A stretch of 47,830 nucleotides of DNA from Bdellovibrionia bacterium (lineage in GTDB: Bacteria > Bdellovibrionota > Bdellovibrionia > Bdellovibrionales > UBA1609): contig JAUILT010000011.1 in assembly GCA_030432925.1 (NCBI GenBank), forward strand, positions 1 to 47,830, written 5' to 3'. The notes under the pieces are model-generated. The model had not been told where the DNA came from. It made no database searches and was given only the letters and a program-made list of their open reading frames with translations. A program made the translations under genes and the position numbers. Positions 1 to 47,830 of the stretch are shown in pieces (position 1 is the first letter of the stretch; every line of letters begins with the position of its first letter).

Positions 1-407
1 ACCAGTTGAATGGTGGAGCAGTTGGGGTTGGCAATAATGCAGGGTTTGCTCTTTTCAGGGATCAGATCTGCATTGATTTCAGGCACCACGAGAGGGGTGT
101 TGTCGTCCATACGGTAGGCGGCGCTATTATCCACAGCGAAGGCTCCGGCCTCTACGGCTTTTGGGGCCCATTCCTTACTAATGGAATCACCGCTAGAAAA
201 AAATACCAAATCTAAGCCGTCAAAACACCCCTTTTTCAAAACTTGAAGTTCGATGTCTTTGTCGCGAAAGGGAATGTGTTGACCCCTACTGTTTTCACTA
301 GCAAATAGGCGAAGCTCGTTGAGGGGAAATTCCCTTTCTTGCAGCAGACTTATAAAGACTTCACCGACCATTCCTGTGGCACCAACGATTCCAACATTAA
401 CGCTCAT
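1..407 (-). CDS. asd: Aspartate-semialdehyde dehydrogenase, N-terminal part (cut by window edge)
   Basis: Reading the minus strand from the ATG at 405-407 gives about 135 residues that run off the left edge. The protein begins MSVNVGIVGATGMVGE, the glycine-rich NADP-binding turn of this family, and near residue 130 has NPNCSTIQ, which carries the catalytic cysteine. The enzyme reduces aspartyl phosphate to the semialdehyde, the branch point to lysine/diaminopimelate, threonine and methionine, in the cytoplasm. It starts two bases after the pssA stop, so it is probably co-transcribed with pssA and the lipid-kinase-like gene upstream. The assignment is firm; only the length is unknown. Confidence 0.95.
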   Translation of the reverse strand, partial: MSVNVGIVGATGMVGEVFISLLQEREFPLNELRLFASENSRGQHIPFRDKDIELQVLKKGCFDGLDLVFFSSGDSISKEWAPKAVEAGAFAVDNSAAYRMDDNTPLVVPEINADLIPEKSKPCIIANPNCSTIQL

Positions 408-409
408 TT

Positions 410-1237
410 TTAGTTCTCCATTTCCACGGTTTCGTGCAGATCGTCCTCTTCAACAAAGTCAAACTCTACCTGCGGAGGGTGTTGGCGTTTGGGGGCTTTA
501 CCAATTTTAAAAACCCCAAACACAGCCCCCAGTACGGCATAGCTTAAAAATAAAACAAAAAGCATCACTTCGGGACGAATAGCAATAAGGGCAAATACAA
601 AAACTCCCACAACCAGATATTTAAAAGGCAGTCTTTGTTTCAGATCCAGGTCTTTGAAGCTTCTGTAGCGAAAGTTAGACACCATGACAAAGCCTAATAA
701 GAAGGTCATGGCTAACAGGCCCCAGGAGCGGGAGCCGTCCAGCTCGAGGTCTTCAAAAGCCAATACAGAGGATGCAACAATCCCAGCGCCCATGGGGGTG
801 GGTAGGCCTTGAAAAAAGCTTTTTTCAACAATGTCCTTTTGCACATTAAAGCGTGCCAGACGGAGGGCACAACAGGCCACATAGAAAAAGGCAGCCAGCC
901 AACCAATCCGGCCAAAAGGCTCTAAAGCCCATAGAAAAAGCAGCAGGCCCGGAGCCATTCCAAAACTCACCAAGTCACAAAGGCTGTCGTACTCGGCTCC
1001 AAACTCACTGGTAGAGTTGGTCCATCGAGCGACACGGCCGTCGAGTAGGTCAAATAGAGCGGCAAAAACAATAGCATAGGAGGCCCATAGAAAATTGCTG
1101 TTGATGGAATAGATAATAGCAAAAAAGCCAAAAAACATATTGGCTGTTGTTAGTAAGTTGGGCAGCACATAAATGTGCATGCCCATTCGACGCCTCAGGC
1201 GTCGTGTTCGTTCTCTGATAGGTGCTTTTTGTTTCAC
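410..1237 (-). CDS. pssA: CDP-diacylglycerol--serine O-phosphatidyltransferase
   Basis: A 275-residue polytopic membrane protein with the CDP-alcohol phosphatidyltransferase signature D-G-x2-A-R-x8-G-x3-D-x3-D, seen at roughly residues 64-89 (LLDGRVARW then EFGAEYDSLCD). It makes phosphatidylserine, the precursor of phosphatidylethanolamine, at the inner membrane. The N-terminus is rich in arginine and precedes the first hydrophobic segment; the C-terminus is an acidic soluble tail. The start is a GTG at 1235-1237 with AAAGGA about 11 bases upstream. It lies between a lipid-kinase-like gene (20 bases upstream) and asd (2 bases downstream), so an operon is likely. No decarboxylase gene is in view. 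Confidence 0.93.
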   Translation of the reverse strand: MKQKAPIRERTRRLRRRMGMHIYVLPNLLTTANMFFGFFAIIYSINSNFLWASYAIVFAALFDLLDGRVARWTNSTSEFGAEYDSLCDLVSFGMAPGLLLFLWALEPFGRIGWLAAFFYVACCALRLARFNVQKDIVEKSFFQGLPTPMGAGIVASSVLAFEDLELDGSRSWGLLAMTFLLGFVMVSNFRYRSFKDLDLKQRLPFKYLVVGVFVFALIAIRPEVMLFVLFLSYAVLGAVFGVFKIGKAPKRQHPPQVEFDFVEEDDLHETVEMEN

Positions 1238-1257
1238 TTGAGTTATATCCTTTTGAG

Positions 1258-2016
1258 TCAGGCGCCGCCAAAAACAATGAAGAGATATCGTAGCAGAAGA
1301 GCGCTCAGAAGGGGAAGTGTCAGATTGTCATCCAACCTCCCAATGGGTAAAAGTTCTGACAGGGCTCCGATAATACCCGCCAATAGGCTGACAATGAGTA
1401 TGCGCTCCGTCATAAGATTATTGAAGTAGAAATAGCAAGCAGAAACGATCATGCAGGCAAAAAATGCAGCCAATGTCCCCTGAAGGCTCTTTTGTCCCAC
1501 AATTTTATCTTTGCCATACTTGTGCCCGACAAAGCTGGCTAGGGGATCCGCTATGGCCAGAAACAGTAACGAGAGAGTGACCACGTCTTTTGAAAAAGTA
1601 AACACGAGAATACTTGTGCCGATCATAAGCCAGGAGGTTCCTGCCAGAGTGTTTCTTTCGGACTCTCTCATGATGGGTGAAAGGAGTGTACAAACCACTC
1701 GGTTCAAGGTGGGAAGGGACTGCCTCAAGATGTCCACCACCAAAAAGGCGGCTGTCACAATAATAGCGACTTCAGTACCCCTGATCCGTCCGAGGCGATA
1801 ATATAAAAAAACAATAAAAAGCACGCCAAGACAGTGCCAAGTTTTTCGGGCCAGGTGTAAATCAGACTTAGTTTTGAATGTGGTCTTCAAGACAACATCC
1901 CCTTGTCCAGAGGGCATGCCGATATTTGTCTTTGAGTGCATTCCGTCCATACAAAAAATAGCAAGTGATATCAGGCCTTTACGGGTTTGGTGAAAAATAA
2001 AGAAACAAGGTGACAT
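1258..2016 (-). CDS. CTP-dependent lipid/polyprenol kinase-like integral membrane protein
   Basis: Up to 252 residues with about six hydrophobic segments. Near residues 155-180 it reads AIADPLASFVGHKYGKDKIV followed by GQKSLQGTLAAF; this pattern (D-P near a glycine-lysine loop, then K-S-x-x-G-T) is typical of the SEC59/DGK1/phytol kinase group, which phosphorylates lipid alcohols with CTP and is related to CDP-diacylglycerol synthases. A role in phospholipid or isoprenoid recycling fits its place directly upstream of pssA. The true start is unsure: the first 45 residues look atypical, and an internal methionine near 1918 could be used instead. Substrate cannot be told from the sequence. Confidence 0.7.
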   Translation of the reverse strand: MSPCFFIFHQTRKGLISLAIFCMDGMHSKTNIGMPSGQGDVVLKTTFKTKSDLHLARKTWHCLGVLFIVFLYYRLGRIRGTEVAIIVTAAFLVVDILRQSLPTLNRVVCTLLSPIMRESERNTLAGTSWLMIGTSILVFTFSKDVVTLSLLFLAIADPLASFVGHKYGKDKIVGQKSLQGTLAAFFACMIVSACYFYFNNLMTERILIVSLLAGIIGALSELLPIGRLDDNLTLPLLSALLLRYLFIVFGGA

Positions 2017-2105
2017 GGCTCTGTGGGGAAGTCAATGCAACAATGACGAGGCCCCTTATTTCAATGGGTTACAGTCCCTTTTCTGGTTTTTAAATTGCAG
2101 TAGAA

Positions 2106-2936
2106 ATGGGCATGAGCATGAAAATTCATGGGATGGTAATTATTTTAGTTTTCAGCCTGGCAGGAGGGGCTTTTGGGCAGTCAGCATCTGATGTCCACCC
2201 GGGTTATATTTCTAATGTTGAGGAAGAGAGGTATTCTCGAGATGTAGAAATCAACCTGGTGTCTTTACCGCCGGAGCCTGAGTCACCAACTCCGTGGGAG
2301 ATCTTTGATGATGAACTCACCCGGGAGTTCAAATTCCGTTATGAGGAGCGGTTTGGTCGCAGTGATGCAGAAAGAAACCTCATCAGTCCCGGTCGTTTTG
2401 ACCAGTATGAGTATCAAACGGGAGTCAGCGTCTCTGTGGAAGAGGATCAGCGTAGAAAGCGGGTGTTTGGGGAGTTTATGATGAAGCGTTTGACAGAACA
2501 CCACTTGGATCAATATGCCAAGTCAAAGCCGGCCTTTCAGAAAGTTTATGAATTGAAAGAAAAAATCAGTAATGCGACAGTGGAGGTTCAAAAAGGCTAC
2601 AAGGTACGATTGCGCTACTCATTCAGTGGTAACTACTTGCTGTTTCGTGTAGAAAATCCCTACGACATTAGAACTGCGGTGACAATGGAAATGGACCCTT
2701 CTCGTTTTGGTCCCAGCGAGGTCCAAGAAACCATTGTCTCCTTGGGGTATCCTGTCACATCAACTATTGATTTACAGTCGGACCTTCGGGTGAACTCTGG
2801 AGACTATGCCATTGTGGCGACTAAATTCATTCACTCGACCCTTTCCACTTCATTGACGGCGGCCTCATACAGCGCCCAGGTGGATCGAGCGGAGCCGGAG
2901 GATTTGATTCTCCTAGGTCTTACTTGGAATCAGTAG
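2106..2936 (+). CDS. Exported protein of unknown function
   Basis: 276 residues, no family recognised. A signal peptide is clear (MKIHGMVIILVFSLAGGAFG, then QSASD), which favours the third in-frame ATG at 2118 as the actual start; ATGs at 2106 and 2112 are also in frame and no strong ribosome site decides. The mature part is acidic, hydrophilic and without membrane segments. Its C-terminal half has many short beta-like stretches, for example repeated polar/hydrophobic alternation around residues 180-270, so a beta-sandwich is possible. It probably acts in the periplasm or outside. It converges on the minus gene at 2941 with only 4 bases between stops. Confidence 0.75.
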   Translation: MGMSMKIHGMVIILVFSLAGGAFGQSASDVHPGYISNVEEERYSRDVEINLVSLPPEPESPTPWEIFDDELTREFKFRYEERFGRSDAERNLISPGRFDQYEYQTGVSVSVEEDQRRKRVFGEFMMKRLTEHHLDQYAKSKPAFQKVYELKEKISNATVEVQKGYKVRLRYSFSGNYLLFRVENPYDIRTAVTMEMDPSRFGPSEVQETIVSLGYPVTSTIDLQSDLRVNSGDYAIVATKFIHSTLSTSLTAASYSAQVDRAEPEDLILLGLTWNQ

Positions 2937-2940
2937 GTTT

Positions 2941-3531
2941 TCAATCGCCTTGGGGGCTTTGGGAGAAGTCTTCATTAAGAACCCACTTAGTCACTTTTTC
3001 TATAATTACTTCTTTAAGTAGCTCTGTAGTTTCTGAACCAGGAGATAGGTTAGAGATGACAATACGGTTCATACCCTCTCGAAGATAGATATAATCTGTC
3101 GTAAACTTTCTTTCTGGTCGATGAAAGACAGTAGCGTCGAAGCCATTGGATGTATTGGAAATAAAAATTGAGTTTTGTTGAGTTGTTTTGGGCTCCTTGG
3201 CGTCTTGCTCCCTGCAAATACGACCAACAATGCGAAGCTGGTTGGTATGACTTTTTATTTTTAGTGGGCCATCTTTATCGACACAACTCAGATCTATTGT
3301 GGACATCATGGCTTTGGTGAGTAGGTGTCCCTCTTTGAGGTCTGAAATTCGAACCAGTGAGGCTGGGCCTCTTGTGCTGGGTTGATTGTAGTCAGACAAT
3401 AGGTCTTCAAACTGCTCTGTCGTTAACGACCAGTAAACAACAACTCCCATGATGAGAACCATGCTCGTGACTACTTTGAAAAGCACCCAGGCCTCTTCAC
3501 TATCAGTCAAAAAAACCTTTCTAAGCACCAT
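2941..3531 (-). CDS. Membrane-anchored periplasmic protein of unknown function
   Basis: 196 residues. A single hydrophobic segment at about residues 18-37 (LFKVVTSMVLIMGVVVYWSL) follows a short cytoplasmic start, so most of the chain should face the periplasm. Two cysteines (about residues 82 and 108) could form a disulfide. Towards the end the pattern YIYLREGMNRIVISNLSPG resembles the closing strands of small Ig-like domains (L-x-x-G-x-N-x-I), a weak and purely visual likeness. No enzyme motif is seen. It stands alone on this strand, with about 200 bases of non-coding DNA upstream. Confidence 0.65.
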   Translation of the reverse strand: MVLRKVFLTDSEEAWVLFKVVTSMVLIMGVVVYWSLTTEQFEDLLSDYNQPSTRGPASLVRISDLKEGHLLTKAMMSTIDLSCVDKDGPLKIKSHTNQLRIVGRICREQDAKEPKTTQQNSIFISNTSNGFDATVFHRPERKFTTDYIYLREGMNRIVISNLSPGSETTELLKEVIIEKVTKWVLNEDFSQSPQGD

Positions 3532-3733
3532 CAGGTGCTGTTCTCACTGGATAGGGCGGCAAACCCCAAAGTTTTTTAAATCATCGTCAGGTGCGAACTC
3601 TAGTTGACTCGTCGGGAGTCTCTGAGGAGGACTTAAGGTGTATCAAATTGAGTTGCGAATCAATGGTCTAACAGGTTGTTAATACATGACTTCTGTGGCT
3701 GGTCCTAGGTTCTGGCAGGGGCCTAGTAGATTT

Positions 3734-4363
3734 TTATTCTTTGGTCTCGTTGATAGGGGGTTGGGAGGGGTATTTTTTGAGAATCTTCTCTGCAGTTAAA
3801 GACGGCGAGGAGGTGTTGAACATACTTTTTAGTTTACGATCGTTCATAACTTCTGGAGGAACTTTTAGTTGAGCATCGCGGATTTTTTTAATGATACTCC
3901 TCATCTCTTTATTTGTAGAGATGAGAGGTTGAACTTGTGACATGACATTTTCTAAAACAAACACTGAAGTGGCTCTGTAGGTGGCTGGCAGCTTTGAGGA
4001 TTGAATAGCCGTGATGGCATCGGTGACGACCAATGAGAGTGAAGTTTCAAAAGCATTATAATTGACAAGTTCCTTTCTAATGGGAGGGAGTAGTTTGGTC
4101 AGCATGTTATCTTTGTCAGGGCGAGAAAGAATATAAGTTAAGGCTTCAGAGAGTTGATCGATAGCCATTTGGTCGCCGGTTTCATCATCCCCTTGTTCTT
4201 GGTGTTTGATGGCAAGCTGGCGGGACTTGGTGATATGTGTATTCACCTTTTCAAGCATCTCGTCATAGTTTTTGATCTGAAGTTCATTGTACTTAAACTT
4301 CTGGATAGACTTAGCGGGTGCGGAAAAAAGTAACATAACGATAATGAGCAAGCTGGCTTTCAT
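3734..4363 (-). CDS. Exported helical protein of unknown function
   Basis: 209 residues with a signal peptide (MKASLLIIVMLLFSAPAKS). The mature chain is polar, without cysteine, and predicted by eye to be mostly helical, with many K/E/Q-rich stretches. No known domain is recognised. The start is supported by AGAGG seven bases or so upstream of the ATG. It is a single-gene unit with 200-270 bases of non-coding DNA on both sides. Likely periplasmic; function unknown. Confidence 0.7.
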   Translation of the reverse strand: MKASLLIIVMLLFSAPAKSIQKFKYNELQIKNYDEMLEKVNTHITKSRQLAIKHQEQGDDETGDQMAIDQLSEALTYILSRPDKDNMLTKLLPPIRKELVNYNAFETSLSLVVTDAITAIQSSKLPATYRATSVFVLENVMSQVQPLISTNKEMRSIIKKIRDAQLKVPPEVMNDRKLKSMFNTSSPSLTAEKILKKYPSQPPINETKE

Positions 4364-4538
4364 TGAAGACCTCTGTCGATGAAAGAATTTTAATTTTTTT
4401 GCTGTCTCATTATAGCTCGATCAGGGGCTCATGACACTCCTAATCAGTTCTGACTGGCCCAGAGTCTCATTTTGAGACATTTGTCCATAGGATACCATTT
4501 TTAGTTAAGTCTGCTATCCATTTGTGACAAACTGTACA

Positions 4539-4583
4539 CCCAAAGAGATGAGGCGAAAGACTGGTCAGCTTTACCTCTTTGGG
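4539..4583 (+). other. Inverted repeat upstream of the DsbA-like gene
   Basis: CCCAAAGAG at 4539-4547 is exactly mirrored by CTCTTTGGG at 4575-4583, and inside it AAAG (4556-4559) faces CTTT (4569-4572). It could fold as a nested hairpin in the leader of the gene that starts at 4633. The rest of 4364-4632 holds no convincing gene. Whether it is a leader structure, an operator or chance is not decided. Confidence 0.3.
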
Positions 4584-4632
4584 GTATGTCTTCTATTTTA
4601 TTTGAATAAACTTATCACAAGGAGCGAATACC

Positions 4633-5409
4633 TTGAGAAATCTTTTAATGAAATCAGCACTAATTGGTTTAATGGCCACCCTATGGGGATGCGCTCCTTC
4701 AGCCTCTCAACTGGAGAAAGTGGTTTCTGAGAACCCAGAGATCTTATTTAATGCCATTGAAAAGCACCCTGAGAAATTTATCGAAGTTGTTAACAAGGCT
4801 GCTAGGAATGCTCAGATGCAGGCTCGAAAAAAAGAGGCTGATGACGAGAAAAACAGAATGGAAGAAGAGTTTAAGAACCCCAAAAAACCAGAGATTGCCG
4901 ATAGTCGAGCCATTTTTGGTCCTAAGGATGCTCCGATCACAATCGTTGAGTATTCTGACTTTGAATGTCCTTACTGCGCTAAGGGGTACAGTACGATGAA
5001 GGATGTGATGAAAGAGTACGGAGATAAAGTGCGAATCATCTATAAGCACTTGCCTTTGGACTTTCATCCGCTGGCGATGCCAGCATCTCAATACTTTGAA
5101 GCCATTGCGTTACAATCTCACTCAAAGGCTGAGAAGTTCCATGATATGATTTTTGAAAATCAGAACAAACTGAAAAAAGAAAAAGAAGGCTTCTTAAAGT
5201 CAGCAGCTAAAAAAGTCGGTGCTAACATGAGCCAGCTGATGAAGGACATTAAATCTGACAAAGTAAAGGAAGTTATTGATGCCGACATGGCTGAGGCTAA
5301 AGAGTTTGGTTTTAGTGGAACTCCCGGCTTTTTAGTGAATGGCGTTTCACTGAAGGGGGCCTATCCACTGCCTGAGTTCAAGAAAATCATCGACCGCCAT
5401 TTGGAGTAG
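4633..5409 (+). CDS. DsbA-family thiol oxidoreductase, predicted lipoprotein
   Basis: 258 residues. The N-terminus is a signal sequence ending in LWGC, a lipobox-like site with the cysteine at residue 20, then a helical linker to about residue 90 and a thioredoxin-fold DsbA domain. The active site is CPYC (residues 112-115) in DFECPYCAKG, and the cis-proline loop is SGTPGFLVNG near residue 230. It should catalyse or proofread disulfide bonds in the periplasm while tethered to a membrane. The start is a TTG at 4633 with AAGGAG eight bases upstream; an ATG at 4651 is the alternative. Similar to the DsbA/ScsC/BdbD-like 'thioredoxin domain' lipoproteins. It ends just before a strong terminator. 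Confidence 0.88.
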   Translation: MRNLLMKSALIGLMATLWGCAPSASQLEKVVSENPEILFNAIEKHPEKFIEVVNKAARNAQMQARKKEADDEKNRMEEEFKNPKKPEIADSRAIFGPKDAPITIVEYSDFECPYCAKGYSTMKDVMKEYGDKVRIIYKHLPLDFHPLAMPASQYFEAIALQSHSKAEKFHDMIFENQNKLKKEKEGFLKSAAKKVGANMSQLMKDIKSDKVKEVIDADMAEAKEFGFSGTPGFLVNGVSLKGAYPLPEFKKIIDRHLE

Positions 5410-5437
5410 GAGCAGCGTTAGCTGCGGAAAAGAGTTC

Positions 5438-5470
5438 AAAAAAAACCAGCTCATCCGAGCTGGTTTTTTT
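5438..5470. terminator. Bidirectional intrinsic terminator
   Basis: Perfect stem CCAGCTC (5446-5452) with GAGCTGG (5457-5463), loop ATCC, flanked by an A run on the left and a T run on the right, so that it works in both directions. It sits between the convergent DsbA-like gene and sfsA. Confidence 0.92.
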
Positions 5471-5474
5471 ATCC

Positions 5475-6221
5475 CTACAACTTCACGGGGATGCGTTCTC
5501 CCAGAGTCACGCCCCCTTTTTTCATATCACAAAGAAACGCCGAGACTTTAAGGCCGTAGTTTTTTACTGCGCCCCTGAGCTTTTCGGCATAGACAGGGTC
5601 AATGTCCTCGGCGGGAGTGAAAAACCTGCTATTCTCTCTTTGCACAGTAAATACAAACTCTGCTGAGTGGCCTTTTTCGAGTAATTTGACCATTTCATCG
5701 ATATGCTTTTGCCCACGAGTGGTCACAGCATCGGGAAATTTGGCGACGCCATTCTCTCCAAGAGTAACATTTTTGATTTCAATAAAATGAAAGGTGTTGT
5801 TGTCCAGGTTCTTGAAACCAATTTTTTGATCTGCAGCGAGATCCTTTGTGGATTTCCACAAAACCATGTCAATGCGGCTTTTGGCACTGATTTTGACTTC
5901 CATCTGGCCGCCGTCAAATTTTTTCCATTCCTTGACCTGTTGGTTTTGCCAAGCCTCAAAAACGAGCTTATTAGAGAGGGCTGTATTCACGCCCACCCAT
6001 CCGTCAGAGGTTTTCAGCATCTGTAGGGTGAACTTGAGTTTGCGCTTGGGGTCGTCGTTGATGGTGAAGCGACATGGTATTTCTGGCTCTAGACAGCCTT
6101 TCATGCTCCCAGTATTGGGTACATGGGCTGTGATCTCTCTGCCATCAAAGCGAATATCTGCAAAGAAGCGCTTGTATCGCTTAAGAAAGACTCCCTGTTC
6201 AACCGGCTGGTCAAATTTCAT
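5475..6221 (-). CDS. sfsA: SfsA family protein (sugar fermentation stimulation protein)
   Basis: 248 residues from the ATG at 6219-6221. Family signatures are plain: FLKRYKRFFADI near the start, HVPNTGSMKGCLEP, and later FIEIKNVTLGENG, FPDAVTTRGQKHIDEM and FVFTVQRENSRFFTPAEDIDP, which contain the conserved acidic and lysine residues of a nuclease-like fold. In E. coli SfsA is linked to maltose metabolism and to nucleic acid binding; its biochemical role is not settled. The upstream in-frame ATG (6284) was not chosen because the internal one has AGAGGGGG just before it. Divergent from lipA, about 100 bases away. Confidence 0.92.
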   Translation of the reverse strand: MKFDQPVEQGVFLKRYKRFFADIRFDGREITAHVPNTGSMKGCLEPEIPCRFTINDDPKRKLKFTLQMLKTSDGWVGVNTALSNKLVFEAWQNQQVKEWKKFDGGQMEVKISAKSRIDMVLWKSTKDLAADQKIGFKNLDNNTFHFIEIKNVTLGENGVAKFPDAVTTRGQKHIDEMVKLLEKGHSAEFVFTVQRENSRFFTPAEDIDPVYAEKLRGAVKNYGLKVSAFLCDMKKGGVTLGERIPVKL

Positions 6222-6324
6222 CAAAACCCCCCTCTTGGATGTTGGCTTCATTTGCTTCTGAGCTGGATTTCTCGTATGGTCCATCCTTATAGAGGCTTTT
6301 TTTTAACGGAATCAAGGAGTTTTT

Positions 6325-7281
6325 ATGGCCGGCGCTGAGCAGCCACAAGCCACTTTGAAAACAAAACCTGTGCGCAAGCGTCAGCCCAAGCCGTCGTGGA
6401 TTAAAATCCGCCCACCTGCGGGAGAGAAATACCTTGAGCTGAAAGCCATGATGAAAGAGCTGAATTTGGCCACGGTTTGTCAAGAGGCTCAGTGCCCCAA
6501 TATTGCTGAATGTTGGTCTGGCGGAACCGCCACCATTATGTTGATGGGTGAGATCTGTACTCGTGGATGTCGCTTTTGTGATGTGAAAACCGGAAACCCC
6601 AAAGGCGTGCTCGACAGTAAAGAGCCGGAAAACGTGGCCACGGCCGTTTCCAAAATGAACCTAGATTATCTGGTTTTGACCAGTGTGGACCGGGATGATG
6701 TGGAAGATCAGGGGTCTGCCCACTTTGCTAAAACGATTCAACTGCTAAAGCTGTATGACCCTCATTTGATTGTGGAGGTTCTCACGCCGGACTTTTCCGG
6801 CAACGAGGAATTCATTGCCAAGGTGGTGGATGCCAAACCCGATGTGTTTGCCCACAATGTGGAAACAGTGGAAAGCCTGACCCAACGGGTACGTGATCCT
6901 CGGGCCGGGTACCGTCAGAGCCTGGATGTTCTAGAATACGTAAAAAAGCGGGATAATAGCTGTTACACCAAATCCTCTATCATGCTGGGGTTGGGTGAGA
7001 CGGATGACGAAGTGAGGGGCACCCTTCAGGACCTGATTGATGTGGGTTGTGACGTGGTGACCTTTGGTCAATATCTGCAGCCTCAACGTCGGCATCTGCC
7101 GGTGGAGAGTTTTATCACTCCTGAAAAATTTCGTGAGTGGCAGAGTGAGGCCGAGGCCATGGGCTTTTTGTATGTGGCCAGTGGCCCTTTGGTGAGAAGC
7201 TCCTACCGTGCCGGTGAGTTTTTCATGAAGGGTGTGATTGAGAAAAAAAGAAAACAGGAACAACAGGAATCAACGATTTAA
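6325..7281 (+). CDS. lipA: Lipoyl synthase
   Basis: 318 residues. It shows both iron-sulfur cluster motifs of LipA: C-x4-C-x5-C in VCQEAQCPNIAECW (auxiliary cluster) and the radical SAM motif C-x3-C-x2-C in ICTRGCRFCDVKTGNP. The C-terminus has the conserved RSSYRAGE. It inserts two sulfur atoms into protein-bound octanoyl groups, completing the lipoyl cofactor that LipB begins. AAGGAG lies five bases before the ATG. It heads a run of four genes, E2, E3 and lipB, that together build and use lipoate; the spacing (16 bases to E2) suggests one transcript. Confidence 0.97.
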   Translation: MAGAEQPQATLKTKPVRKRQPKPSWIKIRPPAGEKYLELKAMMKELNLATVCQEAQCPNIAECWSGGTATIMLMGEICTRGCRFCDVKTGNPKGVLDSKEPENVATAVSKMNLDYLVLTSVDRDDVEDQGSAHFAKTIQLLKLYDPHLIVEVLTPDFSGNEEFIAKVVDAKPDVFAHNVETVESLTQRVRDPRAGYRQSLDVLEYVKKRDNSCYTKSSIMLGLGETDDEVRGTLQDLIDVGCDVVTFGQYLQPQRRHLPVESFITPEKFREWQSEAEAMGFLYVASGPLVRSSYRAGEFFMKGVIEKKRKQEQQESTI

Positions 7282-7297
7282 CAAGGTGGTTTTGAGA

Positions 7298-8596
7298 ATG
7301 TCTTTAAAAGATGTGAATTTGCCTGATATTGGCGAGGGAGTGACAGAAGGGGAACTGGTTCAGTGGCTGGTGAAAATCGGCGATACAGTTGAAGCGGATC
7401 AACCCGTGGCCGAAGTGATGACTGACAAAGCCACAGTTGAAGTGCCCACACCCTTTGCCGGAACCGTCAAGGAATTCAAAGCCAGCGAAGGGGATGTGAT
7501 TCCCATTGAAACCGCGATGCTGGTTCTGGACACCCGTGGAGCAGGTGCCTCCGCCACACCGGCAGCGGCTCCCAAGGCCGAAGCGCCGACACCGGCCCCC
7601 GCCGCTTCCGCACCCCAAGCGGCAGCCGCTCCTCAACAGGCGGCCACTGCTTCTGCAAGTGCCGATTACTATCCGCCCGTTGCTGACAGCAAGGTTCTGG
7701 CAACTCCGGGAACACGCCGTCTGGCCCGTGAAATGAAAGTGGACATCAATGAATTGAGTGGAACCGGCCTGGCCGGAAGAGTGACCCGTGAGGATGTCAT
7801 GGGTGCCTTCAGTGGTGGAACAGGTGCCGTGAGCGCCGGAACACCCACCATGTCCCTGCCTCCGCGCATGGCTTATCAGGGTCCTGCGGGAGCTGCAGAA
7901 GAGCGCGTCTCCATGCGCGGGATCCGCAAGAAAATTGCCGAAAACATGCAGATGGCCAAAAGAATTGTTCCTCACTTCACACTGATGGAGGAGGCCAATG
8001 TCACCCAGCTTTACAAAATGCGTGGTGAGGCCAAGGCCTACGGTGAGAAACACGGTGTGAAGGTGACTTACCTGCCGTTTGTGATCAAGGCGATGATTGC
8101 CACTCTTCGTGAGTACCCCATGTTCAATGCCAGCATTGATGATGAGGCTCAGGAAGTGGTCTACAAAAAATACTTCAACATTGGATTTGCTGCCGACACA
8201 CCTCAGGGACTGTTGGTGCCTGTGATCAAAAACGCCGATCAAAAAACCATTCTGGAGCTGAGCGCAGAAATCACTGACCTGGCCACCAGAGCCCGCGAAG
8301 GCAAACTGAAGCTGGACGAAATGAAAGGTGCCACGATCACTGTTACCAATATCGGAAGTGTTGGTGGAACCTATGCCACACCCATCATCAATCACCCTGA
8401 AGTGGCCATTCTTGGAATGTACAAAATTGAAGACAAGCCCGTAATGATGAACGGCAAGTTCCGCGCCCAGAAGGTGATGAACTACACCATCACAGCGGAT
8501 CACCGTCTGATCGATGGTGCTGTGGCGGCCAATTTCATGAGAGCTTTTGTCAATAGAATCCAGTCTCCCAGCAATCTGATGCTGGACATGATGTAA
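7298..8596 (+). CDS. Dihydrolipoamide acyltransferase, E2 of a 2-oxoacid dehydrogenase complex
   Basis: 432 residues. Domains in order: one lipoyl domain (1-78) with the modified lysine K44 in MTDKATVEVP; an Ala/Pro-rich flexible linker (about 84-128); the peripheral subunit-binding domain (about 133-170, ATPGTRRLAREM to GRVTREDV); and the catalytic domain with the active-site HRLIDG near residue 400. The E2 moves the acyl group from the lipoyl arm to CoA. Whether the complex handles pyruvate or branched-chain 2-oxoacids cannot be told; DIGEGVTEGELVQWLV resembles branched-chain and general alpha-keto acid E2s. Start at 7298 is favoured by AAGGTGG nine bases upstream. E1 genes are not in the window. 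Confidence 0.93.
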   Translation: MSLKDVNLPDIGEGVTEGELVQWLVKIGDTVEADQPVAEVMTDKATVEVPTPFAGTVKEFKASEGDVIPIETAMLVLDTRGAGASATPAAAPKAEAPTPAPAASAPQAAAAPQQAATASASADYYPPVADSKVLATPGTRRLAREMKVDINELSGTGLAGRVTREDVMGAFSGGTGAVSAGTPTMSLPPRMAYQGPAGAAEERVSMRGIRKKIAENMQMAKRIVPHFTLMEEANVTQLYKMRGEAKAYGEKHGVKVTYLPFVIKAMIATLREYPMFNASIDDEAQEVVYKKYFNIGFAADTPQGLLVPVIKNADQKTILELSAEITDLATRAREGKLKLDEMKGATITVTNIGSVGGTYATPIINHPEVAILGMYKIEDKPVMMNGKFRAQKVMNYTITADHRLIDGAVAANFMRAFVNRIQSPSNLMLDMM

Positions 8597-8609
8597 GAGG
8601 AGTCAGCCA

Positions 8610-10055
8610 GTGAGTATGTACGACGTTTGTGTGATTGGTTCCGGACCCGGTGGATATGTGGCAGCGATTCGATCTGCTCAGCTGGGGCTGAAGACAGCGA
8701 TTATTGAGAGAGAGGATCTGGGGGGAGTTTGCCTGAATGTGGGGTGTATCCCATCAAAGGCCATGATCACTGCCGCTCATTTTCTTCACCGTATGCAGCA
8801 CGATGGTCCTACTATGGGGATAACAGCCAGCAAAATCGACTTTGACATGAAGCAACTGAAGACCTGGAAACAGTCTGTTTGTGACAAAATGTCCGGTGGA
8901 GTGAACCAGCTTCTCAAAGGCAATTCCGTAGATATCATTATGGGAGAAGCCCAGTGGAAGTCCAAGACAGAAATTATCGTGAAAACTAAAGACGGCAGCA
9001 AGTCTGTTGCGGCCAAAAACTTTATTGTGGCCACGGGTTCCCGTCCCATTGAGATCCCCGGATTTCAAGCCGACGAAAAAGACGTTGTCACCTCCACCGG
9101 GGCTTTGGACTTTGAAGAGGTTCCAAAGAAGATGGTGGTTATCGGTGGTGGTTATATTGGCCTTGAGATTGGCTCTTACATGCAGGGGCTGGGTTCTGAG
9201 GTTCATGTTCTAGAAGCCGCCGATGGTCTGCTGAAAGGCATGGCCGATCCTGATTGTGTTCAGGTGGTAGCGAGAAAGCTGAAGAAAAAGGGTGTGCAGG
9301 TTCATCTGGGCGCTTTTGCCAAGTCCTGGAAGAAATCCGGCAAACAGCTGGAAGTGACTGCCGAGATCAAGGGTAAAAAAGAAGCCATTGCAGCGGATAA
9401 AATTTTGCTGACCGTGGGAAGAAAGCCCAACTCTGACGAGATGGATTTCAAAAAAGTGGGTGTGCAGGTGGACGAAAAGGGCTTTGTTAAAATCAATGCC
9501 CAGTGCCGCACCAGCATTCCCAACATTTACGCTATCGGTGATGTGGCCGGACAGCCCATGTTGGCCCATAAAGCCAGTCACGAAGGTGTTCTGGCCGCTG
9601 AAGTGATCGCTGGCAAGAACCGGGTTTACGATGCCAAAACAGTTCCTGCAGTGATTTTTGTGGACCCTGAAATTGCCTCTGCTGGTTGGACGGAGGAAGA
9701 GTGCAAGGCCAATGGATACGCTGACCTGAAAGTGGGCAAGTTTCCCTTTGGAGCTAACGGTCGAGCTGTATCCATGATGGAAACCGATGGTTTTGTAAAG
9801 ATCATTGCCAATGCTTCCAACAATGTGGTTCTGGGCGTTCACATTGTGGGACCTGAAGCTTCCAATCTGATTTCAGAAGCGGCTTTGGCCATTGAAATGG
9901 GCGCCACTCTGGAAGACTTGGCATTGACCATTCATCCTCACCCCACTTTAGGTGAAACCATGATGGAGGCGGCTGAGGCCACACTTGGACATGCCATTCA
10001 TATTATTCAAAAACCTTTGAGAAAACCTGCCAATGGGGCCAGTGCCAACGCCTGA
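8610..10055 (+). CDS. lpdA: Dihydrolipoyl dehydrogenase (E3)
   Basis: 481 residues. The FAD-binding GxGxxG is at the N-terminus (IGSGPGGYVAAIRSAQLG), the redox disulfide in LGGVCLNVGCIPSKAM, the NAD-binding fold in VVIGGGYIGLEIGSYM near residue 175, and the C-terminal catalytic His-Glu pair in HPHPTLGETMMEAA. It reoxidises the dihydrolipoyl arm of the E2 encoded just upstream, passing electrons to NAD. The start is a GTG at 8610 with AGAGGAG seven bases upstream. It overlaps the lipB start by one base (TGATG), evidence for translational coupling. Confidence 0.96.
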   Translation: MSMYDVCVIGSGPGGYVAAIRSAQLGLKTAIIEREDLGGVCLNVGCIPSKAMITAAHFLHRMQHDGPTMGITASKIDFDMKQLKTWKQSVCDKMSGGVNQLLKGNSVDIIMGEAQWKSKTEIIVKTKDGSKSVAAKNFIVATGSRPIEIPGFQADEKDVVTSTGALDFEEVPKKMVVIGGGYIGLEIGSYMQGLGSEVHVLEAADGLLKGMADPDCVQVVARKLKKKGVQVHLGAFAKSWKKSGKQLEVTAEIKGKKEAIAADKILLTVGRKPNSDEMDFKKVGVQVDEKGFVKINAQCRTSIPNIYAIGDVAGQPMLAHKASHEGVLAAEVIAGKNRVYDAKTVPAVIFVDPEIASAGWTEEECKANGYADLKVGKFPFGANGRAVSMMETDGFVKIIANASNNVVLGVHIVGPEASNLISEAALAIEMGATLEDLALTIHPHPTLGETMMEAAEATLGHAIHIIQKPLRKPANGASANA

Positions 10056-10699
10056 TGGAGTTTGTTGACTGGGGTCTGATCCCTTACCCGGAAGCCACTA
10101 AAAAGCAGTTACAGCTTGTTGAAAGCGTGGCTTCCGGAAGTTCTGAAGACACAATCATTTTTTGCACCCATCCCCCGGTGGTGACACTGGGGCGATCCTC
10201 CACACCAGAAGATCTGACCGGTTGGCGGGGAGAGGTGTTTGAAACCTCCCGTGGAGGAAGGGCCACCTATCATGGACCGGAACAATTGGTGATTTATCCT
10301 ATCCTCAACCTGACAAAGCCCCGGGAGAACATGAAGCCCAGAGATGTGCACCAGTACCTACGTTGGTTAGAGAAATTAATCGTAGAAGGGCTTGGCTGTA
10401 TAGGGGTTCAATCACAAGTCAAAGAAACAAAGGGCCAAGACAATCAAGGCCGGGAGATAATATACACAGGTGTGTGGGTGGGGGACAAAAAAATTGCGTC
10501 TTTAGGAATCGCTGTTCGCAAATGGGTCACCTACCATGGAGCTGCGATTAATTTGAGCTCTTCAGATCAAGCCTTTCATGGGATAAGGCCTTGTGGGTTT
10601 ACAGCAGAAATCATGACTAATGTTGAAGAGCAGCTGGGCTATGGACTTAAGTCTGAGCCATTGGTGCAAGTCTTTCAGCATCTATTTAAAACTCAATGA
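10055..10699 (+). CDS. lipB: Octanoyl-[acyl-carrier-protein]:protein octanoyltransferase
   Basis: 214 residues. Family marks are RGGRATYHGPEQLVIYPI in the first half, the lysine in KKIASLGIAVRKWVTYHGAAIN, and the catalytic cysteine in GIRPCGFT near residue 175. LipB moves octanoate from acyl carrier protein to the lysine of lipoyl domains, the step before LipA. Its place after lipA-E2-E3, with a one-base overlap to E3, makes the cluster self-contained for lipoate assembly. Length matches the family. Confidence 0.96.
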   Translation: MEFVDWGLIPYPEATKKQLQLVESVASGSSEDTIIFCTHPPVVTLGRSSTPEDLTGWRGEVFETSRGGRATYHGPEQLVIYPILNLTKPRENMKPRDVHQYLRWLEKLIVEGLGCIGVQSQVKETKGQDNQGREIIYTGVWVGDKKIASLGIAVRKWVTYHGAAINLSSSDQAFHGIRPCGFTAEIMTNVEEQLGYGLKSEPLVQVFQHLFKTQ

Positions 10700-10704
10700 A
10701 TTGA

Positions 10705-10725
10705 TTATACCGATCCGGTTTAAAT
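10705..10725. repeat. Copy 1 of an intergenic motif (TTATACCGATCCGGTTT)
   Basis: The 17-base word at 10705-10721 occurs again, base for base, at 45391-45407. Partial copies lie at 39809-39822, 39981-39991 and 40006-40016. All are between genes. Read on the minus strand it ends in GGTATAA. Here it lies just after lipB. Confidence 0.5.
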
Positions 10726-10845
10726 GTTCCGTTCAATTCCAAAAGCCCCGAAAAATCTCAACTAGATCTGTATAATTTACTGAAATTTCAATATTTTTGT
10801 GAAGCCTTCCGATAGATGATCGATGGGTAAGTGTGGCTGACAGGA

Positions 10846-11967
10846 ATGACGAAGATTCTCTATATTCTATTAACAGTTGTGTTTATGAGTGTTGTGAGGG
10901 CGGAGGATACGGACAACTCATATAGGGATATACCTGCATTTTTACTTACAAGAACTGAGGTTGAGCCATCGGGCTGGTTTTCATTTTTTAGAAACAGTAC
11001 CGTTATTCCAGCAAGCTCGGCCGTTTTTATAAAAGACTATAGAATGAGTGCCGAGCATGGTTTGCAATACCAGGTTGCTGATGAAGATGGTGGTGAGCCT
11101 ATGGCCTGGGTGAATGCCGATAATTTAGATATTATTATGCCTGAGAACTGTAACACTGCTGCAGACCTGTTTAATAGGCTTCGCCCTGGCTCTTATACGA
11201 ATAAAGTATTGGATAACTTTTCTCAGGCTGCTGATGTTATGGATATTGTTAAGTATTTGTTTAAAGCAGATGGGCTGGATGCACCAGCACTGACAGAAAG
11301 TTTTTTTGAGCAGGGGGCCGATTGTACAGGGTTTATTGAAGACTCTGATGGAGATGGAGTGGGCTCCATAGGGCCATTGGGTAAAGTGGTTATCCAGGAA
11401 ATATTGGAAGATGGTGTTGCCGATATAAATAGTAACGATTTTTTTCAGCTTCCAAAGGGTTTTTTTGGCGATGCTTGTCCTAAGTTTCATAAGATGTCTT
11501 TGGACAGGAAATTGACCTTTTGGGTTTGGACAGTGGCAGCACTGGCGCATGATGAGTCTACTTGCGTAGCAAATAGAACAGCACAAGGTGTTAATGATGT
11601 TGCTGATGGTCTTTTACAGATGCCTCGCAGTTGGAGTTCGAGAGTTATTGGAGGTAAAAAAATTCTTGGTCGTGAGGATTTAGGGCCTGGGTGTAATAGT
11701 AATGAATCCGTAAAAGTGTATAACTTATACGGCAACTTGGGTGGAGTTTCTTATATGGGGAGTGGAGAAAAAAACTTACGCTGTGGAGTGCAGGTCATGG
11801 GCAAAATTCTTTGTGGAGCCTATGAGGGGAGAGGAGATGTCACCACTTGTGACAGGGAAAACTCTCCTAAGACTTTTTTTGGATCTAACTCTTATTGGCA
11901 AAAAATTCGCAACCAGGATAAAGACGTTTTTGAAAAAATGCAGGAGTTTCCCGGATGCAAAAATTAA
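10846..11967 (+). CDS. Exported protein with lysozyme/SLT-like motif, putative lytic transglycosylase
   Basis: 373 residues from the ATG at 10846, chosen because it begins a good signal peptide (MTKILYILLTVVFMSVVRA); a GTG at 10831 is the alternative. Around residues 228-262 it reads WVWTVAALAHDESTCVANRT and then DGLLQMPRSW. The glutamate-serine pair followed about 17 residues later by G-L-L-Q-M-P matches the catalytic Glu and GLMQ elements of soluble lytic transglycosylases. The N-terminal 200 residues are not recognised, but include DSDGDGVG, a calcium-loop-like run. Many cysteines suggest disulfides. It probably cuts peptidoglycan in the periplasm or outside. Overlaps the next gene by 13 bases. 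The enzyme call is an inference. Confidence 0.6.
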   Translation: MTKILYILLTVVFMSVVRAEDTDNSYRDIPAFLLTRTEVEPSGWFSFFRNSTVIPASSAVFIKDYRMSAEHGLQYQVADEDGGEPMAWVNADNLDIIMPENCNTAADLFNRLRPGSYTNKVLDNFSQAADVMDIVKYLFKADGLDAPALTESFFEQGADCTGFIEDSDGDGVGSIGPLGKVVIQEILEDGVADINSNDFFQLPKGFFGDACPKFHKMSLDRKLTFWVWTVAALAHDESTCVANRTAQGVNDVADGLLQMPRSWSSRVIGGKKILGREDLGPGCNSNESVKVYNLYGNLGGVSYMGSGEKNLRCGVQVMGKILCGAYEGRGDVTTCDRENSPKTFFGSNSYWQKIRNQDKDVFEKMQEFPGCKN

Positions 11968-12416
11968 TTTTGATTATAGTTTTGGCCTCTACGTCTTTGT
12001 GGGCGACGGAGAAAATGGCTCACCTAAAAGGGCTTGATGGTTTGGCTTCATTAAAGAAAGTCCATTACCAACTTGATAACACTCAGGCTAAAGGTGACTG
12101 TCTTCCTGGAGGCCAATTTAAGGTGGTCTTAGAAAAATCTCACACTTTTGTATTTCTGGACAATGAGTTGATAATGGATGGCTTAGGAAAAACTCCTTAC
12201 TCAATAAGTGATAAGGGTTCTCAGTGTAAATACACAACCACCACAACTTCAGAAAAAGGAAGCATTACAGCAATTAAAACTAGCCAATGTGGAAAGGAGC
12301 GGCCTTTAAAATCAAAAAAGACATTAAAAGTTGAAAGCAGAAAAGTGATTATAGATATTTTTCAAATGAGCCCATCAGGTTGGCAACAGTCACACCACTG
12401 CGAATACCTGAATTAG
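11955..12416 (+). CDS. Small exported protein of unknown function
   Basis: 153 residues with a short signal peptide (MQKLILIIVLASTSLWA). Four cysteines in the mature part (near residues 49, 75, 96 and 149) could form two disulfides. No known family. It starts inside the last 13 bases of the lysozyme-like gene, in another frame, so the two are translationally coupled; an inhibitor, carrier or partner of that enzyme is possible but not shown. Many threonines and lysines in the second half suggest an exposed beta-rich surface. Confidence 0.7.
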   Translation: MQKLILIIVLASTSLWATEKMAHLKGLDGLASLKKVHYQLDNTQAKGDCLPGGQFKVVLEKSHTFVFLDNELIMDGLGKTPYSISDKGSQCKYTTTTTSEKGSITAIKTSQCGKERPLKSKKTLKVESRKVIIDIFQMSPSGWQQSHHCEYLN

Positions 12417-12474
12417 CAATAGACACGCCGTACTTTTTACGCTCTTGGTCGTAAAAAGTACGGCGTGTCTATTG
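12417..12474. terminator. 25-bp perfect inverted repeat, bidirectional terminator or repeat element
   Basis: Arm 12417-12441 pairs without mismatch with 12450-12474 around the loop CTCTTGGT. It lies between convergent genes and contains the exbD stop codon (12469-12471). The central part (12433-12457) is about 80% identical to 34661-34685 inside another inverted repeat. A T run sits inside the stem rather than after it, so this is not a textbook terminator. Confidence 0.7.
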
Positions 12475-12876
12475 GTTGTCGATGGTGATGGCAAACTTTT
12501 TCACCCCACCGGACTTTACGGCATCAATCACACCCACAACCTGGCCGTGGGAGACATCTTTATCGGCAGAGATAATGGCTTGAATCTCAGGTTTGTTGAC
12601 AATCACTTGGGTTGAATAGGCTTTGATGGCATCCACATCAGAGGGCTCACCATTCAGCAGGACACTGCCATTTTTGGTGATGGTGATACTTAATTTGGAC
12701 GGCGTGGTCTCATCACCGCTTTTTGCCTTGGGAAGGTTTACGTTAATACTTGGTTTCATGATAATAGGCGTAGTAACCATAAAAATAATCAAGATCACTA
12801 AGATGATATCAACAAACGGAACAATATTAATCTCCGCTATGGGCTCATCATTGTCTGTTCCAAGCTTACCAGCCAT
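12469..12876 (-). CDS. exbD: ExbD/TolR family proton-channel subunit
   Basis: 135 residues. After a short cytoplasmic start comes EINIVPFVDIILVILIIFMV (about 14-33) with the conserved membrane aspartate of ExbD/TolR (residue 23), then a periplasmic domain of the usual size ending GGVKKFAITIDNQ. With ExbB it uses the proton gradient to drive TonB- or TolA-type periplasmic work. It follows exbB with 3 bases between. No tonB, tolA or tolB is present in the window, so the partner is unknown; ExbD and TolR cannot be separated from sequence alone. Its stop codon lies inside a long inverted repeat. Confidence 0.9.
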   Translation of the reverse strand: MAGKLGTDNDEPIAEINIVPFVDIILVILIIFMVTTPIIMKPSINVNLPKAKSGDETTPSKLSITITKNGSVLLNGEPSDVDAIKAYSTQVIVNKPEIQAIISADKDVSHGQVVGVIDAVKSGGVKKFAITIDNQ

Positions 12877-12879
12877 GTT

Positions 12880-13512
12880 TTACGCCTTTCCTTTGGGCGC
12901 TTTAGCATAAGCAAGGCATAGGTCCTTTACGCCTTCCAGGCTTTGCATGATGGACTTTACCTGTCGCTGAAAATAGTTGAAAGCAACAATGGCGGGAATG
13001 GCCACCATAAGGCCAATAGCAGTGGCTACGAGAGCTTTAGAAATTCCAATCATTACTGCTGAGGCATCGCCGTGACTTGTTGCCAGACCTCTAAAAGCGT
13101 CCATAATTCCAAAAACAGTTCCTAAAAGCCCAATGAATGGTGCATTGGAACCCACGGTCGCCAGAAAGTTGAGATATCTTTCTAACTTGGGTTTTTCAGT
13201 AAGAGCATAGGCATTAAAAATCTCTTCTAAACCCTCTGAGCCATGCTGTTTGACGTGTCGAAGTCCGTAGGTCAGAGCTCTTCCCTCAATGGTTTGCTTG
13301 TCTTTGCTCAAATCCTCAATTTCAGACAGGTGGCTGCTTTGCAGGGTTTCACTAATTTGTTGTGCGATCTTCTGGCTGTCATTTTTGGCCTTACGAAGGC
13401 TGAAAAAACGCTCAAGAATAAATGTTAGGCTGAGAATACTGAGTGCCACTAAAATCCACAGCGTAATCTCATGACCAAACTCAGCAATAGTAAAAAACTT
13501 TTCTGTAAACAT
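12880..13512 (-). CDS. exbB: MotA/TolQ/ExbB family proton-channel protein
   Basis: 210 residues with three hydrophobic segments: about 13-32, then a pair in the second half (about 113-135 and 150-175). The signature is FLATVGSNAPFIGLLGTVFGIMDAF, followed by GISKALVATAIGLMVAIPAIVAFNYF, both typical of ExbB/TolQ. It forms the inner-membrane channel with ExbD, encoded next. The first gene of a two-gene unit, divergent from the sulfatase-like lipoprotein gene with about 55 bases between start codons. Confidence 0.92.
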   Translation of the reverse strand: MFTEKFFTIAEFGHEITLWILVALSILSLTFILERFFSLRKAKNDSQKIAQQISETLQSSHLSEIEDLSKDKQTIEGRALTYGLRHVKQHGSEGLEEIFNAYALTEKPKLERYLNFLATVGSNAPFIGLLGTVFGIMDAFRGLATSHGDASAVMIGISKALVATAIGLMVAIPAIVAFNYFQRQVKSIMQSLEGVKDLCLAYAKAPKGKA

Positions 13513-13568
13513 CTAGGTTTCCTTCCCTCGGTGAAAAGATTGTGAAATTATCTCTGGAAGAAAAAACC

Positions 13569-15413
13569 ATGGTCAAGGTATCATTGAAATTCATGAAATT
13601 TCGTTCAGCGTTAACAATTTTTGTCAGTTTATTTGTCCTACTTTTTACGGCTTGTAGTTGGAATCCACAAAAACAACCGTCTATTCTAGTTATTGCTGTG
13701 GAGGGGCTTTCTTTTGACTCTTTTTCTTGCACCTCTGAGCAGGTGCAGTCACACCCTGATTTTGCCGGCTTTCGAGTGTTTTGTGAGGAAGCTGTTCGGT
13801 TTACTCACGCCTTTGCCCCCTCTTCGTTATCTCAACCCTCTCTTGTGTCTTTATTGACGGGCCTCTACCCAGTAGAACACAGAGTTCGGAATCAGGGAGG
13901 TGACTTTCTCAGCGGAAAGTTAACCACTGTTGCGGAAGCGGCCATTGAAAAAGGCTTTCGTACCAGCCTGATTTCGGGAGGGGCTCCCATATGGAGAAAG
14001 TCTGGTCTAGCTCAGGGGATGGAATACTTTGAAGATAATATTTCCATCAACCAGAAGAAGCTTTTTCGACCTGTCAGAAGGTCTATGGAGTTATTTGAAT
14101 TCAACCTGCAAAGTAGGTTCAGGGAGTCTGCTTTTTTTACGGTGATTTTTGCGAATGATTTGATGTTTCCAGGAGAAACCACTAAAAATAACTCCGGAGA
14201 AATACGAAGTCGCACTGTGGGTAGTCAATTACTGGAGTTGAGTGAATCCATCAACAACTTGGTATCTTCACTTAAAAAGTTAGGGCGCTGGGACAACACT
14301 CATGTGATCCTTACAGGGCTGAACGGAGGACTTTTTAATAGAAGACCTGGAGAGGAGCGAGGTTATAGCCTTTTCAGTTCAAACACTCAGGTGAAACTTT
14401 TTATCAAACCAGCCACAAAAAAAAGGGATTTGGGCCTTCAGTGGACCATTGATCGTAATATTAGTCTCGTAGATGTGGGGAAAACTCTTTTCGATTTGGT
14501 GGGGGCTGTGATGCCACAGCAAAGTCGGTTTTCAGTTCATACACTGGTCAATGTTCTCAAAGAGCCCAATGTAGATTGGCCTCAGGGACGAATTCTATTG
14601 ACAGAGTCGGCATGGCCCAGTTGGCAGGGGGTTGGGGTTGAAAGGTACTCTATGAGAATGGATCAGTATTTGTTGATCTATGATCAGATGCCTCAACTTT
14701 ATAATACGCTGATTGATCGTCAGGAGGTATCTCGAATTAAAAAAGATGATCCTTTGGTTAAAGTACCTATGCAGCGTTTTATGGAGTTTATCAAACAGAA
14801 TAAATTAACGCCCTGGAGACCCTTGCCAGAAACTTTGAGTGAAAAACTGGCTATTGCAAGAGATCTTTGGACCGAAGGGAGGGCAGACAATCGGTTGGAA
14901 CAACGATTAAGGCATATTTCTAGAAAGCGAAACTGGGATTCGCAGATTTGGGGTTGGCAGGCACGTGAGCTGATGCAGAAGCAGAACTGGAAAAGGCTTT
15001 TAAGAATTGGTCGAGAAGTAGACAATGGCCCTTGGCAGTACTTGGCTCGTCAACATTTAGGTGAGCAGCAAGTGCCTTCTGAGCTGAAGAAGTGTGAGAA
15101 AACCCTAAGTGATTTTTCAGATGTTCCTTCATTGCGAGATTGTGATGACCCTATTTTCAGCCTATTTGCTGCTTGGGTGAGGGAGAAAGATTTTTCACAA
15201 GTAACCCCTTTGAAAGAGCGTTTTTTAAGGCAGTATAAGATTTTTTTAAGGGATCAAAAAATAGCACAAATGAACTTTCAAAATGGTTTGACCTGGTCAG
15301 TAATAAAAAAATATCCAGAAGGTCCTTCGTTGACAGAAATTGCGTTGTCATTACCTAGAATGGAGGGGTTTTCGCGACAAGTAAAGTCAAGGTTGTTTGA
15401 TGAAAACCTCTGA
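13569..15413 (+). CDS. Sulfatase-fold lipoprotein lacking catalytic residues (pseudoenzyme)
   Basis: 614 residues from the ATG at 13569, preceded by GGAAG; a GTG at 13542 is also in frame. A signal peptide ends at LLFTAC (Cys29), a likely lipoprotein site. The next 330 residues follow the sulfatase/alkaline phosphatase plan: ILVIAVEGLSFDSF, FTHAFAPSSLSQPSLVSLLTGLYPVEHRV, and HVILTGLNGGLF. The usual C/S-x-P-S-R is S-Q-P-S-L, the first metal aspartate pair is missing (VEG), and the S-D-H-G metal motif reads G-L-N-G. Activity as a sulfatase is therefore unlikely. The last 200 residues are helical. Its end overlaps the opposite radical SAM gene by 27 bases. Role may be binding rather than catalysis. 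Confidence 0.7.
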   Translation: MVKVSLKFMKFRSALTIFVSLFVLLFTACSWNPQKQPSILVIAVEGLSFDSFSCTSEQVQSHPDFAGFRVFCEEAVRFTHAFAPSSLSQPSLVSLLTGLYPVEHRVRNQGGDFLSGKLTTVAEAAIEKGFRTSLISGGAPIWRKSGLAQGMEYFEDNISINQKKLFRPVRRSMELFEFNLQSRFRESAFFTVIFANDLMFPGETTKNNSGEIRSRTVGSQLLELSESINNLVSSLKKLGRWDNTHVILTGLNGGLFNRRPGEERGYSLFSSNTQVKLFIKPATKKRDLGLQWTIDRNISLVDVGKTLFDLVGAVMPQQSRFSVHTLVNVLKEPNVDWPQGRILLTESAWPSWQGVGVERYSMRMDQYLLIYDQMPQLYNTLIDRQEVSRIKKDDPLVKVPMQRFMEFIKQNKLTPWRPLPETLSEKLAIARDLWTEGRADNRLEQRLRHISRKRNWDSQIWGWQARELMQKQNWKRLLRIGREVDNGPWQYLARQHLGEQQVPSELKKCEKTLSDFSDVPSLRDCDDPIFSLFAAWVREKDFSQVTPLKERFLRQYKIFLRDQKIAQMNFQNGLTWSVIKKYPEGPSLTEIALSLPRMEGFSRQVKSRLFDENL

Positions 15414-16151
15414 AGCAATACTCAATTTTCTTTTAATCAAAGATTCAATGACATAAAGGTCATCTTCAGTCAGTGGAGTGCATGAAGGGTCAACTGGTGG
15501 TTTATCAATTGTGTAGAGCTGGATTTTTTTGGGCTTGAGAATTCCGACAAGTTCCATCCACTCATCGATATTTTCCTTTGTGTTATTAGACTTTGGCCCT
15601 CCGTAGAACATGCTCTGAACAATACAATCCTTGAGTTTACGGCTGCCTGAGGTGATTCGAGAGAGGGTCGCGCGTATAAGTGGTGAGTTGATTTTTTTGA
15701 AACTTCGCTCATTACCGCAGTCAATTTTTATAATACGCTCATCCAATTGGTTAAGGGCATGAACTGTTTTATTGGTATCAATGTGAGCACCATTGGAAAG
15801 TAGTATCAATTGAGAGGATGGGTTGAGCTCTTGCCTAGCAATTAACAAGTGATCAATGAGTTCTGGAAGTTCAGGGTATAGCGTGGGCTCTCCATTTCCT
15901 GAGAGTAGGAGTGACTGCACTTTTATGCCTTGCTGATTGGCATTGCGGAGAGACGCTCTAAAAGCAGCTTCAACGTCTTTTACGCTAGGAAACTGTATCT
16001 CTTTTTTAATTTGATTCATGCGAACTTCAGAGGGACCGAGGTCACAGTAAATGCAATCATAGGAGCACAACTTCTCAGGGCCAAGAGGATTAATGATAAT
16101 TGATTGGCCAAAGCGCAAGTCAAAGTGTGGCTGTCCAGCTAACTCTTTCAT
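15387..16151 (-). CDS. Radical SAM protein of unknown substrate
   Basis: 254 residues from the ATG at 16149-16151, which overlaps the upstream stop as ATGA. The iron-sulfur motif C-x3-C-x2-C is in KLCSYDCIYCDLGPSE (about residues 28-42), followed by the SAM-contacting LLLSGNGEPTLYPEL and a strand LILLSNGA. This set, with no extra cysteine cluster at the C-terminus, resembles the COG0731-like group of small radical SAM proteins whose substrates are mostly unknown. It is the last gene of the FHA/TadC run. The cytoplasmic enzyme may modify a protein or RNA; nothing in the window points to which. Confidence 0.82.
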   Translation of the reverse strand: MKELAGQPHFDLRFGQSIIINPLGPEKLCSYDCIYCDLGPSEVRMNQIKKEIQFPSVKDVEAAFRASLRNANQQGIKVQSLLLSGNGEPTLYPELPELIDHLLIARQELNPSSQLILLSNGAHIDTNKTVHALNQLDERIIKIDCGNERSFKKINSPLIRATLSRITSGSRKLKDCIVQSMFYGGPKSNNTKENIDEWMELVGILKPKKIQLYTIDKPPVDPSCTPLTEDDLYVIESLIKRKLSIASEVFIKQP

Positions 16152-16828
16152 GGTTCTAAAACCCCTAACCAAAATGGCATTCTTTCATCTTGTTGTATCA
16201 GACTGTCAGCAAGGTAATCAATGGAGATATTGAAGTGTTCAATTGATAAGAAGCGAGGGGGGGTCAATGATCGACTCAACAAGATAACTTTATTATTTTT
16301 GTCCAAAGGGTAGGATTGAACTGTCAAGTTTACAGATTTTTCAATACCCATAAGAAGGCGAGGAACTGGTGGAAGTTGTATACCTTGAGGGCTTAAGCAG
16401 GTGCTAAGATCACTGCCTGTAGCTAGGGGTTGAATAGGGAGTCCAGGTTGGCCCAAGTATACTTGAGGTTGTCCGACTTGAACAAAGCTGAATTCATTAT
16501 CAATTCGTGCTCCTACAAAAATTTCACAAGCACTTTTGTATTCACTGCTATTAAGCTCCGAGTAAATCGCCTCGTTGGCGAGCATCACAGCAGCTCTCAG
16601 GTTATTGGCTGTGGGACTCAGACAGAGTATTTTGTCGAACGGGCTTGTAGACTCCCAATCGGTACTGGCTGAAGAAAAATAGTCAACGACCACTTCAATG
16701 GCTTTTTTGGCGGCAGTTCTCTGCCCCCAGGGGGTAGCTGCAATACAAAGGGTTCCCTTGTCTTCAAAGAAAACCTCAGGTGTTGGTCTGAATATTTGCC
16801 CGCCATAGGCCTGTTCAAGGAGCTTCAT
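16148..16828 (-). CDS. PP2C-like protein with replaced metal ligands (putative pseudophosphatase)
   Basis: 226 residues. By eye it follows the bacterial PP2C phosphatase plan but every metal-binding aspartate is gone: the usual A-D-G-x-G-G is ATPWGQ (31-36), the V-G-D-S-R-x-Y strand is VQVGQPQVYLG (117-126), and the L-x-S-D-G-L strand is LLSRSL (183-188). The helix AAKKAIEVVVDYF and the run AAVMLANEAIY also match PP2C positions. If correct, it would bind, not cleave, phosphoproteins, or act as a scaffold, consistent with three FHA (phosphothreonine-reading) proteins upstream. It overlaps the radical SAM gene by 4 bases and follows the FHA gene after 23. The fold assignment needs a structure comparison. 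Confidence 0.5.
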   Translation of the reverse strand: MKLLEQAYGGQIFRPTPEVFFEDKGTLCIAATPWGQRTAAKKAIEVVVDYFSSASTDWESTSPFDKILCLSPTANNLRAAVMLANEAIYSELNSSEYKSACEIFVGARIDNEFSFVQVGQPQVYLGQPGLPIQPLATGSDLSTCLSPQGIQLPPVPRLLMGIEKSVNLTVQSYPLDKNNKVILLSRSLTPPRFLSIEHFNISIDYLADSLIQQDERMPFWLGVLEP

Positions 16829-16851
16829 GAATTATCTATTGAGTTACAATA

Positions 16852-18843
16852 CTAGATGCCATCTCCATATTTTTTGAGTTTTCGTGTTGCTTTTTTATAA
16901 AAATCGTCAAATTCAAGGTCATTTTTACGTATAAGCCGCCATTTTTCTTTGGCAGCGTCCACGTTACCAAGGCTTTCTTCAAGAATAGCATCTTGATAAA
17001 TGGATTTCATTTCTCGACGAAGCTCTGACAAAGTGTCCTTTTTTAATTCTTTGGCTTTTGAGTGAGAAGGGTCTTCTTGAGATGCTTGGTCACAGGCCAG
17101 CCAGGCCTCTTTGAACTTATTATTATTTTTTAGAGCCTCACACTCTTCGAGAAGACCATTGATTTTAGTATCAAGTTTCTTTTTAACAGAGGCTAGCTCC
17201 CTATTGGCTGTGGACTTTTCGATAGATAGCCCTGGGTAGCCGGCACTGAGGAAGGACTTGTAGGTCTTGATGGCCTTGGCTAGCTCGTCTTTTTGTGCGA
17301 GTTTTTTTGCACGTGCAAGGTGGGATCGTCCTTTTTTTTGCTGGGCTCTTCGAGCCGCAGCTTGAGCGGCGGCATTTCTTTTATTCAGTTCACGTTGCTT
17401 AATTTCTTCAAGATATGCGACCACGTTGGGGTGTTGAGGATCTAGTTCAATGGCCTTTTGTAGGCAAATTTGAGCTTCGTCCATAGAGGTTTTGTCAGTC
17501 GTTTTTGATTGGCAGTACTCTACAGTGGTGAGGATAATCTGCTCAGTCTCTTGTTGCTTTTTTTCTCTTGCAATTCGATCTTCCTCTTGTCGTAAAAGCA
17601 TGGATCCGTGCTCGCAGAGACTTTTGATTTTTTTTGAATTTTCAAATGAGGGGATGATCTTATGAAGCTTCCTTAACTCTGACATACAAAGTTCGTACCT
17701 TTGATTGATATAATGCTGTTGGGCCAAATTAAAGATATCTTTGGTGGCTGTTTTTTGATCCTCTGTCAGAGAGTCAAATGTCTGGCTGCTAGAGGCAGAC
17801 TCTTTCTTTCCATCTTTTTTATTGGGATGGCCATCATCCATCAGTCCAATGATAAGAATGGGAATAAGAAGAGCTAATATAATTTTAACTTTGTGTTTTT
17901 TGAAGTCAAAGTTTTTAAAAAAGCTTTTATTAAAAATATTTTCGATTTTTTCTTCAAACACACCGTTTTGTGAAAAATCAGGCGGTGGCATTGGCATCAT
18001 TATGTTTGGAGAGGGCTGCTGATACTCTATTGCCTGCAAAGGAAGGGCGGCCAGTTGCTTTTTGGCCCTTTCAAATTTACTTTCAAAATCCACATCTCGA
18101 ACTTCAAAGTGTAGGGTAATATTTTGAATATTTATTTGATCTCCACTGAGGATCTTAATGGGTTTATGGGCGGGCAGTTCGCTGCCGTTCAGCTCAGTGC
18201 CATTGGCGCTGTTAAGGTCTAGAACAAAAAACTCCTGTCCAACTCTCTTGATTTCAAAATGTTTGCGACTTGCGAGATTATCGTTAATGTGAATTTCACA
18301 GCTGGGGTCACGCCCTGCAACCCAGAGGTTTCCTTCTAGCTCTAAAATAGAATCACTTCCTGACTCCGTACCCGTGATTTTTAAAAATGCCTTTAAAGAA
18401 GAGTTGATGAGTTGAGTTTGATTACTTGGGGCCGCTTGAATTTGTGAGGGGGCTCCACCAGTTGTTCTTGTGACCAAGCTGTTTGTTGATTTTTCATTTT
18501 TGTAAGAGTTCTCTTCATCAGAAGGCTCTTTGGTCATCGATTTTTCTTCAGATATTTCCTCGAAAATAAAAACATAATTGCTGACTGAAAACTCAGAAAA
18601 GTGCACAAGTTCTAAGGACGGTGTGGGCCCCCCTTCGTAGGTCATGTTTCCTAGGCGAGAGAGGCATTCTACTACCCAAACATCATTATCTTGAAACACT
18701 TTTAGGTGTTTTCTTGAAATTCCTTTTGAAGCTTCAAGAACGAGGTCACAGGCCTTATCTCGTCCAATGATATACTCTTTTCCATCTTCGAGGAGAAGCT
18801 CATGGTAGAGGGTTCCAAGATATTTCACCTTTAGTAGAGCCAT
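16852..18843 (-). CDS. Membrane protein with two FHA domains and a TPR-like periplasmic tail
   Basis: 663 residues. First FHA domain about 5-95 (IIGRDKACDLVL, GISRKHLKVF; the usual final N-G is absent). Second FHA about 160-250 with the full set G-R, S-R-K-H and S-A-N-G-T (residues 177-178, 192-195, 212-216). One hydrophobic segment at 320-335, then helical repeats from about 360 that look like TPRs (for example residues rich in A-x-x-x-Y/L and E-L-D-P-Q-H-P). The FHA pair should read phosphothreonine in the cytoplasm while the TPRs sit in the periplasm. Start ATG overlaps the previous stop by one base (TGATG). Ser/Thr kinase genes are not in the window. Confidence 0.88.
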   Translation of the reverse strand: MALLKVKYLGTLYHELLLEDGKEYIIGRDKACDLVLEASKGISRKHLKVFQDNDVWVVECLSRLGNMTYEGGPTPSLELVHFSEFSVSNYVFIFEEISEEKSMTKEPSDEENSYKNEKSTNSLVTRTTGGAPSQIQAAPSNQTQLINSSLKAFLKITGTESGSDSILELEGNLWVAGRDPSCEIHINDNLASRKHFEIKRVGQEFFVLDLNSANGTELNGSELPAHKPIKILSGDQINIQNITLHFEVRDVDFESKFERAKKQLAALPLQAIEYQQPSPNIMMPMPPPDFSQNGVFEEKIENIFNKSFFKNFDFKKHKVKIILALLIPILIIGLMDDGHPNKKDGKKESASSSQTFDSLTEDQKTATKDIFNLAQQHYINQRYELCMSELRKLHKIIPSFENSKKIKSLCEHGSMLLRQEEDRIAREKKQQETEQIILTTVEYCQSKTTDKTSMDEAQICLQKAIELDPQHPNVVAYLEEIKQRELNKRNAAAQAAARRAQQKKGRSHLARAKKLAQKDELAKAIKTYKSFLSAGYPGLSIEKSTANRELASVKKKLDTKINGLLEECEALKNNNKFKEAWLACDQASQEDPSHSKAKELKKDTLSELRREMKSIYQDAILEESLGNVDAAKEKWRLIRKNDLEFDDFYKKATRKLKKYGDGI

Positions 18844-19811
18844 CAGTAACGTTCTCCAATCTGTGCCTTGCAGGCATCATAATTGGCTTTAGCCTGTTGA
18901 TAGATCTTACTATTTTTATCTTTGACCATGACCATCACTGTTTTAAGGCTGCTCATACAAGCTTGAAATTGGTTGCGATCTCTGTAGTCCATGCCTAGAA
19001 TCATATGGTTTTGAACGACCTCATTAAATTTACGTGTACTGAGGTTGAGATAGCGTTCACAAAGAACATGCTCTGGAAACAGGCTTAAACAGGTTTGAAA
19101 GGAATCTCGAGCTCTACCGTACTGCCTCTTTTGAAAATCTCTGAACCCTTTTACATAGTTGGCTTGTGCATCTCGATACTGTACGGTATTTCTATTGCTG
19201 GCTCTCAGTTCATCTTCTTTAGCTTTTTTTATTTGTTTTGCAGCTTCAATTTCAGCCTCTATATCGCGATCAGAAGTGATTTCAATCTCATTTTTTTGAG
19301 AACCGGTTTCGGATAAAAATAACCAGGCAAAAAAGATTATCCCCAGAAAAATGAGTATTTTAAATGTTGGAGATATACGTTTGGAGTTGCCAGAGTGTTT
19401 ATTTTGTCTATTAGGATTGGCCAGCTCCTGTTCTGGTACAGCATATTGAGATGATTTGACCTGCAGCTCTGTATTGGGGCTAAGAATTTCTACTTGAAAT
19501 TGTAGTTTCGTTTGCCCTAATTGTATAACTGCTCCATTGTGAAGAAGAGCATGGTTGACCTCTTGACCGTCGACAATGGCAGGGTTTTTTTGACTTTGAC
19601 TTCGGATTTCATAACCATGAGGGCCGTATTCAATGATGGCATGAAGTCGGGAGCATTTGTTATCGTACTCAATAGAGATGTCATTGTCTGAAGATCGGCC
19701 AAGAGTGATTTTTGGAGAAGCCAATTTGAAGCGAGTTCCCTTTTTCTCACCATTGAAAAAAGTCAAAGAGTAATTGGCCGATGCAGGCAGGTTTGTTGCG
19801 AATTGATTCAC
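18843..19811 (-). CDS. FHA-domain membrane protein with TPR-like periplasmic tail
   Basis: 322 residues. FHA domain about 12-110 with G-R (38-39) and S-R-L-H (54-57); the last asparagine-glycine is replaced by VDG, so binding strength is uncertain. A linker leads to a hydrophobic segment at about 150-167 and then a helical region with TPR-like units (QARYNV-type spacing, for example AQANYVKGFRDFQKRQYGRA and SLFPEHVLCERYLNLSTRKF). Same layout as the larger gene after it, so the two probably arose by duplication. The GTG start overlaps the previous stop by four bases (GTGA). Confidence 0.85.
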   Translation of the reverse strand: MNQFATNLPASANYSLTFFNGEKKGTRFKLASPKITLGRSSDNDISIEYDNKCSRLHAIIEYGPHGYEIRSQSQKNPAIVDGQEVNHALLHNGAVIQLGQTKLQFQVEILSPNTELQVKSSQYAVPEQELANPNRQNKHSGNSKRISPTFKILIFLGIIFFAWLFLSETGSQKNEIEITSDRDIEAEIEAAKQIKKAKEDELRASNRNTVQYRDAQANYVKGFRDFQKRQYGRARDSFQTCLSLFPEHVLCERYLNLSTRKFNEVVQNHMILGMDYRDRNQFQACMSSLKTVMVMVKDKNSKIYQQAKANYDACKAQIGERY

Positions 19812-21460
19812 TCAAATCCCCCTTCCATTGGCAGCAGAACAATAAGAAAGTAGCTAATTCCTGAGCTTCCCAGGATTGCTTGGGCAGCAACTTGGAAGGA
19901 TTCTCCATTGAACTCAAGATCATTAGTGGCAATTTCATCCTGACGACTTTCAACTCGTTCTATAAGATCTAGAAGGCTTAGGTTCAAGGCTTGGTCAGGG
20001 ATGTCAGAGACAGACATATACAGATTTTCATTACTGTTGAGTCGAGATTTCTCTTCAAAAATGGGGTTCATGGCAGCAATTGTTCGATCAGTGGCTAAAA
20101 CTGTCATTGCTCCAAAGCCAATCATTTCTAAAAGGTTACTCATTTCATGAGTGCGATCTGCCTCAAAGTTAGTCATACTTTCAGATTCCTGACTATTACC
20201 AGAGCGTGAAAGTGCACTACTGATATTAGAGGCTAAGCTCTCTAATACTGGAAACTCATAGTCCACCTCAATATTGGAGGTTCCACTTTTTAGAGCTGTA
20301 TTCAGTTGATAGTTAATACTCTTCAGGGGGTATTCAATCATTTTATAGAGAAAGAAAAACAAAATGCTTCCAATGATTAACGAGATAAACAGAGTTTGAA
20401 TAAATAGACTTAGAGTTTTTCCATCATCAACAGACAAAGAGCCCATATCATATGCTACAACGGAGTAAGCAGTGATAGCTCGAGAGCCAGTTTCTGCATT
20501 GTAAAATTCCATGGGGGCAAGGGCCACTACAGTATCTGAGTCAACCTGAGAGACGGCCTCTTTACCGCGCTTTCTGGCATCATGAACAAAAGCAATGTCC
20601 GGATAAGTTCCTGCTTTGGCCGCCGGTGCGATAATGCTTCCATCTACATCAGAGATAATCAGGGCGTCTTTTACACCCGGACGCTTCAAAGCAATAGCCA
20701 CGGAGACCGCAGTGTTTAATCCTTGGCTCAGAGCCGGGGCATTGACTTCAGCTAGAGTTTTTGCAATGGTCAGTGCGTGCTCTTGGCTTTCACGCTCTAC
20801 GCTTGTTTTCAAAATCCGTATTAGAGGAATCGTGGAAAGTGATGTTACTAGAATGATGAAGCCGATCATAAAAATACCCAACACCCATTTGAACTCCAGG
20901 TGCTCTGGCAATCGGTAAACTCCGGGGAGAACAACATCCTCTACATAGTTTCTGATTATATCCAGAATCTGATGGCCAGCTGTTTCTGGAAGCTCTTCAG
21001 TTTCTTCATGGGGTATGGCCGATGCTTGTGTTTGATAGTCGTGGGCCGTGGCGCTACTGACTCCACCATAATTAGGTGGAGCATAAGGGTTATGTTGTTG
21101 CGATGATTGCTGTTGGCTTCTAAACTGAGCGTGGTAGACATTTTTTTGAGTCTGATAGATGGGGTGACTGGAGTCCGCCTCAATGACCTCCATAAGAACA
21201 TGGTGTAGGGCAATTTTATCTCCCATTTGTAGGGATTTGTTTCTGATCTGCACTCCGTTGACAAATGTTCCGTTGCTGGATCCCATGTCAGAAATGATGA
21301 TTTTTCCGGCGAGCACTTCAATTTTTGCATGATGTTTAGATACGCCCGGACTTGCTAATGGAAAAGTGCAATCGTTACCACGGCCAAGTATAATTTGTCC
21401 TTCATGAAGGGAAATGACTGACCCAGCTTGAGGTCCGGAGACAATTCTAATGGCCAACAC
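19808..21460 (-). CDS. FHA-domain protein with periplasmic sensor-like domain and PAS-like C-terminus
   Basis: 550 residues. FHA domain about 1-95 with a complete signature (ILGRGNDC, VSKHHAKI, SSNGTFVNG). A Gln/Pro/Tyr-rich linker to about 185, then transmembrane segments at about 191-211 and 350-372 enclosing roughly 135 periplasmic residues that resemble an extracellular sensor domain (DALIISDVDGSIIAPAAKAG). After a short HAMP-like stretch comes a C-terminal cytoplasmic part (about 425-545) with PAS-like features (MTVLATDRTIAAMNPIFEEK) but no kinase. It could turn an external signal into changed FHA contacts. Start appears to be GTG at 21460, 14 bases inside the DUF192 gene. Confidence 0.82.
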   Translation of the reverse strand: MLAIRIVSGPQAGSVISLHEGQIILGRGNDCTFPLASPGVSKHHAKIEVLAGKIIISDMGSSNGTFVNGVQIRNKSLQMGDKIALHHVLMEVIEADSSHPIYQTQKNVYHAQFRSQQQSSQQHNPYAPPNYGGVSSATAHDYQTQASAIPHEETEELPETAGHQILDIIRNYVEDVVLPGVYRLPEHLEFKWVLGIFMIGFIILVTSLSTIPLIRILKTSVERESQEHALTIAKTLAEVNAPALSQGLNTAVSVAIALKRPGVKDALIISDVDGSIIAPAAKAGTYPDIAFVHDARKRGKEAVSQVDSDTVVALAPMEFYNAETGSRAITAYSVVAYDMGSLSVDDGKTLSLFIQTLFISLIIGSILFFFLYKMIEYPLKSINYQLNTALKSGTSNIEVDYEFPVLESLASNISSALSRSGNSQESESMTNFEADRTHEMSNLLEMIGFGAMTVLATDRTIAAMNPIFEEKSRLNSNENLYMSVSDIPDQALNLSLLDLIERVESRQDEIATNDLEFNGESFQVAAQAILGSSGISYFLIVLLPMEGGFE

Positions 21461-21797
21461 TGAGAATGTCTCCTTTCTCTACTTTGTCGGGAGTTAACTG
21501 GCCCGCCGCCATTTCGAAAACTGAAAAAGACCTCCAGTGAGCAAATACTAAGCGCCAGGGAGGGACATGGGTCTTCACTGTTTGCACCACAAGGTTGCGA
21601 TCCACGAAAATCAAGTCCAAAGAAAATTTCATAAAAAATGTATGAACACTGAAGTAGCTGTTGGGAATCCAAAGCGCTTTGCCGTTTTCCAAAGACGTTC
21701 TTCCAAGCAAACCTTTGTTTCTTTTTTGAAACCCACTGGCCACTTCCACGGTTGAGGCAATGATTGTGTTTTTGGATGTGTTGATCAGTGCACCCAT
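21447..21797 (-). CDS. DUF192 family protein
   Basis: 116 residues from the ATG at 21795-21797, which overlaps the tadC stop by one base. It has the DUF192 pattern: GLLGRTSLENGKALWIPNSY, then FFMKFSLDLIFVDRNLVVQTV, a V-P-P-W stretch, and VFEMAAGQLTPDKVEKGDIL. The family forms a small beta-barrel-like fold; its biochemical role is not established. No signal peptide is seen here, unlike many relatives, so it may be cytoplasmic. It lies between tadC and the first FHA gene with overlaps on both sides. Confidence 0.87.
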   Translation of the reverse strand: MGALINTSKNTIIASTVEVASGFQKRNKGLLGRTSLENGKALWIPNSYFSVHTFFMKFSLDLIFVDRNLVVQTVKTHVPPWRLVFAHWRSFSVFEMAAGQLTPDKVEKGDILSVGH

Positions 21798-22705
21798 CAC
21801 TTGCCTCCATAAAAGAACTGCAACACCACGGGTGCAAACACCATGATAAAAACTGCAGGAAGAATAAACATCATCATCGGGATCAACATCTTTTGTGAAG
21901 CTTGAGCCCCTGCCTTTTCAGCTCGAACAAACCTCTCTAGGCGCATCTGTTCGGACTGATCCTTGAGCACCTGAGAAATACTGGCTCCGGTGGCGTCGGC
22001 ATCAATGACAACAGCCACAAAACTTGTGACTTCTGGAATATCAAGGCGCTTTGCCATAGTTCTTAGAGCATCAGCTCTTGAACTGCCAAGCTTGATATCT
22101 TTTAGAACAATCCTTAATTCATCAGCAAGTACACTGTTATCAGACTTTTCTACAATTCGTTGAATGGCGCCAATAAAGTCCAGACCAGCTTCTGTGGACA
22201 ACGCAAGAATATCAATGAAGAAAGGAAGGTCTACAACGACAGAGGTATAGCGATTGTTTTTTTTGGTTGTGCAGTAAATTCCTGGAAACAGAGCGCCACC
22301 AATAGAGATGAGTCCACAGAACCAATAGGGGTATCCTAACTGCAGAGCAAAGTTCATGATAACAGCTGCTGCTGGGAACATAATTCCCCAAAGGATTTGC
22401 AGGCCAATGTATTCATCGACATTGATTTCTTGGGATAGACCCGCCGTTAGAATTCGTTGATCTACTTTTTTTCTGTAGTTTTCTGCAGTGATTTTTTGTG
22501 CATGCTGGAGAGTGAAGTTGTGAACCAATGGGCGAGACAGGTTGATCAACGCATTTTCAGATTTTGCGGGCTCATCTCCGGAAGCCCAAGCAAGGGAGTT
22601 GGCATCTGTATTGTTGGTAAAGATGGTACCCATAAACAAGTACACTGAAAAGGCTGCGAGCCCAAGTCCACTTATCAATAAAAGAAAATCAAAGCTTAAC
22701 ATCAT
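21797..22705 (-). CDS. tadC: TadC-like type II secretion system F-domain protein
   Basis: 302 residues (including a double ATG at the start; the second, 22702, has the better spacing from AAAGGTGG). Hydrophobic segments at about 5-25, 105-145 (two) and near the C-terminus (LIPMMMFILPAVFIMVFAPVVLQFF). The F domain is recognisable: VVDLPFFIDILALSTEAGLDFIGAI, then ADELRIVLKDIKLGSSRADALRTMAKRLDIPEV and the S-Q-V-L-K-D-Q/R-E-R-F-V-R-A-E-K-A pattern. This matches TadC, the second inner-membrane platform protein of Tad (Flp pilus) machines. tadA and tadB are not adjacent: this gene is the first of its operon. GspF is a less likely alternative. Confidence 0.87.
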   Translation of the reverse strand: MMLSFDFLLLISGLGLAAFSVYLFMGTIFTNNTDANSLAWASGDEPAKSENALINLSRPLVHNFTLQHAQKITAENYRKKVDQRILTAGLSQEINVDEYIGLQILWGIMFPAAAVIMNFALQLGYPYWFCGLISIGGALFPGIYCTTKKNNRYTSVVVDLPFFIDILALSTEAGLDFIGAIQRIVEKSDNSVLADELRIVLKDIKLGSSRADALRTMAKRLDIPEVTSFVAVVIDADATGASISQVLKDQSEQMRLERFVRAEKAGAQASQKMLIPMMMFILPAVFIMVFAPVVLQFFYGGK

Positions 22706-22718
22706 CCACCTTTATGTG

Positions 22719-23336
22719 ATGAAATCACATATGTATGAAATCATCCTTGCCTCACAGTCACCGAGGCGCAGACATTTGCTGAGAGAAGCCGGCTATAAAT
22801 TCCAGGTTCATCCAGTTAAAGTATCGGAAAATATTGAGGAAAACCTGAATCCAATGGCTTATGCTCGAGCCCTTTCTGAGCGCAAGGCGTCATGCTTCTT
22901 GGATGTGGCTAAGTCACTGAAATTCAATGGAAAACTTATCATTACGGCAGACACAGTTGTGTCTATCGATCATCAGGTGTTGGGGAAGCCTCAAGATTTT
23001 GATCAGGCCTTTGAGTTTTTGCGCCTTTTGTCGGGACAAATGCATAGCGTAATTACCGCTGTGACAGCGGTTCCCGAAGGACTTTGGTCCAGTCACGTGA
23101 CCATGGCTGCTGAGACGGAGGTGGAGTTTCAAGTGCTTTCCGATGCGGATATCGAATCTTATATTGCCACCGGTGAGCCAATGGACAAAGCCGGCGCTTA
23201 TGCGATTCAGGGTGAGGGAAAAAAGTTTGTGAAAAATTTTAACGGATCATGGAGTAATGTCGTTGGGCTTCCTATGGAAAATCTGGAAGCTTTTTTTGTG
23301 GAGAACAATTGGAATGTCCATCGCCAACAATCTTAA
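22719..23336 (+). CDS. maf: Maf-like nucleoside triphosphate pyrophosphatase
   Basis: 205 residues from the ATG at 22719; a second ATG at 22731 fits the usual family start even better (MYEIILASQSPRRRHLLREAG). Motifs seen: SQSPRR, ITADTVVSIDHQVLGKP, and GAYAIQGEGKKFVKNFNGSWSNVVGLP. The family hydrolyses modified or dTTP/UTP-like nucleotides to the monophosphate, cleaning the pool. Its start is only 13 bases from that of tadC on the other strand, so the two promoters must reach into each other's gene or be leaderless. Ends 23 bases inside yggS. Confidence 0.92.
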   Translation: MKSHMYEIILASQSPRRRHLLREAGYKFQVHPVKVSENIEENLNPMAYARALSERKASCFLDVAKSLKFNGKLIITADTVVSIDHQVLGKPQDFDQAFEFLRLLSGQMHSVITAVTAVPEGLWSSHVTMAAETEVEFQVLSDADIESYIATGEPMDKAGAYAIQGEGKKFVKNFNGSWSNVVGLPMENLEAFFVENNWNVHRQQS

Positions 23337-24018
23337 AAGTATTCAAAACAGAATCCTATCTGCGTCTCAGGTCGTGGGGCGCCATCCTGCAGAAGTCAAT
23401 ATAGTTGCGGTTTCCAAGCGGCAAACAGAATTCACAATTCAACAGGCTTATGACTATGGATTGCGACATTTTGGAGAAAACTATGTGCAAGAGGCCATCA
23501 GTAAAAAGCAAAGTCTTTCGCTGCCAGAGGCTCAGTGGCATTTTATTGGGCATTTACAAAGCAATAAGGTCAAAGATGTGGTTGGTCAGTTTGAATATAT
23601 TCACAGTGTAGATCGGCTATCCCTTTTACAGAAAATAGACCGAGTGGCAACAGATCTGGGCTTACAACAAAAGGTTTTTTTGCAGGTGAACTTGGCCGAG
23701 GAGGAGGGCAAGTCAGGAATTAAGGAAAGTCTGTTAGATTCTCTTTTTTTTGAAGGGGTCCAGTTGGAAGGTATCAAAACCTGTGGTTTGATGATTATGC
23801 CACCGTTTGCAAAAGAGGCTGAAGCCAGCCGCCCATTTTTTGCCAAAGGGAAACAATTGATACAACTTCTCAATTCATGCCTCGACAAAAACGCCCTCTC
23901 AACATTTCATATTTCAGACCTTTCTATGGGGACCAGTCAGGATTTTGAGGTTGCCATACAGGAGGGAGCAACATGGATCCGGTTAGGTTCAATATTGTTG
24001 GGGGAGAGAGAAAAGTAA
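23314..24018 (+). CDS. yggS: YggS family PLP homeostasis protein
   Basis: 234 residues. VNIVAVSKRQ holds the pyridoxal-phosphate lysine; further marks are HFGENYVQEA, WHFIGHLQSNKVKDVV, the S-V-D-R stretch, CGLMIMPPF and LSMGTSQDFEVAIQEGATWIRLGSILLG. A single-domain TIM-barrel that binds PLP without known catalysis and balances PLP and amino acid levels. The ATG at 23314 is supported by GGAG upstream and overlaps maf by 23 bases; it overlaps proC by one base (TAATG), a common gene order. Confidence 0.93.
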   Translation: MSIANNLKSIQNRILSASQVVGRHPAEVNIVAVSKRQTEFTIQQAYDYGLRHFGENYVQEAISKKQSLSLPEAQWHFIGHLQSNKVKDVVGQFEYIHSVDRLSLLQKIDRVATDLGLQQKVFLQVNLAEEEGKSGIKESLLDSLFFEGVQLEGIKTCGLMIMPPFAKEAEASRPFFAKGKQLIQLLNSCLDKNALSTFHISDLSMGTSQDFEVAIQEGATWIRLGSILLGEREK

Positions 24019-24842
24019 TGAACCATTATCTTGCGCACAAAAAAATTGGCTTTGTTGGTTGTGGTAATATGGCTCAAACCATTGCCCGTGGGTGGGTGGA
24101 CTCCCAAATCCTGAGGCCGGATCAAATCTCAGCCACCAACCGTTCTCCCGGAAAGCTAAAAAAGTTTGCTGACGACACTGGTATCAATGCCTTCGATAGT
24201 ACAGAGCAGATGCTTGAAGACTGCGACGTCATTGTTCTGGCCATGAAGCCTCAAGATCTGCTGACGGCTTTAGAGGATTTTCAACACGCTTTTACAGACA
24301 ATCAGATTGTCATCAGTCTGGCTGCAGGCATTTCCCTTCATACCATCAAAAAGGCCATCAATGCTCCGGTTCGACTGGTAAGAATTATGCCTAACACTCC
24401 GGCCAGCATCAAAGAGGGGGTGATTGGTTACTGTATTGCCGACAATAACAACGAATTGAAAACCGCCATTGAGGATCTATTTTCGCCTCTGGGTCTTGTT
24501 ATTGAAGCAGATGAAGGTGAGGCTTTTGAAGCTCTGACAGTTTCAGCCGCCAGTGGAGTGGGTTTTGTTTTTGAACTGATGATCTACTGGAGAGAGTGGC
24601 TCGAGGAACATGGGTTCGATGAAGAAACAGCGACATTAATGACAGTGAAAACTTTTTTGGGAGCCTCCAAGTTGGCAGATCAATCAAGCAACCTGTCCCT
24701 GGAGGATTTATTGGCCCGGGTTACCTCAAAAAAGGGTGTTACCGCTGCCGGCCTGGCCTCTATGCGAGAATTAGAATTGGAGCGGGGCCTACGCTATAGC
24801 TTTGAAAAAGCAGTGCTCAGGGATCGGGAGCTATCTCAATGA
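24018..24842 (+). CDS. proC: Pyrroline-5-carboxylate reductase
   Basis: 274 residues. The NADP-binding start KIGFVGCGNMAQTIARGW, the strand VIVLAMKPQDL, and the conserved APVRLVRIMPNTPASIKEGV are diagnostic, as is the C-terminal TSKKGVTAAGLASMRELELERGL. It makes proline from pyrroline-5-carboxylate in the cytoplasm. The ATG overlaps the yggS stop by one base. About 200 bases separate it from divIVA. Confidence 0.94.
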   Translation: MNHYLAHKKIGFVGCGNMAQTIARGWVDSQILRPDQISATNRSPGKLKKFADDTGINAFDSTEQMLEDCDVIVLAMKPQDLLTALEDFQHAFTDNQIVISLAAGISLHTIKKAINAPVRLVRIMPNTPASIKEGVIGYCIADNNNELKTAIEDLFSPLGLVIEADEGEAFEALTVSAASGVGFVFELMIYWREWLEEHGFDEETATLMTVKTFLGASKLADQSSNLSLEDLLARVTSKKGVTAAGLASMRELELERGLRYSFEKAVLRDRELSQ

Positions 24843-24991
24843 GTGAGTTTCTAGATGATAAAGTTTGAACCATTTTTTTGTGGTGAGGTGTCTTTATCGA
24901 GAGCTTTGGGAGTGTGAAATCTCAAATTTTGCATAGCATTAGGACCTTTGAAAAGTTGAAGGTGAGCGAAGCATTGCGTAAATTATTGAAG

Positions 24992-25017
24992 AAGTGGTCT
25001 CAAGAATGTGACCACTT
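24992..25017 (+). terminator. Hairpin between proC and divIVA
   Basis: AAGTGGTC (24992-24999) pairs with GACCACTT (25010-25017), loop of 10, followed by TTTAGAGTCTTT. It could end the maf-yggS-proC transcript or attenuate divIVA, whose ATG is 25 bases further on. Confidence 0.45.
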
Positions 25018-25041
25018 TTAGAGTCTTTACAGGGGGAAACC

Positions 25042-25620
25042 ATGAAGATCGCGCCCATTGATATAGCACATAAAACTTTTGGCAGAAAAATCGGAGGATA
25101 TGACCCTGAAGAAGTGATGGATTTTCTGCGCGCAGTTTCAGATGAAATGGAGGCTCTGATTCGTGAGAGGAATGCTCTTAAAGAGGTTGTTCGAGAAAAA
25201 GAACTGGCCATTTCAGAGTATCGTGAGCGCGATGAGCTACTGAAAAGTACGATCACCACGGCGACTAAAATGTCTGATAAAATTCAATCTGATGCAGAGC
25301 GAGAGGCTAAGCTGATTCTTCACGATGCTGAACAAAAAGCTGAGTACATACAAAGAGACGCGCGTGATTCTTTGAAGCGCATTTATCACGATATTACTGA
25401 TCTTAAGCGTATTCGTATGCAGTTTGAAAATAATATGAAGGCATTGATTCAATCTCACTTGACAATGTTGGATCAGGGGCAAAAAGTCATGCCAAGTCCA
25501 GCCATAGAACCCGCTCTGAATTTGGAGATTAAGGAGGGGGGCTCTTCGGCAGATTTTGAAAAAGATTTAGAAAGTCGCGTGAACGAGGCCGTTAATAGAG
25601 CCAACAGCCAGAGTTTATAA
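25042..25620 (+). CDS. divIVA: DivIVA domain protein
   Basis: 192 residues. The N-terminus MKIAPIDIAHKTFGRKIGGYDPEEVMDFL is the DivIVA/GpsB lipid-binding module, with a glycine-tyrosine and the D-P-x-E-V motif. From about residue 30 to 140 it is one long coiled coil, followed by a disordered acidic tail. DivIVA proteins bind curved membrane at poles and division sites; in predatory bacteria they have been linked to cell shape. The start is preceded by AGGGGGAAACC. A hairpin lies just upstream. Confidence 0.9.
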   Translation: MKIAPIDIAHKTFGRKIGGYDPEEVMDFLRAVSDEMEALIRERNALKEVVREKELAISEYRERDELLKSTITTATKMSDKIQSDAEREAKLILHDAEQKAEYIQRDARDSLKRIYHDITDLKRIRMQFENNMKALIQSHLTMLDQGQKVMPSPAIEPALNLEIKEGGSSADFEKDLESRVNEAVNRANSQSL

Positions 25621-25637
25621 CTTCGTTAGAGATATGA

Positions 25638-26747
25638 CTATTCAAACTCCAAAACAGCGTCTTCAATAGCTTTGTCAACATCAATGGCTTTTTGGCGACG
25701 CTGCTTGCGCTTCTTGAATTTTTTATCGTTGAATAACTCTTCGTCATAATCTTCTTGCTTAGTTTCAAAGCGATCTTCCGGTTGGGGCTTTTGCCGGAGA
25801 ATTTTTCGTCGTTGTTTTCTGAATGAGGCTGTATCTCCGTCGTCTCCACCCCAGTACATGGTTACAGATAAATAGGCCCCAAGTCCTTCTGCGGTACTTT
25901 CTCCATTGATAGTTTTGGTAGCTCCCAGCTCTACTTGCAGGTCTGGAAAAGGCTGAAAACCAATTCCTGCCTGAGTATCAAGTAAGCTGGGGTTAATGCT
26001 ATAATATCTTTGACTAGAGCCATTCACCCTAGAGGTGACATTGGTTCTGTCAGTCGGAGTATCAGTGGACTTGTCGTCAGTAATACTTTGATAACCAAAA
26101 ATAGATCCAATGAGTTTCAGTGTCCCTAAGTGCACTGTGGAACCAACTCTCCAGGGAGTTCGTGCTGACCGTCCGTCAGAGAAGTACTGCAGGTGAAGAG
26201 AACCAAAGATTTCAAAAAAAGAAAGCATGTGGGATATTTTAGTTCCAGTCAGGGCACTGTGTGTACCTTCACCAGTGATAACTTCATCTGTTGTATCATC
26301 AAAGGTATTCAGAGCGACTGTACCCATCAGCTCTAAATACACTTTGGTGTTAACAGCATAATAGGGAGTAACCATAAAGCCGAATGTGACTTCATTGAGT
26401 TCTGAGGCCGTTCTTTGAAAGGTGCCATCATCACTGGTGGCATGAGCTAGCCTCACCCCTCCAAGAACCCTCCAGTGGGAACTCATGTCGTAGGCGGTGT
26501 TCAGGTTGCCGGAAATATTTTGGTAGGAGCCTCCATTGGGAAGGTCATCAAAGCTTCCCCCTGAGGTATCGTAGTTGGCCTTGGACTGAAAGAACACAAT
26601 GTTGGGGGAGAGATGAAACCGTCCAGGGCTGATAGGGGCGAGGTCATACCCATGAATCAATGGACCATGGTCCATGGCCAGACTGGGTGATTGCCAGAAG
26701 ATAAGGGTCGTCAGAAGAGTGAGTAAAAATCCCAGGAGCCATCTCAT
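25638..26747 (-). CDS. Outer-membrane beta-barrel protein, unknown role
   Basis: 369 residues with a signal peptide (MRWLLGFLLTLLTTLIFW then QSPSLA). The mature part is a series of amphipathic strands with many aromatic and serine/threonine residues and little hydrophobic bulk, the usual look of a barrel (for example NISGNLNTAYDMSSHWRVLGGVRLA). The last 60 residues are unlike a barrel: a basic then acidic tail (RKQRRKILRQ, KKFKKRKQRRQK). Likely an outer-membrane protein with a periplasmic tail. Family not recognised. Divergent from the MFS gene; only 100 bases between. Confidence 0.75.
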   Translation of the reverse strand: MRWLLGFLLTLLTTLIFWQSPSLAMDHGPLIHGYDLAPISPGRFHLSPNIVFFQSKANYDTSGGSFDDLPNGGSYQNISGNLNTAYDMSSHWRVLGGVRLAHATSDDGTFQRTASELNEVTFGFMVTPYYAVNTKVYLELMGTVALNTFDDTTDEVITGEGTHSALTGTKISHMLSFFEIFGSLHLQYFSDGRSARTPWRVGSTVHLGTLKLIGSIFGYQSITDDKSTDTPTDRTNVTSRVNGSSQRYYSINPSLLDTQAGIGFQPFPDLQVELGATKTINGESTAEGLGAYLSVTMYWGGDDGDTASFRKQRRKILRQKPQPEDRFETKQEDYDEELFNDKKFKKRKQRRQKAIDVDKAIEDAVLEFE

Positions 26748-26846
26748 GAAAAAATTTTACCAAATGGGTCTATGAAAGTCCTTGGATTCCCATTTTTGAA
26801 AACGAATTCTAAACATCTATCCAGTCCTGTGTTTTACTTCAAGGTA

Positions 26847-28067
26847 ATGAAAAAACTCAGTCCTAAAGTGATCATATTTATTACTGTGTTTATCGACTTA
26901 ATAGGTTTTGGAATTATTATTCCCTTATCTCCTTATTTGGCTAGAAACTTTGGTGCCGATGCTTTTCAAGTAGGGCTATTGATGTCTATTTACTCTTTGA
27001 TGCAGTTTTTATTTGCCCCATTTTGGGGGCAAATGAGTGATAATCACGGGCGGCGACCAATTATACTCTTAAGTCTGTTGGGTGCCGCGGCCTCACACCT
27101 GCTATTTGCCTTTGGGTCGAGTCTTTGGGTGTTATTTGTCGCTCGGGGTTTGGCCGGCATGTTTGGAGCCAATATTTCCACCGCGATGGCTTATATCGCA
27201 GATGTAACTGATGAAAAGGATAGATCAAAAGGTATGGGAATGATCGGAGCGGCCTTTGGTCTTGGCTTTATGCTGGGCCCTTTTCTTGGAGGAATCTCCG
27301 GAGACCTTGGAATGATGTTGGGAAGTCTCCCACCTTTTGGGGAGAGCTTTCCGGCAGTTGTGGCAGCAGCTATTTGCTTTGTGAATTTTCTAGCAGCGAT
27401 TCGCTTTCTTCCGGAAAGCCGAAAAGTAGCTCAGGGGTATGTGTACAGGCAAAAAAAACCTCGATTGCAGCTGTTTTTCAAGCACATTAAAAAACCTGTC
27501 GTTGGCCAGTTAATCCTTATTTTTTTTCTCTCTAGCTTTGGAATGGCTCACATGGAAGCCTCCCTGTTTCTTTATGTTCAGGACGTTTTCTCTTGGAGTC
27601 TGATCAAAGCCAGTATGGGATTTGCTTATGTAGGGTTGGTTATGGTGATCACTCAAGGGTATCTGATCAGAAAATTTTTGCCTAAATATGGTGAGCGCCG
27701 CTTGATGTTGATTGGGTTGCTGCTGGGAGGGTTGGGGTTATCAGGTATTGCCTACGCAGATGAGGTTTGGAAGCTGGCTCTATTCACAACATTTCTTGGA
27801 CTTGGAGTGGGGCTTTCTAACCCTTCTATTACTGGCAGTATATCTCTTTTAAGTGGCAAAGATGAGCAAGGTGGTGTGATGGGTGTGAATCAGAGTCTCT
27901 CTGCCGTGGCTCGAATCATTGGACCAGCTTTGGGAGGCTGGTTTTACCGTGATATCAGTATGGGCTCTCCGTTTTTGGTGGCGGGAGGGTTGTTATTGTT
28001 AGGAATGATTATCGGCTTTTTGGTTTATGACAAAATTCCACAGAAAGGACTTCAGAAAAATGTCTGA
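26847..28067 (+). CDS. Major facilitator superfamily transporter
   Basis: 406 residues, about 12 hydrophobic segments. Conserved loop GQMSDNHGRRPIIL after the second helix is the MFS signature, and GFMLGPFLGG in helix 5 is typical of drug:proton antiporters of the TetA-like type; DLIGFGIIIPLSPYLA at the start supports this. The substrate is unknown. The start at 26847 is preferred on family length; another ATG at 26772 is in frame. It overlaps the rhodanese-like gene by 8 bases. Confidence 0.85.
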   Translation: MKKLSPKVIIFITVFIDLIGFGIIIPLSPYLARNFGADAFQVGLLMSIYSLMQFLFAPFWGQMSDNHGRRPIILLSLLGAAASHLLFAFGSSLWVLFVARGLAGMFGANISTAMAYIADVTDEKDRSKGMGMIGAAFGLGFMLGPFLGGISGDLGMMLGSLPPFGESFPAVVAAAICFVNFLAAIRFLPESRKVAQGYVYRQKKPRLQLFFKHIKKPVVGQLILIFFLSSFGMAHMEASLFLYVQDVFSWSLIKASMGFAYVGLVMVITQGYLIRKFLPKYGERRLMLIGLLLGGLGLSGIAYADEVWKLALFTTFLGLGVGLSNPSITGSISLLSGKDEQGGVMGVNQSLSAVARIIGPALGGWFYRDISMGSPFLVAGGLLLLGMIIGFLVYDKIPQKGLQKNV

Positions 28068-28404
28068 TTTTTTTGAGATAGGATTTTTTCAGCTAGAAAA
28101 CCTGATTCTCAATCAGGTGAGATTTTTCTTTTTTGATATTCGAGTAGAAAAGTCACCGGTAGGTGATGAGCCCTTAAAGTCAATGCTCCAATCTGCAGTT
28201 CCCCTAGACGCCAATGAAGTAGAAAGCTATCTCCGAGAGAACTCAGAAGAAAAATCTGCTCCCATAGTAGTGATGTGCGAAACTGGAGAGATTTCGTTTC
28301 GATTGGCAAAAGAGCTGAACAACAGAGGCTATATTAATGTCCATGTTATTGAAAGTGGATTCCATGGGTTGGTTGAGGACACTCAGTCCATGACTCACGC
28401 CTAG
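28060..28404 (+). CDS. Rhodanese-like domain protein
   Basis: 114 residues. The pattern VRFFFFDIRV, then IVVMCETGEISFRLAKELNNRGYINVHVIESGFHGL, matches a single rhodanese domain; the cysteine in M-C-E-T-G-E is at the active-site loop, where the family has C-x-x-G-x-R/S. It may transfer sulfur or bind phosphate-like groups. The start overlaps the MFS stop region, with AAAGG eleven bases upstream, so both are likely translated from one message. Confidence 0.8.
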   Translation: MSDFFEIGFFQLENLILNQVRFFFFDIRVEKSPVGDEPLKSMLQSAVPLDANEVESYLRENSEEKSAPIVVMCETGEISFRLAKELNNRGYINVHVIESGFHGLVEDTQSMTHA

Positions 28405-28437
28405 TGTCGTAACCAATAAAATTTTGTCGCCTTCAGG

Positions 28438-28818
28438 CTAATTGATATTTTTGATATTTCGTGAGGCTTCGGGCATCAAAAAATAAAGTGCAACATAGAC
28501 AAGAAAAGTTAACCCCAGAGAAGTACAGGCAGTGAACACGGCAATAAATCGGATGATACCCACTTCAATCTCAAATCTATTAGACAGGTTTGCACACACT
28601 CCAAGAACTTTTGGCTCTAGAGCTGAGTGGAGTTTATCTTTTCTGGGAAGTGCAAAGGCTAAAGCAATGTACATAAATGGACCCACGCCACCAAAGACAG
28701 TGAACACAACAAAAAGAATTCTTACAATGGCTGTGTCAAGTTCAAAAGCCTCTGCTAACCCTTTGCAGACTCCGGCAATGGCTCCATCATCAGACCTGGA
28801 CCAGCGAATTTGATTCAT
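28438..28818 (-). CDS. Protein with two PspC domains
   Basis: 126 residues from the ATG at 28816-28818, which has AAGGAGAG directly upstream. It holds two copies of the PspC unit: first NQIRWSRSDDGAIAGVCKGL followed by FELDTAIVRILFVVFTVFGG and a second hydrophobic segment; then EPKVLGVCANLSNRFEIEVGIIRFIAVFTACTSLGL. PspC is an inner-membrane protein of the phage-shock envelope-stress response, but other psp genes are not in the window. Alone on its strand. Confidence 0.87.
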   Translation of the reverse strand: MNQIRWSRSDDGAIAGVCKGLAEAFELDTAIVRILFVVFTVFGGVGPFMYIALAFALPRKDKLHSALEPKVLGVCANLSNRFEIEVGIIRFIAVFTACTSLGLTFLVYVALYFLMPEASRNIKNIN

Positions 28819-29127
28819 CGGACTCTCCTTCCTGCTGGGCGAGAGTATGCCTGAGGTCAGGGATCTAGACAAACCCATACTTTTGAAAGCTATTTCTGGT
28901 AAAAATTACTATCCGCTTTCGCCTCAATGATGAGTGACAATCCAGGGCTCCGAAAGGCCCATCTGCGTCTTTAAAAATAGGAACTTCGAACCCACCTGAA
29001 ATTCTTAAAAAGTAAACAAAAACATATACCTAAAAATCCGAATCGTTGAGAACTGCTGAGCCATTTCTTTACACTTGAGGGTGGCAAAGACTTTGCTCTC
29101 TGAGGGGCGGAAATAGGGAGAATTAGT

Positions 29128-29394
29128 GTGTCAGAAAGAGTTTTTAGAATTGCATCGTTATTTTTTGTTATAGCTTTGATTTTTACCATTAAAGCTCAAG
29201 CCAGTGAAACTACGGTTTCTTTGGAGGAGCCCAGCAAAAAATCAGTCACCGAAATGCAAAAGGCCATTCATTTGGCAGCCGAAATACAGGCCCTGAACCG
29301 TGGTGATTTTGATTCGCGCAATGGTCCTTACCATCCTAATCGCCAGTTGCTGCTGGATGATTCGACCCTTCGCTTGTCTGTCAAGCGTAACTGA
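29128..29394 (+). CDS. Small exported protein of unknown function
   Basis: 88 residues with a signal peptide (MSERVFRIASLFFVIALIFTIKAQA). The start is a GTG at 29128 with AGGGAG seven bases before it. The mature part (about 63 residues) is polar, helical at first (SVTEMQKAIHLAAEIQALNRG) and then N/P/R-rich. No family recognised. It lies 52 bases before valS and may share its message. About 250 bases upstream hold no gene, only several AT-rich stretches. Confidence 0.65.
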   Translation: MSERVFRIASLFFVIALIFTIKAQASETTVSLEEPSKKSVTEMQKAIHLAAEIQALNRGDFDSRNGPYHPNRQLLLDDSTLRLSVKRN

Positions 29395-29446
29395 TGTTAA
29401 TGTCTCCAAGGTCCCGGACTATTACGAGGGACAAGGAGTGAGACGG

Positions 29447-32119
29447 ATGCAGCTCTCTGACAGGTACAACCCGAAAGACGTAGAAGAAAAAACCTACCTT
29501 TGGTGGGAGAATAATGGCTATTTCAATGCAGAAGATGTTTCCACAAAACCTCCATTCAGTATTATTCTCCCCCCTCCCAACGTCACCGGGTCACTGCATT
29601 TAGGTCATGCCTTAGATCACACGATACAAGATGTTCTTGTTCGTTGGAAGCGTATGTCGGGCTTTAACACCCTTTGGTTGCCTGGGACAGATCATGCTGG
29701 AATTGCCACTCAAAGTGTTGTGGAAAGAGAGCTGAAAAAAGAGGGGAAAACTCGTAAAGAGTTGGGCCGTGAGGCTTTTGTTGACAGGGTTTGGGAGTGG
29801 AAGCACCAGTACGGAGATCGGATTGTTTCACAAATGAAACGGCTGGGGGACTCTTGTGACTGGAGACGTCAGGTGTTCACTCTGGATGAAGGCGTTTCCA
29901 AGGCCGTCCGAAAAGTTTTTGTAGACCTGTATGAGCGTCAGCTGATTTATAAGGGAACTCGGTTGATTAATTGGAGCCCGGACCTGGAGTCAGCCCTGTC
30001 TGATCTTGAAGTGGAGTACAAAGAAGTCAAGGGCAGCCTTTATCATATTCGTTATGATCTGGAAGGAGGTTCTGGAAGTGTGGTGATTGCGACTACGCGA
30101 CCAGAGACTTTACTTGCAGATGCGGCAGTGGCTGTAAATCCTGAAGATGAGCGCTATGAATCTATGGTGGGTAAAAAACTGAAACTTCCAATTTTGGGAA
30201 GAAGTTTACCTATTATTGCTGATTCCTATGTAGAAAAGGAGTTTGGCACAGGGGCACTGAAAGTGACTCCGGCTCACGACTTTAATGACTATGAAATTGG
30301 TCAACGTCATGGTTTGGAGTCTATTAACATTCTCAACAAGAACGGAACTCTGAATGAGAATGCTGGAAAATTCAATAAAATGAAGGTTCAGGAGGCCCGA
30401 AATCAAATTATCAAGGAGCTGGAAGAATCCGGTCAGTTATTGAAGGTGGAGCCTCATGTGCACCAGGTGGGTCATTGCTCCCGAACTAACTGTGTTGTGG
30501 AGCCCTTTCTTTCTGAGCAGTGGTTTGTGAAGACAGCTCCGTTGGCCGAAGGGGCAAAGCGAGTTGTTGAGAGCGGTACCATTCGTTTTGAGCCAGAAAG
30601 TTGGACAAAAACCTATTTGCATTGGATGAGTATTATTCAGGACTGGTGTATTTCTAGGCAGCTTTGGTGGGGGCACCGAATCCCAGCTTGGTATTGTTCT
30701 GACTGCAATCACGTGATTGTGGCTGAAAGTGATCCTATAGAGTGTGAGAAATGTCAGAGCGAAAACTTGAAGCAGGATGAGGATGTTTTGGACACTTGGT
30801 TTAGCTCTGGTCTTTGGCCTTTCAGCACAATGGGGTGGCCTGACGATACGGAGACCCAAAAGACATTCTACCCAACAAATGTTTTGGTGACCGGCCATGA
30901 TATTATTTTCTTTTGGGTCGCTCGAATGATCATGCAGGGTTTGGACTGCAAAAAAGATGTTCCTTTTCGCACAGTTTATATTCACGGTTTGATTCGAGAT
31001 GCTCAAGGCAAAAAGATGTCAAAGTCTACCGGCAATGCAGAAGATCCCTTGGAGCTGATTGATGAAGTCGGCGCTGATGCTCTTCGTTTTACACTGATGG
31101 CACAGATGGCCTCTGGGCGGGACCTTAAGTTTTCCAGGCAGCGTCTGGAGGGTTACCGCAACTTTATGAACAAAGTCTGGAATGCTGCTCGGTTTTCATT
31201 GGGAGCCTTGAAAAACTTTGAAGCTCCAGCAGACGCGGAGAATGCCACTCCCAACAAAGCCTCACTTTCAGATGCCGACCAGTGGATTGTTCACAAGTTA
31301 GGTGAGTGTGAAAAAACTGTGGACGATGCTCTCAATCAGTATCGGTTCTCCGATGCTGCCAACGCAGTCTACACATTTATTTGGCATGAGTTCTGTGACT
31401 GGTATTTGGAATTTATCAAACCGGTCATCTACGGAGAGGATTCTGATGAGAAGCAGGCCACACAGCTTATTCTAGCTCAGGTGCTGAACCGATCCATGCG
31501 CCTTTTGCACCCTTTTGCTCCTTTTATCACAGAAGAGATTTACCAAAAGCTTCCAATTAAGAAAGAGGCCTGTGTAGTGGATGAGTACCCTCATGTAAAG
31601 AGAGATAAGGACTGGCTTGCACTGGGGTCTGGGTCTGTGGCCGAAGAGCTGGATATGGTTCGTGAGGTGATTACAGCCATTCGTAATATTCGTGGAGAAA
31701 ATCGCATCAAGCCAGGTGTTCAGATCAAGGCCCGTTTGTCACCTGCAGATGATAGAGTTCAAAAGATTTTAGGTGGCAACAGGTCGTTTATCACGACCCT
31801 ATCCAAAGTATCTGATCTTACTATTGAGCAGGGAGGAGATTTGGCCAAATGTGCTGTGACCCCTGTGCGGGCCGGAAACTTAGCTGTGGATGTCATTGTT
31901 CCTCTGGAGGGGTTGGTGGACTTTGAGGAAGAGAAAAAGCGCCTTACCAAGTCCATTGAAAAGATTGAAAAAGAGATGTCCAGGCTCGAGAAACGTTTGA
32001 GTAATGAGAACTTTCTGAAAAATGCACCAGATGATATTGTGGAGCAGGGAAAAATTCAATTGTCAGAGATGAAAGATCAACTTAAATCCATGCAGGAGGC
32101 ACGGGCTCGGTTTTCTTGA
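29447..32119 (+). CDS. valS: Valyl-tRNA synthetase
   Basis: 890 residues. Class I signatures: HIGH-type in PPPNVTGSLHLGHAL and KMSKS in GKKMSKSTGN. The editing domain starts at KGSLYHIRYDL with VIATTRPETLLADAAVAV. A metal-binding pair C-x-x-C ... C-x-x-C (WYCSDCNHVIV, ECEKCQSENL) lies before KMSKS. The C-terminal coiled coil (EEEKKRLTKSIEKIEKEMSRLEKRL) that binds tRNA is present. It charges tRNA-Val in the cytoplasm. The ATG at 29447 has AAGGAG eight bases upstream. Confidence 0.97.
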   Translation: MQLSDRYNPKDVEEKTYLWWENNGYFNAEDVSTKPPFSIILPPPNVTGSLHLGHALDHTIQDVLVRWKRMSGFNTLWLPGTDHAGIATQSVVERELKKEGKTRKELGREAFVDRVWEWKHQYGDRIVSQMKRLGDSCDWRRQVFTLDEGVSKAVRKVFVDLYERQLIYKGTRLINWSPDLESALSDLEVEYKEVKGSLYHIRYDLEGGSGSVVIATTRPETLLADAAVAVNPEDERYESMVGKKLKLPILGRSLPIIADSYVEKEFGTGALKVTPAHDFNDYEIGQRHGLESINILNKNGTLNENAGKFNKMKVQEARNQIIKELEESGQLLKVEPHVHQVGHCSRTNCVVEPFLSEQWFVKTAPLAEGAKRVVESGTIRFEPESWTKTYLHWMSIIQDWCISRQLWWGHRIPAWYCSDCNHVIVAESDPIECEKCQSENLKQDEDVLDTWFSSGLWPFSTMGWPDDTETQKTFYPTNVLVTGHDIIFFWVARMIMQGLDCKKDVPFRTVYIHGLIRDAQGKKMSKSTGNAEDPLELIDEVGADALRFTLMAQMASGRDLKFSRQRLEGYRNFMNKVWNAARFSLGALKNFEAPADAENATPNKASLSDADQWIVHKLGECEKTVDDALNQYRFSDAANAVYTFIWHEFCDWYLEFIKPVIYGEDSDEKQATQLILAQVLNRSMRLLHPFAPFITEEIYQKLPIKKEACVVDEYPHVKRDKDWLALGSGSVAEELDMVREVITAIRNIRGENRIKPGVQIKARLSPADDRVQKILGGNRSFITTLSKVSDLTIEQGGDLAKCAVTPVRAGNLAVDVIVPLEGLVDFEEEKKRLTKSIEKIEKEMSRLEKRLSNENFLKNAPDDIVEQGKIQLSEMKDQLKSMQEARARFS

Positions 32120-32125
32120 AAACTC

Positions 32126-32602
32126 TTATTGGTGCCTATTTTGAACCCATAATTTAAATGCTGGAAAGCCAACAGTTGGAATGTCATTTATGGGAAAAGA
32201 CTCAGCCTTCAGTTCACTGCGAAGTTTGGTTTCAAACTGACTCAATATTTTCTCAACTTTTAAGATCTGATTGGCGTTGGGGTGTTCATATATGGAGGCC
32301 ATGTCCACAATATCTTCCAAAGCATAGCCGCCCCAGTTATGGCGAGCCTGCCATAGGGCTACAAGAAATCTTTCATCTGCTTGAACATTGGACCGGTAGT
32401 AATTAGTGATTTGATCCAGTTGTGAACTCATGTATTCAGAATAGACTCGATTTTCAGGACCTATTTTTAACAGCGTACTGCAAGCCCTCCTGGCAGGAGT
32501 TATATCCATGGCCCAGTCAGGGGTGGCCATACTCATCCAAGGAGTTGCCAGTAAAGCAAAAATAACATGTGCCCATTTCAAAATACACTTCTCAGAACCC
32601 AT
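32126..32602 (-). CDS. Exported protein of unknown function
   Basis: 158 residues with a signal peptide (MGSEKCILKWAHVIFALLATPWMSMA). The ATG has GGAGAGG upstream. The mature part is helical and polar, with a run of charged residues and one cysteine (ARRACSTLL). No family recognised. Convergent with valS; six bases between the stops. Confidence 0.65.
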   Translation of the reverse strand: MGSEKCILKWAHVIFALLATPWMSMATPDWAMDITPARRACSTLLKIGPENRVYSEYMSSQLDQITNYYRSNVQADERFLVALWQARHNWGGYALEDIVDMASIYEHPNANQILKVEKILSQFETKLRSELKAESFPINDIPTVGFPAFKLWVQNRHQ

Positions 32603-32725
32603 ACGCCTCTCCAGTGCACGGGTTAGGCCACAAGAGCCGGTTGAAAGAGCTATGTATTATTAGACATTTACAGAGTTGAGAGAGCCTCTGTGACAATTTG
32701 CATTCAGCAGCTGTCAACAGCGTTA

Positions 32726-33424
32726 TCAGTCATACAAATTTGACGAACCATCTCCTTGAACAAAGTATCGAACCTGCCCACGAGAATCCTTGAGTGGAGA
32801 CTTGGCTTCCCATTTCATGGTCAGTTCCATGCCAGCGGTGGGGCTGTCATGACTTCCTACATTTAAAATTTGTCCAACTTCTACAATCGCATTCAATTGA
32901 AATCCCCACAGTACGTCCAAGTTCATTGGAGCCACAGTGACATTGGCCAGATAGTTGCCCTTACCATTGCTCTTTCCACCATAGGAGTAAAAAAGTTGGA
33001 ATTTAAAATCCATGACCTTTATTCCAAACAGGTTTTCATAAGTGATTTGATAGGTTTTGTATTTTGGGGCTTGCCAATACTCCAGATCCGTCCAGCATTC
33101 CACACCTTTAGGTAGGGCATTGGCGGTGTTTTCTGTGACATTGACGACAGGCTTATTATCTATGACAACTTTCCAGATCTGTTTGCCGTAATTAATCAGC
33201 TGAGCGAGGTCTTCGGGTGTCACAATCTGTGGAGAGGTCGAGTCATTTCTATCTGAGCAGGCGGCAATCAACTCTTGCACCTGGTCGGGGTTGAAAACTC
33301 CGGAGTCAATTTCTTGAATTTTTAGTGAGCTTTTATCGATGGTGAAAAATGCATTGTTATCGCTGGTGGCTCTGGCAGCAGACGTGAAAAAAATGAGCGT
33401 TGTGGTTAAAAGTAAATGGAGCAT
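32726..33424 (-). CDS. Exported protein of unknown function
   Basis: 232 residues from the ATG at 33422-33424, chosen because it begins the signal peptide (MLHLLLTTTLIFFTSAARA) and has GGGGGAAGG just upstream. Mature chain is beta-rich by eye with a pattern of aromatic residues and two cysteines, one in IAACSDRND and one in GVECWTDLEYW. The stretch NKPVVNVTENTANALPKGVE recalls exported enzymes or binding proteins, but no motif is certain. 123 bases downstream hold no gene. Confidence 0.68.
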   Translation of the reverse strand: MLHLLLTTTLIFFTSAARATSDNNAFFTIDKSSLKIQEIDSGVFNPDQVQELIAACSDRNDSTSPQIVTPEDLAQLINYGKQIWKVVIDNKPVVNVTENTANALPKGVECWTDLEYWQAPKYKTYQITYENLFGIKVMDFKFQLFYSYGGKSNGKGNYLANVTVAPMNLDVLWGFQLNAIVEVGQILNVGSHDSPTAGMELTMKWEAKSPLKDSRGQVRYFVQGDGSSNLYD

Positions 33425-33562
33425 ATGACCTTCCCCCTTCGTATTGTTTATGGGGCCGCGAGAAATCCATGACCCACGCCGGTTGTAGCGAAGGCTCGGT
33501 AAAATGTACACCTATTGTCTGCATTTGCAGAGCGTCGAAGTGCAATCATTACATGCAGCTAT

Positions 33563-34522
33563 TTACATAAGGCCAATTTCCTGGAGGCGTTGCTCCAGAA
33601 ACTTCTGAGCCAGAATATCTGGGTACTTGGCCCCATCACCCTTACACGACTCTAGGCAGCTGAGAACAGCTTCAGGATTAGGGTGTATAAAATAGGGCAT
33701 GGAGTAGCGGCTTTTATTTTCCCCTTTAGGATTGATCACCCGATGTGTGGTGGCAGGGATCACATCATTGGTGATTCTGGAAAGCATGTCACCTGAGTCC
33801 ACAATTAAATTATTGGGGTCGGTTTCTACAGGGAGCCACTCTCCCTCACGGGTCAACAGTTCTAGCCCTGAGGCTGAGGCGCTGACAAGAATAGTGATCA
33901 GGTTGATATCCTCATGGGCGGCGGCACGCACACAGCGAGGATCAGCACCCTCAGGAATGGGAGGGTAGTGAAGAAGTCGCAGAATGGAGTTTCCATTTTC
34001 AATCATTTTATCAAAGTAATCAGCGTTTAACTCCAAGGGCCCGGTCAGACTTTTCAAGAGAATTTGAGCGACATAGTCTAGAGATTCATACATTTTCAGA
34101 AACGTTGCTTTAAAACTCTGCAACTCTCTGACCCAGACATTTTGTGGATATTGTGCGTAGTATTTGTGGCCTGGGGGTAACTCACGGCCTACGTGCCAAA
34201 ACTCTTTAAGATCAGGGACAGACTGGTCTTTGGCATGCTCAGTTCCAAACGGAGTATAGCCCCGTTGTCCACCACCTGCAGGGCTGACATATTTATTTTT
34301 TTGCTCTAGAGGTAAAGAGAAAAGCTGTTCACTGAGTCGATAAGCCTCCTCCAGCAGGTCTACCTTTACTGGGTGGTCTTTCAGGATGATAAAGCCATAC
34401 TGCTTAAGTCCAGTGAACAGGTCATTCACAAACTTTTTTTGATCAGAAGGCTCTCCGTCGGTGTAGGCATTCAGACTGAGTTCAGGAACCTTTTTTAGGT
34501 ACTCTTCAGTGGTATTGGACAT
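33563..34522 (-). CDS. 2-oxoglutarate/Fe(II)-dependent oxygenase, isopenicillin N synthase-like
   Basis: 319 residues from the ATG at 34520-34522, with AGGAG upstream; an earlier in-frame ATG is 28 codons longer and less likely. N-terminal DIOX_N-like half (LKQYGFIILKDHP, then EKNKYVSPAGGGQRGYTPFG). The iron ligands are His and Asp in AAHEDINLIT and a second His in PATTHRVINP, and the 2-oxoglutarate arginine is in SRYSMPYFIHP. These enzymes hydroxylate or ring-close small molecules. Substrate is not known. A 20-bp inverted repeat lies in the promoter region between this gene and the divergent barrel protein. Confidence 0.88.
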   Translation of the reverse strand: MSNTTEEYLKKVPELSLNAYTDGEPSDQKKFVNDLFTGLKQYGFIILKDHPVKVDLLEEAYRLSEQLFSLPLEQKNKYVSPAGGGQRGYTPFGTEHAKDQSVPDLKEFWHVGRELPPGHKYYAQYPQNVWVRELQSFKATFLKMYESLDYVAQILLKSLTGPLELNADYFDKMIENGNSILRLLHYPPIPEGADPRCVRAAAHEDINLITILVSASASGLELLTREGEWLPVETDPNNLIVDSGDMLSRITNDVIPATTHRVINPKGENKSRYSMPYFIHPNPEAVLSCLESCKGDGAKYPDILAQKFLEQRLQEIGLM

Positions 34523-34637
34523 GACTCTTCTCCTAATCCTTTTTGACTTGTACCGACCTGGGTTCGGTGTATCACCTTGCTTAATATCCAGGCGTTTTCC
34601 GGTCAAGTCAGGAGTCCAGAGGGTGAGCCGTACTTTT

Positions 34638-34682
34638 TTGCGACTAAGAGCATAAAACAGCTTTTTATGCTCTTAGTCGCAA
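34638..34682. repeat. 20-bp perfect inverted repeat between divergent genes
   Basis: 34638-34657 pairs exactly with 34663-34682 around the loop CAGCT. Part of it (34661-34685) resembles the core of the repeat at 12417-12474 (about 80% over 25 bases), and both are preceded by CCGTACTTTTT. It lies between two divergent start regions, where a terminator is not expected, so it may be a repeat element or a regulatory site. Confidence 0.6.
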
Positions 34683-34792
34683 CAAACCTCTGGACCCGAC
34701 CATTATAGAGGAGTTTGCAGGAGAGTTTCCACTCATTTGAAACAGTGGCACAATCAAAGAAGTTAGGGAATACCGTGACAGGGGAGGTCGCT

Positions 34793-35524
34793 GTGAAATT
34801 ATCTAGATGGACTTTATTGAGTGTTGTTAGTTTGTTTATATCTCACCAAGCTTCGGCTTTTTTTGAAGGGACCTTTTCACTGGGGTTTGCGGCAGGTATC
34901 ACAGCTGCGGATCAGGGGGACATGAATGAGCTGCAATCGCGAGCCAACACTCGTGAAGGCGGTATTTCCACGGGGCAACTGGGAAATGCTTGGGAATTTG
35001 CCGGAATTTTTCAGTATCGCTACAGCGGATCTATGCTAGCGATTCAGTTGAAACCCACTTACTTTTTTCAGTCAGAAGACGGTAAAAATGCGGCGGGCAC
35101 GAGCTTTGAGTATGGAGTTTCCGGTTGGACGATTTTTCCAACGGCCAAATTTCACATGCTGGAAAGTGACACCATGAAGTTCTATTCCCAACTGGCAATA
35201 GGTTATGGATTCGCCTCTGGAACAATAAAAGAGGAGGACGCCAGTGGATCTGGAAATGCCACTGTGGAGTTTTCCGGTGGTGACCTCGGTTATCTCGCTG
35301 GTCTTGGTGCTGAGTTTTGCTTCACTAAGTCCCATTGCATTATGGTTGAGGGCAACTATCGGTTCCTGAAAATCAGTCGGGTCACTTCGGATAAGTCCTC
35401 TGGAACCTTTGATTCTGACTCCATCTCCCAGTCCAGCGGTGAAGTTGAGTATGACAATAAGGATTTGTCCATCAACCTTTCTGGGATCCAAGGCTACATT
35501 GGCTACGTCTTTCATATGGAGTAG
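34793..35524 (+). CDS. Outer-membrane barrel protein, unknown role
   Basis: 243 residues from the GTG at 34793, which has GGGGAGG five bases before it; the longer frame from 34715 lacks that support and would spoil the signal peptide (KLSRWTLLSVVSLFISHQASA). The mature part has about eight to ten strands in the style of the small OmpA-like/OMP_b-brl barrels: FSLGFAAGITAADQ, FQYRYSGSMLAIQL, YSQLAIGYGFASG, then ending in GIQGYIGYVFHME. The last residue is not the usual phenylalanine. Function unknown. Confidence 0.78.
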   Translation: MKLSRWTLLSVVSLFISHQASAFFEGTFSLGFAAGITAADQGDMNELQSRANTREGGISTGQLGNAWEFAGIFQYRYSGSMLAIQLKPTYFFQSEDGKNAAGTSFEYGVSGWTIFPTAKFHMLESDTMKFYSQLAIGYGFASGTIKEEDASGSGNATVEFSGGDLGYLAGLGAEFCFTKSHCIMVEGNYRFLKISRVTSDKSSGTFDSDSISQSSGEVEYDNKDLSINLSGIQGYIGYVFHME

Positions 35525-35549
35525 AGTTCAAAGAATTGCTTCCCTTCCC

Positions 35550-35663
35550 GACATTTTGTGACTATATGTGAAGGCAGGCCTCCCTGCCTTCTCTTGCATT
35601 TGCCCTGCGGGTGAAGCGCTTCGCGCGCGCTTGCAAGAACTTCGCATATAGACACAAAATGTC
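35550..35663. other. Long folded inverted-repeat element
   Basis: The outer arms 35550-35573 and 35640-35663 match at 22 of 24 positions, and one of the two differences would be a G-U pair in RNA. Inside lie a perfect 8-bp hairpin (35571-35578 with 35583-35590), a 7-bp pairing of 35592-35598 with 35632-35638, and the palindrome GAAGCGCTTC (35613-35622). GC is higher than in the flanks. It lies between the barrel gene and rnr. Possibly a structured RNA, a processing site or a repeat; no known family was recognised. Confidence 0.5.
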
Positions 35664-35736
35664 TTGAGGGGAACAAGACGTCATGAACTTCATATAGAAA
35701 TGTCTGTCAGAAAAATGAAATTAAGTTAGGAATATT

Positions 35737-37839
35737 TTGAGAAAAAGTCACGATCACAAAGGTTTTAAAAATAGAAAGGACAAAGGCAGGAGCAGTAAAA
35801 AGGTCTCCAAGACTCTCCAAGGGGTCATCAAACGACATCCAGATGGGTTTGGTTTTTTTGTTCCGGACGACCTTAATGAACCTGATGTTTATATTTCGAG
35901 AAAGTCCATGGACTTTGTGATGTCCAATGATCGGGTGGAGGTGGACGTTTATCCAGAGCCCGGAGGCCAACGCTTTCGAGGTACTATTAAAAAAATACTC
36001 ACACGTAATACCACACAGGCCACAGGCCACTACCTTGAACTGAATAATGGCGGCGGTGTACTGATAGACAAGAGCTTTGCCTGGGGCTCTGACATGTTGG
36101 TAGAAAACACCAACCAGCACTCTGTCAAAGACGGGGACTGGGTGTCGGTACGAATCATCAGTTATCCCGGAGATTCTGATGGGTTTGTGGGTGATATTCT
36201 TTCTGTGATTGAGGACATTGAAAACCCAATCAATGACTCTTTGAGAGTGCTAGCTGCGGCCAGTATTCCCTATGAGTTTTCAGTTGCTGCGATGAAAGAG
36301 GCCGAGGCTATTCCTGATGAGGTTAGGGACAGGGATAAAAAAGATCGTGAGGACCTGACAGGCTTGAAGTTGATCACCATTGATGGTCAGACCGCCAAGG
36401 ACTTTGATGATGCCATCTTTGTTGAACAAAGCAAAGAGGGGTTTCGTTTGGTTGTGGCCATTGCTGATGTTAGCCACTACGTCAAACCGGGAATGGCGAT
36501 TGATATCGATGCTTACGAAAAGGGGACGAGCACTTATTTTCCCAACTTTGTTTCTCCCATGCTCCCAGAAAAGCTCTCTAATGGTTTGTGCTCCTTGCGT
36601 CCCAATGTGGACCGGTTGGCACTGGTCGCAGACATGCTGATTGATTTTCAAGGAGAGCTTCTCAAGTCAGAATTTTATGAAGCGGTCATACGCTCCCATG
36701 CCAGGGTCACTTATGGTCAGGCTCAAGAGATCATTGATGGAGAAGATTTAAAAGAATTCTGTCATGTGGCCTCACAAATCAAGGTGGCCGCAAATCTGGC
36801 AAAGTTATTAATGGCGCGAAGGTTCAAAAACGGAGCGTTGAGTCTGGAAATTCCTGAAACAGAAGTAGAGTTAGATGAGACGGGTCAGCCTGTGGATGTC
36901 ATGCAGTCTGAACGCTTATTCAGCCACAAATTGATTGAAGAAATGATGTTAATGGCCAATGTCGCTGTGGCTTTGCATTTTACAAAAAATGAGGTCCCCG
37001 CACTCTTCCGGGTTCACGACAGTCCCAATGAAGAGGCCCTTGAAAATCTCAATGTTTTTTTGGCAACATTGGGGTCACAAAAAAAAGTCTCTGGTGGGGG
37101 GCTGCAAAAAAAACTGACTCGGGCTTTACAAGAGTTTCAGGGGCACGCCAAAGAGCATATCATCAATGTCTTGGTATTGAGATCCATGGCCCAGGCCAAG
37201 TATGATGTTGAAAATATCGGCCACTTTGGGTTGGGGTTTTCAGATTATTCTCATTTTACATCTCCCATTCGTAGATACCCAGATCTAATTGTTCACCGAC
37301 AGTTGAAGGCTTCTTTGGGATTGGGAAGTGGTTATCAGTTAAGTTCTTCCGGTGAATTGGCGTCAGCAGGAACTGTATTGAGTGCCTGTGAACAGCGCTC
37401 CGTAAAAGCAGAGCGTCAAATACTTGCCATCAAAAAGGCGCGCTTTATGCAAAAATTTATTGGTCAGGAGTTTGAAGGCATCATAAGTTCGGTGACAAAG
37501 TTTGGAGCCTTTGTCATATTGCGACAATTTGATATTGATGGTTTAATACGCCTCGATGATTTGGGTGTCGGGTTAGAGTTGGACGAAGAGCAGATGCGTC
37601 TGGTGATACCGAGAACCGGTTTGAAGTATTGCATCGGTGATCCCATGAAAATTATCGTAGCTGCCACTAATGTTGATGATGGTCGTATCGACTTTGTTCT
37701 TGCCGGGGGAGAAGAGGCCAACCATGTTGCAAAAAAGACGAACAAGTCCCCTAAAAAACGCGGCGAGGTTAAAAACCATCGTCGGGGTGTTCGCAAAACA
37801 CGGCTTTCAGGACCTCGCAGAAAAGGCAAAGCTCGGTAA
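35737..37839 (+). CDS. rnr: Ribonuclease R
   Basis: 700 residues from a TTG at 35737 with a TAGGA site before it. Order of domains: a basic lead; cold-shock OB fold (LQGVIKRHPDGFGFFVPDD, DVYISRKSM); RNB nuclease domain with the aspartates in IDGQTAKDFDDAIFVE; and a C-terminal S1 domain (FEGIISSVTKFGAFVILRQF) followed by a Lys/Arg tail. It degrades structured RNA 3' to 5'. It is shorter than E. coli RNase R (about 813) because the N-terminal winged-helix region is missing. Its last 116 bases also encode the start of the ubiB-family gene in another frame. Confidence 0.95.
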   Translation: MRKSHDHKGFKNRKDKGRSSKKVSKTLQGVIKRHPDGFGFFVPDDLNEPDVYISRKSMDFVMSNDRVEVDVYPEPGGQRFRGTIKKILTRNTTQATGHYLELNNGGGVLIDKSFAWGSDMLVENTNQHSVKDGDWVSVRIISYPGDSDGFVGDILSVIEDIENPINDSLRVLAAASIPYEFSVAAMKEAEAIPDEVRDRDKKDREDLTGLKLITIDGQTAKDFDDAIFVEQSKEGFRLVVAIADVSHYVKPGMAIDIDAYEKGTSTYFPNFVSPMLPEKLSNGLCSLRPNVDRLALVADMLIDFQGELLKSEFYEAVIRSHARVTYGQAQEIIDGEDLKEFCHVASQIKVAANLAKLLMARRFKNGALSLEIPETEVELDETGQPVDVMQSERLFSHKLIEEMMLMANVAVALHFTKNEVPALFRVHDSPNEEALENLNVFLATLGSQKKVSGGGLQKKLTRALQEFQGHAKEHIINVLVLRSMAQAKYDVENIGHFGLGFSDYSHFTSPIRRYPDLIVHRQLKASLGLGSGYQLSSSGELASAGTVLSACEQRSVKAERQILAIKKARFMQKFIGQEFEGIISSVTKFGAFVILRQFDIDGLIRLDDLGVGLELDEEQMRLVIPRTGLKYCIGDPMKIIVAATNVDDGRIDFVLAGGEEANHVAKKTNKSPKKRGEVKNHRRGVRKTRLSGPRRKGKAR

Positions 37840-39385
37840 ATTTCTTACAGAAAGGCTTATAAGTTCTGACTTAGAAGGCTATTCCGCGCCGGAGCGGATG
37901 CGTATGGCCTTTGAAAAGCTGGGCCCTACATTCGTAAAGCTGGGGCAAGTATTGGCAACAAGGCCTGATCTTGTGCCTGCCGACTTCAGAGAAGAATTTA
38001 AAAAACTCCACGATAGGGCACTCACTCTGGACTTCAATGAAATCAGAGGGGTTTTGGATGATCACTACGGCCAGGATCTGAATGATATCTTTAGAGAGTT
38101 TGATGATGAACCTCTGGCTGCGGCAAGCATTGCCCAGGTTCACAGTGCAGTTCTTCGTAACGGTGACAGAGTGGTCGTTAAAATACAACGACCAGGTGTT
38201 GATAAAGTTATCGATGAAGATCTAAGTGTTCTTTACACTCTGGCGGAACTTTTAAACCGCTATGTGCCTGAAGCTAAGCTATTCAACCCTATTGGTATTG
38301 TGAACGAATTTTTCAAGACCCTTGAGTTAGAAACCAACTTTGTGGTGGAGGCAAATAACCTGCGTCGGTTTCAGGAGAACTTTGCGGATGACTTGGACGT
38401 TATTATTCCCGAAGTTTATACGGAGCTAACGGGAAGAAAAGTCCTTGTTATGGAAATGTTGGAAGGCATTCCTCTCAGTCATAAGCAGGCTTTGGAACAG
38501 GAGGGTGTTGAGCCTGAGGAGGTATTAAGAAAAGGCCTTCGAACTTATTTACGGATGGTGTTTATCCATGGTCTTTTTCATGGAGATCTTCATGCTGGAA
38601 ATCTTTTTGTTTTTCCCAATAATAAAATTGGTCTCATTGACTTTGGGGTGGTGGGGCGCCTCAATGACAAGACTCAGTCAGCCATTGCTAATATGCTTTT
38701 GGCTCTTTCTAACGAAGACTATGATCGTTTAGCCTATCTCTATGCAGACCTAGCGCCTTATACAGACACTGTGAATATTGACAGATTTGCAAGGGAGCTG
38801 CGAGATCTCATTGCTCCCTATCATGGGTTGACCTCACGTCATGTGAACCTAGGAAAACTACTCATGGATTCTACGGGAGTGGCTTACTCTCAAGGTTTGG
38901 CTCTTCCCTCTGAACTGATCATGTTCTTTAAATCTATTGTCACCGTTGAAGGTATGGGGCGGTTGATCTCTTCAGACTTTGACTTTTTGACGGCAGCTTT
39001 AGAGTTTGCTGATGAGCTCCTCCAGGAGCGTTACCAACCTAAAAAACTTATCACTGAAGCCACGTATGCTTTTTCTGATCTTGCTTCGTTACTTAGGTTT
39101 CTTCCTCGGCAAGTGAAACAATTTGTGCGTAAGGTGAATAGCCCGGATCATTCAATGCAGGTCAGTATTGAGCAGATTGACCAGCATAGAAAATCTATGG
39201 AAAAAGCTTCAGATATTATCTTTTTGGGTCTTGTTATTGGAGCTCTATTATTGAGCTCTTCAGTGGTGATTCTGGCAAAGGCAGATATGCCCATCTTTTT
39301 GGGGTTGCCAGTCGTCTCAGCCCTTGGGTACGGGCTAGCAGGGCTTCTTGGATTGGTCACTTTTTATAATTATATTCGCCGTTAG
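37724..39385 (+). CDS. ubiB: ABC1/UbiB-family atypical kinase
   Basis: 553 residues from the ATG at 37724, preceded by AGAAGAGG. The family start is LKTIVGVFAKHGFQDLAEKAK. Further marks are the KxGQ motif (GPTFVKLGQVLATRPDLVP), an alanine-rich loop (AAASIAQVHSA), VVVKIQRPGVD, and the catalytic FHGDLHAGNLFVF with IDFGVVGRL. Two hydrophobic segments near the C-terminus anchor it in the membrane. UbiB proteins are needed for quinone synthesis or lipid handling, as ATPases. It begins 116 bases before the rnr stop in another frame: the conserved start lies within the rnr tail, so the overlap is real. Confidence 0.92.
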   Translation: MLQKRRTSPLKNAARLKTIVGVFAKHGFQDLAEKAKLGKFLTERLISSDLEGYSAPERMRMAFEKLGPTFVKLGQVLATRPDLVPADFREEFKKLHDRALTLDFNEIRGVLDDHYGQDLNDIFREFDDEPLAAASIAQVHSAVLRNGDRVVVKIQRPGVDKVIDEDLSVLYTLAELLNRYVPEAKLFNPIGIVNEFFKTLELETNFVVEANNLRRFQENFADDLDVIIPEVYTELTGRKVLVMEMLEGIPLSHKQALEQEGVEPEEVLRKGLRTYLRMVFIHGLFHGDLHAGNLFVFPNNKIGLIDFGVVGRLNDKTQSAIANMLLALSNEDYDRLAYLYADLAPYTDTVNIDRFARELRDLIAPYHGLTSRHVNLGKLLMDSTGVAYSQGLALPSELIMFFKSIVTVEGMGRLISSDFDFLTAALEFADELLQERYQPKKLITEATYAFSDLASLLRFLPRQVKQFVRKVNSPDHSMQVSIEQIDQHRKSMEKASDIIFLGLVIGALLLSSSVVILAKADMPIFLGLPVVSALGYGLAGLLGLVTFYNYIRR

Positions 39386-39389
39386 GGGG

Positions 39390-39395
39390 TATAAT
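39390..39395 (+). promoter_or_regulatory. TATAAT -10 box upstream of the cysteine-paired small gene
   Basis: A perfect TATAAT at 39390-39395, just after the ubiB-family stop. No good -35 element was seen at 17 bases upstream. Transcription from near 39402 would give an 87-base leader that starts right at the folded structure described below. Confidence 0.45.
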
Positions 39396-39403
39396 ATTTG
39401 ATT

Positions 39404-39486
39404 CCCGGAGTCCTCTCGTTTATAAGTCACCACTGGAAATGGTGACTGGCCGAAGCCAATTCAAAAAAGAATCGAGAGGAGGGGGC
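39404..39486 (+). promoter_or_regulatory. Folded 5' leader that covers the ribosome-binding site
   Basis: An outer stem TCCTCTCG (39411-39418) with CGAGAGGA (39473-39480) encloses an 8-bp hairpin (39425-39432 with 39440-39447), a small hairpin TGGC-CGAA-GCCA (39447-39458), and a short ATTC/GAAT pair (39459-39462 with 39469-39472). The 3' side of the outer stem is part of the GAGAGGAGGGGG Shine-Dalgarno region of the gene at 39489, so folding would block translation. Confidence 0.5.
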
Positions 39487-39488
39487 CT

Positions 39489-39749
39489 TTGAAAGTTTTA
39501 GTAGGAATTTTTATCCTGATGTGTCTATGGAACTCCAAGTCATTCGCTCATGTGGATGAAGATGTGAGAAAGGCAGAGGCCTTTCAGGTTTGTGTGGAGG
39601 ATTGCATAGCTTTTGAAGAGTCAGGTTATGCTCTCAGAGCGTGTATTGAAAGTTGCAAACGCAAGTACAATCTTGATAGTTCAAAGCCTATGTACTGCAA
39701 TACAGATGAAGAAGACTGTGAGAGGGACAACGACGACAGCAGCCTTTAG
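39489..39749 (+). CDS. Small exported protein with two C-x3-C motifs
   Basis: 86 residues, start TTG with a strong GAGGAGGGGG upstream. Signal peptide MKVLVGIFILMCLWNSKSFA. The mature part has C-V-E-D-C, twelve residues, then C-I-E-S-C: a twin C-x3-C arrangement separated by 12 residues in a helical stretch, with two further cysteines in YCNTDEEDC. Twin C-x3-C pairs form disulfide-linked helical hairpins in some small eukaryotic chaperones; here the likeness is only to spacing. The tail is highly acidic (ERDNDDSSL). Likely periplasmic; disulfide formation would need DsbA-type enzymes. Family not recognised. Confidence 0.7.
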   Translation: MKVLVGIFILMCLWNSKSFAHVDEDVRKAEAFQVCVEDCIAFEESGYALRACIESCKRKYNLDSSKPMYCNTDEEDCERDNDDSSL

Positions 39750-39753
39750 GAAA

Positions 39754-39777
39754 GGCTCTGGAAGAGAGTCCAGAGCC
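39754..39777 (+). terminator. Hairpin after the small cysteine-rich gene
   Basis: GGCTCTGGA (39754-39762) pairs with TCCAGAGCC (39769-39777), loop AGAGAG. It is a strong stem but is not followed by a T run, so termination is plausible but not certain. Confidence 0.5.
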
Positions 39778-39808
39778 AATAAAGGATAAAAGGTTATTGC
39801 GTGTATTT

Positions 39809-39822
39809 TTTAAACCGGATCG
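39809..39822 (+). repeat. Partial copy of the CCGGATCG motif
   Basis: TTTAAACCGGATCG is identical to the reverse complement of 10711-10724, part of the first full copy of the motif. Confidence 0.35.
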
Positions 39823-39841
39823 AGTGTAAGAAGACTCTTTC

Positions 39842-39940
39842 TTAAACAGTAAATCCTGTATTGAGGCCGACCATAATCACCAATACGGTGAGAGCGGCAA
39901 TCAATAGCGGCCCACTCCATTCCATAGCTTGCGTTTTCAT
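39842..39940 (-). CDS. 32-residue single-pass membrane peptide
   Basis: A 33-codon frame from ATG at 39938-39940 to TAA at 39842-39844. GGAGGT lies eight bases before the ATG, one of the best ribosome sites of the window. The peptide starts MKTQAMEWSGP and continues with a 17-residue hydrophobic stretch (LLIAALTVLVIMVGL) and ends NTGFTV, as a membrane-spanning peptide would. No family known. It is 144 bases after the flagellin gene on the same strand and may be read from the same message or from its own. The GGATCGGTATA motif lies 41 bases upstream of the start. Confidence 0.6.
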   Translation of the reverse strand: MKTQAMEWSGPLLIAALTVLVIMVGLNTGFTV

Positions 39941-39980
39941 ATATATTCTACCTCCGTGTAGAGAATTCAGAACTTGTTTG

Positions 39981-40016
39981 TATACCGATCCAAAAAATTC
40001 AAATTGGATGGGTATA
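39981..40016. repeat. Paired half-sites of the TATACCGATCC motif
   Basis: TATACCGATCC (39981-39991) and its near mirror GGATGGGTATA (40006-40016) lie 14 bases apart with 10 of 11 positions complementary. Looks like an operator or a stem-loop between the small peptide gene and the flagellin gene. Confidence 0.45.
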
Positions 40017-40033
40017 AAATGGATCTCCGATAA

Positions 40034-40055
40034 GGAGCCTCTTTTTAGAGGCTCC
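40034..40055 (-). terminator. Hairpin after the first flagellin gene
   Basis: GGAGCCTCT (40034-40042) with AGAGGCTCC (40047-40055), loop of four T. On the minus strand it lies 30 bases after the flagellin stop; the following bases are TTATC, only a weak T run. Confidence 0.6.
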
Positions 40056-40084
40056 CGCGGTGCTTTTAACGACTATGTTATCAA

Positions 40085-40918
40085 CTAGCTCAATAGTGAC
40101 AGAGCCACCTGTTGTTTTGCATTGGCCTGCCCAAGAACCGAAACGCCAGCCTGCAGTAGGATATTGTTTCTGGTCATCTCGGCCGTTTCCTCAGCAATAT
40201 CTGCATCGCGGATTCGTGAGTTAGCGGCAGAGAGGTTTTCGTGAGCGATAGCAAGGTTGTTCAGGGTGGATCCCAAACGGTTTTGCATGGCTCCGAAATT
40301 GGCTCTCATGGCATTTACTGAGATCATCGCAGTATCGACCATGTCGATGGAGGCTTGCGCCTGTTCTTTCGTTGCGACACTCTCAGCTGTCATGCCCAAT
40401 GCTTCCAACGATGAGTTAGCAGCAGAAGCGTTGAACGAGATCCTGTCTTTAAAGGGGTCATTATGTACTCCAATTTGGATATCCATAACTCCTCCGGTTC
40501 CGTTCAACAGATCGCGACCATTAAACTTGGTCACTTCTGCCACCCTCTGGATTTCTGACTTCAACTGCTGATACTCGACATCGATGAACTTTCTTTCAAT
40601 GTCGCCGATCGTATCAGATGAAGCCTGGACTGCCAGTTCCCGCAATCGAATGAGCATATTTGAAACCTCATTCAATCCACCTTCGGCAACTTGCACCAGA
40701 GATACACCGTCATTGGCGTTTCTGCTAGCCTGCTTCATTCCCCGAATCTGTCCTCTCAGGTTTTCTGAGATCGCAAGACCGGCGGCATCGTCAGCAGCTT
40801 GATTGATTCTAAACCCGGAACTTAATCTGGCCAGGGACCTTTCCAAACTGTTGGTTGTCCCCATGAGATTTTTCTGGGCATTGAGCGATGCCACGTTCGT
40901 GGCAATTCTGAGTGACAT
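40085..40918 (-). CDS. fliC: Flagellin
   Basis: 277 residues, made only of the conserved D0/D1 N- and C-terminal parts: start MSLRIATNVASLNAQKNL, LSSGFRINQAADDAAGLAISENLRGQIRGM, then a middle near 140-190, and end ISVNAMRANFGAMQNRLGSTLNNL with ADIAEETAEMTRNNILLQAGVSVLGQANAKQQVALSLLS. No outer D2/D3 domains, as in other Bdellovibrio-type flagellins. The paralog at 41315 is about half identical by eye. Two copies of CAAGGAGGAT precede it, the outer one with its own five-codon frame. Part of the flagellar filament, exported through the flagellar apparatus. Confidence 0.97.
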   Translation of the reverse strand: MSLRIATNVASLNAQKNLMGTTNSLERSLARLSSGFRINQAADDAAGLAISENLRGQIRGMKQASRNANDGVSLVQVAEGGLNEVSNMLIRLRELAVQASSDTIGDIERKFIDVEYQQLKSEIQRVAEVTKFNGRDLLNGTGGVMDIQIGVHNDPFKDRISFNASAANSSLEALGMTAESVATKEQAQASIDMVDTAMISVNAMRANFGAMQNRLGSTLNNLAIAHENLSAANSRIRDADIAEETAEMTRNNILLQAGVSVLGQANAKQQVALSLLS

Positions 40919-40919
40919 A

Positions 40920-40937
40920 CTATCCTCCTTGTGTCAT
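40920..40937 (-). CDS. Five-residue leader peptide before flagellin
   Basis: ATG ACA CAA GGA GGA TAG (MTQGG) with AAGGAGG spaced correctly upstream; the stop ends one base before the flagellin ATG, and its GGA GGA codons are the flagellin's own Shine-Dalgarno. It may couple translation of the flagellin to that of the leader. Confidence 0.4.
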   Translation of the reverse strand: MTQGG

Positions 40938-41173
40938 CTCATCCTCCTTGATAAGTGCCATCCATATTGGCGCGAGATACTTTCTGTATCCCCTTTGGGT
41001 TGAACATAGTGAAGTGTGTTTGCAAAAAAAAATTACACCTCAATCTCTTCTCGGAATTTTTAATTTTTTTTTGAGTCCAGATTTTTGAAAATCTTTTTGA
41101 AAAAATAAGCAAGAGTATAATTTAAACCAACAAAACATCTTGTCGGTGTTGCCAAGTTTCCTTTCGGTAAAAT

Positions 41174-41269
41174 AGTCACGGCCTTTTTACAGACCGTGAC
41201 TGCTCGCAGGAAACAATTTCAATCAGTGCCCGGGTTTGCTCCCGGGTCTCAATGGTCATCCATGACCAT
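41174..41269 (-). terminator. Three tandem hairpins after the second flagellin
   Basis: AGTCACGG with CCGTGACT (41174-41181 and 41194-41201), CCCGGG with CCCGGG (41229-41234 and 41241-41246), and ATGGTCAT with ATGACCAT (41252-41259 and 41262-41269). Read on the minus strand, the last one reached (41174-41201) is followed by ATTTTACC. They may end transcription or protect the message. Confidence 0.6.
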
Positions 41270-41314
41270 CGGTTAGTGAGCTAAAGCTTGAACCAGTTTT
41301 ACGAAGGGATAGAT

Positions 41315-42160
41315 TTATCCAAACGAGTTGTTCAAGAGGCCCAGTGCGGCTTGCGATGTCTGATTGGCTTGTGCCAGGACACTCGTACCCGCATTCAGAA
41401 GTATATTACTCTTTGTCAATTCAGCAGTTTCTTCTGCCACATCTACATCTCTGATTCGAGAGTTGGCGGCGGACATATTTTCTACTGAAACAGCAATGTT
41501 ACTGATTGTCGACTGCAATCGGTTTTGAATCGCACCAAAGTCCGCTCGCATGGCTGACACAGATACAATAGCGGAGTCAATGGCTGACAGACTATTTTGT
41601 GCAGAGGCTTTGTCGGCCACACTTGTCAGGTTTACGCCCAAAGCTGCCGAATTGGCGTCAGCCTTGGAGGCATCAAATGACAATCTGTCAATATTTGGAT
41701 CGTTTCGGGTTCCCACCTGGAAATCCAAAATGGAGCCTGTTCCACTGAGCAGTTGAGTTCCGTTAAACTCAGTTCCATCAGCGATACGATCAATCTCTGA
41801 GACAAGTTGATCATATTCCACGTTCAGAAACTGTCTTTCCACAGGGCCGATCGTGTCTGAAGCAGCTTGCACAGAGAGTTCTCTCAAGCGAATCAGAATA
41901 CTACTGATTTCGTTCAATGACCCTTCCGCCACCTGCACCAGTGAAACGCCATCCTGTGCATTTCTTGATGCCTGTTTGAGGCCCCGAACTTGAGCTCTTA
42001 AGTTTTCGGATATTGCGAGCCCGGCAGCGTCGTCACCGGCTCTATTGATTCTGTACCCTGAAGACAACCGCTCCAGGCTTTTATCCAAGTCCAGCTTCGT
42101 GCCGTACAGATTTCTCTGTGCATTCAGCGATGCCGTATTGGTATTAATACGTAAACCCAT
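41315..42160 (-). CDS. fliC: Flagellin
   Basis: 281 residues with the same D0/D1 layout as its neighbour: start MGLRINTNTASLNAQRNLYG, RLSSGYRINRAGDDAAGLAISENLRAQVRGL, and end SAMRADFGAIQNRLQSTISNIAV followed by ANSRIRDVDVAEETAELTKSNILLNAGTSVLAQANQTSQAALGLL. A sigma-28-like promoter lies about 90 bases upstream, with GGGAGGAGG at the ribosome site. It and the other flagellin are presumed to have arisen by duplication. Multiple flagellins with different filament positions are known in Bdellovibrio. Confidence 0.97.
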   Translation of the reverse strand: MGLRINTNTASLNAQRNLYGTKLDLDKSLERLSSGYRINRAGDDAAGLAISENLRAQVRGLKQASRNAQDGVSLVQVAEGSLNEISSILIRLRELSVQAASDTIGPVERQFLNVEYDQLVSEIDRIADGTEFNGTQLLSGTGSILDFQVGTRNDPNIDRLSFDASKADANSAALGVNLTSVADKASAQNSLSAIDSAIVSVSAMRADFGAIQNRLQSTISNIAVSVENMSAANSRIRDVDVAEETAELTKSNILLNAGTSVLAQANQTSQAALGLLNNSFG

Positions 42161-42186
42161 TGTTTCCTCCTCCCTGAAGAATTTGA

Positions 42187-42208
42187 GGTATCAATCCGTT
42201 GATACCTT
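42187..42208 (-). promoter_or_regulatory. Hairpin in the flagellin 5' leader
   Basis: AGGTATCAA (42187-42195) pairs with TTGATACCT (42200-42208), loop TCCG. It lies between the sigma-28-like promoter and the ribosome site of the second flagellin, about 12 bases upstream of GGGAGGAGG. It may stabilise the message or modulate ribosome access. Confidence 0.45.
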
Positions 42209-42249
42209 GAGCCGTTATGGCCCCTGGGTTCAATAACCTTTCAAGAAGC

Positions 42250-42275
42250 TCATCGGCGTCTCATTCTGGGGCTTA
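42250..42275 (-). promoter_or_regulatory. Sigma-28 (FliA)-like promoter of the second flagellin
   Basis: On the minus strand TTAAGCCC, eleven bases, then GCCGATGA. The known FliA consensus is TAAAGTTT-N11-GCCGATAA: seven of eight match in the -10 part and three of four in TAAA. It would give an 80-base leader. Confidence 0.6.
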
Positions 42276-42386
42276 ATGGCAAAATGTCTCGGTTTGAGAA
42301 TTCTAACCTTTGGCCCAGTCGTCCTATCTCTGAAACCCCGTTTATTTGCGGGAGGTCAGCTAAAACGGGCCAATAGACTTCTCCGG

Positions 42387-45242
42387 CTATTGAACTTCAG
42401 GAAGCTCGGAGAACTTGAGTTCACATTCTTCAAAGGCTTTTTTAATAGTTGTGGAAGACCCTGAAAGAGAAAATTCCAGGTCCATTAGTGCACCAGCGGC
42501 GTCATTGAGTGTCACACGAAAAGTGTGATCTGTTCGGAGCCTTCTCACTATGTTCTTTGAGTCAGAAACCCTGCTAGCCAGCCCCTGCAGGTCACCATTT
42601 TGATTTCGAGTAGAAAGATAAGCTCCTGTCGTCTCTAGAGAGATATCCTGTCGACCTCGACGACGGTTCCAGCGAAGGGATATCATATTGGCATCCAGAA
42701 TTGGTGTGGAGTTGTTGGAAACAACAACTTGAACTATAGGTTCAGAAAACACACCATTTTCATTGGCTGCAGGGGCATAGACCTCCAGCCGAGCCAGCTC
42801 ATTGTCATCGCCATCCACAACGGTCGTGTAGGCAATACATGCCTTGGTATTCCAGAGTTTGTGACTCTCAACAGTGCCTGTTGTCCACTCTTGTTTTTCA
42901 GAGATTTTTTTAAAACCTTCATCAATAATAACAGGCTCCACGGCATCAATTAAGCTGGGTTCAGTACTCTGATTTTCTTCTTTTAAGCGGGCCACGATAG
43001 AGTCCAAGGTCAGCTCTTTTTCAGCAACCAGTCCTTTAATATTAGTGATCTCATCTTGTAGCATTGATAATTTTTCTTGAACGGATGCTCGTTGAGCGTG
43101 CGTGTCTGTCAGTGCTTTAGAGACTTGTTCTATTTGAGCTTGGGTTTGTGCTTGTTCCACTTTAAGGTCAGCTAACTCCATAGTTAGATGCTCGATCACC
43201 TTCTCAGAGATTATGATCTGTCTTTTGGCATTTTGCCAGCCTTTTGCCCACTTGAGGAGGGTGTTTCTGTGAGTTACTTCTATATCACGCAGCACTTCTT
43301 CATCGGCCTCCTGGTCCTGCAGGGGGTGGATACGTGTTTGTTCAAATAAGCTGATATCTCTGTTCACTTGCAATAAGTCTTCAGAAATTTGTCGATTGTC
43401 TGCTAAAGCTTTGCGATTTTGCTGATCATTTTCTGTGATAGCACTTTCGGCGGAATCAATAAACATTTTACTGGCGATTTCCCCTTCAACGGCCCGGGAC
43501 AGGTGAGCAATGGTCTGCTCCAGTTGGTCCATCAAAAACCCTCTCTCTGTTTCCATGTTTTTCACAATGCCTATTTCACGATGAATCTTTTTTCTCAGCT
43601 TCTCAAGGCTTCTTTTCATGCGAGAGAGTTCAGAGAGTAAAAGGTTTTGATCATCGCTCAGGCTTTGAATAACTTGTCTTAGTGTAGAAACCTCTCTTTG
43701 TCTTCTTTGAACAGAACTCTGCAGTCTTGGCAGAGAATGTCGTACACGCCCTATGTATTCTAACTCTTGATCTATTCTATCAAGTTGATGATTCAAGCGT
43801 TGAAGAGTTCTTAGAGCCTCAGACAATTGCCTTTCAACCTTGTGTTTGTTTTCTTGAGCATTGTTTTTTTTGCTAATAGCAGCATCTCGTTGTGCTCTCA
43901 GTTGTATGCGATCGTTTACTTTCTCAGTGACTTCGTCATTGAGAAAGCTCTGCTGCTCTCGTTTTTCTCTCAAGGCCTGTTCCACTTTTTGACGTCGGTT
44001 TTTGTTCTGGCCTAGTTGGCTAAGCTCTTTTTCAAGCTGTGCAATACGCTTATTGACTCTTTGAATCTGTTGATTGAGTTGTTTGATCTCTCTATTGAGT
44101 TCATTAATATGATTTTGTTTGCCTGCACGAATGACTTCTTGGGCCTCGATTTCACTTTCAGATTCCATGAGGGCCTGCTGTTTTTTAGCAACAATGGTTT
44201 GGGCCTCAGGAATACTGACTCCGTATTCGCCACGTCGATCACGACTTCTTTTATGTGGATAGTCACCTATCAGGTGAGCACGTGTTCTTCTCAGGTGAGG
44301 TTCATTTTTCAACGTTTGTTCAGTATTTCTTAATTGGGTTTGTATATTGTTTAAACGAACCTCTGCTTGGTTGAGGTTGGCAGACTCTGCATCCAATTCG
44401 ATCTTTTTTAAATCAAGTTCATTATCGAGCCGTTGCTTTTCAAAAATCAAATTGGAGTGCTGGCGTCTTTGTTGATTGAGATTGTTTTTTTGTCTTCGGA
44501 GCTTTGACTCTATAAGGGGCAGCTGGTTGGCTTCGATGTCGTTTTGTTTATTTTTCATGGAGACTTGAATATCTCTCCATGTAGCCAGCGATTCACGCTC
44601 ATTGGTTACTTGCTCACGCAGCTGAGTATTTTTGTTTCCTCGAGCTTGGATATTTTTCAAATTGTCATTTTTGCGAAATTCAAGGCGTTGTCTCTCAGAG
44701 ATCAAAGTGACGTACTCAGGATTATTTTTTTGTTTCTGGATTTCTTTTTGAACGGTGTCTATACGCTGTTGAATGGTATCGATTTTTTCTTGGAACTTAC
44801 TGGCCTTTTCCTTTAACGTCGCCCTGGAAACGTCAGTGCCGTCCTTGTAGTACTGAGAAGCTGCCGCTGCAGCTTGGGTGTCGACAATTGTCGACTGGGC
44901 GCTTCCGATGGCATCGTTTTCTTCTTCGATAAGCGAGGGAATTGCTGAGGTTCGATTTTCCAACTGCCGGTATCTTTCTTGAAAGTCGTTCATGGCAGCC
45001 GACTGTCTTTGGGCTACTTTCGTCAAGTTTTCGATATTGATATCCAGAGTGTCCATGTCGGTCTGAGCGGTTGTTTTTAATTGAATGTATCTGATGTAAG
45101 AAAGAGTGTATTCTTCGCTGGCTTGAAAAAATGGAGCCAAGCCTGGGGCCCCCTGGGCGGTCATGCTGATGAAAGGTATCAATAACGGGGTCAAGGCCAT
45201 GAAAATAATATGTTTGATGGACGTCGGTCGTGATAGAGACAT
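42387..45242 (-). CDS. Large exported coiled-coil protein with C-terminal beta domain
   Basis: 951 residues. Signal peptide about 1-31 (IIFMALTPLLIPFISMTAQG). From about 60 to 770 it is nearly continuous heptad-type coiled coil rich in Q, E, K and R, with repeated units such as QRQRLEFRKN and LNREIKQLNQQIQRV. The last 160 residues change character: ACIAYTTVVDGDDNELARLEVY, then VVVSNNSTPILD, a beta-rich domain with two cysteines near its ends. The likely place is the periplasm or outside; a structural spacer is possible. It lies between the flagellins and a membrane protein, with its own leader. Close relatives are not recognised. Confidence 0.8.
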   Translation of the reverse strand: MSLSRPTSIKHIIFMALTPLLIPFISMTAQGAPGLAPFFQASEEYTLSYIRYIQLKTTAQTDMDTLDINIENLTKVAQRQSAAMNDFQERYRQLENRTSAIPSLIEEENDAIGSAQSTIVDTQAAAAASQYYKDGTDVSRATLKEKASKFQEKIDTIQQRIDTVQKEIQKQKNNPEYVTLISERQRLEFRKNDNLKNIQARGNKNTQLREQVTNERESLATWRDIQVSMKNKQNDIEANQLPLIESKLRRQKNNLNQQRRQHSNLIFEKQRLDNELDLKKIELDAESANLNQAEVRLNNIQTQLRNTEQTLKNEPHLRRTRAHLIGDYPHKRSRDRRGEYGVSIPEAQTIVAKKQQALMESESEIEAQEVIRAGKQNHINELNREIKQLNQQIQRVNKRIAQLEKELSQLGQNKNRRQKVEQALREKREQQSFLNDEVTEKVNDRIQLRAQRDAAISKKNNAQENKHKVERQLSEALRTLQRLNHQLDRIDQELEYIGRVRHSLPRLQSSVQRRQREVSTLRQVIQSLSDDQNLLLSELSRMKRSLEKLRKKIHREIGIVKNMETERGFLMDQLEQTIAHLSRAVEGEIASKMFIDSAESAITENDQQNRKALADNRQISEDLLQVNRDISLFEQTRIHPLQDQEADEEVLRDIEVTHRNTLLKWAKGWQNAKRQIIISEKVIEHLTMELADLKVEQAQTQAQIEQVSKALTDTHAQRASVQEKLSMLQDEITNIKGLVAEKELTLDSIVARLKEENQSTEPSLIDAVEPVIIDEGFKKISEKQEWTTGTVESHKLWNTKACIAYTTVVDGDDNELARLEVYAPAANENGVFSEPIVQVVVSNNSTPILDANMISLRWNRRRGRQDISLETTGAYLSTRNQNGDLQGLASRVSDSKNIVRRLRTDHTFRVTLNDAAGALMDLEFSLSGSSTTIKKAFEECELKFSELPEVQ

Positions 45243-45390
45243 CGCATAATCCTTTCTTTAAGGAGCTTGGGTTTTCCCTCTATGGAGAGGACAGCTACAT
45301 ACGTGCAGTGAAAGGCTCTCCGTAGCGCAGAAACTATCATTTAGAGGCTTGATTACCTAGAGCAAATCAAGTGACTGAAAACCTTTCAAC

Positions 45391-45411
45391 TTATACCGAT
45401 CCGGTTTGAAT
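45391..45411. repeat. Copy 2 of the intergenic motif (TTATACCGATCCGGTTT)
   Basis: 17 bases identical to 10705-10721. It lies about 150 bases upstream of the coiled-coil gene. A 7-bp hairpin (TCAGTTT with AAACTGA at 45415-45432) is next to it. Confidence 0.5.
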
Positions 45412-45456
45412 TTTTCAGTTTTTTGAAACTGATTTGCAGCCAAAAACTGACTTTCG

Positions 45457-46773
45457 TCAATGGCTCTTAAAAAAGCGCATGACTTCAGAGTGATAATTGG
45501 TCTTCAGTGAGTGGGATCGACTGCCAAAGGCGGCGAATAAAGTATGTAGGGAAAAAACAAGAGTGACTCCCACAATGACCTTTGAAATTTTGCTGAAACT
45601 TTTTCTCTGTATTCTTTGTGCAACTTTGAGGCTTAGGAATAAGGAGGCCGCAGGAAAGCATAGAATCAGGTGCCAGTGATTGAACTCTACTGGAGACAGC
45701 CCCGCTGTGATCACCATGCCAAGAAAAAGGTAAGTTAGGTATCTTTGAAAATGGGTATGGGCATCTGTGGACCAGTGGGTTTTTGAGGGTGAGCCCAAAA
45801 ATTGCTTTTTTCTGGCTGTTTTAAATAATTGGAAATTGATTTTCAAGCTCCATATGAGTGTAATTAATGCGAGCCCCCACTTCGCCATATCAAATACCAC
45901 AGAGGCAGACAGTCTGAGCCTATCCCAGGGGATCCATGCAAATTCTACTTCTGTGAATATATGACGGGCAAAGTACATGGAGCTATAGCGAACCCAGTAA
46001 AGAATAGCTTTCAGTACAGGGTAGACGTATAAAAAATTTCTGCCAAGAAAAGCCTTATCTGGATCTGACATAGTGATAGCTAGTTCTGACTGGGAGAGGT
46101 AGGCCATATACCAGGGAAGCAGGCTGAGCAACGTTACAGCTGTGCCGACAGTGAACCCCAGCCAATGCACTTTAAACCATCTGTAATAAAGTAGAATTAA
46201 AGAGGTGATAGCCAAGATCAGTGCTGAAAAATGAAACTGTACACATAGGCCGATAGACAAAACATGCAGGAGCGTGGCCCAAAAGTTTTTTTCCTTCATT
46301 TTTAGGCCTGTCCATAGGTGCAGACTGGCAAAAAAGAACAGATAAGCCGGGTTATAAAGCTCCATCTGTTCCACGCGCCAAGGGTTGAGCCAGAAAAATA
46401 AAATCACCAACACCCCGGTGAGAGGAAGTTTAAATTTTTTACTACAGTCATACAAAAAACCAAGAGAGAGGAGTTGGCTGAGCCAGATCACCAAACCGGC
46501 AGCATAAGGAGAGAACCAGATTTTCATGGGAAGGGCTGTTACGGCTGTCATAGCAGAGCCAGGAACATAGCCAATGCCGGAGCCTCTATTGCCAAAGTGT
46601 GACCACTCTTCGAGAAACAGCAGCTTGTGAACTTTGAGTAAAATTTGAACGTTGTCATCATGGAGTTCCAATGTATGAAACATGGTCAAGGACAGGGCAC
46701 TACCAAGGATGACCAAACCCCATAGAAATATTGGAGAAAAATAAAAGGGTGTAAAATCTGTGAGGTTTTTCAT
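45457..46773 (-). CDS. Polytopic membrane protein, GT-C glycosyltransferase-like
   Basis: 438 residues with about ten hydrophobic segments. The first periplasmic loop has LHDDNVQIL with a double aspartate, and a later one GNRGSGIGYVPGS, both in the style of GT-C enzymes that use polyprenyl-linked sugars. Sequences such as LFFWLNPWRVEQMELYNPAYLFFF are common in those families. The C-terminus is basic and soluble. No known family could be pinned down. The start has AGAGG near the ATG. It is a single gene on this strand. Confidence 0.55.
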   Translation of the reverse strand: MKNLTDFTPFYFSPIFLWGLVILGSALSLTMFHTLELHDDNVQILLKVHKLLFLEEWSHFGNRGSGIGYVPGSAMTAVTALPMKIWFSPYAAGLVIWLSQLLSLGFLYDCSKKFKLPLTGVLVILFFWLNPWRVEQMELYNPAYLFFFASLHLWTGLKMKEKNFWATLLHVLSIGLCVQFHFSALILAITSLILLYYRWFKVHWLGFTVGTAVTLLSLLPWYMAYLSQSELAITMSDPDKAFLGRNFLYVYPVLKAILYWVRYSSMYFARHIFTEVEFAWIPWDRLRLSASVVFDMAKWGLALITLIWSLKINFQLFKTARKKQFLGSPSKTHWSTDAHTHFQRYLTYLFLGMVITAGLSPVEFNHWHLILCFPAASLFLSLKVAQRIQRKSFSKISKVIVGVTLVFSLHTLFAAFGSRSHSLKTNYHSEVMRFFKSH

Positions 46774-47141
46774 TGGCCTCTATGTGTGGCCTGATTTCAG
46801 TGGTGAGGCAACACTCAATTGGGCTGAAAATGCGTTTATAAAAAATGCCTCACACATGAAGGAGGGAGTTCAGTATAAGCATTACTCGATGCACTATATA
46901 AATTACAAATATGTCTTTGCGCGCCAATTAGTCGATCTGCGTCAAAAAATGAAGTCTGTTTATATTCATAACTAATTAAAATCTTTTAATTTTTTAAATT
47001 CTCTCGAACTTAATGGCATTCATAAGATCAGGATCAAAGCCTAGTTCCACTTTGGAACTATTAATGTATTGCAATTGTTACAGGCGCCCCATTAAATGCT
47101 CTACCAACAGGCAAGCTCAAAGGATGAGAGGGGGGGCCAGC
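46774..47141. other. Intergenic region before the subtilisin-like gene
   Basis: About 370 bases without a convincing gene. A frame of 71 codons at 46760-46975 overlaps the membrane protein's start and has no clear ribosome site. From 46970 it is A/T-rich. A perfect hairpin, TAGTTCCA with TGGAACTA (47042-47049 and 47053-47060), lies 82 bases before the protease ATG. Confidence 0.4.
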
Positions 47142-47830
47142 ATGAAATGTACACTTAACAAAATATTAGCGATCATCATTGTTGCAGGGGGGTTACCAAC
47201 ATTAGCACAGGCGGAGAGATATCTGATTCAATTTGAATCTCAAGATACTTTCTCAGCATACTCCGCTCAGGTTCGGGACCATAAGGATCTACTGGGGCAG
47301 TTTTTCAACGGACCTGTTCGAAACGGAGTCCAGTTTATGAATAGTGAGGCTCAAGTCACAGACGCCTTGAACGCTCTGGAAATGGTTGTTGTCGAAGCTG
47401 ATGGCAATATTGACTTGAGCTTGTTGGCCGAGCATCCAAGCATTAAATATATAGAAAAAGAAGTCATGATCCCTGCCCCAGAGCCAGTGAATAGCTTCGG
47501 GGTTTATGCAAAGGGTGTGAGTGCCGTGACTGAATTTGATACCCCCTGGGGTTTGACAGCTGTGAAAGCTCACGAAGCTTGGGAGGCGAAGGGTCAGGGA
47601 GAGGGGGCTAGAGTTATGGTCCTGGATACTGGTATTGATAAAGACCATCCAGCCATCGTGGGTGCATTTATTGAAGGGCAAGACTTCACTGAGAGTTCAG
47701 GCCTTCCATACCCTTACTTTGATGACGTTGGTCACGGAACGCATGTTGCCGGAACGATACTTGGTCAAAATGTAGGTGTGGCTCCTGCAGCTCACCTCTA
47801 TGCAGGCAAGGTTTGTGGAACAACAGGATG
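47142..47830 (+). CDS. Secreted subtilisin-like serine protease (S8 family), cut by window edge
   Basis: 229 residues of the N-terminal part are visible. Signal peptide (MKCTLNKILAIIIVAGGLPTLAQA), then an I9-type propeptide (ERYLIQFES up to IKYIEKEVMI), then the start of the catalytic domain: the aspartate in VMVLDTGIDKDHP (D162) and the histidine in DDVGHGTHVAGTI (H198). The catalytic serine lies beyond the edge. The ATG at 47142 is preceded by GAGGGGGG. Secreted S8 proteases are common in predatory bacteria; the target is unknown. Confidence 0.93.
   Translation, partial: MKCTLNKILAIIIVAGGLPTLAQAERYLIQFESQDTFSAYSAQVRDHKDLLGQFFNGPVRNGVQFMNSEAQVTDALNALEMVVVEADGNIDLSLLAEHPSIKYIEKEVMIPAPEPVNSFGVYAKGVSAVTEFDTPWGLTAVKAHEAWEAKGQGEGARVMVLDTGIDKDHPAIVGAFIEGQDFTESSGLPYPYFDDVGHGTHVAGTILGQNVGVAPAAHLYAGKVCGTTG

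Follow-up and report, generated by a model that had tools for sequence, protein, structure and literature searches.

A Tad-FHA operon of Bdellovibrionota ending in a gene for a PP2C-fold protein that is a putative pseudophosphatase in Bdellovibrionales

How predatory bacteria sense contact with prey and trigger their pili is an open question, and it is raised by a group of genes in a Bdellovibrionia bacterium (Bdellovibrionales, UBA1609) in which the gene for a Tad (Flp pilus) platform protein is followed by genes for three FHA proteins and one PP2C-like protein. Might phosphothreonine signals control the Tad machine of this organism, and can the PP2C-like protein be the enzyme that erases them? 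The genes reside in the window, by which we mean the entire 47,830-nucleotide stretch that was analysed (positions 1-47,830, forward strand, of contig JAUILT010000011.1). This contig is one of 172 in an assembly of 3.04 Mb (GCA_030432925.1).

The operon and its published counterpart

Seven ORFs called at positions 15387-22705, all on the minus strand and closely packed, follow one another in the order tadC, DUF192, FHA1, FHA2, FHA3, PP2C-like and radical SAM. Neighbouring genes overlap by four bases at tadC/DUF192, by 14 at DUF192/FHA1, by four at FHA1/FHA2 and by one at FHA2/FHA3, and 23 bases separate FHA3 from the PP2C-like gene. The last joint is an overlap of 25 bases when counted from a TTG start, or of four bases, as read off the sequence, when counted from an internal ATG. 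An initial annotation made from the sequence alone had described these seven same-strand genes and their joints, and our measurements agree with it provided that the internal ATG is used at the radical SAM gene.

The first gene (21797-22705, minus strand) encodes a TadC-type inner-membrane platform protein of 302 aa (Pfam T2SSF, 2.7e-18), and the second (21447-21800, minus strand) a DUF192 protein of 117 aa (Pfam DUF192, 6.8e-17). Next come FHA1 (19808-21460, minus strand; 550 aa; Pfam FHA, 1.7e-16), FHA2 (18843-19811, minus strand; 322 aa; Pfam FHA, 1.3e-12, with a weak TPR_2 match) and FHA3 (16852-18843, minus strand; 663 aa; Pfam FHA, 5.9e-25 in two stretches, with a weak TPR match), so that Pfam domain scans back the T2SSF, DUF192 and four FHA domains assigned initially. 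The PP2C-like protein (16148-16828, minus strand; 226 aa) is recognized by profile and predicted fold. The radical SAM protein (15387-16172, minus strand), which is COG0731/TYW1-like and appears to be accessory, carries a CxxxCxxC motif and has only a sub-threshold Pfam match.

This operon is not new, because it is the counterpart of the published Bd0470-Bd0475 operon of Bdellovibrio bacteriovorus (PMC6561027, PMC12034629). The same six genes occur in the same order (tadC-DUF192-FHA1-FHA2-FHA3-sixth gene); FHA2, FHA3 and the PP2C-like protein correspond to Bd0473, Bd0474 and Bd0475, and FHA3 shares the architecture of Bd0474, which comprises two FHA domains, a transmembrane (TM) segment and TPRs (PMC12034629). 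The two operons differ at their end, which in the window is overlapped by a radical SAM gene. The Bd0470::tn (TadC) mutant does not attach to prey, whereas the Bd0474::tn (FHA) mutant attaches but neither kills nor rounds its prey (PMC6561027), which places the operon at both attachment and killing. In addition, Bd0474 binds the TPR protein Bd0075 in a two-hybrid assay, and an interaction between Bd0473 and Bd0475 has been predicted (ipTM 0.604; PMC12034629). Both papers name Bd0475 as hypothetical, and neither reports PP2C descent or metal-ligand loss for this protein (PMC6561027, PMC12034629).

The main tad locus of the genome, on another contig (C9), encodes a prepilin peptidase, two TadE/F-like proteins (the one that was scanned has no Pfam match), RcpC, the RcpA secretin, a TadZ-TadA fusion and TadB. 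This locus lacks tadC, and therefore the tadC gene in the window fills the gap. All other Tad/Flp components that we looked for (the TadA ATPase, TadB, the RcpA secretin, RcpC, prepilin peptidase and pilin) are found in the genome, with the Flp1-like pilin match lying below the Pfam cut-off; the platform protein TadC is supplied by the window rather than by C9. The initial annotation was right to place tadA, tadB and a Ser/Thr kinase outside the window, since all are encoded on other contigs. Full-length orthologues of the window TadC in relatives are 54-85% identical, and a weaker, TadB-like match in these relatives also sits at a place separate from tadC. The C9 fusion (L025, 2963-5254) joins TadZ, which is MinD/ParA-like, to TadA in one protein of 763 aa. 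A similar fusion occurs in another member of the order (G038; L193, 10449-12650), and an RHS-like repeat protein is encoded downstream of tadB in both genomes.

Conservation of the six-gene unit

In 40 loci from relatives as distant as order level, the genes from tadC to the PP2C-like gene keep their sequence unchanged, save that in L033, L034 and L041 a PP2C-like gene after FHA3 was not found by BLAST or the contig ends. Gaps in these loci are mostly -14 to +5 bases and reach about 200 in some, and certain wider apparent overlaps depend on the start codon chosen. The same order is kept by every one of the 60 named loci that extend from tadC to the PP2C-like gene, among them a full-length locus of B. 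bacteriovorus (L127); 59 were confirmed by script and L116 by inspection, its script mismatch being an artefact of the ORF start. By contrast with the six, the radical SAM gene is present in only 14 of the 40 order-level loci and 17 of the 60 named loci, and we rejected it as a core member. The proposed seven-gene operon consequently reduces to a conserved unit of six, and the comparison of gene order that had been suggested for it revealed no scattering of these six genes across the Bdellovibrionota loci compared.

Within the order, linkage is weak evidence because the neighbourhood is syntenic anyway: the flanking genes divIVA, proC, yggS, maf, a sulfatase gene and exbBD are likewise conserved. 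This could mean that tadC and the FHA genes are adjacent merely by inheritance and work independently. The argument against such ordinary synteny is carried by an outgroup of 54 loci from other families of the phylum, in which all six genes occur in order in 38, the first five in nine, and a cut or incomplete set in seven. The 38 complete loci hold the six genes together with short gaps, and none shows, in the sequence covered (for many loci mainly the downstream side), the genes that flank the operon in the order. Moreover, disruption of either of two of these genes abolishes predation in B. bacteriovorus (PMC6561027). We consequently regard independent function of neighbours by inheritance as very improbable, and the six genes, judging from these alignments of loci, appear to form a unit that has been kept across the phylum beyond chance.

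Seven of the nine five-gene outgroup loci have room downstream in which no PP2C-like ORF was recognized, the other two (L178 and L179) stop near FHA3, and several loci of family f12 lack the phosphatase gene. In the outgroup locus L205, tadC stands by itself. When the genome collection was scanned for tadC, no title among the 80 loci listed named a group outside Bdellovibrionota, with the titles of L081 and L097 being generic.

Two observations concern the surroundings of the operon. In most members of the order, the operon has as neighbours a TolQ/TolR-like exbB/exbD pair (12469-13512 in the window) and a sulfatase-family gene; the 38 outgroup loci showed no such neighbours. Separately, the order member G038, which is rated 100% complete, keeps rcpC, rcpA, tadZ-tadA and tadB (L193, G038:C33) and shows no trace of a tadC-FHA-PP2C operon of the type found in the window.

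FHA domains and a PP2C fold lacking metal ligands

The FHA1 model (AlphaFold pLDDT 86.9) consists of an FHA domain on the cytoplasmic side, a disordered linker, a TM segment, a periplasmic sensor-like domain, a second TM segment, HAMP-like helices and a PAS-like domain, with TM-like segments at residues 187-219 and 348-377. The PAS label given initially is thus favoured by the predicted fold, and PAS matches are obtained with some FHA1 orthologues, but FHA1 itself has no Pfam PAS match. No kinase or other output domain was found in this protein by domain scan, AlphaFold or Foldseek. FHA2 has one FHA domain, and FHA3 two; each has a single TM-like segment (residues 146-171 and 314-332, respectively) followed by a TPR-like periplasmic part. 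Inside and outside the order alike, each of the four FHA domains retains the Arg and Ser of its phosphothreonine site at 92-100%, in alignments in which roughly one row in ten is a near-duplicate. The downstream loop Asn is conserved at 96-100% in FHA1 and in the second FHA domain of FHA3 and at 74% in the FHA2 proteins of the order; the first FHA domain of FHA3 does not conserve it. These contact residues are consistent with the initial view of the FHA domains as phosphothreonine readers, and all four are putative binders.

The PP2C-like ORF alone has no Pfam or NCBIfam match. However, a profile built from 36 orthologues matches the PP2C tPphA of Thermosynechococcus in the PDB (4e-4 to 5e-4), and some orthologues match Pfam SpoIIE or PP2C. 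The AlphaFold model (pLDDT 95.5) also has tPphA as its top Foldseek match (6.8e-13), and the top 14 matches include PstP and the type VI secretion system (T6SS) phosphatase PppA (6JKV; 2.8e-10). Profile, fold and outgroup members rule out that this ORF is unrelated to PP2C, and so the initial label stands. The fold is retained and the metal-binding residues are not. Where active PP2Cs carry DGxGG with the bridging metal Asp, the window protein has TPWG (residues 32-35; 16724-16735, minus strand), the W and G of which are found in 97% and 92% of order members; it has VGQP (residues 118-121; 16466-16477, minus strand) in place of the canonical VGDS, and Arg186 of an LLSRS stretch (16271-16273, minus strand) in place of the PP2C SDG.

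We counted these positions in 76 distinct order members and 41 outgroup members, setting the Asp columns on an outgroup member and checking them against a canonical PP2C encoded elsewhere in this genome (contig C71), whose five Asp residues align to the same columns. Asp is absent from all 76 order members at D18 and at the bridging position D34, each of which is kept by 39 of 41 outgroup members, and at D193, which is kept by 23 of 41. D119 is Asp in none of the members on either side. At D231, Asp is present in 22 of 41 outgroup members and one of 76 order members, the latter figure being uncertain because the C-terminal alignment shifts between runs and a nearby Asp aligns there in another. 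All four core residues (D18, D34, D193 and D231) are kept by 22 of the 41 outgroup members, those of L157 and L162 among them. On a tadC tree (one protein, quick search, midpoint root), the split between intact and non-intact PP2C proteins needs at least seven changes, and therefore the catalytic residues appear to have changed repeatedly. The loss is most complete in the order of the window, which forms one fully supported group without D18, D34 and D193. The ancestral PP2C was probably active, as the scattered intact members and PP2Cs in general suggest.

Could the protein still be catalytic through a rearranged active site, such as one in which a terminal Asp and nearby residues form the metal site? 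The order does have new invariant residues (W34, T61, N75, N93, E102, G119, G161 and W220), and of the 64 members whose terminal Trp is recognizable, 41 have an Asp close to the last strand. Nevertheless, D18, D34, D119 and D193 are missing in 76 of 76 members, which removes the core metals known for PP2C, and we consider a rearranged enzyme improbable. As far as the alignments allow, the sixth protein is a pseudophosphatase throughout Bdellovibrionales with three core metal sites gone, and therefore it cannot be read as the eraser of a signal in these organisms.

Phosphothreonine and the Tad machine

The operon and the idea of an FHA-Tad connection have already been published (PMC6561027, PMC12034629, PMC8460266), and FHA-phosphopeptide gating of predation has been shown for another Bdellovibrio protein, DgcB (PMC6733907), whose FHA domain is among the Foldseek matches of FHA1. 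New relative to the literature searched are the PP2C identity of the last gene, the disappearance of its metal ligands throughout the order while the FHA sites stay conserved, and the constancy of the six-gene unit across the phylum. The search found no paper joining Tad pili, an FHA domain and PP2C.

Two known systems are similar. The T6SS PpkA-Fha-PppA pathway shares an FHA reader and a PP2C clustered with a secretion nanomachine. The window operon differs from it in that the machine is of the Tad type, the four FHA domains are spread over three membrane proteins, the cluster lacks a kinase gene and, in the order, the phosphatase is dead. The Kil system of Myxococcus xanthus is a Tad-like predator machine with several FHA proteins of unknown role, for which an FHA signalling cascade was proposed and Kil-like systems were extended to Bdellovibrionales (PMC8460266, PMC12075869); the words kinase and phosphatase are absent from the main text on this system. 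KilF has an N-terminal FHA domain, whereas the TadA of our genome, likened here by description, has a ParA/MinD-like N-terminus from its fusion to TadZ and no FHA-ATPase fusion.

We favour, with moderate confidence, the reading that the operon combines the TadC half of the inner-membrane platform with three FHA proteins that form a phosphothreonine-gated scaffold around it, by analogy with the T6SS pathway. Prey or surface contact would lead a Ser/Thr kinase encoded elsewhere to phosphorylate threonines on a Tad or FHA partner, and binding by the FHA domains would then assemble or hold the TadA-TadB-TadC motor and its TPR partners in the periplasm, which would lead to building or firing of the pilus. 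Where the PP2C is intact, this enzyme may reset the mark. In Bdellovibrionales, it would have given up catalysis and serve as a binding partner, possibly of FHA2, leaving any removal of the mark to another phosphatase. A more specific version, in which the ancestral eraser has become a non-catalytic phospho-adaptor throughout the order and contact with prey trips the switch in one direction, without a reset, is tentative, and we would sooner doubt it than adopt it. A PP2C-fold pseudophosphatase in Bd0475, together with its intact-looking relatives, would offer a direct handle on the proposed phospho-control of the Tad machine.

Several findings count against the gated scaffold: G038 has tadA and tadB without the operon, L205 has tadC alone, no Ser/Thr kinase gene lies inside the operon, and the lost phosphatase chemistry may reflect a relaxation of phospho-control. 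FHA-like domains serve as interfaces in the rings of type III secretion systems (SctD/YscD). The FHA and PP2C-like proteins might likewise be mere protein-protein interfaces that hold the Tad platform, with no phosphorylation in the order. Matches to Yop-YscD_cpl (PF16697) in all three FHA proteins, the presence of PscD among the FHA folds listed by Foldseek, and a phosphatase that is dead in the order and absent from several f12 loci are in keeping with a purely structural role. However, such a role does not fit the conservation of the phosphothreonine-site Arg and Ser, or of the loop Asn in FHA1 and the second FHA3 domain, or the intact-looking phosphatase in outgroup versions of the operon, and we judge it unlikely.

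Four Ser/Thr kinases in the genome exceed the cut-off, all on contigs other than the window. A weak Pkinase match in the window (38429-38677) was ruled out because it belongs to an ABC1/UbiB-type protein far from the operon. The kinases are candidates for the phosphothreonine-gated scaffold, with none singled out as its partner. In B. bacteriovorus, Bd3148 has been raised as a predation-linked kinase for an FHA protein outside this operon (PMC6733907). Contig C2 (L026, 504-3326) carries a second short T2SSF pair, then a 149-aa ORF, a Ser/Thr kinase gene and UppP, which represents a TadB/TadC-like platform linked to a kinase. Such modules occur in many relatives, and a T2SSF-like gene adjoins the kinase gene in 13 of 14 loci fetched, one of them from this genome. 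We rejected the C2 kinase as a dedicated partner, because the Bdellovibrio-like genomes G042, G048, G053 and G056 show weak kinase matches only, and the T2SSF-kinase module is present in G038 (L227) despite the absence of the FHA operon from that genome. The canonical PP2C on C71 and a kinase gene next to a PP2C gene on C118 (L228, L229) add possible erasers of phosphothreonine marks to this inventory.
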